Origin: a virus
Virus record (IMG/VR): IMGVR_UViG_3300032164_003159
Coordinates: 1 to 61,265 of that record
Length of the DNA: 61,265 bases
Direction: 5' to 3' (one strand)
Within the stretch, counting starts at the first letter, position 1. Every line of letters starts with the position of its first letter. Position numbers and translations under genes: made by a program. Below are positions 1-61,265 of this stretch, piece by piece. Under the pieces are notes generated by a model. That model saw only the letters and a program-made list of their open reading frames with translations, had not been told where the DNA came from and searched no databases.

Positions 1-456
1 GCCCTTGTAGCCCTCCCACAAGCCCTCAGCGGCGTTGATCGTGTCAACCGGGTGCTCTGCCCTTTCCTTTTGTTCCTTGGCCAGCCACGCGGGCAGCGGC
101 ACGTTTTCGGTTTGCTCCAAGGACCATACGCTATAGTAACGAAACACGGGGATGCGATCCACGTCGCCGTGCGCATCGGTTTTGTTAAACGTGGTATAGA
201 ACGTGATCATTTGGCTCTTTTTGAATTCGGAATCCTTGATCCTTCCCCCGACCGCATGCGCCTGTTTGAGCGTGATCCATGGTCCAGGGCGACCCGACAA
301 AAGGGTCAAGAAAATGTTGATCCCCCTGTACTCGTTGCCCTTGTAGTTCTTGCAGGACGTGTTACTCGCATTCCACGGTTTGCACCAGGGCAACAGGTTA
401 TCATTCTCGATTGCCTTGACGATCTGGTCTGTGACGATCTGGAATACCTTTGACAT
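1..456 (-). CDS. ArdC-like antirestriction protein, N-terminal part (3' end outside window)
   Basis: The frame is open from an ATG at 456 to the left edge (152 codons seen, no stop). An ACCGGGAGG ribosome binding site lies just upstream. The N-terminus carries PWCKPW around residue 23, then NYKGNEYRGINIF around residues 36-48, then GPWITLKQA. This pattern is typical of the ArdC N-terminal ssDNA-binding domain (DUF1738). In plasmids and phages such proteins bind single-stranded DNA and protect incoming DNA from restriction. The usual C-terminal metallopeptidase-like domain would lie beyond the edge and is not visible. The gene shares a 62-bp leader with the neighbouring sigma-factor gene, suggesting joint expression. 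The family call is fairly sure; the activity is inferred. Confidence 0.85.
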   Translation of the reverse strand, partial: MSKVFQIVTDQIVKAIENDNLLPWCKPWNASNTSCKNYKGNEYRGINIFLTLLSGRPGPWITLKQAHAVGGRIKDSEFKKSQMITFYTTFNKTDAHGDVDRIPVFRYYSVWSLEQTENVPLPAWLAKEQKERAEHPVDTINAAEGLWEGYKG

Positions 457-461
457 TGTAA

Positions 462-523
462 CCTCCCGGTTTGGTTTTCGTTCTAATCTATAAACAAGGT
501 GCGTCGTGTTTGGTATTTGTCAA
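462..523 (-). promoter_or_regulatory. Leader/promoter of the ArdC-like gene, copy 1 of a duplicated 62-bp block
   Basis: On the minus strand: TTGACA, then a spacer, then CACCTTGTTTATAG (488-501), then the CCGGGAGG ribosome binding site. No TATAAT lies at the 16-bp spacing used by the neighbouring genes. The block recurs at 1343-1404 with only about four differences, and the 14-mer recurs again at 1779-1792. It may be a different promoter class. Confidence 0.6.
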
Positions 524-527
524 GAGG

Positions 528-1337
528 TTATATTCTATCGTGCGCCATTTCCGCGATCCTGGCGCGAAGGGACACTTCGATCTGTTGAATCCGTTGCCTG
601 GAAACCCCGCCGAGCGTTTGACCGATAACGTCAAGGGTATCCGGTTCGGGGTTAGCGATCCTGCGATTGAAAACCACGGCCTCGCGGGGGTTAAGGGTCT
701 GCTCGAATTCGGCCATGATCCCTAACATCCAAGCTCCGTCAAGCTTGCTTGACGTGTACTCTTCCGGCGTCGGGCAGTCCGAAGCTAGCGCATCGTGTAA
801 GGTCCGCCCGTTGCCTAGCGCGCTGGAATCGAGGACCGGCGCATCAAGGGATCGCTCCGGGCTTGCCATACGCTCAATCATTTGCAGCACGTCCTTTTCT
901 CGCACCTTGCACCGATCCGCGATAGCGTCGGGGGCCGCGTCGCCGCGTTCTGCTAGAAGCTTGCTCGTCTCACGGTGCAAGCGGAAAAACAATTTCCGTT
1001 GGGCTTGCGTTGTGCCGATCTTCACCAGGGAATAATCCGCGATAGCACGGGCAAGAACGAAAGCGCGCGCCCACCACTGAGCATAGGTGCTAAACTTGAC
1101 GTTGCGCGCCGGGTCGAACCGATTCGCTGCTTCGATCACACCGGCCAGTCCCTCTTGAAATAAATCTTCGCGGTTGGTTCGGTCGTATCCGTACACGATT
1201 GCCAATTTCTGGCATAGCTTGATCTGCCCTTCGATCATGGTATCACGGGCGCGCTTGTCCGTTGCCATGTGCGCGCCTAGCTCTGCCTGCTCTTCGGTCG
1301 ATAGCACCTTGGAATTCTTGATAATGGATGCTAACAT
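528..1337 (-). CDS. RpoH-like (sigma-32 type) RNA polymerase sigma factor
   Basis: The protein is 269 aa, close to the length of bacterial RpoH. Region 2 is recognisable around residues 60-100 (LFQEGLAGVIEAANRFD, then KFSTYAQWW). It is followed by QRKLFF, matching the RpoH box (QRKLFFNLR) of heat-shock sigma factors. Region 4 near the C-terminus contains VSRQRIQQIE, the recognition-helix segment. Such proteins bind core RNA polymerase and redirect it. A phage copy could drive the window's unusual promoter classes, but which one is unknown. The start ATG sits behind CCGGGAGG. The stop lies next to the -35 box of the downstream ArdC-like gene. Confidence in the family is high. Confidence 0.93.
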   Translation of the reverse strand: MLASIIKNSKVLSTEEQAELGAHMATDKRARDTMIEGQIKLCQKLAIVYGYDRTNREDLFQEGLAGVIEAANRFDPARNVKFSTYAQWWARAFVLARAIADYSLVKIGTTQAQRKLFFRLHRETSKLLAERGDAAPDAIADRCKVREKDVLQMIERMASPERSLDAPVLDSSALGNGRTLHDALASDCPTPEEYTSSKLDGAWMLGIMAEFEQTLNPREAVVFNRRIANPEPDTLDVIGQTLGGVSRQRIQQIEVSLRARIAEMAHDRI

Positions 1338-1342
1338 AGTAT

Positions 1343-1404
1343 CCTCCCGGTTTGGTTTTCGTTCTAATCTATAAACAAGGTGTGTCGTGTTTAGTCTTTG
1401 TCAA
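1343..1404 (-). promoter_or_regulatory. Leader/promoter of the sigma-factor gene, copy 2 of the duplicated 62-bp block
   Basis: This is nearly identical to 462-523 and includes TTGACA, the CTATAAACAAGGTG motif (plus-strand reading, 1369-1382) and the CCGGGAGG ribosome binding site. The sigma gene and the ArdC-like gene therefore probably respond to the same signal. Confidence 0.6.
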
Positions 1405-1406
1405 TA

Positions 1407-1437
1407 GGGGCAGATACATTTGTTTACGATCTGCCCC
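1407..1437. repeat. Perfect 9-bp inverted repeat abutting the sigma promoter
   Basis: GGGGCAGAT (1407-1415) pairs with ATCTGCCCC (1429-1437) across a 13-nt loop. It lies immediately upstream of the -35 element of the sigma-factor leader. It could be an operator or a terminator for the upstream minus transcript, but no long U-run follows on either strand. Confidence 0.5.
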
Positions 1438-1486
1438 TGTAATATGCTATCCTTTAGATAATGAACATCGCAAAGAGATTAGATTG

Positions 1487-1547
1487 AGGGCGCTCGCGGA
1501 ATCGAACCGCGATATTAGCAGGGGTTGAGCCCCAATCCAGCCCGCCC
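1487..1547 (-). tRNA. tRNA-like element lacking a D-arm (degenerate or minimal tRNA)
   Basis: The 3' half is a canonical T-arm: stem CGCGG/CCGCG enclosing loop TTCGATT. It is followed by AGCGCCC, which pairs over five positions with GGGCG at the 5' end. Only about 29 nt separate the acceptor from the T-arm, so there is no room for a normal D-arm. The middle forms a GGGG/CCCC hairpin around CTCAA. If a 7-nt loop GCTCAAC is assumed, the anticodon would read UCA, but position 33 would not be U, so this is doubtful. It lies just after the stop of the 65-aa gene and is probably co-transcribed. It is more likely a tRNA remnant or tRNA mimic than a working tRNA. Confidence 0.35.
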
Positions 1548-1554
1548 ATAATGC

Positions 1555-1752
1555 CTAGTCCGGGATCAATTCGTTAACCGCGCTCTGAACGTCACGGGTT
1601 AACACGGCCAGCGCGATATTGTGCGGATCGGGGAGCGGGGTTTTCTTGCTGGCCGATACCAAAAACCACCCGCCAACCGGCTTGATCGTTACCGTGTAGC
1701 TTCCACCGGACGATTCAACCTCGAAAGTCTTGATTGCGCTGGAATTGATCAT
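1555..1752 (-). CDS. Hypothetical protein, 65 aa
   Basis: Function not recognised. The start at 1752 is chosen because CCGGGAGG lies 6-8 nt upstream; a longer frame to 1788 would run through the ribosome binding site. The sequence looks like a small beta-rich domain with alternating hydrophobic residues (SYTVTIKPVGGWFLVSA) and ends in an acidic tail. The leader carries the CTATAAACAAGGTG motif (1779-1792) shared with the ArdC-like and sigma genes. A tRNA-like element follows the stop. Confidence 0.75.
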   Translation of the reverse strand: MINSSAIKTFEVESSGGSYTVTIKPVGGWFLVSASKKTPLPDPHNIALAVLTRDVQSAVNELIPD

Positions 1753-1778
1753 ATTGCCTCCCGGTTCTTTGCTTGTTA

Positions 1779-1792
1779 CTATAAACAAGGTG
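1779..1792 (-). promoter_or_regulatory. Third copy of the CACCTTGTTTATAG motif
   Basis: This 14-bp motif is identical to those at 488-501 and 1369-1382 and precedes the CCGGGAGG of the 65-aa gene. Here the upstream hexamer is TTTACA rather than TTGACA. It marks the third member of the unusual leader class. Confidence 0.5.
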
Positions 1793-1860
1793 GATCCGAT
1801 CTATAAAAATGTAAAGGGCCGACGCGAAAATAGATAAAGATATATTTCTACAAATTGCCC

Positions 1861-1903
1861 TTGACAAAACTAAGGATCGTGCTTAAATTGAATAGTAAGG
1901 GGA
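1861..1903 (+). promoter_or_regulatory. Plus-strand promoter family, copy 1
   Basis: TTGACA at 1861, then GTGCTTAAATT, then AGTAAGGGGA. It diverges from the leader of the 65-aa minus gene. This is the most divergent of six copies (3991, 7158, 10267, 11690, 12909). Confidence 0.6.
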
Positions 1904-1921
1904 CTAGACTAAAACAGGCAT

Positions 1922-1949
1922 TTGACAATCGGCGGATCGTACATATAAT
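1922..1949 (+). promoter_or_regulatory. Plus-strand consensus promoter
   Basis: TTGACA (1922-1927), 16 bp, TATAAT (1944-1949): a perfect sigma-70 pair. It points right into the convergent terminator at 1950-1978 and the 74-aa minus gene, so any transcript would be antisense. Confidence 0.65.
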
Positions 1950-1978
1950 GAAAACAGGCGGACCGTTCGATCCGCCTG
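1950..1978 (-). terminator. Intrinsic terminator of the 74-aa gene
   Basis: The stem CAGGCGGA/TCCGCCTG (8 bp, 8-nt loop) is followed on the minus strand by TTTTC. It lies about 20 nt past the stop of the 2001-2225 gene. Confidence 0.75.
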
Positions 1979-2000
1979 CACCACCTTTCCTGCCCGTCTG

Positions 2001-2225
2001 CTAGTAGTTCCCTGTATCCGTATTCATGAAGTCTTCGTCTTCCGCCGCCGCCTCGAACTCGGCGGAACAATGCTGGCCGCAGTCGGGGGTGTCGCAGTAA
2101 AGCGCGCCGGTCTTGTAACGGAATGCGCGCTCACCCTTCTTGATCTCGCACTCGCAACGGTGACACTTGCTGCCCGAATACTTGACTTTGATCCAATAAG
2201 GGTCGCCCGCGTATCTGGTTGACAT
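2001..2225 (-). CDS. Small zinc-binding protein, 74 aa
   Basis: Six or more cysteines are arranged as KCHRCEC (residues 20-26) and YCDTPDCGQHC (about 47-57), which suggests a zinc-ribbon or treble-clef fold. The C-terminal 15 residues are acidic. It has its own promoter (2255-2282), a CCGGGAGG site and an intrinsic terminator, so it is a free-standing unit. Its role is unknown. Small zinc proteins are common among phage early, host-interacting proteins. Confidence 0.8.
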   Translation of the reverse strand: MSTRYAGDPYWIKVKYSGSKCHRCECEIKKGERAFRYKTGALYCDTPDCGQHCSAEFEAAAEDEDFMNTDTGNY

Positions 2226-2254
2226 GGTTTCCTCCCGGTTTGTGGTACAGATAT

Positions 2255-2282
2255 ATTATAAGGCCTGGTTTTTGTTTGTAAA
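2255..2282 (-). promoter_or_regulatory. Promoter of the 74-aa zinc protein gene
   Basis: TTTACA (2277-2282), 16-bp spacer, TATAAT (2255-2260), followed by the CCGGGAGG site and the ATG. Confidence 0.8.
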
Positions 2283-2331
2283 GAAAAAAAGGAGAAAAAG
2301 TACAGTGTTGATTTATTCCGCTTCGCCAACA

Positions 2332-2365
2332 TTTAGAAATTTGTGCATTATTTCTAAATTGTCAA
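2332..2365 (-). promoter_or_regulatory. Inverted repeat overlapping a -35-like box
   Basis: TTTAGAAAT (2332-2340) and ATTTCTAAA (2350-2358) form a perfect 9-bp dyad. A minus-strand TTGACA (2360-2365) lies directly beside it. The -10 at 16 bp would be CAAATT, which is weak. It may be a repressed or operator-controlled promoter. Confidence 0.4.
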
Positions 2366-2375
2366 GACAATATCA

Positions 2376-2453
2376 AAAATAAAATGGGCCTGCCGCCTAG
2401 TTGCCTTGGTTCAACCGGGAGGAAGAATACCAAGGTACTTTTGCGGCAAGCCC
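2376..2453 (-). terminator. Two-tier terminator hairpin whose apical loop holds an anti-SD sequence
   Basis: On the minus strand GGGCTTGCCGC pairs with GCGGCAGGCCC (11 bp with one G-U). An inner CCTTGGT/ACCAAGG stem (7 bp) presents a loop containing CCTCCCGG. ATTTTATTTTT follows. It starts about 5 nt after the stop of the 78-aa gene. The G-U pair would be a C-A mismatch on the plus strand, so the minus-strand RNA is the folded product. Confidence 0.75.
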
Positions 2454-2458
2454 TATCG

Positions 2459-2695
2459 TTATACGATCTGCCAGTGTCCATCCTTGCGTATCTTCATCCC
2501 CCAGGTGCAGGGGTAGGTAATCTTTCCGTCCTTCCAGTACTCTTCCACGATTGCCATTGTCTCGCCCGTAACTGTCCCGGCGTCTAGCGCATTCATCGCC
2601 ACCCGTTCAAGGTTGGCTTTCAATTCGGTCACTGACACGCCGTTGGGATCAATTGCCACGTCAAAGATCAGTCGCAGGTGCTTTGTTTTGCTCAT
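2459..2695 (-). CDS. Hypothetical protein, 78 aa
   Basis: No family recognised. The N-terminus (KTKHLRLIFDVAIDPNGV) looks like a beta strand. The middle segment is probably helical, and the C-terminus (TWGMKIRKDGHWQIV) looks like a beta hairpin. The gene begins 2 nt after the DUF2958 gene ends and probably shares its promoter at 3042. Its mRNA ends in the anti-SD-bearing hairpin at 2376-2453. Confidence 0.75.
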   Translation of the reverse strand: MSKTKHLRLIFDVAIDPNGVSVTELKANLERVAMNALDAGTVTGETMAIVEEYWKDGKITYPCTWGMKIRKDGHWQIV

Positions 2696-2697
2696 AG

Positions 2698-3015
2698 TTA
2701 GTTCTCCTTGATCACATCGCTGAACTTCGCGGGCTTGAAGTAAAGATCCCGTTCGATTCCGATTCCCATGTGCTTGACACTCTCAAGCTCGGCCATGCTA
2801 AACTCGCCCCACTCGTCACAGCCGGGGCCTAGTCCGCAAACGTAGCCGAAGAAAATCCGCTCTTCCGGGTTGTACTCGGCCCCGTACCACGTCATGCAAG
2901 AGTAAGGATGAAAGAACTTGACTACCAGAACCTTGTCGGCCAGCTTGACTTCTTCGGTTGAATACAGCTTCGGAAGTTTGGCCAGGATCTCTTTGGTAAG
3001 CAGCTTCATCGGCAT
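2698..3015 (-). CDS. DUF2958 family protein, 105 aa
   Basis: The pattern matches DUF2958: an N-terminal LLTKEILAKLPKLYSTEEV, then VVKFFHPYSCMTWYGAEY, then FFGYVCGLG, then FSMAELESV, then GIERDLYFKP. The length of about 105 aa is normal for the family. The family is of unknown function and is widespread on plasmids and phages, often near ArdC-type genes, as here. Two in-frame ATGs lie near the start; the first at 3015 has the GGGAGG site 8 nt upstream. It is transcribed from the promoter at 3042-3069 and followed by the 78-aa gene. Confidence 0.88.
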   Translation of the reverse strand: MPMKLLTKEILAKLPKLYSTEEVKLADKVLVVKFFHPYSCMTWYGAEYNPEERIFFGYVCGLGPGCDEWGEFSMAELESVKHMGIGIERDLYFKPAKFSDVIKEN

Positions 3016-3041
3016 GGTTTGTTCCTCCCGGTTACAATACT

Positions 3042-3069
3042 ATTATAGGCACGGTGCGCAGGATGTCAA
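3042..3069 (-). promoter_or_regulatory. Promoter of the DUF2958 gene; contains the upstream gene's stop codon
   Basis: TTGACA (3064-3069), 16 bp, TATAAT (3042-3047). The TGA of TTGACA (3066-3068) is the stop codon of the preceding 120-aa gene. Confidence 0.85.
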
Positions 3070-3428
3070 GGAAGCCGTTCGAGGGTGTCGATCAGAATAC
3101 GGGCGGCGGTGAAATCGTTGCCCGCGACGGCCTCGCTTAAGCACACCTTCAAGCTCATGCGCAGCTTGTCTCGGTTCCCCCCGCCTTCTACCTTTAGGAA
3201 GGTATCGAAGGCTGCCATCGGTTGGAAGTTCGCATCGGGGTTGTTATGCTCGAAGATTACCCAACCGCTCGCCCGCAGACTGTCAATGATGTCCTTAGCA
3301 TCCTTCAGTCCGAAGCCAACGGATTCGCGCAGCGCCTTGATCAACTTGATCATAGGCAGTCCGGGATGATCCGGGTCGAAAAAGATTTGATCCTGTAGCT
3401 TAGTCAACGACAATTGCACTGTGCTCAT
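3066..3428 (-). CDS. Protein with a ribosomal L7/L12 C-terminal-like segment, 120 aa
   Basis: Residues about 27-55 (MIKLIKALRESVGFGLKDAK then IIDSL) closely resemble the L7/L12 C-terminal domain signature (KVIKxVRxxTGLGLKEAK), which in ribosomes contacts translation GTPases. The rest is unlike L7/L12: an N-terminal strand and an unrecognised C-terminal helical part rich in acidic and basic residues. L7/L12-C-like folds also occur in small bacterial and phage proteins of unknown role. The start at 3428 is set by a GGAGG site. The stop lies within the next gene's -35 box. It is co-transcribed with the 68-aa gene upstream. Confidence 0.7.
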   Translation of the reverse strand: MSTVQLSLTKLQDQIFFDPDHPGLPMIKLIKALRESVGFGLKDAKDIIDSLRASGWVIFEHNNPDANFQPMAAFDTFLKVEGGGNRDKLRMSLKVCLSEAVAGNDFTAARILIDTLERLP

Positions 3429-3442
3429 GGTAGCCTCCGTAG

Positions 3443-3649
3443 TTATATTGGCCGGATCATTGTCGGGGTTGCCTTGCACCGAAGCAGGGCACGACCGATC
3501 AGGGTGATAAAGGTATTTCCGTTCTTGTTGCGCTTGATCGCTCCGATATCCCAGAGCACCGCATGGTCCGCCCGAGAGATCGCCGCGATGTCAAGCTTGT
3601 TATCCATCACATCGCGCAGCACTTTGCGGGCATTGTCCAACGTATTCAT
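3443..3649 (-). CDS. Hypothetical protein, 68 aa
   Basis: No family recognised. The sequence is basic and mixed helical (NARKVLRDVMDNKLDIAAIS) with a possible beta hairpin (NKNGNTFITLIGRALL). It lies behind its own promoter (3673-3700) and a CCGGGAGG site, and 14 nt before the L7/L12-like gene. Confidence 0.7.
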   Translation of the reverse strand: MNTLDNARKVLRDVMDNKLDIAAISRADHAVLWDIGAIKRNKNGNTFITLIGRALLRCKATPTMIRPI

Positions 3650-3672
3650 GATTGCCTCCCGGTTACAAATAC

Positions 3673-3700
3673 ATTATATGTATTATCTTTAGTTTGTCAA
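3673..3700 (-). promoter_or_regulatory. Promoter of the 68-aa gene; contains the upstream gene's stop codon
   Basis: TTGACA (3695-3700), 16 bp, TATAAT (3673-3678). The TGA at 3697-3699 ends the 76-aa gene. Confidence 0.85.
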
Positions 3701-3927
3701 GCGTCCTCATCTTCTAGCAGGAAAGGATCGATATCAGCCTCGGTCAGCTTCGGATCGGGCGTCACGACTAGCACGGCATCGAATTCTTCCGCGCTCTTTC
3801 GCAGGGTAAGCTCGGTAAGATCTTCGTAGAAGCACGCTTTCGCCCGGTGAATCATACCCGGCTTATCCAGGTCAACCGTATACTTGATTCCCAGCGTGAT
3901 CGTTCCCACGCGCCTTGACTTTGCCAT
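3697..3927 (-). CDS. Hypothetical acidic protein, 76 aa
   Basis: Not recognised. The start at 3927 is set by CCGGGAGG; an upstream in-frame ATG lies beyond the promoter and is discounted. The N-terminus is basic, followed by a hydrophobic strand (TITLGIKYTVDL). The C-terminal third is strongly acidic (DPFLLEDEDA). Highly acidic small phage proteins are sometimes DNA mimics, but nothing here shows that. Confidence 0.72.
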   Translation of the reverse strand: MAKSRRVGTITLGIKYTVDLDKPGMIHRAKACFYEDLTELTLRKSAEEFDAVLVVTPDPKLTEADIDPFLLEDEDA

Positions 3928-4033
3928 GGTAGCCTCCCGGTTAGATATATTATAAGCACTATTGTAAACTTGTAAAGAGCACATTATCTCTTGACAAAAA
4001 CCAGTTAGTGCTTAAATTACTATAGTAAGAGGA
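3928..4033. repeat. Back-to-back divergent promoter cassette, copy A
   Basis: This block of about 106 bp runs from the CCGGGAGG site through a minus promoter (TTTACA 3971-3976, 16 bp, TATAAT 3949-3954) to a plus promoter (TTGACA 3991). It recurs almost unchanged at 11627-11731, with differences mainly in the minus-promoter spacer. Confidence 0.75.
3991..4033 (+). promoter_or_regulatory. Plus-strand promoter family, copy 2
   Basis: TTGACA, 14 variable bp, GTGCTTAAATTACTAT, then AGTAAGAGGA. It faces the terminator and 3' end of the minus-strand RNA at 4066-4305. Confidence 0.65.
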
Positions 4034-4061
4034 CCGACCTTTTAACTAACCAGCACCAACG

Positions 4062-4085
4062 AAAACGCCGCCCCGAAGGGCGGCG
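4062..4085 (-). terminator. Intrinsic terminator (UUCG tetraloop)
   Basis: On the minus strand the 8-bp stem CGCCGCCC/GGGCGGCG is closed by TTCG and followed by TTTTCG. It ends the RNA gene that starts near 4305, and any read-through from the SNF2 gene. Confidence 0.88.
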
Positions 4086-4305
4086 TCAATCAATCCCAAT
4101 CATTACATGTTCGCAAGGGTAAACAATCGAGTCAAGGATGCGAGCATTTAGTTAGCACATTGGTAATTGTCACCGCCTTTCTAGTCTAGCTGTCCATACG
4201 ATGACGGGCACACTTGCTAACTCACTGCCCGGCCTTGCCAGGAATACCTTACGCTCGCCCTGCAAGCTTCGCGGTCCGGGGGTGTAGTCCGTCCGCGTTC
4301 CCGTC
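4066..4305 (-). ncRNA. Putative structured non-coding RNA of about 240 nt with own promoter and terminator
   Basis: A consensus promoter (TTGACA 4334-4339, 16 bp, TATAAT 4312-4317) lies inside the 3' end of the SNF2 gene and would start transcription at about 4305. No good SD-plus-ATG follows. The first bases GACGGG (4305-4300) pair with CCCGTC (4208-4203). AGTTAGCA (4222-4215) pairs with TGCTAACT (4157-4150), which crosses the first helix, so the fold would be a pseudoknot. CGCGG/CCGCG forms a further hairpin near the 5' end. It ends at the terminator 4062-4085. It does not match RNase P, tmRNA or 6S as far as can be judged by eye. Confidence 0.6.
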
Positions 4306-4311
4306 AAGTTT

Positions 4312-4339
4312 ATTATAAGGTTGATCCGTCGGTTGTCAA
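4312..4339 (-). promoter_or_regulatory. Promoter of the structured RNA
   Basis: TTGACA, 16 bp, TATAAT, overlapping the last codons of the SNF2 gene. The SNF2 stop codon (4313-4315) lies inside the -10 element. Confidence 0.8.
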
Positions 4340-6343
4340 TCCCTTGACCGCCGCGATCACCGCTTCCCCAATCTGCCCGTGGTACTTTGGAAGGATGCGC
4401 CGGGCTAACCAGCATTCACCGTCCGTCAAATCGCGGTTCATAGACTTAGCTGCAAGCTGCCGGCCGATCCGCGTATCCATTCGGTTGAAGCCCTCCCCAT
4501 CCTGTTTATGCGCTCCATCGCACATGCCAGCAAGTATCTGTAAACCAGTCGCACAAGCCTCGCGCTGTGCCGCAGTCGCCTTCGGATACTTGGAAGCGGG
4601 CATGGGAAGGGTTGCCGGGTCCGCGTTGACTGTAGCCGGCGTGGGCAGCGCCCGTTGTGTATCTAGCGCTTGTTCGATAATGTATTGCTTCCAGACCAGG
4701 ATATGGGCCAGCTTAGCATCGAGGGAACCGTCAACAACTAGGTGTTGAATCGTAACGTTATCGTGCTGGCCGATCCTGTGACAACGATCTTCCGCTTGCG
4801 TCACGTTACCGGGAACCCAATCAAGTTCAGCGAAAACAACGTGCGACGCGGCGGTCAACGTGATTCCAACCCCGGCCGCTTGAATCGAGCCGATGAAAAC
4901 CTTGACGCGCGGGTCGCTCTGGAATCGATCAACCGCGCTTTGGCGATCTTCCGGAGTATTCTCCCCGGTCAAGACAACCGCGCTCGCACCATAATGTTCG
5001 GTTAGTGCGGATATGACATCGTGGTGGTGCGCAAAAATCACCAGCTTATCCACGCCGCCCTCTAGCACTTCGTCACAATGCTCGATCACGGCGGGCACCT
5101 TGGCAACGGCTAACCTGTGCCGGGCCGCACTCATTTCCGAGAATGCGATCTTGATATGTGAGTCTAGCCGGGCAACCGCCGCGCTATAAGCTTCCACGTC
5201 GCCCGATGCGAGGGCAAGTTCAGCGTCCGCGTGCGCTTCGTCCAGGTTGCCTTCCCATTCCGAGAACTCTAATTGCTCTGCCTTGACATCATTGGCCAGG
5301 CCGTTCTGGCTTAACAGGATCACGCTTCGAGTCTTCGGGGGAAGTTCCTTCAATACGTCCACCTTCAACCGGCGGACCATGATCGAAGCGCGCAAGCGGG
5401 TTTGTAATTCGTCTAGGTTGGATGCGCCTGTGAAATCCCAACCATACTTGGTTTGAAAAGCGGAACAATACCGCTTGGCAAAGGCAAAGAAATTGCCAAA
5501 CATTTTGGGAGCGATTGCGCCGGCTATCGGTTGCAGTTCCACCGTCCTGTTAAGGATCGGTGTGCCGGTCAACATCAGCTTGTTTGTGGCCTTGGAAATC
5601 AGACCAGGCACGCTTCCCTTTGCCTTCCGGTCGTAATAGCCTAGCACTCGGCGGGTCCGTTGCGCCTCGGGATTCTTTACCTTGTGGCATTCATCGATCA
5701 CGATCAAATCCCACTGGCGCGCCATCAGCGAATCAAAAACGTGGTTCTTAACCCGGTCGTAGTTCACGATCACAATGTTCGCTGTGCTAACGTCCACCTC
5801 GTTGGAATCTACCAGGGCGAAGGTTAGCGCCTTATCGGTCAACCATTTTTGCGCTTCCCGTAGCCAATTCAGCCGGAGGGACGCGGGCACAATGATCAGA
5901 ATGTTCTTATAGCCTTTCAGGTTGATCAAGCCAAGCGCCTGGATGGTCTTGCCAAGGCCCATTTCATCCGCGATCAACGTACCATCGCGCTCCGCCGCGT
6001 AGGCAATCCCGGCCTTCTGGAATCCGAGATAAGCTAGACCATCGGGCACAGGGATATTGATCTCAGCGTCCGCCGCCCGCGATCCGTTCAAGCTCTTGAT
6101 GGTTGGCTGTAGGCTTTCCTTGGTTGCTTCGTCGGTGGAATACTGCACTAGCCTTGCAGCGGACTCGGCCTTGAACGTCCACCACTTCATCCGCACGCCG
6201 GCCGCACAAGCCTTGCAACCCTGGAACCTGCAACCGCCCGGCTGTTGATGCCACCAGAACCCGGCGGCTTTCAGCGTATCCTTATCAGAGAACGCGGATT
6301 CGGCTATCCAGATCATGTGCTCACTGTTGAAGCTTATCCGCAT
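4313..6343 (-). CDS. SNF2-family DNA helicase/ATPase, 676 aa
   Basis: This is a superfamily 2 translocase. Walker A is ADEMGLGKTIQAL at about residue 127, the Walker B/DEAH-type box is DECHKVKN, and motif III is MLTGTPILNR. Helicase C-terminal motifs include VFIGSIQAAGVGITLTAA and a late QAEDRCHRIGQ, the canonical SNF2 motif VI. An N-terminal Cys-rich segment (CRFQGCKACAAG, about residues 36-50) resembles the zinc-binding extension of HARP/SMARCAL1-like phage helicases. Likely roles are replication-fork or recombination remodelling. It has its own promoter (6365-6392) and a CCGGGAGG-like site. Its 3' end contains the promoter of the structured RNA. Confidence 0.95.
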   Translation of the reverse strand: MRISFNSEHMIWIAESAFSDKDTLKAAGFWWHQQPGGCRFQGCKACAAGVRMKWWTFKAESAARLVQYSTDEATKESLQPTIKSLNGSRAADAEINIPVPDGLAYLGFQKAGIAYAAERDGTLIADEMGLGKTIQALGLINLKGYKNILIIVPASLRLNWLREAQKWLTDKALTFALVDSNEVDVSTANIVIVNYDRVKNHVFDSLMARQWDLIVIDECHKVKNPEAQRTRRVLGYYDRKAKGSVPGLISKATNKLMLTGTPILNRTVELQPIAGAIAPKMFGNFFAFAKRYCSAFQTKYGWDFTGASNLDELQTRLRASIMVRRLKVDVLKELPPKTRSVILLSQNGLANDVKAEQLEFSEWEGNLDEAHADAELALASGDVEAYSAAVARLDSHIKIAFSEMSAARHRLAVAKVPAVIEHCDEVLEGGVDKLVIFAHHHDVISALTEHYGASAVVLTGENTPEDRQSAVDRFQSDPRVKVFIGSIQAAGVGITLTAASHVVFAELDWVPGNVTQAEDRCHRIGQHDNVTIQHLVVDGSLDAKLAHILVWKQYIIEQALDTQRALPTPATVNADPATLPMPASKYPKATAAQREACATGLQILAGMCDGAHKQDGEGFNRMDTRIGRQLAAKSMNRDLTDGECWLARRILPKYHGQIGEAVIAAVKGLTTDGSTL

Positions 6344-6364
6344 GGGTGCCTCCCGGTCAGATAC

Positions 6365-6392
6365 ATTATGTGTATGATGTTTAGCTTGTCAA
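6365..6392 (-). promoter_or_regulatory. Promoter of the SNF2 helicase gene
   Basis: TTGACA (6387-6392), 16 bp, CATAAT (6365-6370). Confidence 0.75.
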
Positions 6393-6504
6393 GAATGTAA
6401 ACGGTTTGTTGACGTGTAAACGAAAGGGTTACACCTGTTTAGCAACCGCTCCCCCAACATTTATAATTTAAGCACGATTGCATGTTTGTCAAGGCATTAT
6501 TTCA

Positions 6505-6549
6505 AATTAAATAGAAATAGTGGGACCGGGCGCTGTACCCCGATCCCAC
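6505..6549 (-). terminator. Intrinsic terminator preceded by an anti-SD sequence
   Basis: On the minus strand GTGGGA/TCCCAC with an inner GGG/CCC is followed by TATTTCTATTTAATTT. CCTCCCGG (6549-6556) lies between the stop of the 145-aa gene and the stem. This is the same arrangement as at 2376-2453 and 10335-10374. Confidence 0.75.
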
Positions 6550-6564
6550 CGGGAGGAGCTTGTA

Positions 6565-7002
6565 CTAGGCCGGCTGCACCGTGGAAGCGCCCACCAGTTC
6601 CATGCTCAAATCGGTCGTCACCTTGCCCGAGCAATTGACGATCCGCTCGGCCACCTTCTTGACCTTGGCGATCCGGTTTTCCACCGACCGCTTCAGATCG
6701 TCGGCCAACTCCGCCTGTGCCTCGGGATTGTCCATGGCGGCGATGAATTCCTCCGTCACCACGTTCTGGGTTTCCTTGTTCAGCTTGTTGGCGAACAGGC
6801 AGGCGAGAAGCTTCCAATCCACCGTGATCTTGTCGCTCACCGTCTGGGTGTAGTCCTCGCCCTTCTTGATCAGGCCGAGGATGCGGACGAGCAGATCGAT
6901 CTTGTACTCGCCCGGCGCGACCTCTTTGCTCGCCGCGCTCGCCGCCTTGTCCTTCACCACCTTTGCGACTGCCAGGATTGCCTCGTTCGGGAACGTTTTC
7001 AT
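6565..7002 (-). CDS. Hypothetical protein, 145 aa
   Basis: No family recognised. It appears all-helical and charged throughout, with the N-terminal segment FPNEAILAVAKVVKDKAAS. A central stretch (VDWKLLACLFANKLNKETQ) could be a binding helix. The C-terminus ends in small and hydrophobic residues. Tandem promoters (7039-7066 and 7106-7133) and a strong SD suggest high expression. The mRNA ends at the terminator 6505-6549. Confidence 0.78.
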   Translation of the reverse strand: MKTFPNEAILAVAKVVKDKAASAASKEVAPGEYKIDLLVRILGLIKKGEDYTQTVSDKITVDWKLLACLFANKLNKETQNVVTEEFIAAMDNPEAQAELADDLKRSVENRIAKVKKVAERIVNCSGKVTTDLSMELVGASTVQPA

Positions 7003-7038
7003 TTGCTCTCCTCCGGTTTGGGTTTGTCCTACCCTTTC

Positions 7039-7066
7039 ATTATAAGCACTAGCCCTGACATGTCAA
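7039..7066 (-). promoter_or_regulatory. Proximal promoter of the 145-aa gene
   Basis: TTGACA (7061-7066), 16 bp, TATAAT (7039-7044). Confidence 0.82.
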
Positions 7067-7105
7067 CCGCGCTTGTGTTATTTTCATCGGCGCGCTTGCA
7101 CATAT

Positions 7106-7133
7106 ATTATAGATACTTGCACGAAAAAGTAAA
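7106..7133 (-). promoter_or_regulatory. Distal promoter of the 145-aa gene
   Basis: TTTACT (7128-7133), 16 bp, TATAAT (7106-7111). It is in tandem with 7039-7066. Confidence 0.6.
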
Positions 7134-7157
7134 GCAATAAAAAGCTTGATTCTGCCC

Positions 7158-7199
7158 TTGACAAGTTTAGTTTAGTGCTTAAATTACTATGTAAGGGGA
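7158..7199 (+). promoter_or_regulatory. Plus-strand promoter family, copy 3
   Basis: TTGACA, 14 bp, GTGCTTAAATTACTATG, then TAAGGGGA. It points into the 3' end of the 123-aa minus gene. Confidence 0.65.
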
Positions 7200-7293
7200 G
7201 CGTGTGAAAACTAGGTGCTTTTCGGGGCTTTACTTAGCGCCCGCTCGTTCTTATAATGTATACGAAGGATTGCGCGGTATATACTTTGGCGGG

Positions 7294-7665
7294 TTAGCGC
7301 TTCTCGGAAATGTGTCCTTGTGGCTTGTTATGCAAGAACGCCTCTGCGGAACTCCAGTAGGTATTGCACGCAGCGCAGGCGATATGGATCAGATCCTCGT
7401 CGTAGCAATCCTCCGTCTCAAGCCGCGTATCTATACCATCCTCGTCGATGTTTGTCACAATGTAGTCCACATGCTTGTCGAAGGCGGCCCAGATAGTTCC
7501 ACGCGCCCCGCACCTCGTACACTTTAGTGGGGTAACTGCGCAGAATGGACACTTCTCCGAAGGTAACCATTTCTGGTTAGGCTTCTTTTCCGGATAGATA
7601 ATCTCACGCTTGCACTCCTTGCACCTGACCGTATACTTGTCCTCGGTTTCTCTGCGCTGACTCAT
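7294..7665 (-). CDS. Zinc-ribbon protein, 123 aa
   Basis: Three or four CxxC knuckles are visible: RCKECKREI (about residue 15), KCPFCAVTPLKCTRCGARG (about 38-56) and IACAACNTYW (about 94-103). A PEKKPNQKW linker lies between the first two. This suggests two zinc ribbons, probably for nucleic-acid or protein binding. No specific family is recognised. It has its own promoter (7688-7715) and a CCGGGAGG site. Confidence 0.82.
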   Translation of the reverse strand: MSQRRETEDKYTVRCKECKREIIYPEKKPNQKWLPSEKCPFCAVTPLKCTRCGARGTIWAAFDKHVDYIVTNIDEDGIDTRLETEDCYDEDLIHIACAACNTYWSSAEAFLHNKPQGHISEKR

Positions 7666-7687
7666 TTTCCACCTCCCGGTTATTTAC

Positions 7688-7715
7688 ATTATAAATACGT
7701 TTTGGTTTTTGTAAA
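7688..7715 (-). promoter_or_regulatory. Promoter of the zinc-ribbon gene
   Basis: TTTACA (7710-7715), 16 bp, TATAAT (7688-7693). Confidence 0.8.
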
Positions 7716-7750
7716 GCCGCTTAGGTACGTATGCGCTCGGAGCCGCTTTG

Positions 7751-7847
7751 CCGCCTGTTCCCCTTGCCCTTTTTGCGGCAGGCGGTCTTATTAGCCTCCC
7801 GCTTGTGATCCCTGTGCCTGCCTGCTTTGCGGCAGAGTCCGGGGATC
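7751..7847. other. Hairpin-rich intergenic segment
   Basis: Two stem-loops lie between genes. One is CCGCCTG (7751-7757) with CAGGCGG (7779-7785). The other is GATCCC (7807-7812) with GGGATC (7842-7847), enclosing CTGCC/GGCAG. A minus-strand GGGAGG (about 7795-7800) is not followed by a start codon. No open frame of note is present. It may be the 3' structure of the 78-aa gene's mRNA or a small RNA. Confidence 0.45.
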
Positions 7848-7865
7848 GCGTAGGGGTTGCGCACT

Positions 7866-8102
7866 TTACTCCGTTTTCTCATTCAACACCTTCGGATCTT
7901 TCCTCGGCCACTTCCCCTGCAACTGCCCGCATTCCAGGCAGACCTTGATCTCTACGTAATCCCCGAAGCCCTCGTCACCGATCCCGCAGTCGGTCGGCAC
8001 GTAGCCGTCGTGCTCCTTGTCACCCATCCGAACGAAGCACAGGTCAGAGCACTTCGCGGTCACGTCCAGCACTCTCTCACTCTTGCATTTCTGACAGGTC
8101 AT
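7866..8102 (-). CDS. Small zinc-binding protein, 78 aa
   Basis: CQKCKSERVLDVTAKCSDLC (residues 3-22) and KVCLECGQLQGKWP (about 55-68) give two cysteine pairs, a zinc-ribbon pattern common in phage hypothetical proteins. An acidic segment around PTDCGIGDEGFGDYVE separates them. It has its own promoter (8132-8159) and an SD; the stop is TAA. Function unknown. Confidence 0.8.
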   Translation of the reverse strand: MTCQKCKSERVLDVTAKCSDLCFVRMGDKEHDGYVPTDCGIGDEGFGDYVEIKVCLECGQLQGKWPRKDPKVLNEKTE

Positions 8103-8131
8103 AGTATCCTCCCGGTTAGTGTTACAGAGAT

Positions 8132-8159
8132 ATTATAGGGCTAATGTTTAGTTTGTCAA
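8132..8159 (-). promoter_or_regulatory. Promoter of the 78-aa zinc protein gene
   Basis: TTGACA (8154-8159), 16 bp, TATAAT (8132-8137). The methyltransferase stop TAA ends 1-2 nt upstream of the -35. Confidence 0.85.
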
Positions 8160-8160
8160 G

Positions 8161-8718
8161 TTATCGCGGTGCTTTTATAACGCATGCGCACGCTTTGCCA
8201 AACTTCTGCGGAGGAAAACGATAGGAGTCCCACAGGTTGGGCAATCCTTTGATTAGGTAGGAAAGCTGGGCGTAGTCCAGCCCGCACTGAAACGTGCCGG
8301 TGCCTGTCAGGAAACCATCGGAGCATGCCTTCCACGGTTTACCATCGCGCTCGGCTCTGCGAGCGTGCTGCGAGACACACGAGATCGGGCGGGTGGCGAT
8401 GATTAGCCGGCCACCCGGCTTGACATGGGACCATGCCCGCCGCAACACGACGCTGCGGTCAACCGGGCGCAGGACGTTCAACACGTAGAACATTAGGACG
8501 GTGGGAAATGTTCCGCGAGGGAAGGCAGTGTAAACTGGATTGTTAGGGTCGTATCCAATTGCAGGAAATCCCCCGTAATTCAGCGTGTCAACATCCATGC
8601 CACGGCCACAACCGAAGTCCAGGATCGGGCTGTTGAGTAGCACAGGATTGGAAAGAAGTCCTTGCAGCGGCTTGCTCGGCTTCGTGCGCGCCATGGCCGT
8701 TAGCTTACTCTTGTCCAT
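8161..8718 (-). CDS. Class I SAM-dependent methyltransferase, 185 aa
   Basis: Motif I is ILDFGCGRGMD (about residues 32-42). An acidic motif II region is IGYDPNNP. The motif IV area is VLMFYVLNVL, followed by HVKPGGRLIIATRP, the usual post-motif strand. A C-terminal CGLDYAQLSYLI could be substrate-binding. The substrate is not evident; short phage methyltransferases like this act on DNA, RNA or small molecules. It lies in a one-gene cassette with promoter 8742-8769. Confidence 0.88.
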   Translation of the reverse strand: MDKSKLTAMARTKPSKPLQGLLSNPVLLNSPILDFGCGRGMDVDTLNYGGFPAIGYDPNNPVYTAFPRGTFPTVLMFYVLNVLRPVDRSVVLRRAWSHVKPGGRLIIATRPISCVSQHARRAERDGKPWKACSDGFLTGTGTFQCGLDYAQLSYLIKGLPNLWDSYRFPPQKFGKACACVIKAPR

Positions 8719-8741
8719 GATCGCCTCCCGGTTACAAATAC

Positions 8742-8769
8742 ATTATGTGTATGATCTTTAGTTTGTCAA
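8742..8769 (-). promoter_or_regulatory. Promoter of the methyltransferase gene; contains the upstream gene's stop codon
   Basis: TTGACA (8764-8769), 16 bp, CATAAT (8742-8747). TGA at 8766-8768 is the stop of the 66-aa gene. Confidence 0.8.
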
Positions 8770-8966
8770 GCTTGCCCGAACAGTGTAACCGGACCGCACA
8801 GGATGGTCTTATAGTAGAAATCCAACGTCCGCCCGCCTAGGATCGCCGTTCGCTCTGACTCGAATCCTTTTGAAAACCCGTAGTAGTTCACTCGAAGGAT
8901 CAACGATGCAAGCATTACTTCTTGCTGGGTTGGTTCCGAAATCGGCTTTAGCTCTTGTGCGTACAT
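8766..8966 (-). CDS. Hypothetical protein, 66 aa
   Basis: Not recognised. The start at 8966 follows an AAGGAGAT site rather than the usual CCGGGAGG. A longer upstream frame would cross the promoter and is rejected. The protein is mostly helical with many aromatics (LRVNYYGFSKGFES, DFYYKTILC). Its stop is embedded in the next -35 box. Confidence 0.7.
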   Translation of the reverse strand: MYAQELKPISEPTQQEVMLASLILRVNYYGFSKGFESERTAILGGRTLDFYYKTILCGPVTLFGQA

Positions 8967-8985
8967 GGCGATCTCCTTCTGTTGT

Positions 8986-9014
8986 ATTATAAGCACTCTT
9001 GTTGTAAATGTTAA
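8986..9014 (-). promoter_or_regulatory. Promoter of the 66-aa gene
   Basis: TTAACA (9009-9014), 17 bp, TATAAT (8986-8991). This is one of the few promoters here without the 16-bp spacer. Confidence 0.6.
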
Positions 9015-9580
9015 GCCCTGGTGTGATTCTCGTTGCATTCCGGGCAGGAAGAGCCGATTACGTCCTTTACACACAACACTTGATGCGGCGTTGTCAATAT
9101 CCTTCTGGAGCACCGGAAGGTTCCAAAGCCGTTGACGCTAACCCGCAATGGGCGCACGGTTAACACTGTGAGCACTCGCCCGTCACTGAGCTTGAACATC
9201 TCACCGACCGTGACCTTGCGGTTGACCTGTGCGGCGTGTTTGCGCACTTCTCCCCGCCACTTCTCGTTTGTGTTGCCCGTGCCGTCCTCTTGAACCATAT
9301 CCAGGAACTTGATCGGGCAAGAGTAGTGACACGGCCCCATGGATTCTTCCATATCCTTGTAGCCCCATCCGAACGCTCCATTACTCCCCAGGATGTCACA
9401 CTCGATGAACCGCCCGACTTGATCCGTATCCTTGCGCGTCACTTCCCAAACGATCCACAAGATGTTACCCCGAACACACTTGGCCAAAGAGATCCCCTTG
9501 GCCACTTGGGTATGCCACTCCTTGCAACGATCTTGGATTAGGCTCTTCTTTGTCTCGCCGTGTGTAAACGTCCAGCCCAT
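9011..9580 (-). CDS. DUF6927-like protein, 189 aa
   Basis: The N-terminus MGWTFTHGETKKSLIQDRCK matches a family of phage and plasmid proteins starting MGWxFTxGxTrxxLI (DUF6927-like). GWGYKDMEESMGPCHYSCP near residue 75 is the second conserved block (GYKDMDESMGP). The C-terminal CPECNENH is a half zinc knuckle. Function unknown; the full length suggests an intact gene. It is transcribed from 9609-9636. Confidence 0.78.
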   Translation of the reverse strand: MGWTFTHGETKKSLIQDRCKEWHTQVAKGISLAKCVRGNILWIVWEVTRKDTDQVGRFIECDILGSNGAFGWGYKDMEESMGPCHYSCPIKFLDMVQEDGTGNTNEKWRGEVRKHAAQVNRKVTVGEMFKLSDGRVLTVLTVRPLRVSVNGFGTFRCSRRILTTPHQVLCVKDVIGSSCPECNENHTRA

Positions 9581-9608
9581 GGTTCACCTCCCGGTTATCT
9601 ACACAACT

Positions 9609-9636
9609 ATTATAGGACCGATCCTTGGCTTGTCAA
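9609..9636 (-). promoter_or_regulatory. Promoter of the DUF6927-like gene
   Basis: TTGACA (9631-9636), 16 bp, TATAAT (9609-9614), directly downstream of the tRNA-Met 3' end. Confidence 0.85.
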
Positions 9637-9637
9637 A

Positions 9638-9708
9638 TGGGCCTGCTGTGAATCGAACACAGTCCTAACCGTTATGAGCGGCTGGCTCTACCTTTGAGCT
9701 ACAGGCCC
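9638..9708 (-). tRNA. tRNA-Met (anticodon CAT)
   Basis: A full cloverleaf can be drawn. Acceptor GGGCCTG pairs with CAGGCCC, discriminator A. The D-arm is GCTC/GAGC. The anticodon stem AGCCG/CGGTT carries loop CTCATAA with anticodon CAT. The T-arm is CTGTG/CACAG with loop TTCGATT. It is 71 nt with no encoded CCA. CAT could also be an Ile tRNA modified to lysidine, which cannot be told apart by eye. It lies 5 nt after the stop of the 76-aa gene and shares its promoter. Confidence 0.93.
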
Positions 9709-9713
9709 GATCT

Positions 9714-9944
9714 TTACTTGCCCTTGTCCCAATCCGGCCCGCTCATTACCTCGAACAGGTTGGTATCCACGTACACCCCGACGAAGGCGTTGCCCTTGTC
9801 GGTGCCCGCCTGCTGGCGCTCGTGTAGATCGCCTGCGGTGTCCTGCGCCTCTTCGATCATATCCTGCGGATCTTCAAGCGTCCAGCCGCGCTTCTTAAGG
9901 GCCGCTGCTTCCTTCTTTGTCACCAGTCCGAATAGATATGCCAT
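9714..9944 (-). CDS. Hypothetical protein, 76 aa
   Basis: Not recognised. The N-terminal part is helical and basic (YLFGLVTKKEAAALKKRGW), the middle is acidic (DPQDMIEEAQDTAGDLHE), and the C-terminal part is mixed. It is co-transcribed with the tRNA-Met immediately downstream, from promoter 9973-10000. Confidence 0.75.
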   Translation of the reverse strand: MAYLFGLVTKKEAAALKKRGWTLEDPQDMIEEAQDTAGDLHERQQAGTDKGNAFVGVYVDTNLFEVMSGPDWDKGK

Positions 9945-9972
9945 GGTTTGCCTCCCGGTTATCTACACAACT

Positions 9973-10000
9973 ATTATAGGCACGATCCGAAGCTTGTCAA
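9973..10000 (-). promoter_or_regulatory. Promoter of the 76-aa gene and tRNA-Met; contains the upstream gene's stop codon
   Basis: TTGACA (9995-10000), 16 bp, TATAAT (9973-9978). TGA at 9997-9999 ends the 68-aa gene. Confidence 0.85.
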
Positions 10001-10203
10001 TCTTCCGGCCACAGCACGAGGGCCGCTTGTTCCTTGGCAACGGAGCGCCGGAAACTTCCCAGCGTGCGCCGATTGATCTCGACCATGCACTCCGCGATGC
10101 CAGTCAATGGATTGAAGGCATTCCCTTCCGCGTCGATGGACAAAACCACTTCCAGATCCTGATCGAACTTCTTTAACACCTTAATCAAGTCTTTCACTTT
10201 CAT
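9997..10203 (-). CDS. Small phage protein of the MKVKDLI type, 68 aa
   Basis: The opening MKVKDLIKVLKKFDQDLEVV is a widespread phage motif (MKVxDLIxxLxxxdpdxeVv), followed by LSIDAEGNAFNPLTGI. The function of these proteins is unknown; they are thought to be small alpha/beta domains. The start follows CTGGGAGG. It is preceded by a very strong AT-rich promoter. Confidence 0.78.
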   Translation of the reverse strand: MKVKDLIKVLKKFDQDLEVVLSIDAEGNAFNPLTGIAECMVEINRRTLGSFRRSVAKEQAALVLWPED

Positions 10204-10224
10204 GATTGCCTCCCAGTTAGATAT

Positions 10225-10252
10225 ATTATAGTTATAATCTATAGTTTGTCAA
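10225..10252 (-). promoter_or_regulatory. Promoter of the 68-aa MKVKDLI gene
   Basis: TTGACA (10247-10252), 16 bp, TATAAT (10225-10230). Confidence 0.85.
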
Positions 10253-10266
10253 GTACAACTAATATC

Positions 10267-10308
10267 TTGACATTAGCTAAACGATGCTTAAATTACTATG
10301 TAAGGGGA
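10267..10308 (+). promoter_or_regulatory. Plus-strand promoter family, copy 4
   Basis: TTGACA, 14 bp, ATGCTTAAATTACTATG, then TAAGGGGA. It runs into the terminator at 10335-10365. Confidence 0.65.
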
Positions 10309-10334
10309 CTGCTTCCTTATCTATCCTCTTGGCA

Positions 10335-10374
10335 AAGAAAAACCCCCGGCCGAGGGCACCGGGGGTCCGGGAGG
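10335..10374 (-). terminator. Intrinsic terminator preceded by an anti-SD sequence
   Basis: The 7-bp stem CCCCCGG/CCGGGGG (10343-10349 with 10359-10365) is followed on the minus strand by TTTTTCTTT. CCTCCCGG (10367-10374) lies between this stem and the stop codon of the 150-aa gene. Confidence 0.85.
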
Positions 10375-10379
10375 CAATG

Positions 10380-10832
10380 TTACGCCGCCGGGGTGGCGGT
10401 CTGCTCCGCCGGCTCGTCCTTCTTCTGCCGGGGGCCGTACTCCTCGCGCACACGCTTGAGGGTGGAAGAGAAGAAGCCCGCCTTGTCCACCTCGAACGTC
10501 ACGCTGAAGGCCACGGGGAACTCGCAGGCAGTCAACATCTCCTTGACGTCGCCGGTCTTGTTGAACAGCGCACCGACCGCCTTCTCCCACGCTTCCTTGC
10601 CCTTGTTGATGCGAGGCGTCTCGGAGCGGGGTATGACCACACGCTTCCCATATAGATATCCTGCCAGGTTGATCAACCCGGCCTCGATTGCCATGGCCTT
10701 GCGCTGCTCTTCCGGGATCTTGGCCAGCAACGCCTTCATCTGGGCCACGGGATCGTTCAGCACCTGCTCCACCGGATCGTTCTTCTTCGAATTGTCCTGC
10801 ACGTGGATCTTCTTGTTTTCCTTGTGGCGCAT
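10380..10832 (-). CDS. Hypothetical protein, 150 aa, sharing a peptide with the 375-aa zinc protein
   Basis: No family recognised. The first 30 residues are basic and polar, and the middle is helical. INLAGYLYGKRVVIPRSE at about residues 51-68 shares LAGYLYGKRVVIP with the 13727-14854 protein. A 42-bp stretch of DNA encoding it (10630-10671) is identical to 14322-14363. The C-terminal part has a beta-rich segment (FPVAFSVTFEVDKAGFF) and a low-complexity tail. It has its own promoter, SD and terminator. Confidence 0.8.
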   Translation of the reverse strand: MRHKENKKIHVQDNSKKNDPVEQVLNDPVAQMKALLAKIPEEQRKAMAIEAGLINLAGYLYGKRVVIPRSETPRINKGKEAWEKAVGALFNKTGDVKEMLTACEFPVAFSVTFEVDKAGFFSSTLKRVREEYGPRQKKDEPAEQTATPAA

Positions 10833-10873
10833 ATCAACCTCCCGTTTGGTTGGGCTTGATTGCCCATGTTCCT

Positions 10874-10901
10874 ATTATAAGCACCGATACGATCTTGTCA
10901 A
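10874..10901 (-). promoter_or_regulatory. Promoter of the 150-aa gene
   Basis: TTGACA (10896-10901), 16 bp, TATAAT (10874-10879). Confidence 0.85.
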
Positions 10902-10911
10902 CCGAATCTTT

Positions 10912-11268
10912 TTACTTTCCCACTTGCTCGTCCCACTTGCCTGCGATCTTGACCGCCCATTCGTTCCGGGCATCGAAATCGTGCTTGCGGTATTCCCGGA
11001 AGAAATTCCACAGCATGTTGAAAAGTTCGCCTTGCAGGTAACGATGTTGAAAGTTCATGGCATCGGCTAGCGCCGTCCCGATCTCCTTGCCATCGCCGCC
11101 GTTCAGCGCATCGCACAGGCCTGCGACATGCTCCCTGGCGAACGATTCCAGACTCCCCTTTTGCACGGTTGCCTTGCACTCCGTACACACGTTCTGGACC
11201 TGGCCGCCGCCGGTCAGGTAGGCAGTTCCCAGACTTTCTTTTTCCTTGTGGCACCTGTAGCATTTCAT
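10912..11268 (-). CDS. Zinc-binding protein, 118 aa
   Basis: The N-terminal MKCYRCHKEKESLGTAYLTG and VCTECKATVQ give CxxC-x(~24)-CxxC, a small zinc ribbon. The remaining 80 residues are helical, with acidic and aromatic surfaces (MNFQHRYLQGELFNMLWNFF). The role is unknown. Such ribbons plus a helical tail could bind host RNA polymerase or RNA, but that is speculation. Promoter 11293-11320. Confidence 0.8.
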   Translation of the reverse strand: MKCYRCHKEKESLGTAYLTGGGQVQNVCTECKATVQKGSLESFAREHVAGLCDALNGGDGKEIGTALADAMNFQHRYLQGELFNMLWNFFREYRKHDFDARNEWAVKIAGKWDEQVGK

Positions 11269-11292
11269 TTTCGTTACCTCCCGGTTACGATC

Positions 11293-11320
11293 ATTATATG
11301 TATCTATCGTTGCTTGTCAA
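11293..11320 (-). promoter_or_regulatory. Promoter of the 118-aa zinc protein gene
   Basis: TTGACA (11315-11320), 16 bp, TATAAT (11293-11298). The stop of the 100-aa gene ends 4 nt before it. Confidence 0.85.
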
Positions 11321-11323
11321 TCC

Positions 11324-11626
11324 TTAGCTGCGGTGTTTGAAGCAAAAGGAATAAGCATTCGAGAAGTCCACGGTGACCTCCGGCTTGCGCTGTACCATAT
11401 CGTCGATCTTGCTTGCGAACAGCACGGCAATCGGGTGATGGTTGATCCAATCGGTTCCCTTGCCCAACCGCCGGGCATCCTCGCACAGGATTGACATAAC
11501 CCGCGCGAAGGAATGGACCACGCCTGACAGGTTGCAAGCGTCCTGGATGATCAAAGCATCGCCGCAGAACTCTGACACACCGTCTGACACGTCGCCGTAT
11601 TCCTTTTCGGTCGCTTCAAGGTTCAT
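11324..11626 (-). CDS. Hypothetical protein, 100 aa
   Basis: Not recognised. The start at 11626 is fixed by CCGGGAGG; a longer frame to 11683 would include the promoter. The acidic N-terminus (ATEKEYGDVSDGVSEFCGD) is followed by helices with several cysteines. Its upstream region (11627-11731) duplicates that of the 76-aa gene at 3697-3927, although the two proteins are unrelated. Confidence 0.72.
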   Translation of the reverse strand: MNLEATEKEYGDVSDGVSEFCGDALIIQDACNLSGVVHSFARVMSILCEDARRLGKGTDWINHHPIAVLFASKIDDMVQRKPEVTVDFSNAYSFCFKHRS

Positions 11627-11731
11627 GGTAGCCTCCCGGTTAGATATATTATAAGCATATAAATAAACTTGTAAAGAGTACATTATCTCTTGACAAAAAC
11701 CAGTTAGTGCTTAAATTACTATGTAAGGGGA
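11627..11731. repeat. Back-to-back divergent promoter cassette, copy B
   Basis: Near-identical to 3928-4033. It holds a minus promoter (TTTACA 11670-11675, 16 bp, TATAAT 11648-11653) and a plus promoter starting TTGACA at 11690. Confidence 0.75.
11690..11731 (+). promoter_or_regulatory. Plus-strand promoter family, copy 5
   Basis: TTGACA, 14 bp, GTGCTTAAATTACTATG, then TAAGGGGA. It faces the 3' end of the minus-strand RNA at 11759-11915. Confidence 0.65.
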
Positions 11732-11758
11732 GCATGTGAAAATCAAAACTAAATAGAC

Positions 11759-11915
11759 TGGCATAGGCGAGGAGTCTCACCCGCTTGGGCTTTACCAGAA
11801 CTGGCCCATTTCTAATCCACGGTCAACCAAAGGCGCAGTGTTCTGGACCGTTCCTCCGTCGCACCGTGGGGCCGGGGCGCTGCGGTATCACCCGCTTGTA
11901 GTCCGGCTCTATGCC
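11759..11915 (-). ncRNA. Putative RNA of about 157 nt with tRNA-like terminal helix
   Basis: A consensus promoter (11922-11949) would start transcription at 11915, exactly at GGCATAG. That heptamer pairs with CTATGCC at the far end (about 11760-11766), leaving a single A 3' of the helix, like an acceptor stem with discriminator. A T-rich tail (GTCTATTTAGTTTTGATTTT) follows. AAGCGGGTGA occurs twice, once near each end, followed by AC- or T-arm-like hairpins. There is no SD or start codon. The interior is too long for a tRNA. It may be a tRNA-like or tmRNA-like molecule or an unknown phage RNA. Confidence 0.55.
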
Positions 11916-11921
11916 ATTATT

Positions 11922-11949
11922 ATTATAAGCACGATCTTTAGCTTGTCAA
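11922..11949 (-). promoter_or_regulatory. Promoter of the 157-nt RNA
   Basis: TTGACA (11944-11949), 16 bp, TATAAT (11922-11927), with no ribosome binding site downstream. Confidence 0.82.
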
Positions 11950-11953
11950 TAGA

Positions 11954-12757
11954 TTAGTTCAACGGCTTGCCGGTTGCTCCACCGGGCAGATCGGAGTCCC
12001 TGTAGGCTTTCAGGTGGTTTTTCAACCAAACGTCAATCCGCGACGGCCCAAAGCAATGGTTACAGGTCCGGCATTGCCCGTGCTTAGCAGACACACGGCC
12101 ATGCGAATTGATAATCAGGTTCCACGTTTTCGGGCAGTAAACCATGTTCCCGGTCCGCTCCACCGGATGCAACCCCTTGGGATAGTCGGCCGGCGTGACA
12201 GAGCTTTCAAAGTACATGGTAGACCACCCATGGGCGATCAAGCGCGGGAACATGTGTGCGGTGTACGGATCAACCGATGCCTGGACGAAAGCATTCGGAA
12301 GGATCATAACGTGCCGCTCGATCAAGCGCACAAATTCAGCGTTCCAACCGTGAGACAACCCCGTGGTCCACCGACGGGTAGGAATCCAAAACTTAGTGGT
12401 AGGGTTTTCAAGCACCCAACCGGCCACCTTGTAAACATCCTCCGCCGTATGAAAGGGTTCCCCACGAGTACAGATCCGAACGCGGGCCAGCCCCTTGAAG
12501 GTTGCCGCCGTGATCCGATTCCAGCCTTGATCGTCAACCCCTCCCCGCGACCAGGCTTGACGGGTATACTTGTAAACTTGCGTTGACCGCTGGACGTAGC
12601 AATCGCGACAACCGGCCGTCCTGTGACAGGTCCAACCACCACGATCACAGGCCCAAAGACCGATGGATCCACACTGGCGCAATCCCAGGGCAACGCGGTT
12701 TTTCTTTGCCATCCCGCAAGAGCCGATAGCCGCCTCGCTAACGTGGTATGCCGTCAT
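11954..12757 (-). CDS. Gp88-like phage protein, 267 aa
   Basis: The layout resembles the mycobacteriophage Gp88 family: Cys-rich N-terminal half with TCHRTAGCRDCYVQRS (about residues 43-58), then VRICTRGEPFHTAEDVYKVA, then NPTTKFWIPTRRW, then FVQASVDPY and a C-terminal CRTCNHCF pair. In that family cysteines near CxxxCY and the W-x-x-TR motif are conserved; the biochemical role is unknown. Here the similarity is by motif only. A promoter (12781-12808) and CCGGGAGG precede it, and the 157-nt RNA has its promoter right at its 3' end. Confidence 0.62.
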   Translation of the reverse strand: MTAYHVSEAAIGSCGMAKKNRVALGLRQCGSIGLWACDRGGWTCHRTAGCRDCYVQRSTQVYKYTRQAWSRGGVDDQGWNRITAATFKGLARVRICTRGEPFHTAEDVYKVAGWVLENPTTKFWIPTRRWTTGLSHGWNAEFVRLIERHVMILPNAFVQASVDPYTAHMFPRLIAHGWSTMYFESSVTPADYPKGLHPVERTGNMVYCPKTWNLIINSHGRVSAKHGQCRTCNHCFGPSRIDVWLKNHLKAYRDSDLPGGATGKPLN

Positions 12758-12780
12758 TTTAGCCTCCCGGTTACCAGATC

Positions 12781-12808
12781 ATTATATGTATGATCTTTAG
12801 CTTGTCAA
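12781..12808 (-). promoter_or_regulatory. Promoter of the Gp88-like gene
   Basis: TTGACA (12803-12808), 16 bp, TATAAT (12781-12786). The 11-codon micro-ORF runs through it. Confidence 0.85.
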
Positions 12809-12832
12809 TCGAAGTTTGAATCGTTCGGCCAT
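12797..12832 (-). CDS. Micro-ORF of 11 codons with full promoter and ribosome binding site
   Basis: ATG at 12832 follows GGGAGG and its own promoter (TAGACA 12877-12882, 16 bp, TATAAT 12855-12860). It encodes MAERFKLRLTS and then stops inside the next promoter's spacer. It may be the scar of a deleted cassette gene, with the next promoter fused into the old 5' end. Alternatively it is a leader peptide. Confidence 0.4.
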   Translation of the reverse strand: MAERFKLRLTS

Positions 12833-12854
12833 GGTATCCTCCCGCGTTATCCTT

Positions 12855-12882
12855 ATTATAGCAATCTTATATCGGTTGTCTA
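12855..12882 (-). promoter_or_regulatory. Promoter of the micro-ORF
   Basis: TAGACA, 16 bp, TATAAT. It is in tandem with 12781-12808 upstream of the Gp88-like gene. Confidence 0.7.
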
Positions 12883-12908
12883 GATATAAAGATAATATAA
12901 AAATCGAC

Positions 12909-12950
12909 TTGACAAAACTAAACTAATGCTTAAATTACTATGTAAGGGGA
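12909..12950 (+). promoter_or_regulatory. Plus-strand promoter family, copy 6
   Basis: TTGACA, 14 bp, ATGCTTAAATTACTATG, then TAAGGGGA. Unlike the other copies it opens into a gene-free region, 12951-13726. Confidence 0.68.
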
Positions 12951-13726
12951 CTGATATACGAAAAACAGCCCACTATTCCAAAATGGTGAAAAATACCTTA
13001 TTTACAAATATAAGGATCGTGCGCAAGATAAACGGGCAAGGTCTGGCCAACGGTTGAAAAGGTTGCCGGGAGGCGACCGAAAGCGGGCCTAGTCTGCTCG
13101 AAGCACGAGCGGGCAAGGAGAACGTGTATATTGCTCCAGCACGCCGCCAATCGGTTACAGCCCCCGGTTAGCTATAATAGCGAGGTAGGGCGCTATTATA
13201 AGTATAAACTAATCAATTCCCGGCCAGGATCTGGTTTACAACGGGGGCTACCAGGGGTCCTTTTTACGGGTGGTTATGCCCGTAGTGCTATTCCTGTGGG
13301 GCTTATCTTAACGGTATCGGTAACCGGTGTAGATGTGTTATACGTCTCTCCGTACCCTTCTACGTATCCTGGGCTCCTCTATCCTGTTCCTTTACGTTTA
13401 TCCCCTTCCCTTGTGTCCTTCGATATAACGTGCGCATCCTTACTTATTTATATCCATTCCCCCGCTCAACATTATTTAGTTTTAGATATTTATCTTTATA
13501 TAATAAAGGGATATAAGTACCTCGCTGCCGCTTTAACGGCAGGGGATATATGGGTATCTTATAAAAGGATACCTTTTGGTTATTCCTTATACATGGTTGT
13601 ACGTTTCACCGCTCCTGCCGCTTTTACGGCAGTTGATGGGGTGAAATGGCTAATTGTCTTGCGTTTGCTTCCGGATAGATACTTATGTTTATATATAGAT
13701 AATTTATATTGGGGCTATGTTATGGC
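12951..13726. other. Gene-free, hairpin-rich region of 776 bp, possible large RNA
   Basis: No convincing coding frame is present; a 387-codon plus-strand frame runs through here but continues antisense across the next gene. Stems seen are TATAATAGCG/CGCTATTATA (13173-13200), CTGCCG/CGGCAG at 13525-13542 and again at 13615-13632 (the latter nested in TTTCACC/GGTGAAA, 13604-13646), and GGTATC/GATACC followed by TTTT on the plus strand (13553-13577). CCGGGAGG occurs at about 13068. Plus promoter copy 6 could make an RNA of about 600 nt ending near 13577. Confidence 0.5.
13553..13577 (+). terminator. Possible plus-strand intrinsic terminator
   Basis: GGTATC (13553-13558) pairs with GATACC (13568-13573) and is followed by TTTT. 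The stem is short, so strength is uncertain. Confidence 0.4.
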
Positions 13727-14854
13727 TTATTGCGCTCCCGGTTCCTCAAAATCTTCTGGGGTGAGTTCTAGCTTTCTACTGGCCTTCGTTGGCTTCTTGT
13801 CTCGTTTGGTTGTTCTGTGTTGCTTGGCCTTTCTGACTCTACTGGTGAATTGGAGCACGTCCCTTACATACTTCTTCCAGTCCTTTGGTTCTACCCCAGT
13901 TCCGTCTCTCCATCCGCAATACCTACAGGGTTTAGTCCTGGTTACATCCTGCACTCCTGTTTTATGGCACGCTGGACAGGGATCTGCTTTTAGGGAGTCC
14001 TCTAGAATCTTTTGCGCCTGTTTGTGCTTGGTGATCTTCTTCGGCTGCATGTCGTTATATATTGCCATTGCTTCTTCCGGTGCTCTCGCATATGGTTTAA
14101 TCAGTGTTGGATCGAATTTCCCAGCTTTACTACTCCCCCAAACGCGCCGCAGGGTTTTTCTAACGAATTCATTCCAATTCCAAGGTAGTATTCCGATCCC
14201 AGCCTTATACCGGCACGCTGCGCAGGGATTGAACTTGGTCACTGTGCGGGTGTTCTCATATCCACACGCTGGGCAATTGAGCCGGTTTGCTTGATGTCTT
14301 GCCTTGGCTTCTTCGTATACCGGTATGACCACACGCTTCCCATATAGATATCCTGCCAGGTTGTCTTGATCCTGCACGAACCTCGCTACTGTTTTAGCCT
14401 GCTGGGTGTGCTTTCCAGGCTTTGCTTGCTTCCTGGGCTTCCTGGTGGCTTTTGGCGGCGGTCCCTTTGGCCATTCACTATCCTCCAAGATAGCCATTTT
14501 CTTTGGCTTCCCTCTAACTTGATCTACCGCTTCCAGGAATGGATTTGGCTGTCTTTCAGCGCCGCACAGGAAATCTGGTCCAAGCGGTTTTTCAGTATGC
14601 GCTACTTCTTTATCATAATCATATTTAGTTGTTTTTTTCGAAGCTTCATATGCAGCTGCCGCTTTAACGGCAGTTAGGACATTGGTTATTCCTATTAGGA
14701 CTGTTCTTATATCCGTTGCCTGGGCAAAGAACCACACGCTTCCCATATCCTTCACGTGCGGATCCCGGCTCATGGCCACCTTGTGAAGCTCAATCAGTAT
14801 CTTGCTCTGCAGCTTAGCCAGATCTTCCAGGTAATCTATCTGCGCGGTGTTCAT
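13727..14854 (-). CDS. Protein with two tandem zinc ribbons, 375 aa
   Basis: The C-terminal half holds two homologous units of about 80 residues. Each has CPAC-x(~13)-KPC/NPC-xxC and ends in a W-x-x-(F/Y)VR-x-x-L helix (CPACGYENTRTVTKFNPCAAC and CPACHKTGVQDV with PCRYCGW). The N-terminal third is helical, and a basic KPRKQAKPGKHTQQAK linker follows. The architecture suggests nucleic-acid binding, but no family is recognised. Its DNA contains a CTGCCG/CGGCAG hairpin (14656-14673) like those in the adjacent noncoding region, and a 42-bp repeat shared with the 150-aa gene. Confidence 0.82.
   Translation of the reverse strand: MNTAQIDYLEDLAKLQSKILIELHKVAMSRDPHVKDMGSVWFFAQATDIRTVLIGITNVLTAVKAAAAYEASKKTTKYDYDKEVAHTEKPLGPDFLCGAERQPNPFLEAVDQVRGKPKKMAILEDSEWPKGPPPKATRKPRKQAKPGKHTQQAKTVARFVQDQDNLAGYLYGKRVVIPVYEEAKARHQANRLNCPACGYENTRTVTKFNPCAACRYKAGIGILPWNWNEFVRKTLRRVWGSSKAGKFDPTLIKPYARAPEEAMAIYNDMQPKKITKHKQAQKILEDSLKADPCPACHKTGVQDVTRTKPCRYCGWRDGTGVEPKDWKKYVRDVLQFTSRVRKAKQHRTTKRDKKPTKASRKLELTPEDFEEPGAQ
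14322..14363. repeat. 42-bp perfect repeat shared with 10630-10671
   Basis: This is an identical 42-bp segment in two otherwise unrelated genes, encoding LAGYLYGKRVVIP in both. Its 18-bp core ACCACACGCTTCCCATAT appears a third time at 14731-14748, in a different reading frame. Confidence 0.9.
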
Positions 14855-15258
14855 TTGCGCTCCTTTGGCGGGTATGTTTCATAATGTTCTGGGTTCAGTG
14901 TAATCCCTGCCTTCATCCACTCCGGACACTTCTCCACAGACTTAGCAGAACGCTTCACAGATTCCCAGAAGGCGCGGCTTCTCTTGGTGGACTTGTTCCT
15001 TATTAGTTTCTTCTTGTCAAGTGCAAGGCATTTGGTACAACGGTAAACCTTGTGTGGATATGGATAGCGCCACTCCGGGTCTTCAAGCCGTACTAGTTTG
15101 ATATCGAATAGTTCACACCTATCTTCATGCTCAAACATTCCAGAAGGTTCATACTTCTCACCATCGTCAAAGCGTCTGCATGTCGTGTCGGTGGCGAATT
15201 CGTGACAATACGGGCCACGCGGGATCTCTACCTCAAGTGTCACGGTTACTTTTCGCAT
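14851..15258 (-). CDS. Hypothetical protein, 135 aa
   Basis: Not recognised. The start at 15258 (MRKVTVTLEV) is preferred over an ATG 6 nt upstream because AAAGGA would then be correctly spaced. Several Cys and His residues (CHEFATDTTCRRF, CELFD, YRCTKCLALD) suggest metal binding. The C-terminal half is basic. The 3' end overlaps the next start by 4 nt (ATGA). Confidence 0.75.
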   Translation of the reverse strand: MRKVTVTLEVEIPRGPYCHEFATDTTCRRFDDGEKYEPSGMFEHEDRCELFDIKLVRLEDPEWRYPYPHKVYRCTKCLALDKKKLIRNKSTKRSRAFWESVKRSAKSVEKCPEWMKAGITLNPEHYETYPPKERK

Positions 15259-15428
15259 GCACATTCCTTTGTACTATCCCTATGCTTTCTCACCTTAGCA
15301 ACAGACTCGAACGGCTTTAGGCAGACGGGACACCTATAATCTAGTTTGCCGTTCAAGAATTGAATGTGTACGTCTGACGGAATATACCAAGTTCCGTACC
15401 ACGTTTTTATACTTATCTGGTTAACCAT
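15246..15428 (-). CDS. C2H2 zinc-finger protein, 60 aa
   Basis: YRCPVCLKPFESVAKVRKHR is a C2H2-type finger (CxxC-x12-H), ending HRDSTKEC so the last ligand could be His or Cys. The N-terminus is aromatic-rich (IKTWYGTWYIPSD). Phage mini zinc fingers like this are common and of unknown role. It overlaps its neighbours slightly on both sides. Confidence 0.78.
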   Translation of the reverse strand: MVNQISIKTWYGTWYIPSDVHIQFLNGKLDYRCPVCLKPFESVAKVRKHRDSTKECACEK

Positions 15429-15798
15429 TTCTCACTCGGTGGTTTTTGCGTCTGTCCATTCTGCTTCGTATAAACTTAATCATAGGCTTTGGATTGTCGC
15501 ACACTGTCCACTTTGCGTAGTAGCGCTGACAACCACTATGGGACCTCGGTGTATAAAGTGCACAATCCATACAATCAAACCGAAGACACAGTGCACATGT
15601 ACCGGAGGAGATCATGAACACACCAGAGTCTTCCCCGATGCATCTGTTCGGAGGATCGCTACGCACACCGTGTTTACTCAAATTCTCTGGTAGCAATCCC
15701 TTCCACTTCTTTATGGAATGTCTGAGCGCACTTCGTTTGGTTGTGCATTTAATTGCTGGAACTGGATAGAATTCTTTCTTCCATGTTCTCAGGCTCAT
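15421..15798 (-). CDS. Cysteine-rich hypothetical protein, 125 aa
   Basis: The central segment CALCLRFDCMDCALY, and the later C and H residues in SHSGCQRYYAKW, fit a small zinc-binding domain. Similar cysteine clusters (CxxCxxxxCxxCpl) occur in many phage proteins. The N- and C-terminal thirds are basic. A strong AGGAGG site precedes the ATG at 15798. The start overlaps the previous gene's stop by 4 nt. Confidence 0.75.
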   Translation of the reverse strand: MSLRTWKKEFYPVPAIKCTTKRSALRHSIKKWKGLLPENLSKHGVRSDPPNRCIGEDSGVFMISSGTCALCLRFDCMDCALYTPRSHSGCQRYYAKWTVCDNPKPMIKFIRSRMDRRKNHRVRNG

Positions 15799-16085
15799 TC
15801 TTCCTCCTTGCTAAATATGATGCGCGCTTCTTTTATTAATCCAGTTACAGATCGTACGACCTCCACTATATATGATCCATCTCCGCCAAACCCGCCTATG
15901 CAGACTCCCATTCCCTCATGGCCTGTGTCGTGACGGAATCTAGTAATCCCACGATCCTGTTCCTCTTCTATTTTGGTGCACACCTTTCGCCAGTCAAGTA
16001 GCTTGTCCTTGACATAGCAAGGGTCACCAATCCAAATCATTCCTGAATCTACATCCACGTCGCCTACGGGTTCATAAGTTTTCAT
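15795..16085 (-). CDS. DUF4241-like protein, 96 aa
   Basis: VDVDSGMIWIGDPCYV (about residues 9-24) matches the opening of a DUF4241-like phage group (vdSGxlxigDPcYl), and GMGVCIGGFGGDGSYIVEV matches its second block. The family binds an unknown ligand. The start at 16085 has TTGGAGG upstream; a TTG start 12 nt earlier is unlikely. Confidence 0.72.
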   Translation of the reverse strand: MKTYEPVGDVDVDSGMIWIGDPCYVKDKLLDWRKVCTKIEEEQDRGITRFRHDTGHEGMGVCIGGFGGDGSYIVEVVRSVTGLIKEARIIFSKEEE

Positions 16086-16104
16086 GGGTTCCTCCAAGAC
16101 CTCT

Positions 16105-16329
16105 CTACCACGTTATAGTAATCTTTCCATCCTTATCGATTGTTACTTCTATTGTTGGTTTTATCAATCCCGCTCCGAACTTGTTCAACGTGTCCTCCGT
16201 AGCTTTCCTTAAATTCTCCTTCATAAACTCGATATCTTCCGGTGTAAATTTCTTCTTCAGACCCGCCCGCCAATATTTGCGAATGCCCTCTTTAATTTCC
16301 TCTACATCATCTAAACCAGATTTGAACAT
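16105..16329 (-). CDS. Hypothetical protein, 74 aa
   Basis: Not recognised. It has charged amphipathic helices (EDIEFMKENLRKATEDTLNK) followed by a C-terminal beta hairpin (PTIEVTIDKDGKITITW). It sits in a tight operon between the 158-aa gene and the DUF4241-like gene. Confidence 0.72.
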   Translation of the reverse strand: MFKSGLDDVEEIKEGIRKYWRAGLKKKFTPEDIEFMKENLRKATEDTLNKFGAGLIKPTIEVTIDKDGKITITW

Positions 16330-16338
16330 GGGTGGCCC

Positions 16339-16815
16339 TTACCAGAAATATCCACGGTGCTCACATACATCGATATAACATTTGCGCGTACTGAATTCCG
16401 TTAGATCCTTTTGCCGATCATACTTGCCCGGCTTCTGCATTAGCTGACCTTCGTTTAGCTCAGAAATGTTCTCTACCACGATGCCAAACTCCTTGGTGTA
16501 CTTCTCGATGTTCTTTGTAGCGGCTTCAATGGTATGCTCTGTCTTGGTATCTACATATAGGCTACCATCCGGGAATGCATACGCGTGGGCGTGCGGATAC
16601 CCATTGAGCATGAACGCCGCTCTTACAATTTCCTCGGCACGCATAAGGATGAATGAGCCAAGCCCAAGGCGGTGGTCTGCGGCACGGGCGTATTCAGCTT
16701 TGATCTGGTCAATGTCCTCTGGGAATCTATAATCTCCCATTGTCCATGCGTACTTCTTGTTTTCTACCCGCAGGGAAAATTCGTAATATGAAAATGAAAC
16801 GCTATAGTAGTTCAT
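16339..16815 (-). CDS. Hypothetical protein, 158 aa
   Basis: Not recognised. The N-terminus is rich in Tyr and Ser with beta character (YYSVSFSYYEFSLRVENKKY). The middle is helical with an HAHAYAFPDGSLYVDTK segment. The C-terminus is basic. It overlaps the upstream gene by 4 nt (ATGA), indicating translational coupling. Confidence 0.75.
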   Translation of the reverse strand: MNYYSVSFSYYEFSLRVENKKYAWTMGDYRFPEDIDQIKAEYARAADHRLGLGSFILMRAEEIVRAAFMLNGYPHAHAYAFPDGSLYVDTKTEHTIEAATKNIEKYTKEFGIVVENISELNEGQLMQKPGKYDRQKDLTEFSTRKCYIDVCEHRGYFW

Positions 16816-17072
16816 TCTATCTCCAGTTCTTCCTCTATGCGCGCTTCAGTTATCTCTGGCGTAGCACCCGGCCTTGCATTTAGACCTTCGCGCAGCACGC
16901 ATTCGTGCATGGATCTTTGATCTAAACGCCCGCTGCCAGTCTTATTCATAAAGAGGGCTGGAATTATATTGGGCGGCACGCTACCGAAGATTTCTAAATC
17001 AGCAGCGGCCAGATACTCCTCCTTTGTTACTTCTTTCTCTTCCTGGCCAATATACTTTAGATAGTATTTCAT
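16812..17072 (-). CDS. Hypothetical protein, 86 aa
   Basis: Not recognised. It is acidic overall, ending TEARIEEELEIE. A lysine- and glutamate-rich N-terminus (YLKYIGQEEKEVTKEEYL) precedes a loop-rich centre. It overlaps both neighbours by 4 nt. Confidence 0.7.
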   Translation of the reverse strand: MKYYLKYIGQEEKEVTKEEYLAAADLEIFGSVPPNIIPALFMNKTGSGRLDQRSMHECVLREGLNARPGATPEITEARIEEELEIE

Positions 17073-17335
17073 GCGTTATCCTTATTTACTTTAACCCATA
17101 CCAGGCACGCTGGGCAATCGCACGCATCATCCGCGTCATCTGTATCTCTATATAAACATTCCTCCTGACAAGCTGTTTCTACTTTCCCTAGCTGCTCCTT
17201 CATCTTTTTGGCTTCAGCTACAAGTCGCTGTGTGACAGCAACCAGTGCTCCTGCCCAAAGTACATATTGCTTACTGTATAGGTTTGCTTTATACAACATT
17301 ACTTCTGTTTCCTTAATAACATCCGGCATGGTCAT
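17069..17335 (-). CDS. Hypothetical protein with C-terminal cysteine cluster, 88 aa
   Basis: The N-terminal 50 residues form a long amphipathic helix. The C-terminus has CQEECLYRDTDDADDACDCP and CLVW, a cysteine-rich acidic stretch that may bind a metal. It is preceded by AGGAGG and ends in an ATGA overlap with the 86-aa gene. Confidence 0.72.
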   Translation of the reverse strand: MTMPDVIKETEVMLYKANLYSKQYVLWAGALVAVTQRLVAEAKKMKEQLGKVETACQEECLYRDTDDADDACDCPACLVWVKVNKDNA

Positions 17336-17344
17336 TGTTTCCTC

Positions 17345-17830
17345 CTAGTCTCCAATGGCAAACTCACGAAACAAACCATACTTCGGTTCACTATACAAGC
17401 GCATGGTAGAGTCAGTCTTATTCGCTTCCACTGCTGTTCCAAACAGCCGAGTACCGACACGATAGCATCTGAAATATACTTCTGGCAGAGACATTAGGAC
17501 GGATTCAGTATCAGTTTGTTCCCGGAATTGCTGCATGGATCCTACAATAAAAGAAATAAGGTTTGATGCCTGTTCCAGCAAATAAGCATTAAAGAGCTTA
17601 TCCACCTCCTCCAGTTCTTTATTTCTCCCATACATAAAACCCATCGCGTATAGTGTATCGAAAGAAGACCGGTAGACAACTTCTTTTCTAGATAGATCCA
17701 CCTTCTGATCGAAGTTGTATTCCATAAGGTGGTTTACGGCCCGCTCGAATGAACAATCGTCCATATCCGGCGGCTGATACTTCTTTAGTGCAGCGTACAA
17801 AAACACTTCATATTTTGGTCTGCCCAGCAT
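17345..17830 (-). CDS. Hypothetical protein, 161 aa
   Basis: Not recognised. It is predominantly helical. The start at 17830 follows the stop of the lipoprotein gene by 4 nt, with GGAAAGGG as SD; a longer frame into that gene is rejected. Repeated Tyr and Phe residues (RSSFDTLYAMGFMYGRNKE) suggest a compact fold. Confidence 0.72.
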   Translation of the reverse strand: MLGRPKYEVFLYAALKKYQPPDMDDCSFERAVNHLMEYNFDQKVDLSRKEVVYRSSFDTLYAMGFMYGRNKELEEVDKLFNAYLLEQASNLISFIVGSMQQFREQTDTESVLMSLPEVYFRCYRVGTRLFGTAVEANKTDSTMRLYSEPKYGLFREFAIGD

Positions 17831-17834
17831 ATCA

Positions 17835-18176
17835 CTATTCCCTTTCCTTGCGCTCCCCACAGGTGTACCGTAGATCTATGCAGTACGTGCTTGCCAGATC
17901 CACTTGCTCAAGGATACAATCTGCAAGTGCGTAGTACCGTATCTCGCCCTTATACGTTATGGGAATCCGAAACTGCGCAGATTTGACTAGGGCATTGCAC
18001 ACTTCTGGGGCCGGTTGATCCTGTAACTTATTATCCGCACAGCACGATAACGCAACACCGCATCGTCCTCCTTGACTTATGCCTTCCGATGAGCATCCAT
18101 TAGTTATCGGCGGGGTGATACTAACACCACACCCAGCTAACACTATTGCTAAGCTGGCCGCAATTATAATCTTCAT
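17835..18176 (-). CDS. Predicted lipoprotein, 113 aa
   Basis: The N-terminus MKIIIAASLAIVLAGCG is a signal peptide II with lipobox LAGC, so Cys16 should be lipidated and the protein membrane-anchored. The mature part contains at least seven further cysteines (NGCSSE, GRCGVALSCCADN and others), suggesting disulphides outside the cytoplasm. It may act in lysis (an outer-spanin-like lipoprotein) or superinfection exclusion, but no inner spanin partner is identified nearby. Start overlaps the upstream stop (ATGA). Confidence 0.8.
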   Translation of the reverse strand: MKIIIAASLAIVLAGCGVSITPPITNGCSSEGISQGGRCGVALSCCADNKLQDQPAPEVCNALVKSAQFRIPITYKGEIRYYALADCILEQVDLASTYCIDLRYTCGERKERE

Positions 18177-18343
18177 TTACAAATTTCCTTGTCGTACTTT
18201 TTAATTAGCTTCTTGGCAAACTTGACCGTCAGGATTTCCGTAACCGTAAGGTTTCTTTTGCGTGCTTCAATAAATGTTACAGCTACATCAATAAGTCCGA
18301 TGAAGTGGCTATGTAGATAATTTGGTATATTGATCGTTTTCAT
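18173..18343 (-). CDS. Hypothetical basic protein, 56 aa
   Basis: Begins MKTINIPNYLHSHFIGLIDV and ends with a lysine-rich helix (KFAKKLIKKYDKEICK). It overlaps the lipoprotein start and the upstream gene by 4 nt each, which supports it as a real gene despite its size. No family recognised. Confidence 0.7.
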   Translation of the reverse strand: MKTINIPNYLHSHFIGLIDVAVTFIEARKRNLTVTEILTVKFAKKLIKKYDKEICK

Positions 18344-18570
18344 TTAGCTACCCTATGCCAAAAGTGTTTCCAGTTTAGTTTCTTTACCATCTCTCTTAGT
18401 TCATCAGGGAGACTCTTTATAATATACCCAGGTTTCGCACTCTCTGGGATCTCTTCTCCGCGCTCTATTGCCCGACGTGCGCGCTCCTTTGGTGGATTGC
18501 TGCTGACTAACGGCTCTAGCAGAACCAAATCCACTAGGTATTCCGCTAGTTCATGCAGCGTTCTTATCAT
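18340..18570 (-). CDS. Hypothetical protein, 76 aa
   Basis: Not recognised. It is helical (MIRTLHELAEYLVDLVLLEP), basic in the middle (PPKERARRAIERGEEIPE), and has an aromatic C-terminus. It is coupled to both neighbours by 4-nt overlaps. Confidence 0.7.
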   Translation of the reverse strand: MIRTLHELAEYLVDLVLLEPLVSSNPPKERARRAIERGEEIPESAKPGYIIKSLPDELREMVKKLNWKHFWHRVAK

Positions 18571-18875
18571 TTGCGCATCTCTTCTTCCATCTGCTCAATT
18601 CTTTTCTTCATTACAGCTAACCTCTCTTCGTCTGATTGTGTGGCGGTGACTACAAAATCCACCTTCGGAACATAGATATAACCAGACTCGAAGAAGCTAC
18701 TCATCGGCATCGGTGTAATGAATTTCCTAACGATCCATATTTCGTATCGCTCTTCCGCCTTTTTAAACTTATGCTCCCACCACTTGCATTTCCACCAGAG
18801 CGGACGGAAGAGATTACAAATGCGGTTACGAATGTACCACCAGATGTAGCATTTTATCCAGCGTACAATCTTCAT
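18567..18875 (-). CDS. Basic, tryptophan-rich protein, 102 aa
   Basis: The start at 18875 is chosen because the longer frame overlaps the 349-aa gene. The N-terminus IVRWIKCYIWWYIRN and LFRPLWWKCKWWEHKF is unusually rich in Trp, Arg and Lys. It resembles a membrane-interacting amphipathic segment rather than a clear transmembrane helix. A C-terminal coiled-coil-like stretch (SDEERLAVMKKRIEQMEEE) follows. Confidence 0.68.
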   Translation of the reverse strand: MKIVRWIKCYIWWYIRNRICNLFRPLWWKCKWWEHKFKKAEERYEIWIVRKFITPMPMSSFFESGYIYVPKVDFVVTATQSDEERLAVMKKRIEQMEEEMRK

Positions 18876-18876
18876 T

Positions 18877-19926
18877 TTACCTATTCGCTCTAACATCTTC
18901 GCACTGGTTATTAACCCCGCACTCGTTCTCACAGTCCTTGTTTTTCTTATGTGGATCCCTGTGCGTGCATTTGACATTTATGCAATAATTACTGACCTCG
19001 GCATAACATGCTCGCAATGGCGCTTCCTTCAAAACCTTTGCGCGTTTTGAGGGCTCTTTCTTTACTGGATCTGTACTCATCTTCATGTGCGGGCTTGTAC
19101 AAGCAAGTGCAAACTGACAACTATCGCAGTATGGATCCCTTCCCGGACACACATTATTAACTTTGTCCGCTGCAACGGCTGCCATACCACGCACTATATG
19201 CGCAACATCCTCTACTGTTTCTTTTTGAGCGGCCGGTACTTTATCATGATGTTCCTTAATCGCGGCCATGATCTGGTCACACTCATTCAAGCGTGCCTCC
19301 GCCTCGCAGCGCTTGCAGGTTTCACGGATGTCCCTCCTGGTAACTTTTCCATCAATCGTTGGACCTGGCCCGCACTCTTTCATTATGTGGTGGCACATCT
19401 TTATAATTTGCTCATCCAAAATCTTTTTGCGTTCGTCTTTTCGTATCCGTTCCTCTCGTTCCTCTCGTTGGTCCCGTTTGCATTCTGCCAAAATGGATAG
19501 CAATTCTGCCTCTCGCCATTTGGTACGCGCACGGCATTCACCCCGATCTAGTTCTGTACGCGAATTAATATTTGTGCACACCCCGTAGGTATGTCCTTCA
19601 GGATCCTTAAATGGTTGATTACACAGTGGGCAATCACTACAGGTATGTTTCTCACTTGTAGGCGCTGGTGTATCCTCAACTGGTAAGCAGTGTGCTCCCG
19701 GATGATACCCACACGCGGCGTGCGGCCCCCAGGAATGACCATGCGGCCCACGGATGGTGCAAGATATAGCATTACACGTTCCTTTGGCATCCTCGGTGCA
19801 CTGGTACATTTGCTCTGGTCCTCTAGGACGGTGCTGCGCCTCCAAGCCATTAATTCTGTCTTCCAGATTGGCTATGCGCTTATCCCGCGCCGCCCAACAC
19901 TCAGCAATATCAAAATAGCTTTGCAT
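18877..19926 (-). CDS. Cysteine-rich multi-cluster protein, 349 aa
   Basis: The start at 19926 follows AAGGAGATAAAC. The N-terminus is a short coiled coil (ARDKRIANLEDRINGLEAQ). Four cysteine clusters are spread along the chain: CNAISCTIRGPHG; CSDCPLCNQPF; CGPGP with CKRCEAEARL; and a C-terminal CYAEVSNYCINVKCTHRD with CENECGVN. Two clusters share the pattern CTxRGPHGHxxG / CTHRDPHKKNKDC, suggesting repeated zinc-binding modules. The central helix is highly charged. No family recognised. Confidence 0.78.
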   Translation of the reverse strand: MQSYFDIAECWAARDKRIANLEDRINGLEAQHRPRGPEQMYQCTEDAKGTCNAISCTIRGPHGHSWGPHAACGYHPGAHCLPVEDTPAPTSEKHTCSDCPLCNQPFKDPEGHTYGVCTNINSRTELDRGECRARTKWREAELLSILAECKRDQREEREERIRKDERKKILDEQIIKMCHHIMKECGPGPTIDGKVTRRDIRETCKRCEAEARLNECDQIMAAIKEHHDKVPAAQKETVEDVAHIVRGMAAVAADKVNNVCPGRDPYCDSCQFALACTSPHMKMSTDPVKKEPSKRAKVLKEAPLRACYAEVSNYCINVKCTHRDPHKKNKDCENECGVNNQCEDVRANR

Positions 19927-19928
19927 GT

Positions 19929-20060
19929 TTATCTCCTTACGCTCTTCCGCTTTGGCTTCTTGCGCTTTTTGTTGTTGCTCGTGTTGTGCCCGCCACAGCA
20001 ACATTTCTTTTTGGATCTGTTCTCTGGATCCTTACAGTTGCTGAAGCACACATGTTTCAT
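19929..20060 (-). CDS. Small Cys/Lys-rich protein, 43 aa
   Basis: The frame is MKHVCFSNCKDPENRSKKKC followed by CCGGHN and a lysine/arginine-rich tail. Three clustered cysteines and a basic tail suggest a mini zinc protein or nucleic-acid binder. It overlaps the upstream gene's stop by 3 nt, and its own stop falls in the SD region of the next gene. Confidence 0.6.
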   Translation of the reverse strand: MKHVCFSNCKDPENRSKKKCCCGGHNTSNNKKRKKPKRKSVRR

Positions 20061-20167
20061 TGGCGGCCCAGCAACAAAAGCCGATGTTGGTAGTACGAGT
20101 ATCTAGTATGCGCTCTGCAGCATCTCCAAGACAAATAAACTCTATGGATACGTTTGAGCATACCCAT
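20057..20167 (-). CDS. Small basic peptide, 36 aa
   Basis: ATG at 20167 lies 7 nt from AGGAGG. It encodes a short Arg/Tyr/Leu-rich peptide (RWRCC is not present as such; the centre reads YLSWRCCRAH). It overlaps the next start in an ATGA arrangement. Not recognised, and could be a leader peptide. Confidence 0.5.
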   Translation of the reverse strand: MGMLKRIHRVYLSWRCCRAHTRYSYYQHRLLLLGRQ

Positions 20168-20181
20168 TGTCATTCCTCCTC

Positions 20182-20862
20182 CTAGTGTGCCTTGCGTTTA
20201 TTTAATTCTTTATGCGCCTTATCTAACATTCTACCTAGTTTAATTAGCTTACCCAGAAGATCTCCCTTGTCATTTTGTAGTGTATAGATCTGGCTGCGCA
20301 GACGACTAACTTCTAATTCAAGTGCAACTGTATGGCTATGCGCGTGCTCGTATACCTCGTTTGATGTCTTGTAAGATCCACGAACTTTGTTCTCTATAGC
20401 GGACTGCAACTGTAGATTGGTATTGTTTAACTCTTCGATTAGTTGCAACTTGACAGCGGCAATGTCATTGTTTATGTTTGCCACAGCGTCTGCGGGGACA
20501 TGTGACCAGTACTCTTTATAATGTTCAATTTGCCCGTCCAGGTCGATTGGCCTACCTTGTAGATGCTTGTGGAAAGAGTTAAGAATGATTCCGGACATGT
20601 CGTCCGGATGAAATATCTCATTAGACTTGAACCAAAGCACTAATGGGCTATTTTCTTCCCACAGCTTCCACCGATTGCGAAGCTCTCTTCCAAAACCGTG
20701 GTGGAAAACGCCTGGTGCCCTGGTGCGCAATTCTATCTTGGCAGAGACGGGCAGCGTACGATCCAGTAAGTCTATCGCCTCTGTAAGGTTCTTAGGGACT
20801 ACATTCCAAAGTTCACCGAGGTCTACGCTTTCTTTTTCCTTGTCCGTGGCGTTGTTTAACAT
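20182..20862 (-). CDS. DUF6794-domain protein with C-terminal coiled coil, 226 aa
   Basis: Residues about 23-110 match DUF6794: VPKNLTEAIDLLDRTLP, then HHGFGRELRNRWKLWEENSP, then FHPDDMSGIILNSFHKHLQG (the family signature is GxxxRNxxxLW followed by HPDDxSxxIL). The function is unknown; it is found in many bacteria and phages. The last 90 residues form a coiled coil (VALELEVSRLRSQIYTLQND) not typical of the family. The ATG at 20862 is preferred over GTG 9 nt earlier because of SD spacing. It overlaps the HELxH gene by about 50 nt. Confidence 0.82.
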   Translation of the reverse strand: MLNNATDKEKESVDLGELWNVVPKNLTEAIDLLDRTLPVSAKIELRTRAPGVFHHGFGRELRNRWKLWEENSPLVLWFKSNEIFHPDDMSGIILNSFHKHLQGRPIDLDGQIEHYKEYWSHVPADAVANINNDIAAVKLQLIEELNNTNLQLQSAIENKVRGSYKTSNEVYEHAHSHTVALELEVSRLRSQIYTLQNDKGDLLGKLIKLGRMLDKAHKELNKRKAH

Positions 20863-21268
20863 TAGGCGCACCTTTTCGTGTTTCTTTCTTCAGCGCCTTG
20901 ATAATCCATTCAAACAGAGAAAGATTATCAAGCATAACCATCAACAAACCCTTAGCCGAGAAATCTATTGCCTGTTCGAATGGTTTCTCTGCTGCCTTGC
21001 TCTTTTGAAATGCCGCGTCCAGATCAAAATGTGATGCTACAGCATGGGCCAACTCATGGAATATTGTTTCTACCTGCGCTGTTAACCCTAATTCCTTCAA
21101 ACCAGAATCCAATTTTATTACTTTGCTGACCGTGTCGCATACACCGTGAAACTTGTCATCTTTTTTGTAAACTATTCGGTATATGTCCTCGCCAACCTTG
21201 ACTTTTCTTATATTCTTGAACCTCCCCCCAGCTAAAGCCGGTGGATTCCTGACGGAGTTACGCGACAT
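20813..21268 (-). CDS. HELxH zinc metallopeptidase-like protein, 5' end replaced by a TnpB element
   Basis: ETIFHELAHAVASHFDLD is a classic HExxH zinc-protease motif. The remainder is a small alpha/beta domain as in SprT- or ImmA-like phage proteins. The natural first six codons (ATGTCTACGGACACTAAT, 22415-22432) now lie on the far side of an inserted IS605/IS1341-type element. Joining them to 21214 downward restores an in-frame MSTDTNIRKVKVGEDIYRIV. The present start is probably the ATG at 21268 supplied by the element's right end, overlapping the TnpB stop (ATG...TAA), which adds about 16 foreign residues. Confidence 0.8.
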   Translation of the reverse strand: MSRNSVRNPPALAGGRFKNIRKVKVGEDIYRIVYKKDDKFHGVCDTVSKVIKLDSGLKELGLTAQVETIFHELAHAVASHFDLDAAFQKSKAAEKPFEQAIDFSAKGLLMVMLDNLSLFEWIIKALKKETRKGAPNVKQRHGQGKRKRRPR

Positions 21269-21300
21269 CGCGGCTCCTCTCGTGGCTCGTTCCGAGCCCG
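21215..21300 (-). ncRNA. Probable omega RNA (reRNA) 3' region
   Basis: In TnpB elements the guide RNA is transcribed from the tnpB 3' end through the right-end stem, and the guide follows the element. The right-end stem and GGTTCAAG end at 21215. The guide would then start with host bases AATATAAGAAAAGTC of the interrupted peptidase gene. This is inferred from family knowledge; the 5' limit is not visible. Confidence 0.45.
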
Positions 21301-22316
21301 GCAAGTAGCGTGTTACGAGCCGCGTTTACATCGCGGTCGTGCGTAGACCCACAATCCACACAGCGCCATTGCCTCACCGCAAGCTCGCTCAATCCTGTAG
21401 GACCAGAACGGCTCCCACAGTTCGAGCAAGTCATGGTGGTATTTCTGCTGTCTACGAGAACACATTTCCTACCATGATTATCACTCTTGTAGAAAACGAA
21501 GTTCCGTAGTTGGCTAATTCCTGCATCCCCAATTGACTTTCCAAACCGGCGCGCTTGTCCTTTGAGATTATCGTTTGTGATATAGAGTTCAGCATAATTC
21601 TGTACAAGATCTTTGGAGATTTTGTGGTTATAATCCTTTCTGCGATTGGCAATTTTTTCATGCAATCTGGCTGCTAACTTCTTCCTGTTTCCTCTCTGTG
21701 CTTGTGCTAATTTTTTCTGTCCTTTAATAAAGTTCCTTTGATTTTCATACTTGGTTCCATCACTAAGTACTGCTAAATGTTTGAAACCAGTATCAATACC
21801 AACCTTCTTGGTTGTTTCATAGACTTTGAAAGTGTGGTTAGCGTCCAGTATTAGTTGGAGATACCAACCGGATGCTTTCTTTACAATTCTTCCTCGCTTG
21901 ATTTTTCCTTTTGGAAGGTCTTGTTTGAAATACCGAATCCTTCCTAATCCTGGAAGATTGATCTTTCCGTTCTTGAACCGAGATACGGGGATAATATCTG
22001 GAAATTGGATGGATCGTAGTTTGTTGCGGATCCCTTTTAGTTTCGGTTTCCTTGCTAATTTCTTGAAGCAGCGTTTCCAAGAATTGTAAGCGCCCATCAG
22101 AGTTGCTTGAAGGGTATGGGAGGGAATCTCAAGTTTATCGGAATGATTAGAGCAAAGGTTACAAAAATCAAACGATGAAAAGTATAGTTTGTCTTTTGCA
22201 TTTAGTTCTATCTTCCTAATGCCAAAATTGTAAATACCTGTCAAAATCCACAACCACTCGTTTAGAGTAGATTCCAGTCTCTTTGCCGGTCTGAGTTTTA
22301 GTTCTCTTACTAACAT
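21258..22316 (-). CDS. tnpB: TnpB-like RNA-guided nuclease homologue, RuvC-II Glu apparently missing, 352 aa
   Basis: The length and layout fit TnpB: an N-terminal wedge (LRELKLRPAK-like start), RuvC-I VGIDTGFKHLAVLSDG, RuvC-II region AELYITNDNLKG, then VDSRNTTMTCSNCG with a second CxxC (WRCVDCG) forming the zinc finger, and RuvC-III HDRDVNAARN. In active TnpBs the RuvC-II block reads iEDLnvkG. Here the aligned residue is Thr (TNDNLKG), so the catalytic glutamate is absent. The protein may be a nuclease-dead guide-RNA-binding repressor or a decayed copy. The 3' end and right end would encode the omega RNA. Confidence 0.88.
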   Translation of the reverse strand: MLVRELKLRPAKRLESTLNEWLWILTGIYNFGIRKIELNAKDKLYFSSFDFCNLCSNHSDKLEIPSHTLQATLMGAYNSWKRCFKKLARKPKLKGIRNKLRSIQFPDIIPVSRFKNGKINLPGLGRIRYFKQDLPKGKIKRGRIVKKASGWYLQLILDANHTFKVYETTKKVGIDTGFKHLAVLSDGTKYENQRNFIKGQKKLAQAQRGNRKKLAARLHEKIANRRKDYNHKISKDLVQNYAELYITNDNLKGQARRFGKSIGDAGISQLRNFVFYKSDNHGRKCVLVDSRNTTMTCSNCGSRSGPTGLSELAVRQWRCVDCGSTHDRDVNAARNTLLAGLGTSHERSRDVA

Positions 22317-22442
22317 TACAACTTTCTCATTCGCTTGACTACATGCCTAAAGGTAACGGTAGTTGACGGTATTATCCTACATTGGATCATACCAGAAGAA
22401 CTTGGATTATTTCAATTAGTGTCCGTAGACATGGCACTGTCC

Positions 22443-22658
22443 TTACTCTTCTTCCACTGCCCAAACTGGTTCAAAGCCAATGACCTTCAGCATTTTTGTC
22501 ATACGAATCTTAGCGCTCTTCTTGTCTTCATCTTCCATATGAATGCTAAGCTTGTGCTCTCCCCAGGCAACCGTAGCAATGTCGTAAACGCCCTTTCGTG
22601 AACGGATTCTCTTGATAATGCACTGAGCTTGTTTACGTGTTTTGGCCGGCTCTTCCAT
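22443..22658 (-). CDS. Hypothetical protein, 71 aa
   Basis: Not recognised. It has a basic N-terminal helix (KTRKQAQCIIKRIRSRKG), a beta segment (TVAWGEHKLSIHMEDED) and an acidic C-terminus. It was originally immediately upstream of the peptidase gene whose start codon is at 22432. Confidence 0.72.
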   Translation of the reverse strand: MEEPAKTRKQAQCIIKRIRSRKGVYDIATVAWGEHKLSIHMEDEDKKSAKIRMTKMLKVIGFEPVWAVEEE

Positions 22659-22686
22659 GTGTCACCTTATGTATCATACTCCATAA

Positions 22687-23337
22687 TTACACATTCTTGA
22701 GATGCGCAAAGTCCCTGAACTTTAGCTTTGTAATGATGCGACCACCAGCGCGGCTAGCCATAAAGATCACTGGGCGCAGTACAATCCCCTCGGCCTGGAA
22801 TGGGTTAGTGGGGTTCCACTTTGAAAAGAACCCAGCCTTGACAAATTCTACGGCCTCTGGAATAGTTCCTATACCCATCACAGGCACAAAATCAATGCCC
22901 AGCTTCACAGCAATATCGACCACGTTTGGTTGTAGAAGCCACCAACGGCCAACACGAACGTCAAATAGTACAAAACTCGGATCGTCACGGTATTTCCCCC
23001 CTTTGTTAATCTTCGATCCGTAGCATTCTCCATAAAGAACTACCAAATTCTCTGGATTGTTTATATCTGGAGGAAATTGCGCCGCCAATTTCTCAGCAGG
23101 AAACATACCGCGCAATGTTTCAAGGGGGAAGGCAGGCATAACAGCCATGTCTGTCTTTCCTCCAAACTGCACGGTCTTGCCATCCCATATTACACGGCAA
23201 TTCATGCCGTCCACCTTCTCTGTCCACATCCATTGGTTGCCTGCTAGGTATTCGATTTCGGGGGTGGCGTACTGTCCTATAATAAAGTGTTTGTGCTCGT
23301 CCCGTTTGAATACTGAATTTATCTTCGGGTACTCCAT
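22687..23337 (-). CDS. RNA ligase (nucleotidyltransferase family), 216 aa
   Basis: The ligase motif I KxDG is present as WTEKVDGMNCRVI with Lys41 as the adenylation residue. Motif III-like LYGECYGSKINKGGKY, a motif IV-like FQAEGIVLRP and a motif V-like ITKLKF follow in order. This is the core nucleotidyltransferase domain of phage Rnl2/RNA_ligase-type enzymes, which seal nicked RNA (for example tRNAs cut by host defence). The start at 23337 lies just after the stop of the 126-aa gene. No separate kinase-phosphatase is fused. Confidence 0.85.
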   Translation of the reverse strand: MEYPKINSVFKRDEHKHFIIGQYATPEIEYLAGNQWMWTEKVDGMNCRVIWDGKTVQFGGKTDMAVMPAFPLETLRGMFPAEKLAAQFPPDINNPENLVVLYGECYGSKINKGGKYRDDPSFVLFDVRVGRWWLLQPNVVDIAVKLGIDFVPVMGIGTIPEAVEFVKAGFFSKWNPTNPFQAEGIVLRPVIFMASRAGGRIITKLKFRDFAHLKNV

Positions 23338-23339
23338 GA

Positions 23340-23720
23340 CTAACAAGTTTCCTCCTTCCCTGCAGCGATCATTCCATCGACTAAGGATCGCAGCACTTTC
23401 CGTTCCCCAGTCTTGGCAAAGCCAGAGGCCCACAGTATAGCGATTAGTTCATTCACGCGCTTCTTGGTTTCCTTGGACAGTTCCCGCGTGTAGATCGCAT
23501 GCCCAACGTCCCGCGCCTCTTTCTTCGCACGCCTGACCCGACGCTTGTCCAGCACCTTCTGTGCCTTCACAGGAAGCGCTCCCTTGGCCTTGCGAGCCAT
23601 GGCTACCTCGACAGGGTCGTCCTCTGGCGGAGGGGTCTTGGGAGTAGGGAACACAGCAGGGGTTGTCTTACCGGTATTGTCGATAACATGAATCCGCTTC
23701 TCCGTCTTCGTTTCGGACAT
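23340..23720 (-). CDS. Basic hypothetical protein, 126 aa
   Basis: The N-terminus ETKTEKRIHVIDNTGKTTP recalls IHVQDNSKKNDPVEQV of the 150-aa protein at 10380, and DDPVEVAM matches that protein's next block, so the two may share an N-terminal module. A Lys/Arg-rich middle (QKVLDKRRVRRAKKEARD) suggests nucleic-acid binding. The rest is helical. It has its own promoter (23746-23773) and a CTGGGAGG site, the same cassette style as region 1. Confidence 0.75.
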   Translation of the reverse strand: MSETKTEKRIHVIDNTGKTTPAVFPTPKTPPPEDDPVEVAMARKAKGALPVKAQKVLDKRRVRRAKKEARDVGHAIYTRELSKETKKRVNELIAILWASGFAKTGERKVLRSLVDGMIAAGKEETC

Positions 23721-23745
23721 GCATTACCTCCCAGCGCGTTAACTT

Positions 23746-23773
23746 AATATAAGCACTGTTTAGTGTTTGTCAA
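23746..23773 (-). promoter_or_regulatory. Promoter of the 126-aa gene, inside the AAA ATPase 3' end
   Basis: TTGACA (23768-23773), 16 bp, TATATT (23746-23751). The ATPase stop codon (23760-23762) lies within the spacer. Confidence 0.8.
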
Positions 23774-24785
23774 GTATGGACTTTCGCAGCAGGTGTTGAT
23801 TACTGTGAATACCAATTCTACTGGAAAATTCATCGCTAGATATTTTTCTGCTGTCCATTTTCTTCAGCATGTCAAGTGTGCTTTCGAAATCATTTCCTAA
23901 GCACTTTACACTAATGACTAACTCAGCGAGAGCAGCGAATGACAATCCATCACTTCGCGCTACCCACTCTGCCAATTCCCCGCCATTTATTTTTAGCTTA
24001 GTGCTAAGATAAATTCTTCGTGTCTCCTTAGACGGTGGCTCTACCTTTATAACTCTGTCAAATCGTCTTGGGCGGGCCACCAATCTACGATCCAACCGCT
24101 CTGGATAATTAGTGGTGGCTATATTCAAAACTTTATCTATTTGATATTCACCATCGAGCAGTGCTAAAAGTTCATCGTCACCATGGTGTGATACAATTGC
24201 GTCGATATCCTCGAATATACATATGATGCGGCGGTCCCGCTCAATCTTACGAAATGTTACCAGCGCGTCTTTCAGGATGGACGGGTGTGCACATACCATT
24301 ACGATTCCGCCGGACATTACAATTTTATTAGAGACTAGTTGAACTACTGCTGTCTTACCCCCACCAGCAATACCATATAGTAAGTATCCTCTCCTGTGTA
24401 GAAATCCATAATCATGAAATATCTTCTCGCGTGTCCAAAAAGATTCAATCTCGTCACAGATTAGTTTTGGCAGGCCGTCTGGAAAATCTATGAGCGCGTC
24501 TACTTTGATGTCCATCTTTTCAAATCTAATTCCCTGTTGTGTTCGGTGTTGGTTGTACACGCCGGGTGGAAGTATTGGGATGGTTTGCCCAACTGCTAAA
24601 TATTCGTCATGGCCCGAGATAGCCCATTGGGTAAGCTGACTACCATACCCGCGTTCTTTAGACTCACAAGGATCGCATGGGGCTACTGATTCGCACTGTG
24701 CTTTAGAGGGCACTATGTTTTCGTTGCTATTTTTTTGGTCGGTTCCGAATTCATTAAGGGGATCGGACTTAGTCTCATCTGCCAT
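23760..24785 (-). CDS. AAA+ ATPase, 341 aa
   Basis: Walker A is GIAGGGKTAVVQL (about residue 141). Walker B is IICIFEDIDAIV. Sensor 1 is NIATTNYPERLD and the arginine-finger region is RRLVARPRRFDRVI. The pattern is FtsH/proteasome/Bcs1-like, as in remodelling ATPases. The N-terminal 90 residues are polar and carry CDPCESK, perhaps a partner-binding extension. No protease domain follows. It could be a host-protein or complex remodeller; the target is unknown. Confidence 0.88.
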   Translation of the reverse strand: MADETKSDPLNEFGTDQKNSNENIVPSKAQCESVAPCDPCESKERGYGSQLTQWAISGHDEYLAVGQTIPILPPGVYNQHRTQQGIRFEKMDIKVDALIDFPDGLPKLICDEIESFWTREKIFHDYGFLHRRGYLLYGIAGGGKTAVVQLVSNKIVMSGGIVMVCAHPSILKDALVTFRKIERDRRIICIFEDIDAIVSHHGDDELLALLDGEYQIDKVLNIATTNYPERLDRRLVARPRRFDRVIKVEPPSKETRRIYLSTKLKINGGELAEWVARSDGLSFAALAELVISVKCLGNDFESTLDMLKKMDSRKISSDEFSSRIGIHSNQHLLRKSILDKH

Positions 24786-24794
24786 AATGTTCTC

Positions 24795-24932
24795 CTATAC
24801 GTCTGGAACCTTTTTGGACTTCCAACTGCGCAAACAAAATGAATTCCCAATGTATTTCTTACGCTTGCGCTTTTGACGCCTCGCTGGCTTATCGCATCGT
24901 TGCGGGCATACTCGTGCCGTCTTCTGGCTCAT
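24795..24932 (-). CDS. Small basic protein, 45 aa
   Basis: The frame begins MSQKTARVCPQRCDKPARRQ and continues with a KRKRKK stretch. It ends a few nt before the SD of the AAA ATPase. CPxxC plus a basic tail recalls the 43-aa and 51-aa proteins elsewhere in the window. No clear SD, so confidence is modest. Confidence 0.55.
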   Translation of the reverse strand: MSQKTARVCPQRCDKPARRQKRKRKKYIGNSFCLRSWKSKKVPDV

Positions 24933-24962
24933 TACAGGCATTATACTTCGAAATTCACGAGT

Positions 24963-25226
24963 TTAGTTGTTGGACTTTTTGTAACTAAAGATCTTGGCTT
25001 TGACCCCGATGAATGTTCCTACAGCATTTCCACAAGCGTATCCTAGAAGCAACCAGTAATCTTTTGTAGCGGTGTACTCACTTACAACAAGAATCGCCAT
25101 CAGGGAAATGATCAGAGAGAGGAAAGACGCCAGGCAGGGCCGGTTTGAAATAACGGACTTCTGATAATGAACTAGCAGAAAGTCCATTCCAAGACCAAGC
25201 GCGAAGTATAAAGCGAACGACAGCAT
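24963..25226 (-). CDS. Small integral membrane protein, 87 aa
   Basis: Three or four hydrophobic segments are visible: ALYFALGLGMDFLLV, FLSLIISLMAILVV and YWLLLGYACGNAVGTFIGV, ending in a basic cytoplasmic tail (KAKIFSYKKSNN). The GYACGNAVGTFIG motif resembles small multi-pass proteins such as DUF5698, but that match is weak. An alternative frame (25078-25284) overlaps by about 150 nt and begins plausibly; it may be an upstream overlapping peptide. Confidence 0.72.
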   Translation of the reverse strand: MLSFALYFALGLGMDFLLVHYQKSVISNRPCLASFLSLIISLMAILVVSEYTATKDYWLLLGYACGNAVGTFIGVKAKIFSYKKSNN

Positions 25227-25292
25227 GTCCTACTCGCTTCAGCGGAGGTTCTTCTACAGGTGATGCGTCTTGTTCCTTGTCCATTTCAAAAC

Positions 25293-25372
25293 CCTTGCTA
25301 AGCCTTGCAACGCCCTGCCACGCCCTACCGTGCAACGCCCTGCCCAGCTACACCCAGCCGCGTACCGCCGCA
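25293..25372. repeat. Pentamer-phased repeat tract A (16 units)
   Basis: Consecutive 5-mers fit CNNNG/CCNNG in fixed register, starting CCTTG, CTAAG, CCTTG, CAACG, CCCTG and onwards. Most units keep C at position 1 and G at position 5 while the inside varies. Confidence 0.85.
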
Positions 25373-25396
25373 AACACCTTTCAATCGACAATATTG

Positions 25397-25461
25397 CTAT
25401 GCCTTGCCCAGCCAGGCCGCGCTCTGCCACGCCCTGCCGCGCCGCTCCCAGCCCAGCGCAC
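25397..25461. repeat. Pentamer-phased repeat tract B (13 units)
   Basis: Starts CTATG, CCTTG, CCCAG, CCAGG, CCGCG. Same 5-nt register logic as tract A, separated from it by an AT-rich spacer. Confidence 0.85.
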
Positions 25462-25512
25462 TTATAGTCTAACTTAGATTTACAGGATTGTAAACTGCTG
25501 TCAACAAACTAG

Positions 25513-25592
25513 CCTTGCCTAGCTATGCAGCGCCCAGCCCAGCCACGCAACGCCCTGCCACGCACGTCCGCGCATCGCCAAGCCTCGCCGCG
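25513..25592. repeat. Pentamer-phased repeat tract C (16 units)
   Basis: Starts CCTTG, CCTAG, CTATG, CAGCG, CCCAG. A minus-strand TTGACA lies in the spacer just to its left (about 25497-25502). Confidence 0.85.
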
Positions 25593-25625
25593 TACACAGC
25601 GAACTACGAAAACTTGTAAAACAAT

Positions 25626-25685
25626 CCTTGCCGCGCATAGCCGTGCCGCGCCGTACCCTGCCACGCCCAGCCGATCTTCGCCGGG
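25626..25685. repeat. Pentamer-phased repeat tract D (12 units)
   Basis: Starts CCTTG, CCGCG, CATAG, CCGTG, CCGCG. The following spacer contains the perfect dyad TTTTATATTATAAAA. Confidence 0.85.
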
Positions 25686-25724
25686 TATTTATAGAACTAT
25701 ACATTTTATATTATAAAACGTTTG

Positions 25725-25799
25725 CCTTGCCGTGCTCTGCCCGGCCTCGCAATGCCGCGCCAGGCGCAGCCGGTCCGTGCCGTTCCTGGCATCGCCACG
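25725..25799. repeat. Pentamer-phased repeat tract E (15 units)
   Basis: Starts CCTTG, CCGTG, CTCTG, CCCGG, CCTCG and abuts the stop codon of the 202-aa gene. Together tracts A-E fill the gene-free interval 25285-25801. Confidence 0.85.
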
Positions 25800-25801
25800 A
25801 G

Positions 25802-26410
25802 CTAAGCCTTAAATTCCATTGACTTGAACTCTACCAACCGGAATTTTCCGAAGTGTGGACGGAACGTGCCAAGACCTACACAGAGCCCGCCTTCCTCGAA
25901 GATTCTCTTCAGGTCTTGTACTTCTAATTCCTTAGACGGCAGAACAATCAGGTGGAACGTTATCTCCCAAGGGGTAGGAAGCACAGGCCTGCTCTTAGGA
26001 TTTGGAATACCCTTGGGCAATCTAGCAACGGCATGATGAATATACATACCAGAGAGCGCATCCTTACCATCATCGTCGAACTTTCCAATCTTTATGGGCT
26101 TGCCCTTCTTAGTAAATACAATCTCATCCTCTTCGATAGTTACAGCAGTTGCGATGCTGCGGGCAACCTTCTTATACGTCCTTGAGTCGAATAGGATTTT
26201 CGTGGCGCTGGGCGTATTTTCTGCGGTTAGAAAGCTTGATATATTTGTCGATGGCAGAACGAGTGTTTTTCCGTCGGCGGCGAGATACATCTTTTCTTGT
26301 GGATTCAGTTCCGTCCTGTTTGACCCTGGATAGCGGTCGAACATTATCCCACGCATCCCAGTAATCCCCTGCAAGACAAGCTTGATCCGTGTCGGCTTTG
26401 AGATCGCCAT
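25802..26410 (-). CDS. Conserved phage protein with C-terminal GLGxxRPxxGKF motif, 202 aa
   Basis: The arrangement LxLxG...R, then EKMYLAADGKTLVLPSTNISSFL, a central basic helix (TYKKVARSIATAV), then RPVLPTPWEITFHLIV and a C-terminal GLCVGLGTFRPHFGKFRL is one seen in a recurrent but unnamed phage protein family. The Gly-rich C-terminal loop faintly recalls RAMP/Cas7-like folds; that is speculative. It has a good SD (CGGAGGATC). It is the first gene downstream of the phosphoesterase gene. Confidence 0.75.
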   Translation of the reverse strand: MAISKPTRIKLVLQGITGMRGIMFDRYPGSNRTELNPQEKMYLAADGKTLVLPSTNISSFLTAENTPSATKILFDSRTYKKVARSIATAVTIEEDEIVFTKKGKPIKIGKFDDDGKDALSGMYIHHAVARLPKGIPNPKSRPVLPTPWEITFHLIVLPSKELEVQDLKRIFEEGGLCVGLGTFRPHFGKFRLVEFKSMEFKA

Positions 26411-26443
26411 TCTGATCCTCCGTTTCGTTTTCGATTATTAAAC

Positions 26444-27196
26444 CTAAATCTTTTCTACTGGTGCTACCTGAAATGGTTCGTGTACTAAAAGTTCTTGCCA
26501 TCTGTAGTCCTCCCTACTTTTTATGTCAAAGTAGAGGAACCCTACGTCTATAATACCTTGACAAATGCGTGTACCGAAATCGCTGCTAAGCTGGAGCCCC
26601 GGAGTAGTGAGTGCCAATCCGAAGCGGGTCTTGGCCATAACATGGTAATGCACGTGGCTACGAACAACCACATCAGCCTTTACATTTTCCTTTACACACG
26701 CTCCTAGGATAGTCCAAAGCTGTTCTCTTAGAAGCGCGGTGGCTCGCCCATGTGGAACAGTGGAGGAACTGATCTTGTGCCTGAAGTTGAACATGCAGCC
26801 ATTTACATCCAAGGACATCGCAAGATCGAATCTCGCGCCAAGGTAATCAGCCAGGATCTTTTCGAAGTTCTCTTCCTGGCCAGTGTGATATGGTGTGCCG
26901 GCTATTATATAAACTTTCTTGGCATCGAACTGGTTTATGCACTCCATCGCCATTCGAACCTGTTCCTCACGATCCGTAGTGATCAATTCGTTGCCACCGC
27001 TCTTTGGAGACTTCCCGTCAATCGCATCGCCATTGCACACTAATGCGTCAACCGGCCCGAGCGCCTTGGCCTGCTTCTCATACCATTTCCATAATTTCTT
27101 TTGTACTACGGTGGTTTGCCAGCCTTCTCTTGAAGGCGGAACCATGCCCAATTTGTGACCGCAATGCAAATCACTAATTATTACGAGTCTTTTCAT
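26444..27196 (-). CDS. Calcineurin-like metallophosphoesterase 1, 250 aa
   Basis: Metal-binding motifs are in order: VIISDLHCGH (DxH), LVCNGDAID (GD), AGTPYHTGQ replacing the usual GNHD, and SHVHYHV (GHxH-like). The central region is larger than in minimal enzymes. Such enzymes cleave phosphodiesters or phosphomonoesters in nucleotides or nucleic acids. The altered third motif (GTPYH) is found in some phage members. A dyad (TTACAG/CTGTAA) overlaps the -10 region at about 27207-27230. Confidence 0.85.
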   Translation of the reverse strand: MKRLVIISDLHCGHKLGMVPPSREGWQTTVVQKKLWKWYEKQAKALGPVDALVCNGDAIDGKSPKSGGNELITTDREEQVRMAMECINQFDAKKVYIIAGTPYHTGQEENFEKILADYLGARFDLAMSLDVNGCMFNFRHKISSSTVPHGRATALLREQLWTILGACVKENVKADVVVRSHVHYHVMAKTRFGLALTTPGLQLSSDFGTRICQGIIDVGFLYFDIKSREDYRWQELLVHEPFQVAPVEKI

Positions 27197-27206
27197 GGGT
27201 TACCTC

Positions 27207-27230
27207 TTACAGCTATAATACTGTAAATCG
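27207..27230 (-). promoter_or_regulatory. Operator-like dyad upstream of phosphoesterase 1
   Basis: TTACAG and CTGTAA flank CTATAATA, so the dyad covers a candidate -10 element between the SD and the upstream 98-aa gene's end. Regulation is inferred from position only. Confidence 0.4.
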
Positions 27231-27285
27231 AGGAACCCGATTAAAATACTGTCTGGGAGGCTTTTAGAGGGCTTTTGGAGGTTAG

Positions 27286-27582
27286 TTACTTCTTGGCTTT
27301 ATCTTTGCATCCGGACAGTACACCATCTAGAAACTTACAAAACTCGTCCACAAAACTGGTCTTGTTCTCGGCCGCTTCCTTGTTTAGCTTTTGCACAACT
27401 GGGCTTTTCATCCAGTGCACAAGCACTACAGAAGCTGACGGAGGTTCTTCCAACATTCTCCTACCACAACACTGGTACTTCTCTGCATCTTCCATGAGCA
27501 TAATGTTTGCTCTAGGAACATTCTTGGTCTTGCAGCAGACATGGCACCACAGCACTGTTTTGCCCTTATGTTTTGTCGGCAT
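27286..27582 (-). CDS. Zinc-binding hypothetical protein, 98 aa
   Basis: WCHVCCKTKNVPRANI and YQCCGRRML supply two cysteine pairs for a zinc ribbon. A helical C-terminus follows (KLNKEAAENKTSFVDEFCKF). The start at 27582 has AAGGAG at proper spacing; the longer frame runs into phosphoesterase 2. Overlaps that gene by 17 nt. Confidence 0.75.
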   Translation of the reverse strand: MPTKHKGKTVLWCHVCCKTKNVPRANIMLMEDAEKYQCCGRRMLEEPPSASVVLVHWMKSPVVQKLNKEAAENKTSFVDEFCKFLDGVLSGCKDKAKK

Positions 27583-28231
27583 CGGTCGGCTCCTTGATAG
27601 GTGTAGCAAGCGCCGGCACGAACTCAGCGTAACGCCCACCACCCATTGTAGCTAGCACTTTGGGATCAGTATGAACTGGGTTTCTAAAGCCCGGGGTCTT
27701 AGACCGCTCATTTAGTAGTTCGAGCACGCGCTCCTGTGTAATAGGAAGAAAATTAGTAACGTCCACGCCGACATTAAGAGAAATCCCAGAAAATATCCTA
27801 AGCTGGTGGATGTGCCCTGAGATTACAAAATCGAATCCGTCAACACTTATCTCGTTGGCTGAATCCTTAAACGGGTCATCAGAGCCCACCGGATAGATAG
27901 GCCTATGGTTCAACAAGCAGCGGTACGGACCGATGTTCGCTATCATCTGATTGCAGCAGAAGGGCATCCGCTTACGTGTGCGGCTGCTGTCGTGGTTGCC
28001 CGCAATAAGAATGATAGTACCCTGGAGATGCTTCAGGTATTGGTTCGGGTCATGGTTTCTTGTAAATGCGAAGTCTCCCATGTGTATAACAAGATCACTC
28101 TGCTTTACAACGGAATTCCAATTCTCAATTAAAGCCTTGTCCATTTCTTCTACTGTAGCAAAAGGGCGTTTGCAATATTCAATAATATTGACGTGCCCGA
28201 AATGGGAATCTGAAGTGTACCAGATAGTCAT
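27566..28231 (-). CDS. Calcineurin-like metallophosphoesterase 2, 221 aa
   Basis: All family motifs are canonical: WYTSDSHFGH (DxH), VIHMGDFAF (GD), LIAGNHDSSR (GNHD), NHRPI, and ISGHIHQL (GHxH). It resembles phage-encoded YfcE/YmdB-type phosphodiesterases that open with T-S-D-x-H-F-G-H. The C-terminal 50 residues are an extra basic, Pro-rich tail. It is unlike phosphoesterase 1 outside the motifs, so the pair is not a recent duplication. Confidence 0.9.
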   Translation of the reverse strand: MTIWYTSDSHFGHVNIIEYCKRPFATVEEMDKALIENWNSVVKQSDLVIHMGDFAFTRNHDPNQYLKHLQGTIILIAGNHDSSRTRKRMPFCCNQMIANIGPYRCLLNHRPIYPVGSDDPFKDSANEISVDGFDFVISGHIHQLRIFSGISLNVGVDVTNFLPITQERVLELLNERSKTPGFRNPVHTDPKVLATMGGGRYAEFVPALATPIKEPTDADKT

Positions 28232-28240
28232 TAACCTGTG

Positions 28241-28447
28241 TTACTCCCGATAGGTTCGATCATATGGATTCTCTGTATCACGCCGTATGTCTCGTTGATA
28301 CTGCTGCGCAACATTCCTGCAATCCTTGCACCAAGAAGACAATCCGTCAGCATGCGTGCGATCCCTATGATAATACTTCCGACCCTGCCAGTGTCCGCAC
28401 CTAGGACAGGTTTTAGTCGTTATAAGTCCGCCGTCGGAATTCACCAT
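28241..28447 (-). CDS. Zinc-binding CxxC protein, 68 aa
   Basis: CPRCGHWQGRKYYHRDRTHA followed by DGLSSWCKDC is the recurrent phage motif CxxCgxxkpxxxFxxdxxxxdGlxxxCkxC, a small zinc domain sometimes linked to HNH nucleases. No HNH residues follow. The start at 28447 overlaps the SD region after the 112-aa gene's stop. Confidence 0.78.
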   Translation of the reverse strand: MVNSDGGLITTKTCPRCGHWQGRKYYHRDRTHADGLSSWCKDCRNVAQQYQRDIRRDTENPYDRTYRE

Positions 28448-28448
28448 A

Positions 28449-28787
28449 TTACGTTCCTTCTTTGTTAGGCCCACTAGCCGACTCCTTTTCCACCGGGCAT
28501 GTCACCGGTTTTCCAGAATCATCCAGCTTAGAAAACAGAGAGATTTGATCATAGCGACAGAAGTAATAATATATGTGTCCTTCCAGACATGCCAACTTTA
28601 TAACTGCGCGGTCGAAAATCGTATTATCGTATGCCACTACATCCTTTCCAGAATAATTTGTGCAGGATTTCTCTGGTGGACATTTATTGTCGCAGGCAGT
28701 AAAAACATTACTAACGAGGATTGTTATAAGCGCTCCAATAATGCAAAACAACAAAAAGTTACGCGCTTCCCTGTCTGTACTAAACAT
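28449..28787 (-). CDS. Membrane-anchored or secreted Cys-rich protein, 112 aa
   Basis: The N-terminus has charged residues then FLLFCIIGALITILVSNVFTAC, a transmembrane segment or signal peptide. The Cys could be a weak lipobox. The mature part contains several more cysteines (CPPEKSCTNYSG, CLEGHIYYYFC). AAGGAG precedes the ATG at 28787. Possibly periplasmic; function unknown. Confidence 0.72.
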   Translation of the reverse strand: MFSTDREARNFLLFCIIGALITILVSNVFTACDNKCPPEKSCTNYSGKDVVAYDNTIFDRAVIKLACLEGHIYYYFCRYDQISLFSKLDDSGKPVTCPVEKESASGPNKEGT

Positions 28788-28791
28788 GTGA

Positions 28792-29694
28792 TTACTCCTT
28801 TTCAAACATGTCAGAGGAAATTACAGTAATGCCCTGAGGCGGTGTGACGTGTGCTGCTATCAATTTACCACAAAACATTGCTGCAAGCCGTGGGCGTTTA
28901 GCGAAACGACCTTTATTTGCTTCATCCATAGAAACGGCATTGATCTTGAAAGAATGTTCAGACCAATCGAAGCATGCAGCAACCCTATTAGCTAGAGCAT
29001 AGGGGCTGCACGATTCTCCACACGCATGATAAATTCCAAATGGTACCGGCTTCTCTACACAATCAAAAATCACACGCGCCAACTCTGGAGCCCACGTAGG
29101 ACAAAACACAGAGTCACATGAAAAGTTCAGATCTCTATTCTTTTTCATTTCCCTAAAAATAGTTAATGGTAATCCTTCTCCATTAATCCCAAATAGCCCA
29201 CTCGTTCTAAAGACCCAGGACTCCGGCTGGATCGTGCCAACATTTATTTCCCCGAGAAATTTACTTATTCCATACTGTGAAAGTGGGTTTGGGTATGTAA
29301 TTTCTTTGTACGCAATTAGTTCTGCTGCACCCCTACCACGGTCAAAGCCATCAAATACATAATCTGTACTCACGTGCACTAGGGGAATCTTAGCAAGCGC
29401 GCAAGCAGATGCCAAGTTCGCAGGCCCGATAGAATTGGTAGCGTACGCCTCGGAACGTCCGGGGCCAGTCTCAGCCCCATCTACATTGTTATATGCGGAG
29501 CAGTTTATCACTAGTCTCGGTTGCCAATCATTCTCTACAATCTGCTGAATACATTCAGCATGGTTAGTGATGTCTAAACTAAATCGGATGGTGCGATTAT
29601 GGTACGGAGCCATCAACACATGCTTACGCAATGCGCCCTCGTGCATTACGGCCTTCCCCAGCTTTCCTGCACCACCAATCACTAAGATGTTCAT
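28792..29694 (-). CDS. RmlD-like dTDP-4-dehydrorhamnose reductase family protein, 300 aa
   Basis: This is a short-chain dehydrogenase with an N-terminal Rossmann motif GGAGKLGKAV. It has NCSAYNNVDGAE, close to the RmlD NxxAYTxVDxAE signature, then VHVSTDYVFDG and the catalytic Y-x-x-x-K (SQYGISKFLGE). RmlD reduces dTDP-4-keto-L-rhamnose to dTDP-L-rhamnose. No RmlA or RmlB is present here, though an RmlC-like cupin lies at 54762. It may complement host enzymes in modifying a surface glycan. Overlaps the upstream 58-aa gene (ATGA). Confidence 0.9.
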   Translation of the reverse strand: MNILVIGGAGKLGKAVMHEGALRKHVLMAPYHNRTIRFSLDITNHAECIQQIVENDWQPRLVINCSAYNNVDGAETGPGRSEAYATNSIGPANLASACALAKIPLVHVSTDYVFDGFDRGRGAAELIAYKEITYPNPLSQYGISKFLGEINVGTIQPESWVFRTSGLFGINGEGLPLTIFREMKKNRDLNFSCDSVFCPTWAPELARVIFDCVEKPVPFGIYHACGESCSPYALANRVAACFDWSEHSFKINAVSMDEANKGRFAKRPRLAAMFCGKLIAAHVTPPQGITVISSDMFEKE

Positions 29695-29867
29695 TTACAC
29701 TGGCCCCCAAATGGAATACTGATCGTATCCAAGTTCTCTGTTGTAAGCCGCCACGACAGGCGCTTGTTTTCTACCTTATGCACACGCTCGCATCGCGCTG
29801 CGCCTTCTTCCAGTTCGTAATGTTTATGACAAATGTCGCACTCATACTTTATTACTTTGGTCGGCAT
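29691..29867 (-). CDS. Small zinc-binding protein, 58 aa
   Basis: The opening MPTKVIKYECDICHKHYELE carries a CxxC knuckle, and further C residues (CERVHK, near the end QCK) could complete a site. CGGGAGG (also the end of the upstream frame) is its SD. ATGA overlap with the RmlD-like gene. Not otherwise recognised. Confidence 0.75.
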   Translation of the reverse strand: MPTKVIKYECDICHKHYELEEGAARCERVHKVENKRLSWRLTTENLDTISIPFGGQCK

Positions 29868-29868
29868 A

Positions 29869-30054
29869 CTACCTCCCGTGTCGCAGTTCCTTGAGGAATG
29901 CTACAAGCGCCCAAATGCCGAAGAACAATAGGGCGACGGCGACGACAAATGCGATCCCTCCCCAGAACGGACAGGTCACCCACCACCAGGACCAATCGAT
30001 TACCCCACACAGCTTGAGCGCCACGAACAGTACGCCCAGTGCGCGCTAGGGCAT
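29869..30054 (-). CDS. Small phage membrane protein with an in-frame amber at codon 3
   Basis: Codons 9-61 encode a convincing two-segment membrane protein (LFVALKLCGVIDWSWWWVTC and GGIAFVVAVALLFFGIWALV), typical of a widespread small phage family. The only ATG in frame (30054) is followed by CCC and then TAG. Without a good alternative start (CTG or GTG downstream), the gene is either amber-interrupted, starts at a non-ATG codon, or carries a mutation. A competing frame (30274-29852) is less protein-like in this stretch. Confidence 0.55.
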
Positions 30055-30222
30055 CCCGTGCAGTTCCGTGATAGCATTCCCTTACATTACCTAGGCGATC
30101 CCATTGTTTCGGCACATAGGGATATTTCCTGTTTTTCCAGGAACGCACATTGACAAAACCCTCTATCTTGGGGCCAGCCCGCGATGAGGATTCGAACCGC
30201 TTAGAATTTCCAAATAGTTCGA

Positions 30223-30378
30223 TCACGGAGGATATGTGCCTCTCTGGTATTCTCTGCCACCATCCCGGCTGCACGCTTCCCCATCAATAGCCTTACATTT
30301 TCTCATGCGCCGGGCTTTCCCTCTATTGCGCTCTTCGCGTTTGCTATACTTTCTGCAGCGTTTTGGCCTGGAATCCAT
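30223..30378 (-). CDS. Small basic protein, 51 aa
   Basis: The frame begins MDSRPKRCRKYSKREERNRG and stays Arg/Lys-rich with three cysteines. AGTAGG precedes the ATG at a suitable distance. Similar tiny Cys-basic proteins occur at 19929 and 24795. Between this gene and 30054 (about 170 bp) no secure gene is seen, only a T-arm-like GGTTCGAATCC sequence. Confidence 0.55.
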   Translation of the reverse strand: MDSRPKRCRKYSKREERNRGKARRMRKCKAIDGEACSRDGGREYQRGTYPP

Positions 30379-30390
30379 TAAACCTACTTT

Positions 30391-30612
30391 CTACCTGTCT
30401 GGATTATAGTAATGCTTGGGAATGTCCTTTTCATCCATCTTTGGATCGCCCTCCACACGAACATAGTTTAGAAAGCGTTCCGCATCGGTAATATCACGTG
30501 GGAGCCAAAGAAATTCCCTGAGCAGATCGATTGCTTGATCAATGTTGCCATCATCCAAGCACACTGGATAACTGATACTGAAGATTACCCGTCCGTATCG
30601 TTTTTTGCTCAT
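30391..30612 (-). CDS. Hypothetical protein, 73 aa
   Basis: Not recognised. A beta-strand start (KRYGRVIFSISYPVCLDDGN) is followed by a helix (IDQAIDLLREFLWLPRD) and an acidic end. GAGGAGC lies upstream of the ATG at 30612, which overlaps the tail of the read-through frame described at 30609-30683. Confidence 0.72.
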   Translation of the reverse strand: MSKKRYGRVIFSISYPVCLDDGNIDQAIDLLREFLWLPRDITDAERFLNYVRVEGDPKMDEKDIPKHYYNPDR

Positions 30613-30683
30613 GTTATGCTCCTCTGTTTTTCCAATTTATCTACCAACTCATTCGCTTCCTGGAATCCATACTTGTATGTCTC

Positions 30684-30968
30684 CTACCGTTGGGATGCCG
30701 CGCCTATAGAATAGAACAACCAGCAGAGCACGGCCGCTAATATGACAACTGTAGCCAGCATCCACCTAACAGCTTTCCTACTGATCCCACGTGGCATTTT
30801 CCTAAGGCAATCTTCGCAAAGTTCTGGACTTTCTGGCATTCGTTCTATGAATGCGAGTACAGCAACACGTTCCATTGCATGTATTAGTGAACTATCATCT
30901 TTAACGTAATCCAGACCAAACTTATTTCTAACAATGTTCAGCAATCGTTTTCTTAAGGTAACTTGCAT
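30684..30968 (-). CDS. C-terminally membrane-anchored protein, 94 aa, with possible amber read-through tail
   Basis: The N-terminal 65 residues are cytoplasmic-like, with CEDCLRKMP as a half zinc knuckle. WMLATVVILAAVLCWLFYSI is a C-terminal transmembrane helix. The TAG stop is followed in the same frame by 24 further codons (ETYKYGFQEANELVDKLEKQ then RSIT) that look coding and have no start of their own. Read-through or a decayed downstream gene are both possible. Confidence 0.72.
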   Translation of the reverse strand: MQVTLRKRLLNIVRNKFGLDYVKDDSSLIHAMERVAVLAFIERMPESPELCEDCLRKMPRGISRKAVRWMLATVVILAAVLCWLFYSIGAASQR

Positions 30969-31006
30969 CCTATCCTCCGATGCTTGGTAATACGGATTGC
31001 CAAGCG

Positions 31007-31198
31007 TTACTTGATGTAATAGATATAATCCTTATCTTCACCAATAAATCCATCGTTGAGTTTTCTTACTATTTCATCTGCAAGCTCAAACGATGTCGAT
31101 GTAAGGATCGTCCATCCTCTCATAACTGCTGAAGTTACAAGAAGCTGAAATCTACCAGATTTCCTTGACTTGCGGTAAAGACGTGTATCTTTGTTCAT
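31007..31198 (-). CDS. Hypothetical protein, 63 aa
   Basis: Not recognised. Basic N-terminus (MNKDTRLYRKSRKSGRFQLL), then two short helices. It has its own promoter with flanking direct repeats (31218-31255), suggesting independent control. Confidence 0.7.
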   Translation of the reverse strand: MNKDTRLYRKSRKSGRFQLLVTSAVMRGWTILTSTSFELADEIVRKLNDGFIGEDKDYIYYIK

Positions 31199-31217
31199 GG
31201 CATCCTCCTTGACAGCT

Positions 31218-31255
31218 TACACTGATCATTATACCCACTGATCGTATTTTGTCAA
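31218..31255 (-). promoter_or_regulatory. Promoter of the 63-aa gene with direct repeats around the -10
   Basis: TTGACA (31250-31255), 16 bp, TATAAT (31228-31233). GATCAGTG occurs both in the spacer and immediately after the -10, a possible repressor-binding pair. Confidence 0.7.
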
Positions 31256-31265
31256 GTAATTATCT

Positions 31266-31490
31266 TTAGGTGGAACTTAAATCAATAAGGTCGTACTGTA
31301 CCATAATGGAATACGCTTGATTAAGCTCAGTCATTACCCGCCCAAGGCACTCATCTATCAGCAATACACGGTTTTCGCTGGCGTGCGGATTATCCATTAC
31401 GTGCCTTTGCAGAGACACCAATTCCTTATTAAGCAAGTCCAAATGCTTAAGAAGGTTCTGAATCTTAGTATTTACTTCTGCAGTGTTCAT
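31266..31490 (-). CDS. Hypothetical helical protein, 74 aa
   Basis: It looks like a long amphipathic helix or helical hairpin (NLLKHLDLLNKELVSLQRHV) and may be a coiled-coil dimer. The ATG at 31490 has GGAG upstream; a TTG 6 nt earlier is less likely. A weaker promoter (TTGACA 31532-31537, 18 bp, GATAAT) precedes it. Confidence 0.7.
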   Translation of the reverse strand: MNTAEVNTKIQNLLKHLDLLNKELVSLQRHVMDNPHASENRVLLIDECLGRVMTELNQAYSIMVQYDLIDLSST

Positions 31491-31547
31491 TAGCAACTCC
31501 GCAGAGTATTATCCGATATATTATACCAGCATGTCAAGTTCTGAAGA

Positions 31548-31805
31548 TTATTTTGTTGTGTACACGTAAGTTACATCGATACAGCGACTTGGCGTTCCTG
31601 GAGTCTGATCTTCTTTTGATCCTGGTATGATAGGCGGCAGCGTAGAATTGCCGGAATTGAAACGCTGCACTAGCTTATCCAGTTCTTCATCCGACAAATT
31701 GTACACAATGAACTCTATAAGGTCCGCCTGGGATGTAAATTCATGTTTCAGGCAGTACGCCAGGTAGTTCTCTTTAGCGCCGCGTTTGCGCTCGCCTGCC
31801 GTCAT
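31548..31805 (-). CDS. Hypothetical protein, 85 aa
   Basis: Not recognised. A helical N-terminal half (ENYLAYCLKHEFTSQADLIE), an acidic NLSDEELDKLVQRF segment and a Pro/Thr-rich tail. The start at 31805 is set by GGAGG. Own promoter at 31822-31849. Confidence 0.7.
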   Translation of the reverse strand: MTAGERKRGAKENYLAYCLKHEFTSQADLIEFIVYNLSDEELDKLVQRFNSGNSTLPPIIPGSKEDQTPGTPSRCIDVTYVYTTK

Positions 31806-31821
31806 GGTCGCCTCCACCTAC

Positions 31822-31849
31822 ATTATACGGCTCGGCCAGACTTTGTAAA
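31822..31849 (-). promoter_or_regulatory. Promoter of the 85-aa gene
   Basis: TTTACA (31844-31849), 16 bp, TATAAT (31822-31827). It starts only 2 nt past the stop of the 194-aa gene. Confidence 0.78.
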
Positions 31850-31851
31850 GC

Positions 31852-32436
31852 TTAAACGTGTCCCCGTTCTCTCTGCGTCGGTTCCGAATCGCCAGCAGGG
31901 TGGACCTGTCCAGGTGACGTTGCCAAGTCCTCCAGAGCCTCACTCAAGTCTTTAGCGCGCTTGGACTTAGGGACCAGCGCTATCTTCTCTCTGTGTTTAA
32001 GTATCCATTTCATTAACTCGGGAACAGGAAGATACTTTTCATTGAATTGGCATATCTTGTCCTCTAGCAAAATGAACTTTTTAGCAAGCTCTCGCAATAT
32101 ATAGCGCATGATGCTATTCTTCTCTGCTGGATCATTAACCTCTACAAAGCGGGCATCAGTCAACTCATTATGAATCAATGTCTTTACCTCAGTTACCCGG
32201 GAATGCATATCGACAAATTTCTCCTGCAGATCCAAATAGGATGATTTCCACATATCCGCCGCTTTTTTCGCGTCGTCGCATTTTGACTGCGCTTCTTTGC
32301 TCTCATCGACCGACCGTGCCAAGCGATCTTCGAAATCTCTGCGATTTTGCGCCAGGGCATTCTTATGAGCATTGAGAGACGCCTGGGTAGCGTGTAACTC
32401 GTCAATTAATTGGTTCTTGGTTTGCTTTTTGGACAT
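31852..32436 (-). CDS. Coiled-coil protein, 194 aa
   Basis: The first 90 residues form a charged coiled coil with heptads (LNAHKNALAQNRRDFEDRLA, then SKCDDAKKAADMWKSSYLDL). The rest is helical with a Lys-rich patch (PKSKRAKDLSEALED) and a polar tail. AAGGAG precedes the ATG at 32436. Possibly structural or an oligomerisation scaffold; no family recognised. Confidence 0.72.
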   Translation of the reverse strand: MSKKQTKNQLIDELHATQASLNAHKNALAQNRRDFEDRLARSVDESKEAQSKCDDAKKAADMWKSSYLDLQEKFVDMHSRVTEVKTLIHNELTDARFVEVNDPAEKNSIMRYILRELAKKFILLEDKICQFNEKYLPVPELMKWILKHREKIALVPKSKRAKDLSEALEDLATSPGQVHPAGDSEPTQRERGHV

Positions 32437-32528
32437 GACCAACTCCTTTTCGTTTGCGCTGCGTTTACGTTACATTTCGTTTCGTACAACTACTACTATA
32501 ATAATGATAACCAAGAACTAATTAGTTG

Positions 32529-33203
32529 TTAAAGTACTGTTTTATGTATAGCTGCGTCAGTGTCAAATGTGCTCTCTATATTGGCAACCGCATTAGATAT
32601 TCTGATGCGCTCATTATCAGAATAATGAAACCAATGTGGGCAAGTACTGCACGGTTCTGATATCTGTACTATCGGCCAGGACTTGAATTCAGCAGTAATA
32701 GCATCGTGGTACGACTGCATTCTTGTATATGTCTCCACACTTTCCATCCGTACGGCTCTTGACAAGTCATACAATATAATTATCTTGAGAACATTAGGCC
32801 CCCACATCTTTGTAACCTTATCTGAAACCTTTTGAAGCTTATCTGTAAATTCGATTGGGGTAAATCGTGGAACTTCTTTACCATACTTCTTTAGCGCGAG
32901 CAAATCAATATCTGGGCCGAGTGCATAGCGTGTTCCATCTTCTAATATGTAACCCCTAAAACAACCCTCATTGAACGGAGAGAACAGGAATGTGTGAATT
33001 GCGGTTGGAATCTTAAATACCCGAACATAGCCCTCTCCCCAAAGGTCTTGGTGGGGAACAGGGACACGAATACCAGGCTCAGCCTTTTCCAAAAAGAAAT
33101 CCATAGTCATAGCATGTGCATTGTAGGTATCGGACCATGGAATCGTAGCACAATTACACATGCTAAATCTACGAATGTAGTCTATTCCACCAGCTACGGC
33201 CAT
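32529..33203 (-). CDS. Hypothetical protein, 224 aa
   Basis: Not recognised. The start at 33203 follows ATAGGAG. Mixed alpha/beta with many aromatics and cysteines (RFSMCNCATIPWSDTYNAHA, then CSTCPHWFHYSD). The CNCATIPW and CSTCPHWFH pairs could bind a metal. The longer in-frame extension overlaps the upstream gene and is rejected. Confidence 0.72.
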   Translation of the reverse strand: MAVAGGIDYIRRFSMCNCATIPWSDTYNAHAMTMDFFLEKAEPGIRVPVPHQDLWGEGYVRVFKIPTAIHTFLFSPFNEGCFRGYILEDGTRYALGPDIDLLALKKYGKEVPRFTPIEFTDKLQKVSDKVTKMWGPNVLKIIILYDLSRAVRMESVETYTRMQSYHDAITAEFKSWPIVQISEPCSTCPHWFHYSDNERIRISNAVANIESTFDTDAAIHKTVL

Positions 33204-33639
33204 GGTACTTACTCCTATTGGAAAAAAGAAAAATGAAACGGGCATGCGGAGGAGCCCTAGCCTGTTTCACGATTAACCTGTTGGATATGTGCGGCTTTGT
33301 TAGGATGATCTCAACTGGTTCTATCGGATCTTCTGGGCGGGGAAGCGGCCCGCGTGGTGGCCCCAACTCTAAATCTTCTTCCTCGCCGCTCGCTGTAGGT
33401 TTTGCATTAGAAAAATACACCCTGCGTATAACTTGTATTGTATAGTCTGGGTCGTTTGTAGTTGAAGTACGATCCGGAACAAGCCGTGTAACGTATGCGC
33501 CATGCACACTTTCTACAGTTGTACCAGTGTCTGCACGCACATTTGTGTATGTACAAGTTGTACCAGTGTCTGCACGCACATTTGTGTATGTACAAGTTGT
33601 ACCAGTGTCTGAATAGGTATTTGCGTAGAATGCGGCCAC
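33169..33639 (-). CDS. Hypothetical protein with a 13-residue tandem repeat, 156 aa
   Basis: The N-terminus holds DTGTTCTYTNVRA twice, plus a partial third copy, from a 39-bp DNA repeat at 33518-33611. The middle is Pro/Glu-rich (EEEDLELGPPRGPLPRPEDP). The C-terminal 30 residues overlap the next gene by 35 nt. No family recognised; repeat number probably varies. Confidence 0.65.
   Translation of the reverse strand: MAAFYANTYSDTGTTCTYTNVRADTGTTCTYTNVRADTGTTVESVHGAYVTRLVPDRTSTTNDPDYTIQVIRRVYFSNAKPTASGEEEDLELGPPRGPLPRPEDPIEPVEIILTKPHISNRLIVKQARAPPHARFIFLFSNRSKYHGRSWWNRLHS
33518..33611. repeat. 39-bp tandem repeat, about 2.4 copies
   Basis: Two perfect 39-bp units (33518-33556 and 33557-33595) and 16 bp of a third, in frame within the 156-aa gene. 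Confidence 0.9.
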
Positions 33640-33646
33640 AATCGTA

Positions 33647-34606
33647 TTATACTACGGTGGGTGACTTACCTATCGTCTCTTTTAGTTCCTGCGTCCAATT
33701 ACTTATTTCCTGTAGGCTGTTGCTTAACACTTCCTGGAACATTAACCTAGCTGCAGGTTCATCCTTAGCCTCACAAAGCAGCTGGTAACGCTCTTCATCC
33801 TCTATAATCGAATCTCCTATCCCGTGCCGTAGTTCATCTGGCGTATAACCCCAGCGTTTCACCACAGCCACAGCCTTGTCGTAGTCTATGACTACCGCTG
33901 GGACGGTATCCAGTCCAATCTGTTTGGCGGCGGCTAGGCGGTGGCTCCCTGTCCAAGCCTGGTATCCATCCTCGAAGGGCTCCACAAGCAAAGGGCGGCC
34001 TTCCCAGCCATGTTCCTGCATCTTCTGGGTGAGAGATGCTAGCTTCTCTTCATCCCTAACCTCGTGCAGCGGGTTCACGCGCTCTATCGGAAGCTCCACA
34101 ACAGCCTGGGTTGCCCGTCTGGCCGGTCCGAGCTTCTGTCGGAACTCTTCCCAACACTCTGGGGCCTTAAACGTCTCTCCATAGGTCTTGAACATGTCCA
34201 GGTTTTTATCTTCATCATCGACAAAAACCATTTCCGCATCACCGTATATCGGGAGAACTTGGTTCTTTAGTATACTTCTCTTCAGTGTGCGACTGTGCAT
34301 ATTGCTATCATTCGGGCGCATAAATAACTCATCTTCAGACGGCCGTATGCCATAATGTTCTTGAAGCCAGGCCGCAGTCGTTTCCCTGAGATGCTGTGGT
34401 CGCCCCGTTAGAAAGATTACTTTATCAAATTGTTCTACAAGACGAGGAAGCACATCTTGAGTTAATGGCAGCGGGGGATCTTGCGTAACGAGATCGTGAT
34501 CGAAGAACTTGTCCCATTCCGTTAGTGTCATCCTCCAATTACCGACGGCTGGTGCACGATGGGATGCATCAGCTAGCGTCCCATCGATATCAAGAACCAA
34601 GATCAT
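33647..34606 (-). CDS. HAD-family phosphatase fused to a ParB-like domain, 319 aa
   Basis: Residues 1-150 are a HAD domain: nucleophile motif VLDIDGTLAD, motif II FLTGRPQ, and an acidic motif IV IYGDAEMVFVDDEDKN. This resembles phage polynucleotide 3'-phosphatase or PNK phosphatase modules. Residues about 165-255 resemble ParB/sulfiredoxin N-terminal domains: VELPIERVNP, LTQKMQEHGW, then AWTGSHRLAAAKQIG. The C-terminal helical region is unassigned. The combination suggests a nucleic-acid end-processing or nucleotide-dependent enzyme. The fusion itself is unusual. Confidence 0.82.
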   Translation of the reverse strand: MILVLDIDGTLADASHRAPAVGNWRMTLTEWDKFFDHDLVTQDPPLPLTQDVLPRLVEQFDKVIFLTGRPQHLRETTAAWLQEHYGIRPSEDELFMRPNDSNMHSRTLKRSILKNQVLPIYGDAEMVFVDDEDKNLDMFKTYGETFKAPECWEEFRQKLGPARRATQAVVELPIERVNPLHEVRDEEKLASLTQKMQEHGWEGRPLLVEPFEDGYQAWTGSHRLAAAKQIGLDTVPAVVIDYDKAVAVVKRWGYTPDELRHGIGDSIIEDEERYQLLCEAKDEPAARLMFQEVLSNSLQEISNWTQELKETIGKSPTVV

Positions 34607-34616
34607 TGCTTATCTT

Positions 34617-34865
34617 TCAAAGCCCTACGTGCTCAGAGATCGTCATTAGTAGATCCATAAACTTCTCGTCGATCTCTTCTAGAAAGTGCAGCGCCTGTTG
34701 TTCCTGTGCTGTAAGTAGCGGCTCCCGCGCAATCTCTTCCTGAAGAGTAGCCATTACACCGCCCGCCTGCTCAGCAACCGTCGAAAGCTCTGTTAGAAAA
34801 GAGATGGCAAAATCGTCTGTTTTTTGTAGGATCTGTTGGCTCTGCTGTGCTGTTCTTTTCCTCAT
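34617..34865 (-). CDS. Hypothetical acidic helical protein, 82 aa
   Basis: It appears all-helical, with a basic start (MRKRTAQQSQQILQK) then an acidic helix pair (EEIAREPLLTAQEQQALHFL). GGAGC precedes the ATG at 34865. Between HAD-ParB and Nudix genes. Unknown function. Confidence 0.68.
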   Translation of the reverse strand: MRKRTAQQSQQILQKTDDFAISFLTELSTVAEQAGGVMATLQEEIAREPLLTAQEQQALHFLEEIDEKFMDLLMTISEHVGL

Positions 34866-34915
34866 GGCACGCTCCTTATACGAGGATAAGAATAACGCAA
34901 AACCACGGCAAAAAA

Positions 34916-35353
34916 TCAAGTTCTGTCGGTTAACTCTTTCAGAGCGTTGCCTAGGAAATCAAGCAAGACTTCAAGGCCAGGATGCTTTGGATCCAACGCC
35001 ATAAGTTCATCGTATGTGCACCATTGAAGTTTATCATTCTCTGAATTCTTTTCGAACTCGGCTACTTCGGCAGGCATCAGCCCAATATAGTTTCGATATT
35101 GGAATAGCCCAGGATCGTCGTAATCCAGCGCCGGGATCAAATCGATTGGACCCTGATAGCCAGTCTCTTCTATAAACTCGCGCAGTGCAGTTTCTCGTAG
35201 GGACTTGTCCTGCGGATCGCGCCTTCCACCAATAGTTCCCCAGGTACCCGGCTCGCGTACCTTTTCTCCGCGCAACGCCACCAGTATCCTGCCGGTATCT
35301 TCGGCAACTGCCAGAACTCCAGCACCCGATGTTCCCCAATAAGCTCGTTTCAT
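34916..35353 (-). CDS. Nudix hydrolase, 145 aa
   Basis: The Nudix box is GGRRDPQDKSLRETALREFI followed by EETGY, with the REFIEETGY half canonical and the first acidic residue Asp for Glu. ILVALRGEKVREPGTWGTIG is the usual pre-box strand-loop. Nudix enzymes hydrolyse nucleoside diphosphate-X compounds such as (d)NTPs, NADH or mRNA caps. The substrate is not evident. Start overlaps the 99-aa gene stop by 1 nt. Confidence 0.92.
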   Translation of the reverse strand: MKRAYWGTSGAGVLAVAEDTGRILVALRGEKVREPGTWGTIGGRRDPQDKSLRETALREFIEETGYQGPIDLIPALDYDDPGLFQYRNYIGLMPAEVAEFEKNSENDKLQWCTYDELMALDPKHPGLEVLLDFLGNALKELTDRT

Positions 35354-35652
35354 TATTCCTCTTGCAGTTCAATTTCCCAATGTTCTCGCTCCAGGTCATC
35401 CTGTACAATCCTATCTGGAAGAATGCTAAGCAACGCGCTCTTTACTTTAGGACCATCAGGCGTGCCGATAATATAAGCGAGATCACTACAGTCTGTAAGC
35501 TGGACACTGGAAAATTCGTTTAGCTTTGCTAAGTCATCATCGGTAATCAAATCCTTATCGTATAGTTCCTGTATGTATTCTCCTAGCAAGTCTTCCGGTA
35601 GGCTACGCAACCTATCATAAATGTCTTCTGAGAGTTGTTCACACTTAGTCAT
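35353..35652 (-). CDS. Hypothetical acidic protein, 99 aa
   Basis: Not recognised. It is helical and strongly acidic (MTKCEQLSEDIYDRLRSLPE, LYDKDLITDDDLAKLNEF). Coupled to both neighbours by short overlaps, suggesting co-expression with the Nudix enzyme. Confidence 0.72.
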   Translation of the reverse strand: MTKCEQLSEDIYDRLRSLPEDLLGEYIQELYDKDLITDDDLAKLNEFSSVQLTDCSDLAYIIGTPDGPKVKSALLSILPDRIVQDDLEREHWEIELQEE

Positions 35653-35888
35653 GGCTTGTCCTCTGGTTTGCAGTTAGGGCAATATGGTGCTTTTCCACCG
35701 GCAGGCCCGTAAGGCAAATACCGCCAGCCTTTGGGAAAAACCGGATCGTCTATGTCTACAAGTTTGTTATCTCTGTAATGGCGATGGATCTTTATGCGTG
35801 TCAGTACATTACAACGCACACAGTTGGCTTCACCGACACCAATATACTCTCCAACATCAACGTCTTTCTCGATGGCGAGCCGGGGCAT
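35649..35888 (-). CDS. Zinc-binding protein, 79 aa
   Basis: NCVRCNVLTRI and APYCPNCKPEDK supply a CxxC...CxxC pair, with a basic centre (IKIHRHYRDNKLV). Zinc-ribbon-like. ATGA overlap with the 99-aa gene. Confidence 0.75.
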   Translation of the reverse strand: MPRLAIEKDVDVGEYIGVGEANCVRCNVLTRIKIHRHYRDNKLVDIDDPVFPKGWRYLPYGPAGGKAPYCPNCKPEDKP

Positions 35889-35937
35889 GGATTCTCCTAA
35901 AATAATGATCTACATTCATTATACCAAGGAGCTAACA

Positions 35938-36396
35938 TTAGTCGTCCAATTCTCCGGGATCTACTTCGCCGGGCGCATCCGCAAACATCATTTGTTCCTT
36001 AACTCCGTCGATTACCATTTGCAAATTCTTGGCGGCATCATTGATTTCAACCTGTACACTGGTATCGACTGCAGAAACAACCGTGCTGATCGTACTTTGT
36101 ACGCGGGACAGGAGTACCAAGATATCTTCAAAAAAGCGCTTCGTCTCATAGCCACCATCGCGCGGGAGCTTATGTCTGTTGTCTCTTAGATATTCTTGAT
36201 ACTTAGGGTTCAATAAAAGATCTACCGGATCTTGGCGCTTGGGCCTTGGTTTCCGTTGTGGGATGGCCGGAGGCAACGGCTTTTGTTCTTCCTTGAGTAC
36301 GTCTTCAATGTCCTCCGAAAGCTCTTCCTCTTCCATTTCCTGTTCCCAATCTCCCATACCCTTTAGCGCTGCCTCAAGCCGTTTTAGCAATTCCAT
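35938..36396 (-). CDS. Hypothetical protein, 152 aa
   Basis: The N-terminus is helical and extremely acidic (WEQEMEEEELSEDIEDVLKE). A Pro/Arg/Lys linker (PPAIPQRKPRPKRQDPVDLL) follows, then an amphipathic helical region. The pattern suggests a scaffold or assembly protein, but no family is recognised. A minus-strand hairpin (36417-36439) lies just upstream of its SD. Confidence 0.7.
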   Translation of the reverse strand: MELLKRLEAALKGMGDWEQEMEEEELSEDIEDVLKEEQKPLPPAIPQRKPRPKRQDPVDLLLNPKYQEYLRDNRHKLPRDGGYETKRFFEDILVLLSRVQSTISTVVSAVDTSVQVEINDAAKNLQMVIDGVKEQMMFADAPGEVDPGELDD

Positions 36397-36412
36397 AAGT
36401 ACTCCTTAAAGT

Positions 36413-36440
36413 AAAATGCACCGTATGTTCTACGGTGCAC
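36413..36440 (-). terminator. Intrinsic terminator between the 142-aa and 152-aa genes
   Basis: GCACCGTA/TACGGTGC (8 bp, 5-nt loop) is followed on the minus strand by ATTTTACTTT. It sits only about 20 nt before the 152-aa start, so that gene needs a promoter overlapping it or read-through. Confidence 0.65.
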
Positions 36441-36598
36441 AGTATCACAACAATACCTGAAAAATTCAACTGTTGTCCACTACATTACCTACTAAGCTTA
36501 GTAGCCCATGTATAAATGCACTAAATAATGTTTTAACACTTTCCTCATTTATACATTCGAACATGCGTAATGAACAAGCACAATCCCAACGATCCGTA

Positions 36599-37027
36599 TC
36601 ATCTAATATCGACGCGAATTGTTTTCGTTGAGAAGGCATCTGCACTCCCCGGTCTATACGCGTTGTACACTACACAGGGCCGATACCAGCCGTCTCCAGT
36701 TGCGCGGTTCCGCACCTTTAGATTGCGGAATGCTGTTTCGACGCTCGGTTCCAAACCCAAACATACTAGAGCGTTAGCTAGTCCCCGTGCCGCGCATAAT
36801 TGCTTTTCTGTCGGATCGTTCTCTACAGCGTACTCCTCCGCATGAACATCCAGACACGCTCTGGGCATTTCATGTGCTAGGCATTCATGCAGGAAAAGTG
36901 GCCACCCTGTATACCCCTGCGCCAGCTGTTCTTTAAGCCGGTTGGACCCGTGAAGTTTAGCCCACTGCGCAATTTCCTTTGCCTTTTTTTGGATTCTTTC
37001 TCTGTCACCGGAAGTTAGGTGTTCCAT
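36599..37027 (-). CDS. Hypothetical protein, 142 aa
   Basis: Not recognised. Helical N-terminal half with several His/Cys residues (LFLHECLAHEMPRACLDVHA), and a beta-rich C-terminus (GDGWYRPCVVYNAYRPG). HECLAHE resembles but does not match a zinc-protease HExxH motif. It has a two-hairpin 5' leader (37047-37110). Confidence 0.7.
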   Translation of the reverse strand: MEHLTSGDRERIQKKAKEIAQWAKLHGSNRLKEQLAQGYTGWPLFLHECLAHEMPRACLDVHAEEYAVENDPTEKQLCAARGLANALVCLGLEPSVETAFRNLKVRNRATGDGWYRPCVVYNAYRPGSADAFSTKTIRVDIR

Positions 37028-37046
37028 GGAACTACCTTTCTGGAAG

Positions 37047-37115
37047 CCGTGGCCTCCAATTAAGCGGACAACTTATGTCCGCTGTGTTGTGTGCCTTAGC
37101 ACACATAAGCATTAT
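37047..37115 (-). promoter_or_regulatory. 5' leader with two tandem UAAG-loop hairpins
   Basis: Downstream of a minus-strand TATAAT (about 37110-37115), the transcript of the 142-aa gene would begin with TGTGTGC-TAAG-GCACACA (7-bp stem) and then AGCGGACA-TAAGT-TGTCCGCT (8-bp stem) before the ATG. Both loops begin UAAG. Confidence 0.6.
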
Positions 37116-37127
37116 ACTCACGAAACG

Positions 37128-37406
37128 TTAATCGTCAATGATCTTTTTTCTCCGCCTACCACGACCCCACCGAAGCTTGGTATCTTCAAAGAGCCCGTAC
37201 AGTTTCTTAGCAGATTTCATATCCTTGGGAGTTATGTACTCCGAAAGACTTGCCTTCACGTTTATCTTTCTACGGATTCTGGTTATTACTTCTACCCCAC
37301 AACCGAAGCGCTCAACCAGCTGGGTGTTTGTCAGTGATGGATCCTTCTGTAGTGCTTCCACAATTCTCTTTCCCAGTGCTTCCTTCTGTGCTAGGTGATA
37401 GCCCAT
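37128..37406 (-). CDS. Helix-turn-helix DNA-binding protein, 92 aa
   Basis: Residues about 9-40 read LGKRIVEALQKDPSLTNTQL then VERFGCGVEVITRIRRKIN, a good HTH with recognition helix EVITRIRRK. The C-terminus is very basic (KLRWGRGRRRKKII). Likely a small transcriptional regulator. It overlaps the 148-aa gene by 95 nt in another frame; its SD (GGAGAC) lies within that gene. Confidence 0.75.
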   Translation of the reverse strand: MGYHLAQKEALGKRIVEALQKDPSLTNTQLVERFGCGVEVITRIRRKINVKASLSEYITPKDMKSAKKLYGLFEDTKLRWGRGRRRKKIIDD

Positions 37407-37758
37407 CGACGTCTCCGGTTAGTTGAGTAACATTACCAAGAATCCTTATGCGATGGGAAAGCGCCGTGTCACCCTGTTGCCGCATAAATTTATAAAGTTT
37501 GGATCTCCCTTGCTCGAACGTCTCTTTACTGAATACAAGGCCTTCCGGATCTTCATGTGAATCCCATATAGAGAACTCCAGTACATTATTTTCAGCGTCT
37601 ACTGTCATGGCCAATGCATAACCCAATGGATGGAGCACCATTCTGTTTATTTCGAAGAGCAGCCCCGTATCGATAAGAAAATTCCCCGGACGTGGAACCA
37701 CCTTTTTCTTGGAGTTAACCAAATCTACCCCGTTACACGGCACACCCATCTTTTCCAT
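37312..37758 (-). CDS. DUF7415-like phage protein, 148 aa
   Basis: The segment WDSHEDPEGLVFSKETFEQG resembles the conserved DxxEDPEGLxFxxExFxxG motif of a small phage family (DUF7415-like). FLIDTGLLFEINRMVLHPLG precedes it, as in that family. The C-terminal 45 residues are a low-complexity, polar extension that overlaps the HTH gene. Function unknown. Confidence 0.72.
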   Translation of the reverse strand: MEKMGVPCNGVDLVNSKKKVVPRPGNFLIDTGLLFEINRMVLHPLGYALAMTVDAENNVLEFSIWDSHEDPEGLVFSKETFEQGRSKLYKFMRQQGDTALSHRIRILGNVTQLTGDVDGLSPSTEGSTGKENCGSTTEGSITDKHPAG

Positions 37759-37766
37759 TGCTTCTC

Positions 37767-38123
37767 CTATGCGTCACGTAATTCGATTGTGTTCCAACAC
37801 CATGGAGCGCGGGTAGCAGTTGGCAGTATACAGCATATAGCGTTAGCCCCAGAGGCATTAAGTGAATGCACTATAATGTTTCCAGGCATTCTTTCCGGGT
37901 GTTCCTTCAACCATAATGCCACGCCATAACCGGTGTCCTCGCCGGATGGAACGTACTGCTGGCCACCAAGATCGTGATCAAGGAATAAGTAATCCCACGC
38001 CTTGGTCTTAAGTAGCTCTATCGCCTCGGGAACTGTTTCTACAACAACCGTGTTTGTCCCGGCCAGTCGGAACAAAAACGCACGCTGCCGCATCCTGTCA
38101 TCTTCTAATATAAGGATGTTCAT
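37767..38123 (-). CDS. cREC-like receiver-fold protein, 118 aa
   Basis: ILILEDDRMRQRAFLFRLA is a receiver-type N-terminus with acidic pair ED. DYLFLDHDLGGQQY carries the LDHDL(G) motif that marks the cyclic-phosphate-processing receiver (cREC) group rather than true phospho-receivers. NIIVHSLNASGANAI replaces the usual T/S-K end and matches the cREC HSxNxxGxxxM pattern. These proteins are predicted to act on 2',3'-cyclic phosphates at RNA ends. It may pair with the RNA ligase at 22687. Promoter 38130-38157. Confidence 0.78.
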   Translation of the reverse strand: MNILILEDDRMRQRAFLFRLAGTNTVVVETVPEAIELLKTKAWDYLFLDHDLGGQQYVPSGEDTGYGVALWLKEHPERMPGNIIVHSLNASGANAICCILPTATRAPWCWNTIELRDA

Positions 38124-38129
38124 GTACTT

Positions 38130-38157
38130 AATATAAGCAGCTTCACCGTTTTGTCAA
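38130..38157 (-). promoter_or_regulatory. Promoter of the cREC-like gene
   Basis: TTGACA (38152-38157), 16 bp, TATATT (38130-38135). Confidence 0.8.
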
Positions 38158-38177
38158 GTTGCCCAATTTAGTCAAGG

Positions 38178-38609
38178 TTACTGTTGCGGGAGAAGTTCAA
38201 AGCGGCAATTTTCGCTAACAGCGTAGCATGTGCTAACTTCGAATGAGCGCACATCGACATCATTGTTGGTCAGCCGCACATAGATATCTATTCCCTGCGG
38301 CGCGAATCCCTTAGTAACAAACTGTGGGATAGCATCTGTTCCACGGTTTGCTGGAAAGATAAAATCAGGGTAGCTCATTTCCGCAACTGTTCTGTCACCG
38401 CCCGGGTACGTATGGGTTTCAGCTGGTTCGCCGTCATGCAAAACTTCAACTTTATATGCCGTGGCTATAACTGGTCGAACAGTTATAGACAAATTAGTGA
38501 ACGGCTGATTAGACCGAACAACCGGAAATGATTTGATACTATCAGGTGCACCGGACGCCCCTAAGACAATTATTCCACTCTGCTGTACAAACGTTATTGG
38601 ATACATCAT
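38178..38609 (-). CDS. Hypothetical beta-rich protein, probably virion-associated, 143 aa
   Basis: A chain of alternating strand residues (NLSITVRPVIATAYKVEVLH, GIDIYVRLTNNDVDVRSFEV) suggests a beta-sandwich as in phage structural or head-tail proteins. Adjacent to the beta-helix genes. No family recognised. Starts MMYPIT; either Met is possible. Confidence 0.68.
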   Translation of the reverse strand: MMYPITFVQQSGIIVLGASGAPDSIKSFPVVRSNQPFTNLSITVRPVIATAYKVEVLHDGEPAETHTYPGGDRTVAEMSYPDFIFPANRGTDAIPQFVTKGFAPQGIDIYVRLTNNDVDVRSFEVSTCYAVSENCRFELLPQQ

Positions 38610-38633
38610 GATCTCCTTTTCCGTTACTGTCTA

Positions 38634-38849
38634 TTATACAATTTTCCTGTAGTTTTTGAACTCTTCATGCAATTTTCCGTATCTGCACGTTTCCCAAGAG
38701 AAACCAGCTTTCTTTAACCCACAACTAAACCTATCTACATCACAATACTCTGAACTCATTATATTGTTGCAATCTTCAATAATAGAATTTCCCGTTTCAT
38801 CATTCCCGAAAAAGCAGGGGCGCTCGAATGTATGCTTAGGGCTTCCCAT
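38634..38849 (-). CDS. Cysteine-containing hypothetical protein, 71 aa
   Basis: Six cysteines over 71 residues (RPCFFGNDE, DCNNIMSSEYCDVDRFSCGL, WETCRYG) suggest metal binding or disulphides. Between the beta-sandwich and beta-helix genes. Unknown function. Confidence 0.65.
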   Translation of the reverse strand: MGSPKHTFERPCFFGNDETGNSIIEDCNNIMSSEYCDVDRFSCGLKKAGFSWETCRYGKLHEEFKNYRKIV

Positions 38850-38867
38850 ACCTAATCCTTACGCTCA

Positions 38868-40370
38868 CTAAAATGTAAAACTATCTTTTCTCTTTACTAT
38901 TGTTCCTTCAGACACATCAGTAACATAATCTCCATCATGATCAAAATCTGCTGCATACGTCTTTACAGCGGCACCGACTTTCACATCGCCAGTTCCCGTA
39001 ATGGTTGTTGCGGATGTAATAAACACTTTTGCACCATAGCGCGCATAGATACCATAGCCGCCATTGCCTGTACCGGTAAGTGCAGTAAATCGTACTGCAG
39101 CGTTTGTTCCTACACGAACAGCATCTCCAGTACAGGAAGTAACAACAAGCGATCCAGAAGCCTCGATAGTGCTTCCACCAGAACTCCCACTGGCATCCAC
39201 TAAGAGGCCGGTACCGCAGACCGTAATTGTCCCTCCGGATAAGTATGCTAAAGGAGAAGCTCTAAATTCAACTCCCGCGATAGTACAATTTTCAATATAC
39301 AATCCAGTACCTAATGTCATATACCCAGAGTTGCTCAAGCGTATTCCAGTACCGCAATTATTTACTTTTACATTGGAAACCGTAGCAGCGCTCTGCTGAT
39401 TTCCAATTTCTAGACCAAGGTTATTTATATTATCTGCATAAATATAAGCTATACTAGGTATTTCATGTATACCACCAACATAAATTCCCCTAGTTACCGT
39501 CCCAGAATAAACAAATATGTTCGAGAAATCTCGCAGTTCTAACCCGTCAGCTATCAGTATATTGCTTCCTGGGGTAGCCGCAGCGTTGTAAACAACTATG
39601 TTTTTCATCCTAACACTTGAGAAGATCCCCACAAGAAAGGGGATTAGTGTTGAATTATTACCATCTACAGATATATATGTCATATACGGCCCGTCAGTCA
39701 GAAAGCACATCAATCCATAATTAGCTCCACCCAAAGAAGTAATCTTTATTCTGTCCAGATTGAAGTTCATTCTAGTAGCTTTTACAACAGTGATATAAAC
39801 AATGGCACCAACAAGTGTATTCGCCGGGGCACTATTGAGATTCGTTCCCCAATCCATAATATTATATGCTTTGCCGCTTGTGGACGTACCAAATGCCCCA
39901 ACTGTTTCTATAGAGGTTGCGTCGTTCTTACGGATAATTAGGTACTCGGAGCCGACCTTTAGGATTTTCCCGCGAAGATTATTCACAGTCCAGGTCTGCC
40001 CACCATCTATGAGTGTCGTTGTCGTCCCACCCGTGGCCGTGCCGGAATTAGTCCCTGTCGCTACTGTAAACGCCACATAGGCTGCGCCACGAATGGTCAG
40101 TCCCTGATTCCCCAGCCCCTCAATAATATTTCCAGTTAGAGTAAAACCAGCGAAATTCCCTGCACCAATGTTTATAGTAGTTGCATGCCTAATAAATTTG
40201 GGAAGTTTGTCTATAGCTGCCTGTACAGTCAGTAAAGCACCACCGGCTGTATCTACTAATCCAGTATTAGTATCAGCACCGTCTGTTCTTACGTATAGAG
40301 TTATTGCTCTGTCCGTAACAGTAGCAACCGTTCCACCAACGGCATTACCAGTAAGTATTCTATTTGTCAT
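38868..40370 (-). CDS. Beta-helix appendage (tailspike-like) protein 1, 500 aa
   Basis: Repeated short strands rich in G, N, T and S (GLTIRGAAYVAFTVATGTNS, then NTLVGAIVYITVV-like coils) indicate a right-handed parallel beta-helix. An early LYVRTDGADTNTGLVDTAGG segment is shared with the two following proteins. LIDGGQTWTVNDLRGK-type segments recur in all three. It lacks the longer N-terminal ATGGxGG-VTY module of its paralogues. Such proteins are tailspikes that bind or degrade host polysaccharide. The start at 40370 is set by spacing to AAGGAC. Confidence 0.85.
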   Translation of the reverse strand: MTNRILTGNAVGGTVATVTDRAITLYVRTDGADTNTGLVDTAGGALLTVQAAIDKLPKFIRHATTINIGAGNFAGFTLTGNIIEGLGNQGLTIRGAAYVAFTVATGTNSGTATGGTTTTLIDGGQTWTVNNLRGKILKVGSEYLIIRKNDATSIETVGAFGTSTSGKAYNIMDWGTNLNSAPANTLVGAIVYITVVKATRMNFNLDRIKITSLGGANYGLMCFLTDGPYMTYISVDGNNSTLIPFLVGIFSSVRMKNIVVYNAAATPGSNILIADGLELRDFSNIFVYSGTVTRGIYVGGIHEIPSIAYIYADNINNLGLEIGNQQSAATVSNVKVNNCGTGIRLSNSGYMTLGTGLYIENCTIAGVEFRASPLAYLSGGTITVCGTGLLVDASGSSGGSTIEASGSLVVTSCTGDAVRVGTNAAVRFTALTGTGNGGYGIYARYGAKVFITSATTITGTGDVKVGAAVKTYAADFDHDGDYVTDVSEGTIVKRKDSFTF

Positions 40371-40374
40371 TTTC

Positions 40375-41973
40375 TTAGTCCTCTCTACGCAGAAGGCTGC
40401 CATTTGTAATGTCTACAACCTTATCATTATTGTTTGCAAAATCGGTAGACCAATCTAATACAGTGGTGCCGCCGTCTATGGTTGCGTCCCCAGCGGATCC
40501 TGTGATTGTAGTCTCTGATGTTACTCTTACCTCGCTACCGCGTTTTACATCTACACCATAGCCACCGTTTCCAGTTCCGGTGCATGATGTCAGTATAGCA
40601 ATTGATCGATGGTTAGCGATTACTCCACCAAGTGTATTATTAGAAATAGTTAATACACCAGCCGCATTTACTAAGGTATGTGCCCAATCATTGGTAGCCG
40701 AACACTCATCGACTTTCATGCCATAGCCGCCGTTACCTATGATTGTCCCACTATTGATGTCTACCGACCGCGTATCCTGAGCATAGTAACCATCATTGGT
40801 GTTGTTCTGAATAAGGAAACCTTCTGTCTTGGTATATCCGTTATACTCTGACCAGAACCCATCAAGATTATTTTCGGAACGCATATAATAAAGATATACA
40901 AGTTCAGATTGGTACATCTCTATACCTGTTGCTGAACTGCTCTGTGCGAATGCAGACGCTATCATTATACCCAGGCAGGTATTACCTATAATACCGCTAA
41001 GGCTAGTATTGTAAGATGATATACCATTACCATCGGCACCTGTAGTATACGAGCCGCGTGTGCCGTTTAGCAGATTAAAAAGTATTCCATAGCTACCGTT
41101 TTCAGCGCGTATATTGGATACCACAAGTTGCTTAGTTAAACTTATAAAAGCAAAGCACCCAGTAGTTCCCTTAGTGCCAGTTACCAAAATTCTTGATATA
41201 TAGGCAGGATCGGAACTTATCATGTAAAATCCGTACGCTTTGCCTGTTGCTGTGATCTTAAGGGATTGTACTAATACAGAATCTCTTGCCGCAGTAACCA
41301 ACCCTCTAATTAGAACAATGGCGGAAGCATACCCCCCAGCACAGGTAGCATTCAGATTGGTCTTGTTTTCCAGTATTGAATATGCCTGTCCTGTAGGTGC
41401 ACCACTAAGTGTGTAGCAAAGTTCTATTGTATTAGATGTGTTGTCCCAAACATACGCATATTGTGAATTGACCAGTACAAGTCTACCGCGTAGATCATGA
41501 GCAGTCCAAGACTGTCCAGCATCTATAAGTGTATGGGTGTCCCCTCCGGTAGCTGTTCCCGAGGTAGTACCAGAAGACAGCGTTGGAGTACCCAGCACGC
41601 CTTTTATGGTAAAGGTTGCACCAATAGGTACATTGAACCCAGAAAGTTCGAATCCTGGAAAGTTACCTTCACCGATATCTATTGTTACATTGTGCCTTAT
41701 ATATTTTGGTACTTTATCCACAGCAGCTTTCGGAGTTAAAAGGGCATCCCCAATTGTCAACCCTGTGTTGCTATCATTTCCTGTTGTCCTTACATATAGT
41801 GTTAATACACCCGTAGTGGTGGTTACCTCTCTACCAGCAACGATGTCCATTGCAGTTTGTACATTATCCGCATCAAGCTGACTAGCACTTGGATTGTACG
41901 TAACTTCAGATGCAGGACCACCTGTACCACCTGTGCCCGCTTCTTCACTCCACACATAACGCTTTATAGTCAT
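40375..41973 (-). CDS. Beta-helix appendage (tailspike-like) protein 2, 532 aa
   Basis: The N-terminus has YVWSEEAGTGGTGGPASEVT followed by SQLDADNVQTAMDIVAGR, a virion-attachment type module. It then enters LYVRTTGNDSNTGLTIGDAL and the beta-helix region with YIRHNVTIDIGEGNFPGFEL. The N-terminal 120 residues are nearly identical in pattern to protein 3. The downstream helix diverges, as expected when receptor specificity is swapped by recombination. Enzymatic residues cannot be identified by eye. Confidence 0.87.
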   Translation of the reverse strand: MTIKRYVWSEEAGTGGTGGPASEVTYNPSASQLDADNVQTAMDIVAGREVTTTTGVLTLYVRTTGNDSNTGLTIGDALLTPKAAVDKVPKYIRHNVTIDIGEGNFPGFELSGFNVPIGATFTIKGVLGTPTLSSGTTSGTATGGDTHTLIDAGQSWTAHDLRGRLVLVNSQYAYVWDNTSNTIELCYTLSGAPTGQAYSILENKTNLNATCAGGYASAIVLIRGLVTAARDSVLVQSLKITATGKAYGFYMISSDPAYISRILVTGTKGTTGCFAFISLTKQLVVSNIRAENGSYGILFNLLNGTRGSYTTGADGNGISSYNTSLSGIIGNTCLGIMIASAFAQSSSATGIEMYQSELVYLYYMRSENNLDGFWSEYNGYTKTEGFLIQNNTNDGYYAQDTRSVDINSGTIIGNGGYGMKVDECSATNDWAHTLVNAAGVLTISNNTLGGVIANHRSIAILTSCTGTGNGGYGVDVKRGSEVRVTSETTITGSAGDATIDGGTTVLDWSTDFANNNDKVVDITNGSLLRRED

Positions 41974-41984
41974 CAGAGTATTTC

Positions 41985-43568
41985 CTAATCTCTACGCTCG
42001 ATGGTGGCCCCCGTAGCTAGATTGCTTACAATATCTCCATTGTTGGCAAAGTCTGTTGCCCATGATAACACGGTTTTCCCCTCATCAACCGTAGCATTTC
42101 CGGAAACCCCAGTTACTGTAGTTGCAGAAGTAATCAATCCGTATGTGGCAGAATTAAAACGAATACCATAGCTACCATTTCCGGTCCCGGTTACATCAAC
42201 TAATGAAGGAGTAGATCCCAATGATGCGTAAATTCCATCTAGCGTATTATTATTAATTGTTGTTGCTCTAACTACTATTTGGACATTACCACTCTTATAG
42301 TCTGCAGTAGGAATAGTGTCATTGCCTAAGCGCATACCGTACGTGCCGTTATTGCTAAGGTCACCGGAGTTCATCCGCCCAAATGCACACCCACGTTCAA
42401 GTACCAAGCCACTAAGTGTATTGTGATCGCTAAACAAACCAGCATAGAACCCCGCATATGCTACGGCCTCTAGCCTAACTCCATTTTCCCCATTGTACGA
42501 AGTGTACGCACCACCGGGCAGCACTTCAAAATCAGGCGCTCCAAATATATATATCCCATTTGCCCCATTATAATCTGCGTACCAATAACCACCATATACA
42601 GCGAGCGCTGAGAATACTGCGATTCCCCCGTAACCAGCGACGCCATTGTTATAAGCATAGATCCTCTCAATGTCTCTTACTCTACGAAGTGTCTGAAAGA
42701 GGAATCCTGCAGATGTATTGCTTGCTGCATAAGAATCGAATATGTTTATATCCCCATTACCGCTGTTATATAGACCATAAGAAGTTGCAAGCTCAAAGCG
42801 GCCCCGTTCAATATGTAAACCACTAGAGTGCGCGTATATTCCGTAGGCACCACCAGTTGTACGTATATTCCGAAACACAAGTGTGGTACTTCTGGTCCCC
42901 ACAAGGTAAACTTCTACCCTACCAGATCCGCCAGCGGCCGTGGTGTTTATAATAGTCTTCTGCTCTAGTAGCGAGTACGCTTTTCCAGAACAGGTAGCGG
43001 ACATTGCGCCAACTAAATTTATCGTAGTACTTGTGTTGTTTCGTACAACACGATATTCACCAGCTATTAACACTAATTTACCGCGTAGGTCGTTTACCGT
43101 CCAGGATTGTCCACCATCAACACATGTAAGTGTATCTCCACCGGTAGCGGTACCAGAGGTTGTGCCGGTAGCCAGTGTTGGGGCTCCTAGCTCTCCAACT
43201 ATAGTAAATATGTTTGGATATATAATTTCATAATTAGCAATACGAAATCCTGCGAAGTTACCTGCACCAATGTCAATAGTCACGTTATGCTTTATGTACC
43301 TCGGTACCTTGTTCACAGCCGCTTGCGGAGTTAATAGTGCATCCCCAATAGTAAGTCCGGTGTTATTATCATTTCCAGTTGTTCTCACATAGTAGGTTGC
43401 CACTCCAGTAGTTGCTGTAACATCTCTTCCGGCTAGAACATCTACTGCAGACTGAACATTGTCTGCTCCCAATTGACTTACGGCTTCGCTATAGGTTACA
43501 TCTGAGGCAGCACCACCACTGCCACCAGTGCCTTCTTCTTGACCCCATACATAGCGCTCTATCGTCAT
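41985..43568 (-). CDS. Beta-helix appendage (tailspike-like) protein 3, 527 aa
   Basis: Same architecture as protein 2: YVWGQEEGTGGSGGAASDVT, SQLGADNVQSAVDVLAGR, YYVRTTGNDNNTGLTIGDAL, then a parallel beta-helix with many NN, GG and Asn ladders (YNGANGIYIFG, SYNGENGVRLEAV). Each gene begins 4-12 nt after the previous one. The trio probably forms branched or alternative adsorption structures. Confidence 0.87.
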   Translation of the reverse strand: MTIERYVWGQEEGTGGSGGAASDVTYSEAVSQLGADNVQSAVDVLAGRDVTATTGVATYYVRTTGNDNNTGLTIGDALLTPQAAVNKVPRYIKHNVTIDIGAGNFAGFRIANYEIIYPNIFTIVGELGAPTLATGTTSGTATGGDTLTCVDGGQSWTVNDLRGKLVLIAGEYRVVRNNTSTTINLVGAMSATCSGKAYSLLEQKTIINTTAAGGSGRVEVYLVGTRSTTLVFRNIRTTGGAYGIYAHSSGLHIERGRFELATSYGLYNSGNGDINIFDSYAASNTSAGFLFQTLRRVRDIERIYAYNNGVAGYGGIAVFSALAVYGGYWYADYNGANGIYIFGAPDFEVLPGGAYTSYNGENGVRLEAVAYAGFYAGLFSDHNTLSGLVLERGCAFGRMNSGDLSNNGTYGMRLGNDTIPTADYKSGNVQIVVRATTINNNTLDGIYASLGSTPSLVDVTGTGNGSYGIRFNSATYGLITSATTVTGVSGNATVDEGKTVLSWATDFANNGDIVSNLATGATIERRD

Positions 43569-43577
43569 TGACTTCTC

Positions 43578-43862
43578 CTATGAACACGTCGGACAACTAT
43601 ACTGCAGGCCCGGTGGAGCATACGGAATGTATGTTGTCATTAGTGATCTGTGCTGCTCTTCCGTAATGGTTCCTATATAGCGCGCCATATATCCAGGATC
43701 GCCAGTCTGATAGAATCCCTGCCGACGACTAACGTATTGCTTAGAAATCCTAAGCTTTTTCAGTACGTACGTCGCCCATGTCCTAGCAGCATTGTTAGGA
43801 ATCAGCATCTCATATGGATGATTGTTGTACGGATCTAGAACGGTTTGAGCAAGCACTCTCAT
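43578..43862 (-). CDS. Hypothetical protein, 94 aa
   Basis: Not recognised. Basic middle (YVLKKLRISKQYVSRRQGFY), and a CxxC at the very C-terminus (YSCPTCS). It lies directly upstream of the tailspike genes and may be a chaperone or baseplate component, but this is context only. Confidence 0.66.
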   Translation of the reverse strand: MRVLAQTVLDPYNNHPYEMLIPNNAARTWATYVLKKLRISKQYVSRRQGFYQTGDPGYMARYIGTITEEQHRSLMTTYIPYAPPGLQYSCPTCS

Positions 43863-43910
43863 AAGTGCTTACTTTAGCACAAAAACTGTAGCGGAATTCA
43901 ACTTCTGGCG

Positions 43911-44363
43911 CTAAACATCATTCGGTCGTGGTGGCATAGGTAGCGGCAAAATCTTTTGGTTGCCCTCGATGTCTCGCACGATGTCAGAAATAGTTGACAG
44001 AATTTCTGACGAAAACTTCTCCGTCAATGGCACTCCTGGAAGATGGTGCATCACAGAAATGAGAACGGAAACGTAGCCATACTTCATTCCAGGAAATCCC
44101 CGGAACACATCTTCAACCCGGCGAGCCATCCACTTGTCCTTGTATTCGAAATGCCGGCTGAGCGTCCCGTCCGGATTCTTTCCAAACCCGAACGAAATGT
44201 AAATTAGCACATCGTCGGTTTCAATCAAATTGTCCGTAGTTTCTGCTAGGAAGTCCACCTTGCGAAAAGGTGGTCCCAGCTGATTCCCCCCATCGGAAGT
44301 TTCCATCTGGGTATACAGGTGATCCCAGATAGGAATGTAGCGGATCCGTGGTTTCTTTAGCAT
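43911..44363 (-). CDS. Hypothetical protein, 150 aa
   Basis: Not recognised. The start at 44363 follows GGAGGG. Mixed alpha/beta (YIPIWDHLYTQMETSDGGNQ, ETDDVLIYISFGFGKNPDG) with a Pro-rich tail. It has its own promoter (44380-44407). Confidence 0.68.
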   Translation of the reverse strand: MLKKPRIRYIPIWDHLYTQMETSDGGNQLGPPFRKVDFLAETTDNLIETDDVLIYISFGFGKNPDGTLSRHFEYKDKWMARRVEDVFRGFPGMKYGYVSVLISVMHHLPGVPLTEKFSSEILSTISDIVRDIEGNQKILPLPMPPRPNDV

Positions 44364-44379
44364 TTTACCCTCCACAGAC

Positions 44380-44407
44380 ATTATGTGTACTATGGGGAGT
44401 TTGTCAA
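44380..44407 (-). promoter_or_regulatory. Promoter of the 150-aa gene; contains the upstream gene's stop codon
   Basis: TTGACA (44402-44407), 16 bp, CATAAT (44380-44385). TGA at 44404-44406 ends the 128-aa gene, the same arrangement as in region 1. Confidence 0.78.
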
Positions 44408-44790
44408 GCTAAAGTTTCTGGATCCATCTTTTCTGATTCTATTGGCTCATTGGCAGGGAGGACATCGATTGTGTAATCTAGTCCTTGGAACCTGTTTTGC
44501 TGGATCTCTGTAAGCAGGCCTTCTACACGTGGGAATAGGTCAAAGAGCCCTACACCGCCGGCAGAACTACCAGGAGTAACCGGGTCCTCATCCCTGACCC
44601 ACGTGGACTGCAGCAACCGTACCTCTGGGAATTTCTCTAATATAGCAAGTATATCTTCGTCCACTTTGGCACATTGTATTGCATCTTCACAGAGGAATTC
44701 CAACTCAACCATGAAATACATGTCTATGCGTAAATCATAATCATCGTACAATGGTTCGATCTTATCTTCAACTGGTTTTTCCGGGGGCAT
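44404..44790 (-). CDS. Hypothetical acidic protein, 128 aa
   Basis: Not recognised. Strongly acidic N-terminus (EDKIEPLYDDYDLRIDMYFM) and a C-terminal LPANEPIESEKMDPETLA. A central DEDPVTPGSSAGGVGLFDLF segment. Two nt after the 64-aa gene's stop. Confidence 0.68.
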   Translation of the reverse strand: MPPEKPVEDKIEPLYDDYDLRIDMYFMVELEFLCEDAIQCAKVDEDILAILEKFPEVRLLQSTWVRDEDPVTPGSSAGGVGLFDLFPRVEGLLTEIQQNRFQGLDYTIDVLPANEPIESEKMDPETLA

Positions 44791-44791
44791 G

Positions 44792-44986
44792 TTATCTCCG
44801 AATATCGCCGGGGTTGCTTTCGATGCTTCCTTCTATGTCCAATACTTCATCTAGCGCCTTTAAGATTTCTTGCAGTGTAGCGCCCACGCCCAGTAATGTG
44901 TGCGGTGAATTTTTGAATGTAGATGCACTAACATTGAACGATTTAAACTCTTCCCCGGTATTTTTTAGAATCACAATTTTAGCCAT
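44792..44986 (-). CDS. Hypothetical protein, 64 aa
   Basis: Begins MAKIVILKNTGEEFKSFNVS; its MAKxIVL start recalls that of the 336-aa neighbour (MAKLIVLAEA). Helical C-terminus. Overlaps the 336-aa gene by 8 nt. Confidence 0.68.
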   Translation of the reverse strand: MAKIVILKNTGEEFKSFNVSASTFKNSPHTLLGVGATLQEILKALDEVLDIEGSIESNPGDIRR

Positions 44987-45989
44987 TTGGATTCACCGGA
45001 GTTTGCGGGTGCGGCCACCATTCCGGTTGATCTCCGGGCTCTTGCCAGGTCGTTGTTTCCGGCCATTCCATTTGAATGTGGCTAAGGTCCGCCCCTTCTT
45101 GCCAAGCGTTATACATGGTGCCTATATTCTGTCCAAGAGCACCACCACCAAAGCGCTTGTCAACCCACTCAGTGTTTACCCATGGGAGCAGCTTGTGATT
45201 TACAATAGAATTCCAATAGTAGAACAAATCGTCAATCGGCATACTTTTAGTCATACGGCTGATCAAATGTTGCTTATTGAATCCGAAGCGCGATCTACTG
45301 GCAACGCCATCAATATTATATTGCTCCGCTTCGTCCTCGTGGTTTGCCGCGAGGTACTGATAGACCATTTCCATTATGTACGGGCGCGGAACCTGTTGAA
45401 GTGCAGCCAGTAATTGTTTCTGCATTCCTTTGGAGTAGCCGGCTTGCGATGCCTGATCCATAGCTGCAAAATTTGGAATCTCCTCTGGGATTGGCGGAGG
45501 CGGGCCAACACGGTATCCCGTTTCCATTAGTTCCGGGTCCTTGTACTGCTGTTCCGGGTGCGGCATAATCCGCTCTACCTCGGGCTTCACTTCAGGAATG
45601 CCTGGAGCGCGCGTTAGGTTCTGGTACGGAGAACGCGGAGCTTGCAGGTCCGGTGACCAATAGTCCTGTTCTTGCTGCTGCGGAAAATATCTTCCTCCCG
45701 GCTTATCCGCATTCATAGGAAATGCTGTTTCAGTAATCTCGTCTACTTCCTCCATAAGCACTTCCGGAGGCATGTACTCAGTTATAATATCTACAATGTC
45801 GTTGATTAGCACATTCTTCTTACCAAGCGCGCCCCACGTGCCTATTTCCGCCATATAGAATTGCTTTTGTTCTTCTGGCAGTTGATCAGCAAGTTTAGTA
45901 AGAATTGAGCTAAGAGATTCTGTTGGAAGCATGTTCAGGAGATTGATTAAATCTTGCTCCGCTTCAGCCAAAACAATAAGTTTAGCCAT
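44979..45989 (-). CDS. Pro/Gln-rich hypothetical protein, 336 aa
   Basis: The N-terminal 100 residues are helical (EQDLINLLNMLPTESLSSIL). The centre (residues about 100-180) is rich in Pro, Gln, Glu and Arg and looks disordered. The C-terminal part has helices and several Trp residues (TTTWQEPGDQPEWWPHPQTP). The start at 45989 has GGAGG. Possibly a virion-internal or scaffolding protein; similar compositions occur in the 160-aa protein at 46677. Confidence 0.7.
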   Translation of the reverse strand: MAKLIVLAEAEQDLINLLNMLPTESLSSILTKLADQLPEEQKQFYMAEIGTWGALGKKNVLINDIVDIITEYMPPEVLMEEVDEITETAFPMNADKPGGRYFPQQQEQDYWSPDLQAPRSPYQNLTRAPGIPEVKPEVERIMPHPEQQYKDPELMETGYRVGPPPPIPEEIPNFAAMDQASQAGYSKGMQKQLLAALQQVPRPYIMEMVYQYLAANHEDEAEQYNIDGVASRSRFGFNKQHLISRMTKSMPIDDLFYYWNSIVNHKLLPWVNTEWVDKRFGGGALGQNIGTMYNAWQEGADLSHIQMEWPETTTWQEPGDQPEWWPHPQTPVNPNG

Positions 45990-46038
45990 GTACGGTCCTC
46001 CACGTACTGGCATAATACCTTGGAATGGCTATGAATGT

Positions 46039-46383
46039 TTAATTGTCGTCATCGTCGTCGTGAGTATAGAGCAGGGCAGTGTACTTTCGGTTGTCGCTGT
46101 AAGCCTTGATTACCGTAAGGATGTAGAGCACGAAAAAGACCCCCATCGCTACTACAACACCCTCGGTACCACCATCGTTCTTTTTTCCCAGCACACCAAC
46201 GGCGTGCAGCAACAGCATGACCCCTAGGCTCTCTATGATAATGATGCAGAAGCACCCAAGAAAGATATTCCAGGTGCTGGTTACTTTTCCCCTAAGGAAG
46301 CCAGTGAAAAAGATGTAAAGTCCGATGAAGAACGTTATGATGAAAATTCCAGAGCCCGAATCTTCCTGGTGTTCATTGCTCAT
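46039..46383 (-). CDS. Four-helix membrane protein, 114 aa
   Basis: Hydrophobic segments are GIFIITFFIGLYIFFTGFL, IFLGCFCIIIIESLGVMLLL and GVVVAMGVFFVLYILTVI, perhaps four helices. It ends in an acidic HDDDDDN tail. Holin-like in size, but not near the amidase. Role unknown. Confidence 0.75.
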   Translation of the reverse strand: MSNEHQEDSGSGIFIITFFIGLYIFFTGFLRGKVTSTWNIFLGCFCIIIIESLGVMLLLHAVGVLGKKNDGGTEGVVVAMGVFFVLYILTVIKAYSDNRKYTALLYTHDDDDDN

Positions 46384-46397
46384 AATGTGCTCCTTTG

Positions 46398-46616
46398 TTA
46401 CAAAGCCTTGTACAAAGCCTTGTCAAGGGCATTCACAATTGCTGTATACGCTTCGCCGGCCGCTTTCTCGTCCGCATATGCGAGCATTGTATCATTTCCA
46501 GGTCCCAGCCATAGGCGAACATTGTATACATGGCTGCCATCTGAAAGGGTGTCTTTGATCAGCTGGATAGTTAGACTTGGGAACTTGCTACTATCTAGGA
46601 CGTAAAAATTGGGCAT
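46398..46616 (-). CDS. Hypothetical protein, 72 aa
   Basis: Small alpha/beta domain (SLTIQLIKDTLSDGSHVYNV, then YADEKAAGEAYTAIVNALDK), reminiscent of a compact strand-strand-helix fold. Own promoter at 46645-46672 with TATAAT and GGAGG. Confidence 0.7.
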   Translation of the reverse strand: MPNFYVLDSSKFPSLTIQLIKDTLSDGSHVYNVRLWLGPGNDTMLAYADEKAAGEAYTAIVNALDKALYKAL

Positions 46617-46644
46617 CGTATCCTCCTAGGTTACCTACACTAGT

Positions 46645-46672
46645 ATTATAGGTCCCAGGAGGATAATGTCAA
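46645..46672 (-). promoter_or_regulatory. Promoter of the 72-aa gene
   Basis: TTGACA (46667-46672), 16 bp, TATAAT (46645-46650). Confidence 0.8.
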
Positions 46673-46676
46673 GAGA

Positions 46677-47159
46677 TTATTTTGAGGCGGAGATGGATGG
46701 TTCCCATGGCATGTTATACGGAGGGGTATATGGAGGGGTATATGGCTTTTTCGACTTCGACTGTTCTCCTGGGATCATATTTATAGCAGTATCCAAGTGT
46801 TCTTCCGCAGAATATGGAACACTAATTACGGCCTCTGCAACCTCATCCCAATTGATCTCGTGGATTGCATTATATACAAAATCTGCGAAGGGCGGAGCAA
46901 GGCCGGTAGCTTGATTGTACAGACTGTCCTGCAGCATCTGTACAAAGTTGTCATAGACAGCGTCTGCGTCCTCTTCCTGAAAGCGTGCTTCTATCCATTC
47001 TTTAAGCGGTTGCAGCGCCTTTGGATCATTTATCAGCCAGTCCGCATAAACCTTTGTAGGCTCGTTGGAATAACCAGGAGTGCTCTCAAAATATGGCTCT
47101 TGCACATTCCAAGGCGCTTCTTCCCAGGGAGCATTCTTTTCTTGAGCTATTCTGCGCAT
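46677..47159 (-). CDS. Hypothetical protein, 160 aa
   Basis: Acidic and aromatic, with a Pro-rich C-terminus containing a short repeat (YTPPYTPPYNMPW). Start MRRIAQ at 47159 has GGAGGAGA. Its composition resembles the 336-aa protein. Unknown role. Confidence 0.7.
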   Translation of the reverse strand: MRRIAQEKNAPWEEAPWNVQEPYFESTPGYSNEPTKVYADWLINDPKALQPLKEWIEARFQEEDADAVYDNFVQMLQDSLYNQATGLAPPFADFVYNAIHEINWDEVAEAVISVPYSAEEHLDTAINMIPGEQSKSKKPYTPPYTPPYNMPWEPSISASK

Positions 47160-47178
47160 TGTATCTCCTCCGCGAAGA

Positions 47179-47742
47179 TTATATATCTGTAGTATGTACT
47201 TGTTTAAGTTTTGTTCCCTCAACATTAAGACTTACGGATAATCCATTATCAAAATCCATATGTGGAATATACGCCTTTGAGTAGTCATCAAATTCTTTGG
47301 GAAGGCACTCGCGCCAATTCCACAGATGAATGTCTGAGAATCCGCACTCCTCTAAAACACATGCTAGTGTAGATAAGTTGTATATATGTGTATGGCAGGA
47401 ATTATTTGGGTTTGATCTGGTACCATAAATTAACCCCATAATCATATTTAGATCTTTGTACTTAGCATACACTGACAGTATAGCATCAAAATCAGGAACT
47501 GCTAACCGCAGTATTCCAGTTTCAGGCTTTAACACACGACACCACTCCTTTAAAACGTCTGGCGCTTCGGTGTAATGAAAGTGCTCCAATATATGAGATG
47601 CATATATAAGATCTACTGAATCATTATTGATCATGGTTAAATTACGTGCATCACAAACATAATTAACATGCGGATAATACTGTATGTCTATGTGCATGAA
47701 CCCATCTAGGTACCGTTTTCCACAACCAATATGAAGTTTCAT
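47179..47742 (-). CDS. SAM-dependent methyltransferase, 187 aa
   Basis: Motif I LHIGCGKRYLDGFMHIDI (residues 3-20) is the short form common in sugar-modifying phage and bacterial methyltransferases. VDLIYASHILEHFHYTEAPD is the post-motif II region, and RVLKPETGILRLAVPD is motif VI-like. Its start overlaps the Gmd stop (ATGA), so it belongs to the fucose operon and may methylate the sugar or glycan. Confidence 0.88.
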   Translation of the reverse strand: MKLHIGCGKRYLDGFMHIDIQYYPHVNYVCDARNLTMINNDSVDLIYASHILEHFHYTEAPDVLKEWCRVLKPETGILRLAVPDFDAILSVYAKYKDLNMIMGLIYGTRSNPNNSCHTHIYNLSTLACVLEECGFSDIHLWNWRECLPKEFDDYSKAYIPHMDFDNGLSVSLNVEGTKLKQVHTTDI

Positions 47743-48776
47743 TTAGTATTTTCCAGTTTCAAATCATTCTGCACCATCTTATCTACTAATTCGTTGAAGC
47801 CAACTCGTGGCTCCCACCCAAGCGTAGCTTTGGCCTTAGAATAATCCCCGCGTAAGCATTTTACGTCTGTCGGCCTGTAATACTGTTCATTGACCGCAAC
47901 AAGCACAGAACCAGTCTTCCTATTTATGCCAACCTCCGATGCACCAGAACCTTCCCAAGTTACATCTATAGAACAGACAGCAAACGCAAGGTTTACAAAT
48001 TCCCTAACACTGTGGGTAGTTCCAGTAGCGATCACATAATCGTCCGGTAAAGTGTAGTTCATAATCCTATACATTGCATCGCAAAATTCCTTCGCATACC
48101 CCCAATCTCGCTGTGCATCTAAGTTTCCCAAGATAAGTGTATCTTGTTTCCCAAGATGAATGCGTGCAACGGCCCTGGATATTTTTCTGCTCACAAATGT
48201 CGCTCCCCGGCGCTCTCCAGTATGGTTGAACAGGATCCCATTACATGCAAATATTCCGTAGGCCATCCTATAACTGATCGTCGTCCAGTACGCATACAGC
48301 TTAGCAGCAGCGTAGGGACTGCACGGCTTGAACGGAGTGTCTTCATTCTGGTATTTGGTGGAAGCATTTCCAAACATCTCTGATGTTGACGCTTGGTAAT
48401 ACCGGCAAGCTGGGGCATATGTCTTTATAGCATCTAGTAAGCGTATTGTACCCAGGCCATCCACGTTGGCACTGTATTCTGGAACCTCAAAGCTTACTTT
48501 AACATGCGATTGCGCCCCAAGATTGTAGCATGCATCTGGGGAACACTCACGGATTATTTTTGATACGCTCGTACCGTCTGTCAAATCTCCATAGTGCAAG
48601 AACAGTGTCTTATCTATTATACGCGCATCGTAAATTAGATGATCTATTCTATATGTATTGAACGTGCTAGATCTACGAACAATACCGTGTACAGTGTAGC
48701 CCTTCTCCAGTAAAAGCTCTGAGAGATAACTTCCATCTTGCCCAGTTATACCAGTTATGACTGCGACTTTTCCCAT
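47739..48776 (-). CDS. gmd: GDP-mannose 4,6-dehydratase, 345 aa
   Basis: The N-terminus AVITGITGQDGSYLSELLLE is the Gmd signature, with IVRRSSTFNTYRIDHL next. The catalytic YAAAKLYAYW provides the Y-x-x-x-K pair. NHTGERRGATFVSRKI and RDWGYAKEFCDAMY are also diagnostic. The enzyme converts GDP-mannose to GDP-4-keto-6-deoxymannose, the first step to GDP-L-fucose. The start at 48776 has a Gmd-typical N-terminus; a longer frame runs into fcl. Confidence 0.96.
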   Translation of the reverse strand: MGKVAVITGITGQDGSYLSELLLEKGYTVHGIVRRSSTFNTYRIDHLIYDARIIDKTLFLHYGDLTDGTSVSKIIRECSPDACYNLGAQSHVKVSFEVPEYSANVDGLGTIRLLDAIKTYAPACRYYQASTSEMFGNASTKYQNEDTPFKPCSPYAAAKLYAYWTTISYRMAYGIFACNGILFNHTGERRGATFVSRKISRAVARIHLGKQDTLILGNLDAQRDWGYAKEFCDAMYRIMNYTLPDDYVIATGTTHSVREFVNLAFAVCSIDVTWEGSGASEVGINRKTGSVLVAVNEQYYRPTDVKCLRGDYSKAKATLGWEPRVGFNELVDKMVQNDLKLENTK

Positions 48777-49714
48777 TTTATAAATTCTCTGTATGTTGAT
48801 GCAAGCCCATCTTCTAGGGTTATTCTTGGTGCCCATCCAAGAGATCTAATTCTAGAACTATCCAATAACTTTTGTGGCGTACCATCCGGAAATGATGTGT
48901 CCCAAAGTATCGCGTTGTTGAAGCCTATTACACTCGCTATTTTAGTTGCTAGTTCTTTTATAGTAATGTCGCTACCATAACCAATATTTACCATCAAATC
49001 GGACAGTGCTTTGTTTTTTACATCATATGCATCCAGTAACAGCACCAAGGCACGTGCCAGGTCATCTACATGTAGGAATTCCCGTCTAGGAGAACCGGTA
49101 CCCAGGAGCGTGGCAGCTTGGTCTAACTGCTTTGCGCTATGTATTTTGTTGATCATTGCCGGTACTACATGGCTTCCTTGTTCATCAAAAAATCTATCGT
49201 TGGGACCGTACAGATTAGTAGGCATAGCTACTATATAGTCTGTATCAAATTGCCGATTATAGGAACGGCACATTTCCACACCACATATTTTTGCTACTGC
49301 ATACGCCCTATTTGTATCTTCCAGTTCCCCAGATAGCAGACATTCTTCCTTTATAGGTTGCTTCGAGAACTTTGGATAAATACAGGAGCTACCCAGGAGG
49401 ATAAGCTTTTTCACACCGTTGCGATGTGCCCCAGAAATAATATTTGTCTGTATTAAAACATTGTCATGTATAAAATTCACTGGGTAACTATTGTTTGCTA
49501 ATATTCCACCTACCTTGGCGGCACAGACTATTATTGCAGCTGGATTAACTACATCTAAAAACGCCATTGTAGATCTGGCGTCCCGCAAGTCAACTGTTTT
49601 TCTGTTAATAGTAATTATTCGTTTATACCCCGTCCTGGCCAGTTCTCTACAAACCGAGCTACCCACTAATCCCGTGTTGCCGGCTACCAAAATAGGCAAA
49701 TCAATATAGCTCAT
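48755..49714 (-). CDS. fcl: GDP-L-fucose synthase, 319 aa
   Basis: ILVAGNTGLVGSSVCREL is the NADP-binding start. KVGGILANNSYP, LLGSSCIYPK and the catalytic YAVAKICGVEMC follow. PTNLYGPNDRFF and MVNIGYGSDITI are family-specific. The enzyme epimerises and reduces the Gmd product to GDP-L-fucose. It overlaps gmd by about 22 nt, so the pair is one unit. Confidence 0.96.
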   Translation of the reverse strand: MSYIDLPILVAGNTGLVGSSVCRELARTGYKRIITINRKTVDLRDARSTMAFLDVVNPAAIIVCAAKVGGILANNSYPVNFIHDNVLIQTNIISGAHRNGVKKLILLGSSCIYPKFSKQPIKEECLLSGELEDTNRAYAVAKICGVEMCRSYNRQFDTDYIVAMPTNLYGPNDRFFDEQGSHVVPAMINKIHSAKQLDQAATLLGTGSPRREFLHVDDLARALVLLLDAYDVKNKALSDLMVNIGYGSDITIKELATKIASVIGFNNAILWDTSFPDGTPQKLLDSSRIRSLGWAPRITLEDGLASTYREFIKWEKSQS

Positions 49715-50613
49715 TTGTTTTTACTAGTAAACATTCTTTTGAAAAACGCTATAATCCTATCCTTATCTGCATACTTATTTACCACGTTATTAGGATACCA
49801 GGGCTGTTGCAACATAGAAAGGTACGCCATGGGATCTTTGTCTATTTGAATGGTCCTGCTAACCAATTGCGTAATTGTGCTCACTATATCTGTGTTTGGT
49901 ACACTTATAAAACTGTTTGTGTTAAACTCTTTTCCTATAGTTGGATTTCCAAAATAAATAGGTATGCAGTTTGCCATCATTGCTAAGTATATCTTCTCCG
50001 TAGTGTATCCTACATTCCCCGTATTCTCAAATGCTATGTTGAATTTGTATCGGGACAAAAAGCGGACTAATTCCTCTGGATAATGCGTAGAACCACGAGA
50101 CTGCTCTATAGTAGCAAATCCTCCTAAAGGTGGAAAGTTGTGCATGCATTTCCCGGGGGCATCTACCTGCGCATACTTACTTAGTGCACGAAATAACTCG
50201 TTCCTAATTGGCACATTGTGGTAGTAAACAAATGCACAAAACTTAGTTTTATATGCAGCGATTACTTTTGGATCGAATGTAGGACCCTTTATTAGCTTGT
50301 CCTGTCCGCCGTACAAAACGTAGTTTGGAATCCTTATATATCTGTCACTTCCTACATCTTCTTCATACATAAATCCTACGGCCCAATCATACCTTTGCAT
50401 GTCTATATTGGAGAATTCCTGAGAGTAAAAAATCTTTACAGCGGATCCTGCTGGAACGGACTGCGCCCTGTTGAAGAAGATTATGTAATCTGGTTTATCC
50501 GTGTATACAAATCGGAAGTGCTCAAACATGTACGGCATTCTATGAAACAGATAATTTTCGCATGTGGCATTCGGAACATCTGACATTAGCAGTTTTATAT
50601 TGACATCTAGCAC
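49711..50613 (-). CDS. GT10 fucosyltransferase, 300 aa
   Basis: The donor-binding block KFNIAFENTGNVGYTTEKIY and IPIYFGNPTIGKEFNTNSFI match the alpha-1,3/4-fucosyltransferase motif (FxxxFENS...YVTEK...VPVxxG). GPTFDPKVIAAYKTKFCAFV precedes them. It transfers L-fucose from GDP-fucose, completing the pathway with gmd and fcl. The start is either GTG at 50613 or ATG at 50586; neither has a clear SD, and a strong hairpin lies just upstream. Overlaps fcl by 4 nt. Confidence 0.9.
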   Translation of the reverse strand: MLDVNIKLLMSDVPNATCENYLFHRMPYMFEHFRFVYTDKPDYIIFFNRAQSVPAGSAVKIFYSQEFSNIDMQRYDWAVGFMYEEDVGSDRYIRIPNYVLYGGQDKLIKGPTFDPKVIAAYKTKFCAFVYYHNVPIRNELFRALSKYAQVDAPGKCMHNFPPLGGFATIEQSRGSTHYPEELVRFLSRYKFNIAFENTGNVGYTTEKIYLAMMANCIPIYFGNPTIGKEFNTNSFISVPNTDIVSTITQLVSRTIQIDKDPMAYLSMLQQPWYPNNVVNKYADKDRIIAFFKRMFTSKNK

Positions 50614-50660
50614 TATGTAGTCCCAAGACGCGTGTTCTCGTCTAAACTACATAGATTATA
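50614..50660 (-). promoter_or_regulatory. Leader hairpin of the fucosyltransferase gene
   Basis: On the minus strand CTATGTAGT pairs with ACTACATAG (9 bp), enclosing AGACG/CGTCT. A TATAAT lies just upstream, so the transcript would begin with the stem, and the GTG start follows it directly. It may control translation of the fucose operon. Confidence 0.6.
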
Positions 50661-50680
50661 GCTTTATAATAGGTACTTAT

Positions 50681-51055
50681 TTAAGTTTTGTGTGGTTCAA
50701 TTAGCTCAGGCATCATCAACATTTCAGGAAGGGAAATGACCATTATGGGATGTTCTTTATTACATGCCTTACAGTCTACAGTGATTACAGCTTCTATGTC
50801 ACCAGTTTCTGGATTTATATTTCCATGCGCGACAAAGCCCTTTACAGAAACTAATGTGCGGGTATCCGGACAAACGAAGGTAAATGCTGCTTGGCGAATC
50901 TCTGATCCTAGATCTTCGGGGAATTTAGTCTCTTCTTTTACTCTGTCACTTAGCGCGATTCGCTCTTCCGGTGTTAACTCTGCGGTAATCCTTTCGTAGA
51001 ATTTACCGATAACAGCCAATAAAACTTTAGACGCGTGCTTACCATCAGGCTCCAT
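50681..51055 (-). CDS. Hypothetical protein, 124 aa
   Basis: Not recognised. Helical N-terminus (LLAVIGKFYERITAELTPEE), then a beta half (TRTLVSVKGFVAHGNINPET) with VDCKACNKEHPI, a CxxC that may bind zinc. Confidence 0.7.
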   Translation of the reverse strand: MEPDGKHASKVLLAVIGKFYERITAELTPEERIALSDRVKEETKFPEDLGSEIRQAAFTFVCPDTRTLVSVKGFVAHGNINPETGDIEAVITVDCKACNKEHPIMVISLPEMLMMPELIEPHKT

Positions 51056-51067
51056 AAAACACCTTCT

Positions 51068-51799
51068 TTACAGGTCAATGCACATATTTGGTATAAAGTC
51101 CTCGTTCACCGTTCTTCCTATATACCCAAGCGGATTGCACACTACATGGGTTTTGCCGATGAGGTAATTACAGCTTTTGTGCGTGTGCCCATGAACCCAA
51201 AGTTTAGGTTGGCGGAGATTGATCAGCTTTTCAATGTCACACACGAAGAAGATGTTAAGTCCGTCTACCTTATAGATTTCCGCCACGCTCTTGTTGGATG
51301 GCATATGATGGGTAATAACTACGGATTCTCTATTCACATGCCAATTTAGGAAGCGGCGTGCTTCTTTATTTTCTGCAAACACGCGCGGATGAAATCCGTA
51401 AATCATCTTGAAGTCAGCTAGGAGCGGAGCAAAAACTTGGTAATCCGTAACCTGCTTGAACCAGAGCGGGGATCCTACAAACTGAACTCCGCCAATTTCA
51501 ATCATTTCATTGTTCAGTAAGTGCGTATTCGTATGCCTGGCAAAGATCTCTTGCAATTTCTCATTGGCAGCGTCAAATGAGCTACCATAATAGTCGTGGT
51601 TTCCTGGAACGTAGAGTATTTGTGCTTGTGAGTAGCATGCGGAAAGCAACGCCACGGTCTGTGGAATTGTACTGAGCGTTCCGAGATCCCCGGCAATTGC
51701 CAGAATATCTACACCATCTGGCTTCAGGTAAGAAATAAACTTCTCCCCATAGTCCTTATGGAATTCGGTGTGGACATCAGATAGTATTTGAAGTCTCAT
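51068..51799 (-). CDS. Calcineurin-like metallophosphoesterase 3, 243 aa
   Basis: All motifs present: LQILSDVHTEFH (DxH), AIAGDLG (GD), YVPGNHDYYG (GNHD), ITHHMPS and VHGHTHKSCN (GHxH). Closest in style to the Icc/phage phosphoesterases. Together with 26444 and 27566 it is the third such enzyme in the window. Substrate unknown; nucleic-acid or nucleotide cleavage is likely. Confidence 0.9.
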   Translation of the reverse strand: MRLQILSDVHTEFHKDYGEKFISYLKPDGVDILAIAGDLGTLSTIPQTVALLSACYSQAQILYVPGNHDYYGSSFDAANEKLQEIFARHTNTHLLNNEMIEIGGVQFVGSPLWFKQVTDYQVFAPLLADFKMIYGFHPRVFAENKEARRFLNWHVNRESVVITHHMPSNKSVAEIYKVDGLNIFFVCDIEKLINLRQPKLWVHGHTHKSCNYLIGKTHVVCNPLGYIGRTVNEDFIPNMCIDL

Positions 51800-52040
51800 C
51801 TTCTTTCACTTTTTCTTCGCAGTGCATGTTTAACTCTGGAAAATCTAAGCATACAAAGTAGACTGTTTTCCCGTTCTCTACAGCTTCCTTGACAGAGAAC
51901 CTCGGATGCGGCATGCGTGCTTCGTGCTTGTCCAATTGTGTGTACTGCTCATTTAGATCATGCACACACTGCTGCAGTTTGTCAAGTTTATCTTTAGTCA
52001 AATCCCTCTCCCACAGTACATTATACTCAAAAACAGACAA
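51777..52040 (-). CDS. Hypothetical protein, 87 aa
   Basis: Helical acidic N-terminal half (LWERDLTKDKLDKLQQCVHD) and a beta C-terminus. Overlaps the phosphoesterase start by 23 nt, so the two are co-translated. Unknown. Confidence 0.7.
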   Translation of the reverse strand: MSVFEYNVLWERDLTKDKLDKLQQCVHDLNEQYTQLDKHEARMPHPRFSVKEAVENGKTVYFVCLDFPELNMHCEEKVKEDETSNTI

Positions 52041-52067
52041 CCTACCAACTGCGCGACAGTGTTGATA

Positions 52068-52514
52068 TTATTTTCCGCCAACTCCGCTCACCCACTGTTG
52101 GAAGTTAGCTAAAGTGGCATCTTCTGGCTTGATTTTTTCTACACGAATGTAATTAGCAATTACCTTGCGTACCATATCCGAGCGGCGGTCACTAAGGTAC
52201 GCCTCGTAAACCTCAAGCTTTCCATCCATCTTATCCAATTCGCGTTGTACAGTATGGTTTGTATCCCGGCATTCCGCCAATTGGCCTTCTTTCAAAAGAT
52301 ACTTGTCGGTTGCCGCGTACAGGGCAATCATAAGAGCAACACAGATTGCAACAGCCAAAAGCGTTACAGCGGCCATACCAAATGCTAAAACCTTTCTGTC
52401 AACTGACTTCACTTCGTCTTTTGCAAGCTTTGCCTGTTTGTCCAAAAACCGTTTGTATTGCTGAACTTCTTCGTGTTCCTCAATTGGAGCCTTAGAGCTT
52501 TTGTCGTCAGACAT
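52068..52514 (-). CDS. Single-pass membrane protein with coiled coils, 148 aa
   Basis: A polar N-terminus (residues 1-40), a transmembrane helix LAFGMAAVTLLAVAICVALM (about 44-66), then an extracytoplasmic coiled-coil-like region (VQRELDKMDGKLEVYEAYLS). Topology resembles i-spanin-like proteins, but no partner is identified. Followed by 52.6-kb AT-hook protein in the opposite operon direction order. Confidence 0.72.
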   Translation of the reverse strand: MSDDKSSKAPIEEHEEVQQYKRFLDKQAKLAKDEVKSVDRKVLAFGMAAVTLLAVAICVALMIALYAATDKYLLKEGQLAECRDTNHTVQRELDKMDGKLEVYEAYLSDRRSDMVRKVIANYIRVEKIKPEDATLANFQQWVSGVGGK

Positions 52515-52554
52515 AGGGTATCCTTTCTTAGATCAATCCAATCTCCATTATACA

Positions 52555-52592
52555 AATAAGAATAGGACTGACGCTAAACTAACGTCAGTCCT
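52555..52592 (-). terminator. Intrinsic terminator of the basic AT-hook-like gene
   Basis: AGGACTGACG/CGTCAGTCCT (10 bp, 9-nt loop) is followed on the minus strand by ATTCTTATTTG. It is the longest perfect stem in the window. Confidence 0.85.
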
Positions 52593-52613
52593 AATGTTTG
52601 TGGGTTTACTTGG

Positions 52614-53072
52614 CTAGCGGAGGGCGTTGAGCAGCGCGGCCACGTTCTCGATGGTGCCCTCAATCTTGGTGCCGTCACTCCTGGTCACGTTGATCAGGTT
52701 GGACACCGGGGCGGTCACGGTCCGGGCGACCTTGTTCCTGGAGCCCTGCGGACGGCCCGCCTTGGACTTGTGCGCCCGCTTCGCCTTCTTGGCCTTGCGC
52801 GCCACCTTGGCCTTGCGGGGCTTGCTGCCGCGAGCCAACTTGGGCTTCTCGGCCAGCTTCTTCTCCACCTCGGTCTTGCGCTCCCAGGTGCGCAGGGTGA
52901 TGTAGGGCACGGACACCTTCTCGGCGGCCTTGTCCGTGTTCATGCCTTCCTTGCGCGCCGCGTGGTACTCCTTCAGCAGACTGCGCCGCTCCTTGGGGGA
53001 GAACCGCTTGCTCTCCTTGACGTCGTTCTTCTGCTCGGCCTGATTCGGGTTCTTGTTCTCGTTGGTTTCCAT
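52614..53072 (-). CDS. Very basic HTH/AT-hook-like DNA-binding protein, 152 aa
   Basis: An HTH-like block (ARKEGMNTDKAAEKVSVPYI then TLRTWERK) is followed by a Lys/Ala/Arg-rich linker (PRKAKVARKAKKAKRAHKSK) and GRPQGSRNK, close to the AT-hook GRP core. The C-terminus is a small strand-helix motif. The protein probably coats or bends DNA, histone-like. Own promoter and terminator, strong SD (AAGGAG), and GC-rich codons unlike its neighbours, which suggests recent acquisition or high expression. Confidence 0.78.
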   Translation of the reverse strand: METNENKNPNQAEQKNDVKESKRFSPKERRSLLKEYHAARKEGMNTDKAAEKVSVPYITLRTWERKTEVEKKLAEKPKLARGSKPRKAKVARKAKKAKRAHKSKAGRPQGSRNKVARTVTAPVSNLINVTRSDGTKIEGTIENVAALLNALR

Positions 53073-53123
53073 GGCACTCTCCTTTTTCGTTTCGTTTTTG
53101 GTTATCAACCTCGTCACAATAAT

Positions 53124-53151
53124 AGTATAAACATCGCTGTGACGTTGTCAA
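53124..53151 (-). promoter_or_regulatory. Promoter of the basic DNA-binding protein gene
   Basis: TTGACA (53146-53151), 16 bp, TATACT (53124-53129). Confidence 0.8.
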
Positions 53152-53215
53152 GTTTATTTTGAATAAATTGGAGAGGACTACTAAAGGACTATGCTAGAAG
53201 TTGTAAATATCTTTA

Positions 53216-53431
53216 TTATTTGATGGGTTCTACAGAGACACCACGCGCCCCGAAGAACGGGCAATTGCGTGGGATAAGTTCCTCGCTCGCAATCAGTCTT
53301 TCCCCAGCGTGCCCATTCAGGTTGCACGCGGCCAAGCCTAATGCAGCGTCCGTGCTCATTCCCATCATGAACTTTACTGACGCATAGCACGGGCAACCTG
53401 TGCAGCCGGGGCCTTTGAAAAGGATGTCCAT
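53216..53431 (-). CDS. Cysteine-rich hypothetical protein, 71 aa
   Basis: GPGCTGCPCYASVKFMMG gives a CxxCxC cluster near the N-terminus, and further C residues (LAACNLNGH, NCPFFGARG) could form a metal site. Start 3 nt after the stop of the 90-aa gene. Unknown role. Confidence 0.68.
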   Translation of the reverse strand: MDILFKGPGCTGCPCYASVKFMMGMSTDAALGLAACNLNGHAGERLIASEELIPRNCPFFGARGVSVEPIK

Positions 53432-53433
53432 AT

Positions 53434-53706
53434 TTACTCCACCCTACCCGGATTTTCCACTATCGGCGGTACCTTGGCCGGCGCTTTATCTGGTGTACTC
53501 TCTGGGGCAGTGTCTGGTGCTGCTGGACTGGCACCTAGAGCGGTAGTCAATAGCTTAGTAATGTAGTTCTGGATAGTCGTGCCCTCGTCTGCGACCTTCA
53601 TGCGCAGCTTCTTGTGTAGGTTGTCATCCAACCTTATATGGATCTTCTTCCGGTATGCAAACAGAGGCATAGCCGCCTCTACACGAAATTTCTTTGACTT
53701 ATCCAT
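53434..53706 (-). CDS. Ribbon-helix-helix-like DNA-binding protein with Pro-rich tail, 90 aa
   Basis: KKIHIRLDDNLHKKLRMKVA (about residues 19-38), followed by DEGTTIQNYITKLL, fits a CopG/Arc-type RHH unit. The last 35 residues are Pro/Ala/Glu-rich and disordered. Likely a repressor or antitoxin-like regulator. AGGAGG SD; overlaps the 73-aa gene by 8 nt. Confidence 0.75.
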   Translation of the reverse strand: MDKSKKFRVEAAMPLFAYRKKIHIRLDDNLHKKLRMKVADEGTTIQNYITKLLTTALGASPAAPDTAPESTPDKAPAKVPPIVENPGRVE

Positions 53707-53920
53707 CGGATTCCTCCTTATGTTTCTCAATCAGGGATTTTATCTTGGAATAAGGTATATTGTAAACTGCTGAATTCTTAGCGCAAGGAAGGAATTTAGC
53801 TGAAAACGTCTGGGGTTGACCCACTATACCAATGAGGCATATACGCAGATCGTCATTGAGTAAGACCCACACTTCCTTATTTTTGTTGATTAAATCGGAC
53901 AATTCTTCGAAGGTCTTCAT
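53699..53920 (-). CDS. Hypothetical protein, 73 aa
   Basis: Not recognised. Alpha/beta, basic C-terminus (KIKSLIEKHKEESDG). The start at 53920 is weakly supported by GAGGACG 11 nt upstream. Adjacent to the RHH gene, so a toxin-like partner cannot be excluded, but no known toxin motif is visible. Confidence 0.62.
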   Translation of the reverse strand: MKTFEELSDLINKNKEVWVLLNDDLRICLIGIVGQPQTFSAKFLPCAKNSAVYNIPYSKIKSLIEKHKEESDG

Positions 53921-53924
53921 TGTG

Positions 53925-54536
53925 CTATCGAGCGTCCTCAAGAACCTCATATCCTACCACCGCCGATGCCAGCGCCCAACCAAGCAGGCCTTGGTTCTCT
54001 GGATCCTTCACAAAGTTTGCAAATACAGGATCCATGGCGAACCCGGCCTCTACGAGAAAGGCCGGCGCGATGATCCCCGCAAACGGATGCTCCCACATAC
54101 CTGCTGGGTGCCCAATTAGAAAAGCACGGTTTGGAAAGTTAGGATCGGGCTGCTCTACAACGGTAAGGAGCCGCGAAGAGGGCAGCAGCTTCTTTATCAT
54201 AGAGTCAACACGGCGGGCTAGTGCGTGTTCTACCTTATTTCCCTTATGGTGCTCTACCATGTGACCAAATCTGGGATTGGCTACATTGGGGCCGGGCGCG
54301 TTCATGTGCAGTTCAAGGGCGAACGCTTCTGGATCAGCTGCCCGCAGGGCATTAGCTCGCTGATTTATAATTTCCTGTGCTCCGGACACAATCATACAAT
54401 CCCACTTGGCAGCGTGCAGCGTTTTTTCGAAGACCTTCCCAACGGCAGTGGCAAGTTGGAACTCGCTGATCTTATCTTTTGTCTCTACACCGTGACCTGT
54501 ACCAGAGTGGGCTACGCAGTAGATCGCAGTTGGCAT
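53925..54536 (-). CDS. N-acetylmuramoyl-L-alanine amidase (Amidase_3 type endolysin), 203 aa
   Basis: Zinc-site motifs are in order: an early CVAHSGTGHG (His), a central ALELHMNAPG (the family pattern is S/ExHxNA), and AFLVEAGFAMD with the catalytic Glu. No signal peptide or extra cell-wall-binding domain is present, so it is a one-domain endolysin needing a holin. It would cut the amide between MurNAc and the peptide stem. Holin candidates nearby are not certain (52068, 55447). Confidence 0.88.
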   Translation of the reverse strand: MPTAIYCVAHSGTGHGVETKDKISEFQLATAVGKVFEKTLHAAKWDCMIVSGAQEIINQRANALRAADPEAFALELHMNAPGPNVANPRFGHMVEHHKGNKVEHALARRVDSMIKKLLPSSRLLTVVEQPDPNFPNRAFLIGHPAGMWEHPFAGIIAPAFLVEAGFAMDPVFANFVKDPENQGLLGWALASAVVGYEVLEDAR

Positions 54537-54539
54537 AGA

Positions 54540-54758
54540 CTAATCCTTTCTCTGCCACGAACTCCAGTTGTGTGATGATTTTCCGTGGGCAGTCATCAGT
54601 TTTTTGAAAACTGTCTTACCACATTTTGCACATTTGATTTCTATGTCGGACAGGTCCATGTTTGCAGAGTCTCGCCCGGTCATATCAGAGAAGTGCAGGA
54701 TTTCCTCGCGGAGTGTATTGCACCGCTTGTTCAGGCACTGCAATTCGTAAATAGGCAT
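54540..54758 (-). CDS. FmdB-like zinc-ribbon protein, 72 aa
   Basis: MPIYELQCLNKRCNTLREEI and IEIKCAKCGKTVFKKLM form a C4 zinc ribbon like FmdB-family regulators, which begin MPxYxYxC. Common in phages, of unknown function. Confidence 0.78.
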   Translation of the reverse strand: MPIYELQCLNKRCNTLREEILHFSDMTGRDSANMDLSDIEIKCAKCGKTVFKKLMTAHGKSSHNWSSWQRKD

Positions 54759-54761
54759 GCA

Positions 54762-55229
54762 TCATCCATGAATGCTAGCGAGCCAGGGAAAATTAACCTT
54801 TGGCATATCGTAATGATATCTAAGCTCGTCTGGCTCTTCAGCATCGTATTCTGCGTCTGGAACATTAATGATATATGCAACATCGTTCCCGAGATTCTGA
54901 AATCCGTGCAGTAGACCAGGAGGAATAGTTATAAGGTATGGATCGCTGGAATCAACAATGAAATCCATAAGTACAACACCTGTTTTCTCATCTGCTGCGG
55001 CAAACCGGACAATACCCCTAATTACCATCATTCTGTCTGTCTGTTTTTTATGAAGATGCCAGGCTTTTATAATGCCGGGGTTTACTGTAGTCACGTAGGC
55101 TTGCCCGAATGGAAGGGTGGATTGACTACCTCTAAGGCATTCTACCAGCGCTCCCCTTCCATCAGCATTCCATCGTCTACGGGATATTTGGATCGGATCT
55201 TTGATAATCTTCACATATGCGTAGGTCAT
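54762..55229 (-). CDS. RmlC-like cupin, dTDP-sugar epimerase family, 155 aa
   Basis: The cupin core is visible: AYVTTVNPGIIKAWHLHKKQ, then IRGIVRFAAADE, IPPGLLHGFQNLGNDVAYII and PDAEYDAEEPDELRY. The His/Lys pair in WHLHKKQTD matches RmlC/WbmH-like epimerases. It may act on a nucleotide sugar together with the RmlD-like reductase at 28792, though the two are 25 kb apart. Confidence 0.82.
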   Translation of the reverse strand: MTYAYVKIIKDPIQISRRRWNADGRGALVECLRGSQSTLPFGQAYVTTVNPGIIKAWHLHKKQTDRMMVIRGIVRFAAADEKTGVVLMDFIVDSSDPYLITIPPGLLHGFQNLGNDVAYIINVPDAEYDAEEPDELRYHYDMPKVNFPWLASIHG

Positions 55230-55261
55230 TTCGTACCTCCAGAAGCATTATACTTAAAGAG

Positions 55262-55450
55262 TTACGAAAGCTTCCTATCTACCACATCGAGCTTGTTCTT
55301 TAGCTTTTCCATGCTGACATACCACCAAACTAGCTCCGCATCGTCCTGGCTTATCTCGCCACGATCTATGTGGTCATCTAGTTCGGCACGGCATGTCCCA
55401 TTGAGCTTCACCAGTTTCGTGATTAGCATTGAATAACGTTCAAAAATCAT
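55262..55450 (-). CDS. Hypothetical helical protein, 62 aa
   Basis: Entirely helical and charged (MIFERYSMLITKLVKLNGTC, then ISQDDAELVWWYVSMEKLKN). Overlaps the next upstream gene by 4 nt. Unknown. Confidence 0.68.
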   Translation of the reverse strand: MIFERYSMLITKLVKLNGTCRAELDDHIDRGEISQDDAELVWWYVSMEKLKNKLDVVDRKLS

Positions 55451-55833
55451 TTGTTACCCCTGCGGAGAAGGTCATCTACCTTTTCGTCTATATGATCTAT
55501 TTTCTGATGCACAACATTAAGTTGGTTGGACATAATCTGCGCATCGCGCACTAAATCGGCACGTACTTGCTCTATGCTCTTCCCCGAATCGGCTTTTATC
55601 TGACTAATTTCCTTTTCGCGATTCTTACCAGCCTCATCTAACCGAACTATTTCTTTTTCGGAAGCCCTGATGCAACCATCACACGCGGCAATAGTGCCCT
55701 TTAGCTCTTCCGTCTTTTCCTTTAATTGATCCTTAACCGCCTGGAATGCCTTAGTGGTAGAAAACAGCTTCCACCACGTTGCCAACACTGTAAGTAGCGC
55801 AGCACTAAGAGCAACAATTTCTTGCATCGTCAT
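55447..55833 (-). CDS. N-terminal membrane helix plus long coiled coil, 128 aa
   Basis: MTMQEIVALSAALLTVLATW is a transmembrane anchor; the rest is a heptad-rich coiled coil (VKDQLKEKTEELKGTIAACD, VVHQKIDHIDEKVDDLLRRG). Domain order fits an i-spanin or a small holin-like lysis protein. It is near the amidase, but no o-spanin is identified. Confidence 0.72.
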   Translation of the reverse strand: MTMQEIVALSAALLTVLATWWKLFSTTKAFQAVKDQLKEKTEELKGTIAACDGCIRASEKEIVRLDEAGKNREKEISQIKADSGKSIEQVRADLVRDAQIMSNQLNVVHQKIDHIDEKVDDLLRRGNK

Positions 55834-55839
55834 GGTGAT

Positions 55840-56235
55840 CTACCTCTCTTGGATTAACTTGAAGATCCCACTAGCAAATGCTCTCGGATGTAGTGGCTTA
55901 TGAAACCATGCACTGGCTCCGTGCTTCATGCTTTCGTATTCTAATCCAATACCCTGTATCGCGGAAATTACAACGATAGGAACGGCGAACTGCGGGAACT
56001 TCTTTCTTATCTCTTTTATTAGGGTCCAACCATCTAAACGGGCCATAAGTATATCTGTAATTATGAGTTCAAAATTGTGCTCTTCTATAAGGTTCAAAGC
56101 GACAACCGGGTCGGCAACAATGGTTATATCAAGCGACCACGTAGATTTATATTGTGTTTCCTTATATTTAGTAAGAATGTCCTTGATCATCTCAAGCATA
56201 AGTTCCTGATCATCTATTACCAGAACTCTAGCCAT
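55840..56235 (-). CDS. Response-regulator receiver protein without output domain, 131 aa
   Basis: RVLVIDDQELMLEMIKDILT carries the acidic DD, FELIITDILMARLDGWTLIK the phospho-acceptor Asp, VVISAI the Ser/Thr, and FHKPLHP the Lys-Pro. It is a complete REC domain of about 125 aa with nothing after it. It could intercept host two-component signalling. The start at 56235 fits the family N-terminus. Its 5' end overlaps the endonuclease 3' end by 8 nt. Confidence 0.9.
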   Translation of the reverse strand: MARVLVIDDQELMLEMIKDILTKYKETQYKSTWSLDITIVADPVVALNLIEEHNFELIITDILMARLDGWTLIKEIRKKFPQFAVPIVVISAIQGIGLEYESMKHGASAWFHKPLHPRAFASGIFKLIQER

Positions 56236-57373
56236 GGCAATCACCAAAGAAATGTCTATTACCTTTCCAAAATTCCTTATACTGTCTGTGCAATGTACTA
56301 GGAAGATGCGGATCTTCCTTATAACGTTCATAATATTCTCTTATGTTCTTAATTCCTAGTTCATGTACTGCGATCATAGCGTCTACAAAACCATAAAGAT
56401 TAAGATCTTTCTTAAATAAAGAAGGGCTTTTCAACCGATTGCATATTGGGCAGCCACACTTCTTTGTTAACTGCCCTAGTCTTTTCCATATACGTCTACA
56501 CGACAGACATTTATACCAATAATGGGTAGCAGAATTAATCCATTGTTTACAAAATTTTGTTCCTTGTTTTATACCCAAAAACTCTAAATTTTGTTTTCCA
56601 GCGTCCTCTTCTGCCAAGCGTATTTCGTCATACGTATGGTAATCTGCGAATACCTTGCTTGCACTTAGGGTAACATTAGGAATGTATCCTAGTTGTTTCT
56701 TTATTCTCTTAATTACATGATCTAGCTTTTGCTTATTTGTATTATTTGGATTAAAATAACGTATCTTTATTAATTTTATCCCTTGTTCTTTACATAATCT
56801 ACATTTTATTCTATCGTTCTTTTGTATATAGGAAACATCTGAAGATCTTGGATTTTTTAGATTCAAGTTTCTATAATGCTGCGGACCTTGGTATTCAAAC
56901 GCTACTTTCAAATCTGCATTGTAACCGTCTAACTCCAACGGTTTACCGGTCTTTTTATTGAATAAAAAACTCGGATGAACAGTATGAAAACGGGCATTAA
57001 ATAAACCTTCAAATATCTTCCTTACGATTTCCTCACTTTTGTGTTTCCTATTACTACACCGTTTGCACCAACGATTATGATGCATAACGTTAGTAGGATA
57101 ACAATTCCATACATGCCCATTTTTACATTCTACCAAGACAGGAACACGCGTACCTTTATACTTTCCGAGAACGTGCCCGCCGAAACTTGAAACAAGTTTA
57201 TTAAATATCGTAGGAAGAGTCTTGACGTATATAGTAACATTATTGTAGCTAAGGATCTTATAAAGGGTACCAGCACCTATTTTGAAATGCCGGTATGTGG
57301 CACTGCTAGAATGTGTAGATTTGTAATAATCACAAATCTCTTTTTGTAATGTTTGAGATAAATAAATAGCCAT
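56228..57373 (-). CDS. Free-standing homing-type endonuclease (Vsr-like, PD-(D/E)XK), 381 aa
   Basis: An N-terminal HTH-like part is followed by a zinc module (VECKNGHVWNCYPTNVMHHN with WCKRC), then the nuclease core PLELDGYNADLKVAFEYQGP followed by QHY. This ELDGY-x8-FEYQGxQHY pattern marks Vsr-like free-standing endonucleases of phages and giant viruses. A C-terminal CLSCRRIWKRL / CGCPICN zinc module follows. The AT-rich composition differs from neighbours, consistent with a mobile gene inserted against the receiver gene. Confidence 0.88.
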   Translation of the reverse strand: MAIYLSQTLQKEICDYYKSTHSSSATYRHFKIGAGTLYKILSYNNVTIYVKTLPTIFNKLVSSFGGHVLGKYKGTRVPVLVECKNGHVWNCYPTNVMHHNRWCKRCSNRKHKSEEIVRKIFEGLFNARFHTVHPSFLFNKKTGKPLELDGYNADLKVAFEYQGPQHYRNLNLKNPRSSDVSYIQKNDRIKCRLCKEQGIKLIKIRYFNPNNTNKQKLDHVIKRIKKQLGYIPNVTLSASKVFADYHTYDEIRLAEEDAGKQNLEFLGIKQGTKFCKQWINSATHYWYKCLSCRRIWKRLGQLTKKCGCPICNRLKSPSLFKKDLNLYGFVDAMIAVHELGIKNIREYYERYKEDPHLPSTLHRQYKEFWKGNRHFFGDCHG

Positions 57374-57442
57374 TATGGTACAAGCCTCCCACGCTCGAAC
57401 CCATTATAGCTTATGCATGTAGTAAGAAATTAAGAATTGTTA

Positions 57443-57808
57443 CTAGAATCTATAGTAGGATCCAAAATGGAAATGCTTGAACTTGAGGTAATCTCTTGAG
57501 TACATAGCCATATTTCTAACCAAGTTATCCGCATACGCCCACGCACGAAACTCTGATTCCAATGTTGACCAGGATCGATCATTCCCCTCTCGGGTAAGGC
57601 ACTTTAGTTCTTTCTTACATTTTTGGAGGGTTTTGGCGTGCCCAATTTCATGGGCCAGTGCAAATACTTTATGGATAGCGCTTTGTCTCGAATCTAGCGT
57701 GATTATCTTATGATCTACAACGCATCTATTTCTACTACAGTAAACTACTTCATATCCTAAGTTTTTTGCTACTCCCTCAAGTCTCTTCAATTCTTGGTGT
57801 ATAGCCAT
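57443..57808 (-). CDS. ImmA/IrrE-like metallopeptidase, 121 aa
   Basis: FALAHEIGHAKTL is the HExxH zinc motif, and STLESEFRAWAYADNLV is the downstream Glu helix typical of ImmA/IrrE peptidases, which cleave repressors. It overlaps the Xre-like gene by 32 nt, mirroring the repressor-peptidase pairing of ImmR/ImmA. The pair may form a small regulatory switch. Confidence 0.83.
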   Translation of the reverse strand: MAIHQELKRLEGVAKNLGYEVVYCSRNRCVVDHKIITLDSRQSAIHKVFALAHEIGHAKTLQKCKKELKCLTREGNDRSWSTLESEFRAWAYADNLVRNMAMYSRDYLKFKHFHFGSYYRF

Positions 57809-58148
57809 AGGTTTTCCTGTAGTATCTCACCCGTTGGTAATGGCGTCTACAAAGGCCCTTGCTGACGGGGGTGTCGTCGCAGCCCTTGATCCGACAACGG
57901 TCGCCATCGTGGTACATCTTTGACTTGCCAGAGTGTGCGGAGCGCCCCCACCAATCCGAAACCTCTCCCTCCAGGCCAAGAACCTTCTTGAGCTTATCCC
58001 ACACAGCGTCACCTGGCGGGTACTCACCGCGCTCATAGGCAGAAAGTGCTTGCCGGGAAACACCAACTTTATTCTCCAGCGTGCGTAGAGTTAACTTCTT
58101 GTTGCGCCGTGCCATCTTTAGCTGTGCGAGCTTTTTTTCCAGCTTCAC
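57777..58148 (-). CDS. Xre-family HTH protein with C-terminal zinc motif, 123 aa
   Basis: LTLRTLENKVGVSRQALSAY followed by ERGEYPPGDAVWDKLKKVLG is a textbook Cro/C1-type HTH. The C-terminus has CRIKGCDDTPVSKGLCRRHY, a Cx4C-x9-CxxxH zinc-like motif also seen in phage HNH-associated proteins. The start is a GTG at 58148 with TAGGAGG upstream; a longer ATG frame lacks an SD. Probably a repressor partnered with the ImmA-like peptidase. Confidence 0.85.
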   Translation of the reverse strand: MKLEKKLAQLKMARRNKKLTLRTLENKVGVSRQALSAYERGEYPPGDAVWDKLKKVLGLEGEVSDWWGRSAHSGKSKMYHDGDRCRIKGCDDTPVSKGLCRRHYQRVRYYRKTYGYTPRIEET

Positions 58149-58164
58149 TGTAAGCCTCCTAGCA

Positions 58165-58989
58165 TTATACCGCAGGGGTTGGGTCGTTGCATTGCCTACA
58201 TTCCAGCAGGCGCGCATTGGCTAGTTTCTCAAGCTTTACAATACGCTCCAAGAGATAATCGACCTTGAATTGCAGCAGGCCGTGGTAAAGTTCGATCTTT
58301 TCACGCAACTTCTGTAGTTCAGCGATTCTGATGTTTATCGCATTCCGTCGATTAGTTTTAAACTCGGTTACATCTCGATATATTTCATCCAAGCGCGCAT
58401 CCACAGCAGTATGTAATCCTTTATAAATTGGAAGCGTCGTAGCTTCAGAATCGATTTGTGGCATAGCATAGAAATTGCACCCGATGGGAAGTGCAATGAC
58501 TAATGCTTGGATCTTAACAAGGCGATCTGCGAACAAGAATGGGACAAAATCAATAAGATATGGATCTTGAATTCGCACAGGGGATAGCTGTGACAGTAGA
58601 CTAGAAAGCATTTGATTAAGCTGGATCGGTGTAAGTTCTTCTCTATGTGCACAATATGTATCAGCTACCTGTTTTACAATTGAGTGGTCCATATCATTGG
58701 AAAATATTTCTCCCGTAGCATTATTCAATGCCACAGTAACTGACATGTTTGGATCTGCTACGGCAAATTTGTATTGCCCAGAAGACTTCTTTATCTTCCA
58801 AATTTCCTTACCTGTTTTGGCGCTTACTTCGCGAATAGCCTGAAGGAATATCTGGCAATTTACGGCGCTGGGAAGTTTATAACCTATTTTGAATTTCTCC
58901 AATAGTTTAAACACTTCTGTGCGCGTGACCCGGGGCGTTCCCATAGTCCACCAGCAAAGATAACCAATAATTGTGTGTCGATCAGACAT
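58165..58989 (-). CDS. Hypothetical protein, 274 aa
   Basis: Not recognised. The N-terminal half is alpha/beta (TGKEIWKIKKSSGQYKFAVA, VTVALNNATGEIFSNDMDHS). The C-terminal 90 residues form a long coiled coil (FKTNRRNAINIRIAELQKLR) ending in CRQC. Overlaps the ligA stop by 1 nt and is therefore in the ligA operon. Confidence 0.72.
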   Translation of the reverse strand: MSDRHTIIGYLCWWTMGTPRVTRTEVFKLLEKFKIGYKLPSAVNCQIFLQAIREVSAKTGKEIWKIKKSSGQYKFAVADPNMSVTVALNNATGEIFSNDMDHSIVKQVADTYCAHREELTPIQLNQMLSSLLSQLSPVRIQDPYLIDFVPFLFADRLVKIQALVIALPIGCNFYAMPQIDSEATTLPIYKGLHTAVDARLDEIYRDVTEFKTNRRNAINIRIAELQKLREKIELYHGLLQFKVDYLLERIVKLEKLANARLLECRQCNDPTPAV

Positions 58990-60896
58990 TAGTTCAGCGC
59001 CTTTAGCCGCTTGAGTGAAAATTCCACCAGATCGAAGAATTCCTTTTCACCAAGTACCTGCGTTCCATAAGTTCTAGCCTTCTGTGCTTTGCCTGATGCC
59101 GAATTCTTGTTAGCCTGGACCAAATAGGTTAGTCCACGGCTCACACTGGACTTTACTTCACCACCAAGCGATTCCACGAGTTTGAATGCATCTCCGCGCT
59201 TGATCGAAATCTCACCGGTAAAGCAGAAGCTTTTTCCAGTAAGCTTGCCAATGATCTTTCTCTTAATGTTTACGCCGTTGGCAAGCAGTCTCTGAATCAA
59301 ATCCCTTTTCTTCTGCAGTCCAGTGGCAGCCGCTTTAGCCGTAATCTCACCGATTCCACTGATTACTGCAAACTCGTGCCAATCCGCTGCTTGCATCTTC
59401 TGCAATGTATCAAACCCGGCCTTGTCAAAAGCCTCAAACGTGGAGTTTCCGGCGTTAGGAATGTTCAACGCGGCCAGGAATTTGGGAAGCGGAAGCTCCC
59501 TTGACTTGTTAATGTTTTTGACCAGCGTCTTAGCACTGCTAGATCCATAGCCTGGAAGTGTGCTAATCGTGGTTTCCGAAAGAATATAAAGATCTGCCGG
59601 ATCCTTAATGAATCCCGCCTTGATAGCGGAAATTACAAATGCTTCTCCGGCCTGATCGATGTCCAGAACATTTATCCACTTGAGAATGTCACCCTTGGTC
59701 TTTGCGGGGCATACCGGATTTTTACAAACCAGATACTCTCCGTCGAATCCTACCTTATCAGAGCAAACGGGGCATGTCATTGGGTGTGCCGCAAGCGCGC
59801 CCACGTGCGGATTCAAAACCTGTTCCACATATGGGATTACATCGTTTCTTCTGCTAACCAAAACTTCTGCGTTCATCCAAATTCCAAGTTTCTTCATATT
59901 ACTGAAATTGTGCAAGCTGGCCCGCGAAACAGTTACTCCACCAATCTGAACCGGCTTCAGAATAGCTACCGGTGTGATCCTTCCAGTAAGACCAACGTCC
60001 CATTCGATTGCTAGAAGCTTGGTCTTCCGCATTTCAGCAGAGAATTTCCAAGCGATCTGTCCCTTGGGCCTTCCATCTGTTTCGCCCAACGCGTCTTGCG
60101 CTGCGAGATCATTAACCTTTATTACAAGACCGTCGATCTCGTAATCCAATTCGGCGCGATGTTTACTCTGATAATGATCAAACCACTTGATCGCATTGTC
60201 CAGTCCCGCTACCCTGGTTGGGACGCACTGCAACTTTAGCTGGTTTTCCATGAATCTAATCTTGTGGTGCTCCCTCTCAAATGAAAGTGCGTCGGTGATA
60301 CAGTCATAGTGAATTACCTGCATGGTAGGAACGGCTTTATGCACATCTTTCCTACGCATAATACCGGCAGCAGCGTTCCGGGGATTTTTGTATTCACCTT
60401 TGTCCAATTTATCAAATGCACTCTTACTGAAAAGGATCTCCCCACGAAGTGATCCGGTAAAGTCACCAAGCCTGGCTGGAACATTTTGCATTTTAGAAAC
60501 GGTGTGGGTAACATCCTCCCCCTCATCTCCGTCCCCACGTGTAATGGCTTTGTCCAACTTGCCTTTCTTATACAGAATCTCGACGGACGCGCCATCAAGC
60601 TTTTCTTGAACTACAAACTTATCTGATTTTGTCTTCTTGACCCAGGCCTCGAATTCGTCCTGGGAATTTACCTTATCCTGCGAGCCCATTGGTATGTCAT
60701 GTTTGACCTTTTGAAGTTGATTGTCCTTCGGGGCAGCCCCAACCTTAGTTAGCACGGGATTCTTGGGGTCCAGATCGCGCAGTTCATCAGCCTGGGCGTC
60801 GTACTCAGCATCCGACATGATCGGACTGCCATCGTAGTAAGCATCCTGGGCTTCCGTCAGGGTTTTCTCTAGTTCCACGATTCTTGCTTTGTCCAT
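58989..60896 (-). CDS. ligA: NAD+-dependent DNA ligase, 635 aa
   Basis: All domains are present: an N-terminal NAD-binding Ia region (YDGSPIMSDAEYDAQADELR), the adenylation KLDG motif with Lys99, RGEILFSKSAFDKLD, an OB fold, a C4 zinc finger (CPVCSDKVGFDGEYLVC...CP), HhH repeats (ISTLPGYGSSSAKTLV, ISGIGEITAKAA) and a C-terminal BRCT domain (SFCFTGEISIKRGDAFKLVE). It seals nicks during replication. A phage LigA rather than an ATP ligase is a useful lineage marker. Own promoter at 60917-60944. Confidence 0.97.
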   Translation of the reverse strand: MDKARIVELEKTLTEAQDAYYDGSPIMSDAEYDAQADELRDLDPKNPVLTKVGAAPKDNQLQKVKHDIPMGSQDKVNSQDEFEAWVKKTKSDKFVVQEKLDGASVEILYKKGKLDKAITRGDGDEGEDVTHTVSKMQNVPARLGDFTGSLRGEILFSKSAFDKLDKGEYKNPRNAAAGIMRRKDVHKAVPTMQVIHYDCITDALSFEREHHKIRFMENQLKLQCVPTRVAGLDNAIKWFDHYQSKHRAELDYEIDGLVIKVNDLAAQDALGETDGRPKGQIAWKFSAEMRKTKLLAIEWDVGLTGRITPVAILKPVQIGGVTVSRASLHNFSNMKKLGIWMNAEVLVSRRNDVIPYVEQVLNPHVGALAAHPMTCPVCSDKVGFDGEYLVCKNPVCPAKTKGDILKWINVLDIDQAGEAFVISAIKAGFIKDPADLYILSETTISTLPGYGSSSAKTLVKNINKSRELPLPKFLAALNIPNAGNSTFEAFDKAGFDTLQKMQAADWHEFAVISGIGEITAKAAATGLQKKRDLIQRLLANGVNIKRKIIGKLTGKSFCFTGEISIKRGDAFKLVESLGGEVKSSVSRGLTYLVQANKNSASGKAQKARTYGTQVLGEKEFFDLVEFSLKRLKALN

Positions 60897-60916
60897 GGAC
60901 GCCTCCTGTCACAATC

Positions 60917-60944
60917 ATTATACTCACGAAAACGCCGATGTCTA
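60917..60944 (-). promoter_or_regulatory. Promoter of ligA
   Basis: TAGACA (60939-60944), 16 bp, TATAAT (60917-60922). It is back-to-back with the plus-strand promoter at 60969. Confidence 0.75.
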
Positions 60945-60968
60945 GTATAATTTGAGAAAGAATGTGCT

Positions 60969-60996
60969 TGACAAAGTAAAAATAACATTTAGGATA
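60969..60996 (+). promoter_or_regulatory. Divergent plus-strand promoter
   Basis: TTGACA (about 60969-60974), 16 bp, TAGGAT. The -10 is weak. It precedes the only plus-strand gene and marks a switch in transcription direction. Confidence 0.55.
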
Positions 60997-61001
60997 CGAA
61001 C

Positions 61002-61265
61002 ATGGACATCCATTCAATATTGGCAATTCTGCCGCCTGACCTTCCGTTGCCCGCCGGGATCAACGAGCGGGACCTAATCCATATGTACGATTTGATCCTC
61101 AAGAACATGGTAGACCGAGTAAGTGCCGAAGAATTGAAAGAAATGGAAGAATTCCTCGACAAGTATCGCACAATCTACCTTTTACTAGACAAGAAGGCAA
61201 CAGTGGAAGGTGGCCAAATCCTTTATAATAGATCTTCGGATTACTGGAACATGCAGAATGACTAG
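61002..61265 (+). CDS. Hypothetical protein, 87 aa, only plus-strand gene
   Basis: Not recognised. Helical with many acidic residues (GINERDLIHMYDLILKNMVD, SAEELKEMEEFLDKYRTIYL). AGGA lies 7-8 nt before the ATG, and the TAG stop is the last codon of the window. As the first gene of a divergent unit it probably begins the right-hand operon. Confidence 0.78.
   Translation: MDIHSILAILPPDLPLPAGINERDLIHMYDLILKNMVDRVSAEELKEMEEFLDKYRTIYLLLDKKATVEGGQILYNRSSDYWNMQND

Follow-up and report, generated by a model that had tools for sequence, protein, structure and literature searches.

What is carried by five tracts of short, degenerate repeats that occupy one intergenic region of an IMG/VR virus record is the question raised by this locus. 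The record (IMGVR_UViG_3300032164_003159) was analyzed over its whole length of 61,265 nucleotides, referred to here as the window, and an earlier note had proposed that the tracts are a selected DNA structure or a protein-binding array. We conclude with high confidence that the locus is a phage-encoded VIPR system with five vrRNA cassettes (Table 1). VIPR is a known, very recent kind of system, and what is new here is a member in a clade distant from SUSP1.

Table 1. Features of the VIPR locus in the window; NN gives the two free bases of each successive unit
Feature	Position	Strand	Details
Candidate accessory gene	26444..27196	-	250-aa calcineurin-like metallophosphoesterase; 33 nt upstream of vipr, same strand; Pfam PF00149, E=3e-4
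vipr gene	25802..26410	-	202-aa RAMP-fold protein, phrog_4652/Vipr family; C-terminal Gly-rich loop GLGTFRPHFGKF
vrRNA cassette 1 (tract E)	25725..25799	-	15 units; NN = GT GA CA AC AC CC TG CT GC AT GA CG AG AC AA
AT-rich spacer, possible 3' tail of cassette 1	25686..25724	-	weak hairpin AACGUUUUA...UAAAAUGU; z -0.74, not significant
vrRNA cassette 2 (tract D)	25626..25685	-	12 units; NN = CC GA TC TG GT AG AC GC AC TA GC AA
Spacer, possible 3' tail of cassette 2	25593..25625	-	AUUGUUUUACAAG...; z 0.98, no structure
vrRNA cassette 3 (tract C)	25513..25592	-	16 units; NN = GC GA TT GA GC CG GT AG GT GT TG TG GC AT TA AA
Spacer, possible 3' tail of cassette 3	25462..25512	-	hairpin UUUACA-AUCC-UGUAAA; z -0.28
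Weak -35/-10-like pair in cassette 3 spacer	25494-25466	-	9 of 12
vrRNA cassette 4 (tract B)	25397..25461	-	13 units; NN = TG TG TG GC GC AG GT AG GC CT TG AA AT
Spacer, possible 3' tail of cassette 4	25373..25396	-	z 0.35, no structure
vrRNA cassette 5 (tract A)	25293..25372	-	16 units; NN = GC GG GC TG GT TG AG GT AC AG GT AG GT AA TT AA

The array comprises 72 units in five 5-base-phased tracts spanning 25293 to 25799, all in exact register and all where the earlier note had placed them. The lag autocorrelation that the note had suggested as a check bears this out, with identity at lags of 5, 10, and 15 of 0.43, 0.47, and 0.42 in the array region, compared to 0.25 to 0.27 in the window. An 8-fold GCNNN pattern with three mismatches allowed gives 45 matches, every one of them within the array region, against 0.20 expected from shuffled sequence. 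Five-phase information over 60 nt peaks at 5.33 bits in the array but does not exceed 4.21 bits in simulated sequence or 3.3 bits in the rest of the window, and the array is the only 5-periodic one that the window contains.

The unit is CCNNG on the plus strand and YNNGG on the minus strand. It had been described as CNNNG, which is correct for the C and the G on the plus strand but not for three free inner bases, because the choice of base at position 2 is restricted too. On the minus strand, where the unit is YNN(G/D)G, the tracts alternate GGY framework triplets with two nearly random bases; the information at the five positions of the unit is 1.23, 0.15, 0.02, 0.81, and 1.89 bits, and all 16 dinucleotides are present at the two NN positions. 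Strict YNNGG accounts for 49/72 units and YNNDG for 64/72. SUSP1 arrays, read directly from KT454805, also have a YNNGG unit, sometimes with A or T in place of the first framework G, and the looser first G in the window is thus not unusual.

Two other readings of the repeats were tried and rejected, as the earlier note had also done. Open reading frames overlap the array, but they are by-products of GC-rich repeats whose composition is 5-periodic and not 3-periodic, and no coding repeat is involved. It is not a CRISPR array either, as the layout of constant repeats and unique spacers is absent and what repeats is a 5-nt unit in which two bases are free.

The earlier note overlooked that the array adjoins a gene, and that arrays of this kind also accompany relatives of that gene. 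This minus-strand gene, vipr, is present in a single copy in the record, and cassette 1 starts 2 nt past its stop codon. Its product has no Pfam match but matches phrog_4652 (E=7e-9), which is annotated as unknown function. A family profile (A1) matches PDB 36pp_D, the SUSP1 Vipr protein, with E=5e-43, whereas the window protein as a single sequence has remote similarity to it (E=0.02), and the link between the two therefore runs through intermediates, namely phrog_4652 and the protein of locus L108. The L108 protein matches phrog_4652 at 5e-62, is identical to Gordonia phage Trine gp41, and is a tblastn relative of many Felixounavirus proteins. In a tree of the family, the window Vipr lies within a starred clade of 32 rows, far from SUSP1.

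An AlphaFold model of the window Vipr (pLDDT 94.1, pTM 0.88) has Csm3/Cas7 subunits of type III CRISPR complexes as its best Foldseek matches in the PDB (E 3e-6). Vipr shares with these backbones of Class 1 CRISPR-Cas an RRM fold, a Gly-rich loop, and periodic contact with a guide RNA, but Class 1 systems have constant repeats, unique spacers, and a 6-nt period, whereas VIPR has a 5-nt period and a guide that is read noncontiguously. A five-base period is also found in TRAP (trp RNA-binding attenuation protein), an oligomer that, like VIPR, reads RNA triplets two free bases apart, in (G/U)AGNN repeats; unlike VIPR, it has a different fold and its spacer bases carry no targeting information.

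The locus is assigned to VIPR from its protein family and fold, the grammar and position of its array, and its phage context. The vipr product is a small (~20 kDa) RAMP protein with an RRM core and a Gly-rich loop, the five tracts of 12 to 16 units are intergenic tandem YNNGG arrays flanking vipr, and the IMG/VR virus record has phage-type genes. VIPR (Viral Interference Programmable Repeat) was first reported in April 2026 (bioRxiv 2026), with two systems characterized in depth (PMC13142463). The preprint describes a RAMP protein together with vrRNAs of 9 to 16 YNNGG repeats, ~100 nt in length and bound by Vipr, whose NN pairs recognize double-stranded DNA, one base being skipped each time, and repress competing elements; the carriers are mainly phages, prophages, and archaeal viruses, with vipr-accessory proteins vap1 to vap6 (PMC13142463).

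SUSP1 (KT454805; PDB 36pp) and the window are alike in having a RAMP protein of the same family, encoded by a phage, and intergenic YNNGG arrays in the sense of the gene beside vipr, with tracts of 12 to 15 units in SUSP1. They differ in the framework Y, which is mostly T in SUSP1 and mostly C in the window, and in the cassettes, one of which is upstream and three downstream of vipr in SUSP1, whereas all five are downstream in the window. The neighboring gene is vap1 in SUSP1 but a metallophosphoesterase in the window. Closer relatives are the uncultivated VIPR loci of the same clade (L041, L056, L078, L112, L050, L150, and L275-L354), in the nearest of which Vipr is 45 to 53% identical to that of the window. 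Like the window, these loci have GGCNN arrays, often directly past the vipr stop codon, and terminal AA units, and one subclade has the same metallophosphoesterase; unlike the window, several also have upstream cassettes and common tails within the locus (L041, L112, and L344).

On the minus strand the order is metallophosphoesterase, vipr, and the five cassettes. In the mechanism that we propose, the cassettes would be transcribed, by homology to SUSP1, as RNAs of 12 to 16 YNNGG repeats. Subunits of Vipr, a single-RRM RAMP protein resembling a Cas7 backbone subunit, would attach to the GGY framework unit after unit, displaying the two free bases. The NN string would then base-pair with double-stranded DNA, skipping one base between pairs, and the complex, once bound, would keep the targeted gene from being transcribed; that gene probably belongs to a rival phage, prophage, or satellite. 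The analysis itself establishes the protein family, the fold, the array with its orientation, its association with vipr, and the variability of the guides; that the cassettes are transcribed, that Vipr binds the RNA, that pairing follows the 1-nt skip rule, and that silencing results are all inferred for this locus from the published SUSP1 and P. fulva systems. By homology the variable inner bases are the information, and Vipr probably uses the two free bases in every five to find and silence the DNA of rival viruses.

The guides were decoded with the published 1-nt skip rule (PMC13142463) and used to search for targets. Partial patterns of eight units (cassettes 2 to 5) or ten units (cassette 1) have 0 to 26 matches in the viral_contigs collection, none of which extends beyond chance into the flanking units (10/16 or fewer). 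When 232 guides were compared with 3 Mb of loci at skips of 0 to 3, no rule stood out and there was no excess for the 1-nt skip, and the targets are probably not in that DNA. As the search covered the contig itself, viral contigs, and the 3 Mb of loci, the missing targets are not evidence against the VIPR model. They do fit a reading in which the vrRNAs are real but serve another use in the window's clade than silencing with a 1-nt skip, such as targeting RNA, pairing with a different skip length, or regulating genes of the phage itself, as do the deep separation of this clade from SUSP1, its different neighboring enzyme, and the lack of a recognizable tail. We consider this unlikely, as the unit grammar and the fold are the same as in SUSP1, the five guides have no match above chance in their own contig, and the consensus is the same or related across the seven VIPR types described in the preprint (PMC13142463).

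The association of protein and array is not circular, and the two were tied before and apart from any literature. A search of viral contigs with the DNA pattern alone found at least 120 matching contigs, and an iterative profile search starting from the window protein found vipr in 82 of the 120 pattern-selected viral loci listed, and in 7 more elsewhere on their records, beyond the fetched stretch. Among 80 loci selected by protein alone, with a narrower profile (A2), a 5-periodic array lies within 1.3 kb in 80/80, compared to 0/38 control viral loci, so that the same kind of array does recur beside orthologous genes, as the earlier note had wanted to see checked. A pattern scan of cellular sequences (genome_contigs) found vipr in 3/120 loci, with many of the other loci from GC-rich organisms.

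These loci also bear on whether the array acts as RNA or as a double-stranded DNA element (a partition, packaging, origin, or decoy site) that a DNA-binding protein would recognize once per half turn. Such an element would fit the 5-bp register, the GC-rich tracts with AT-rich spacers between them, the dyads, and the weak promoter-like boxes. However, the gene-sense framework consensus is GGC in 77/80 protein-selected loci and the array strand is fixed relative to vipr in nearly all, as would be the case for an RNA but not for a DNA site, and depending on the phage the tracts may lie to one side of vipr or the other. Between orthologous tracts the framework is retained and the NN bases are exchanged wholesale: cassettes of L293, L296, and L298 with 85 to 100% identical flanks have NN agreement of only 18 to 33% in five comparisons, indicating that guides are replaced in place with register and framework kept, although two other cassette pairs of L293 and L296 still agree at 88 to 94% of NN. 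SUSP1 arrays, moreover, are reported as expressed RNAs that copurify with Vipr (PMC13142463). A DNA element is thus very unlikely, and the half helical turn per unit loses its place as the rationale for the spacing; the unit fits a guide RNA for the Vipr encoded beside it. The broader idea of a selected array with a functional register fares well, and the array is very probably read by a protein, unit by unit. That the tracts are functionless low-complexity DNA, expanded neutrally or selfishly, is extremely improbable, since slippage can give rise to degenerate repeats but near-random NN bases in a conserved framework are the opposite of what it leaves, and the tracts are associated with one protein family in every protein-selected locus and keep a strict 5-nt register across very divergent phages.

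Several relatives depart from the common arrangement. Two contigs of 35.8 and 41.2 kb have clean GCCNN arrays (L070, 2677-2823, and L115, 6375-6528) with no Vipr detected at E<=1; these are possibly orphan vrRNAs using the Vipr of another element, or a fragment effect. The gene-sense framework is CGC rather than GGY in two separate Vipr clades (L033, L071, L013, L060, L067, L101, L076, L110, and L124) and GCA in two single rows (L100 and L044), and the framework triplet thus varies with Vipr lineage. Tracts are split by short constant separators (such as TGAACGCC and GTTCCTCGCC) or a long constant element in L014 (1991-2351), L121 (878-1571), L100 (1828-2705), and L044 (6465-6957). Two divergent Vipr genes, with an apparent GTC framework, are present at one bacterial genome locus (L219, 895-1767 and 3765-4442).

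Within the VIPR reading, the 3' ends of the cassettes set the window apart. In the SUSP1 clade an invariable structured 3' tail follows each tract (PMC13142463), whereas comparison of the window spacers found no tail common to the five cassettes, and these spacers fold no better than shuffled sequence. The window instead has a conserved end, with CAAGG at the minus-strand 3' end of four of the five tracts and CAAGG CATAG in the fifth; this accounts for the earlier observation that four tracts begin exactly with CCTTG on the plus strand and tract B with CTATG CCTTG. In 186 tracts of relatives (L275-L354), NN is AA in 61, 51, 34, 24, and 21% of units -1 to -5, respectively, compared to ~12% of interior units, and the last units are therefore not hypervariable. 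This gradient suggests how the units divide into guide and handle in the window's clade, and it resembles either a handle or the ground state of a repeat that has not been programmed. An Rfam search of the array gave no match and no hammerhead ribozyme, such as some VIPR arrays have. No terminator-like sites were found in the array and promoter-like sites are weak, so the array may be transcribed together with vipr and then processed.

A second feature of note is the metallophosphoesterase. A homologue lies beside vipr in 10 relatives, and over the 11 loci that include the window the median distance is 94 bp; it may be on either side of vipr but is on the same strand in all 11, which suggests a functional link. 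An AlphaFold model (pLDDT 75.7) has a generic calcineurin-like fold, with Foldseek matches to Vps29, LpxH, GpdQ, and Mre11, the last being one among many. The metallophosphoesterase is also found in a Methanomicrobiales virus without vipr.

Other genes in the window include an RNA ligase (22687-23433; PF09414) and an AAA ATPase (23760-24785) close to the VIPR locus, and in L349 an RNA ligase homologue adjoins the metallophosphoesterase-vipr pair. Farther along, three consecutive genes (38868-43568) code for proteins of 511 to 532 aa with matches to right-handed beta-helices and no PHROG match, possibly tail spikes, and are followed by genes for a GDP-mannose dehydratase, an epimerase, and a fucosyltransferase (47739-50613).

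It is conceivable, although doubtful, that the window's clade is a distinct form of VIPR, with no common structured tail, a terminal CAAGG as 3' handle, the metallophosphoesterase as an accessory (perhaps a nuclease similar to Mre11 or an enzyme that processes RNA), and in-place replacement of guides, a whole tract at a time, through some acquisition mechanism. If true, such a form would give phages a guide memory without Cas1. Guide replacement in place is not addressed in the main text of the preprint (PMC13142463), and L293, L296, and L298 make its mechanism testable. With a Vipr clade this far from SUSP1, the locus can test the universality of the noncontiguous guide code.
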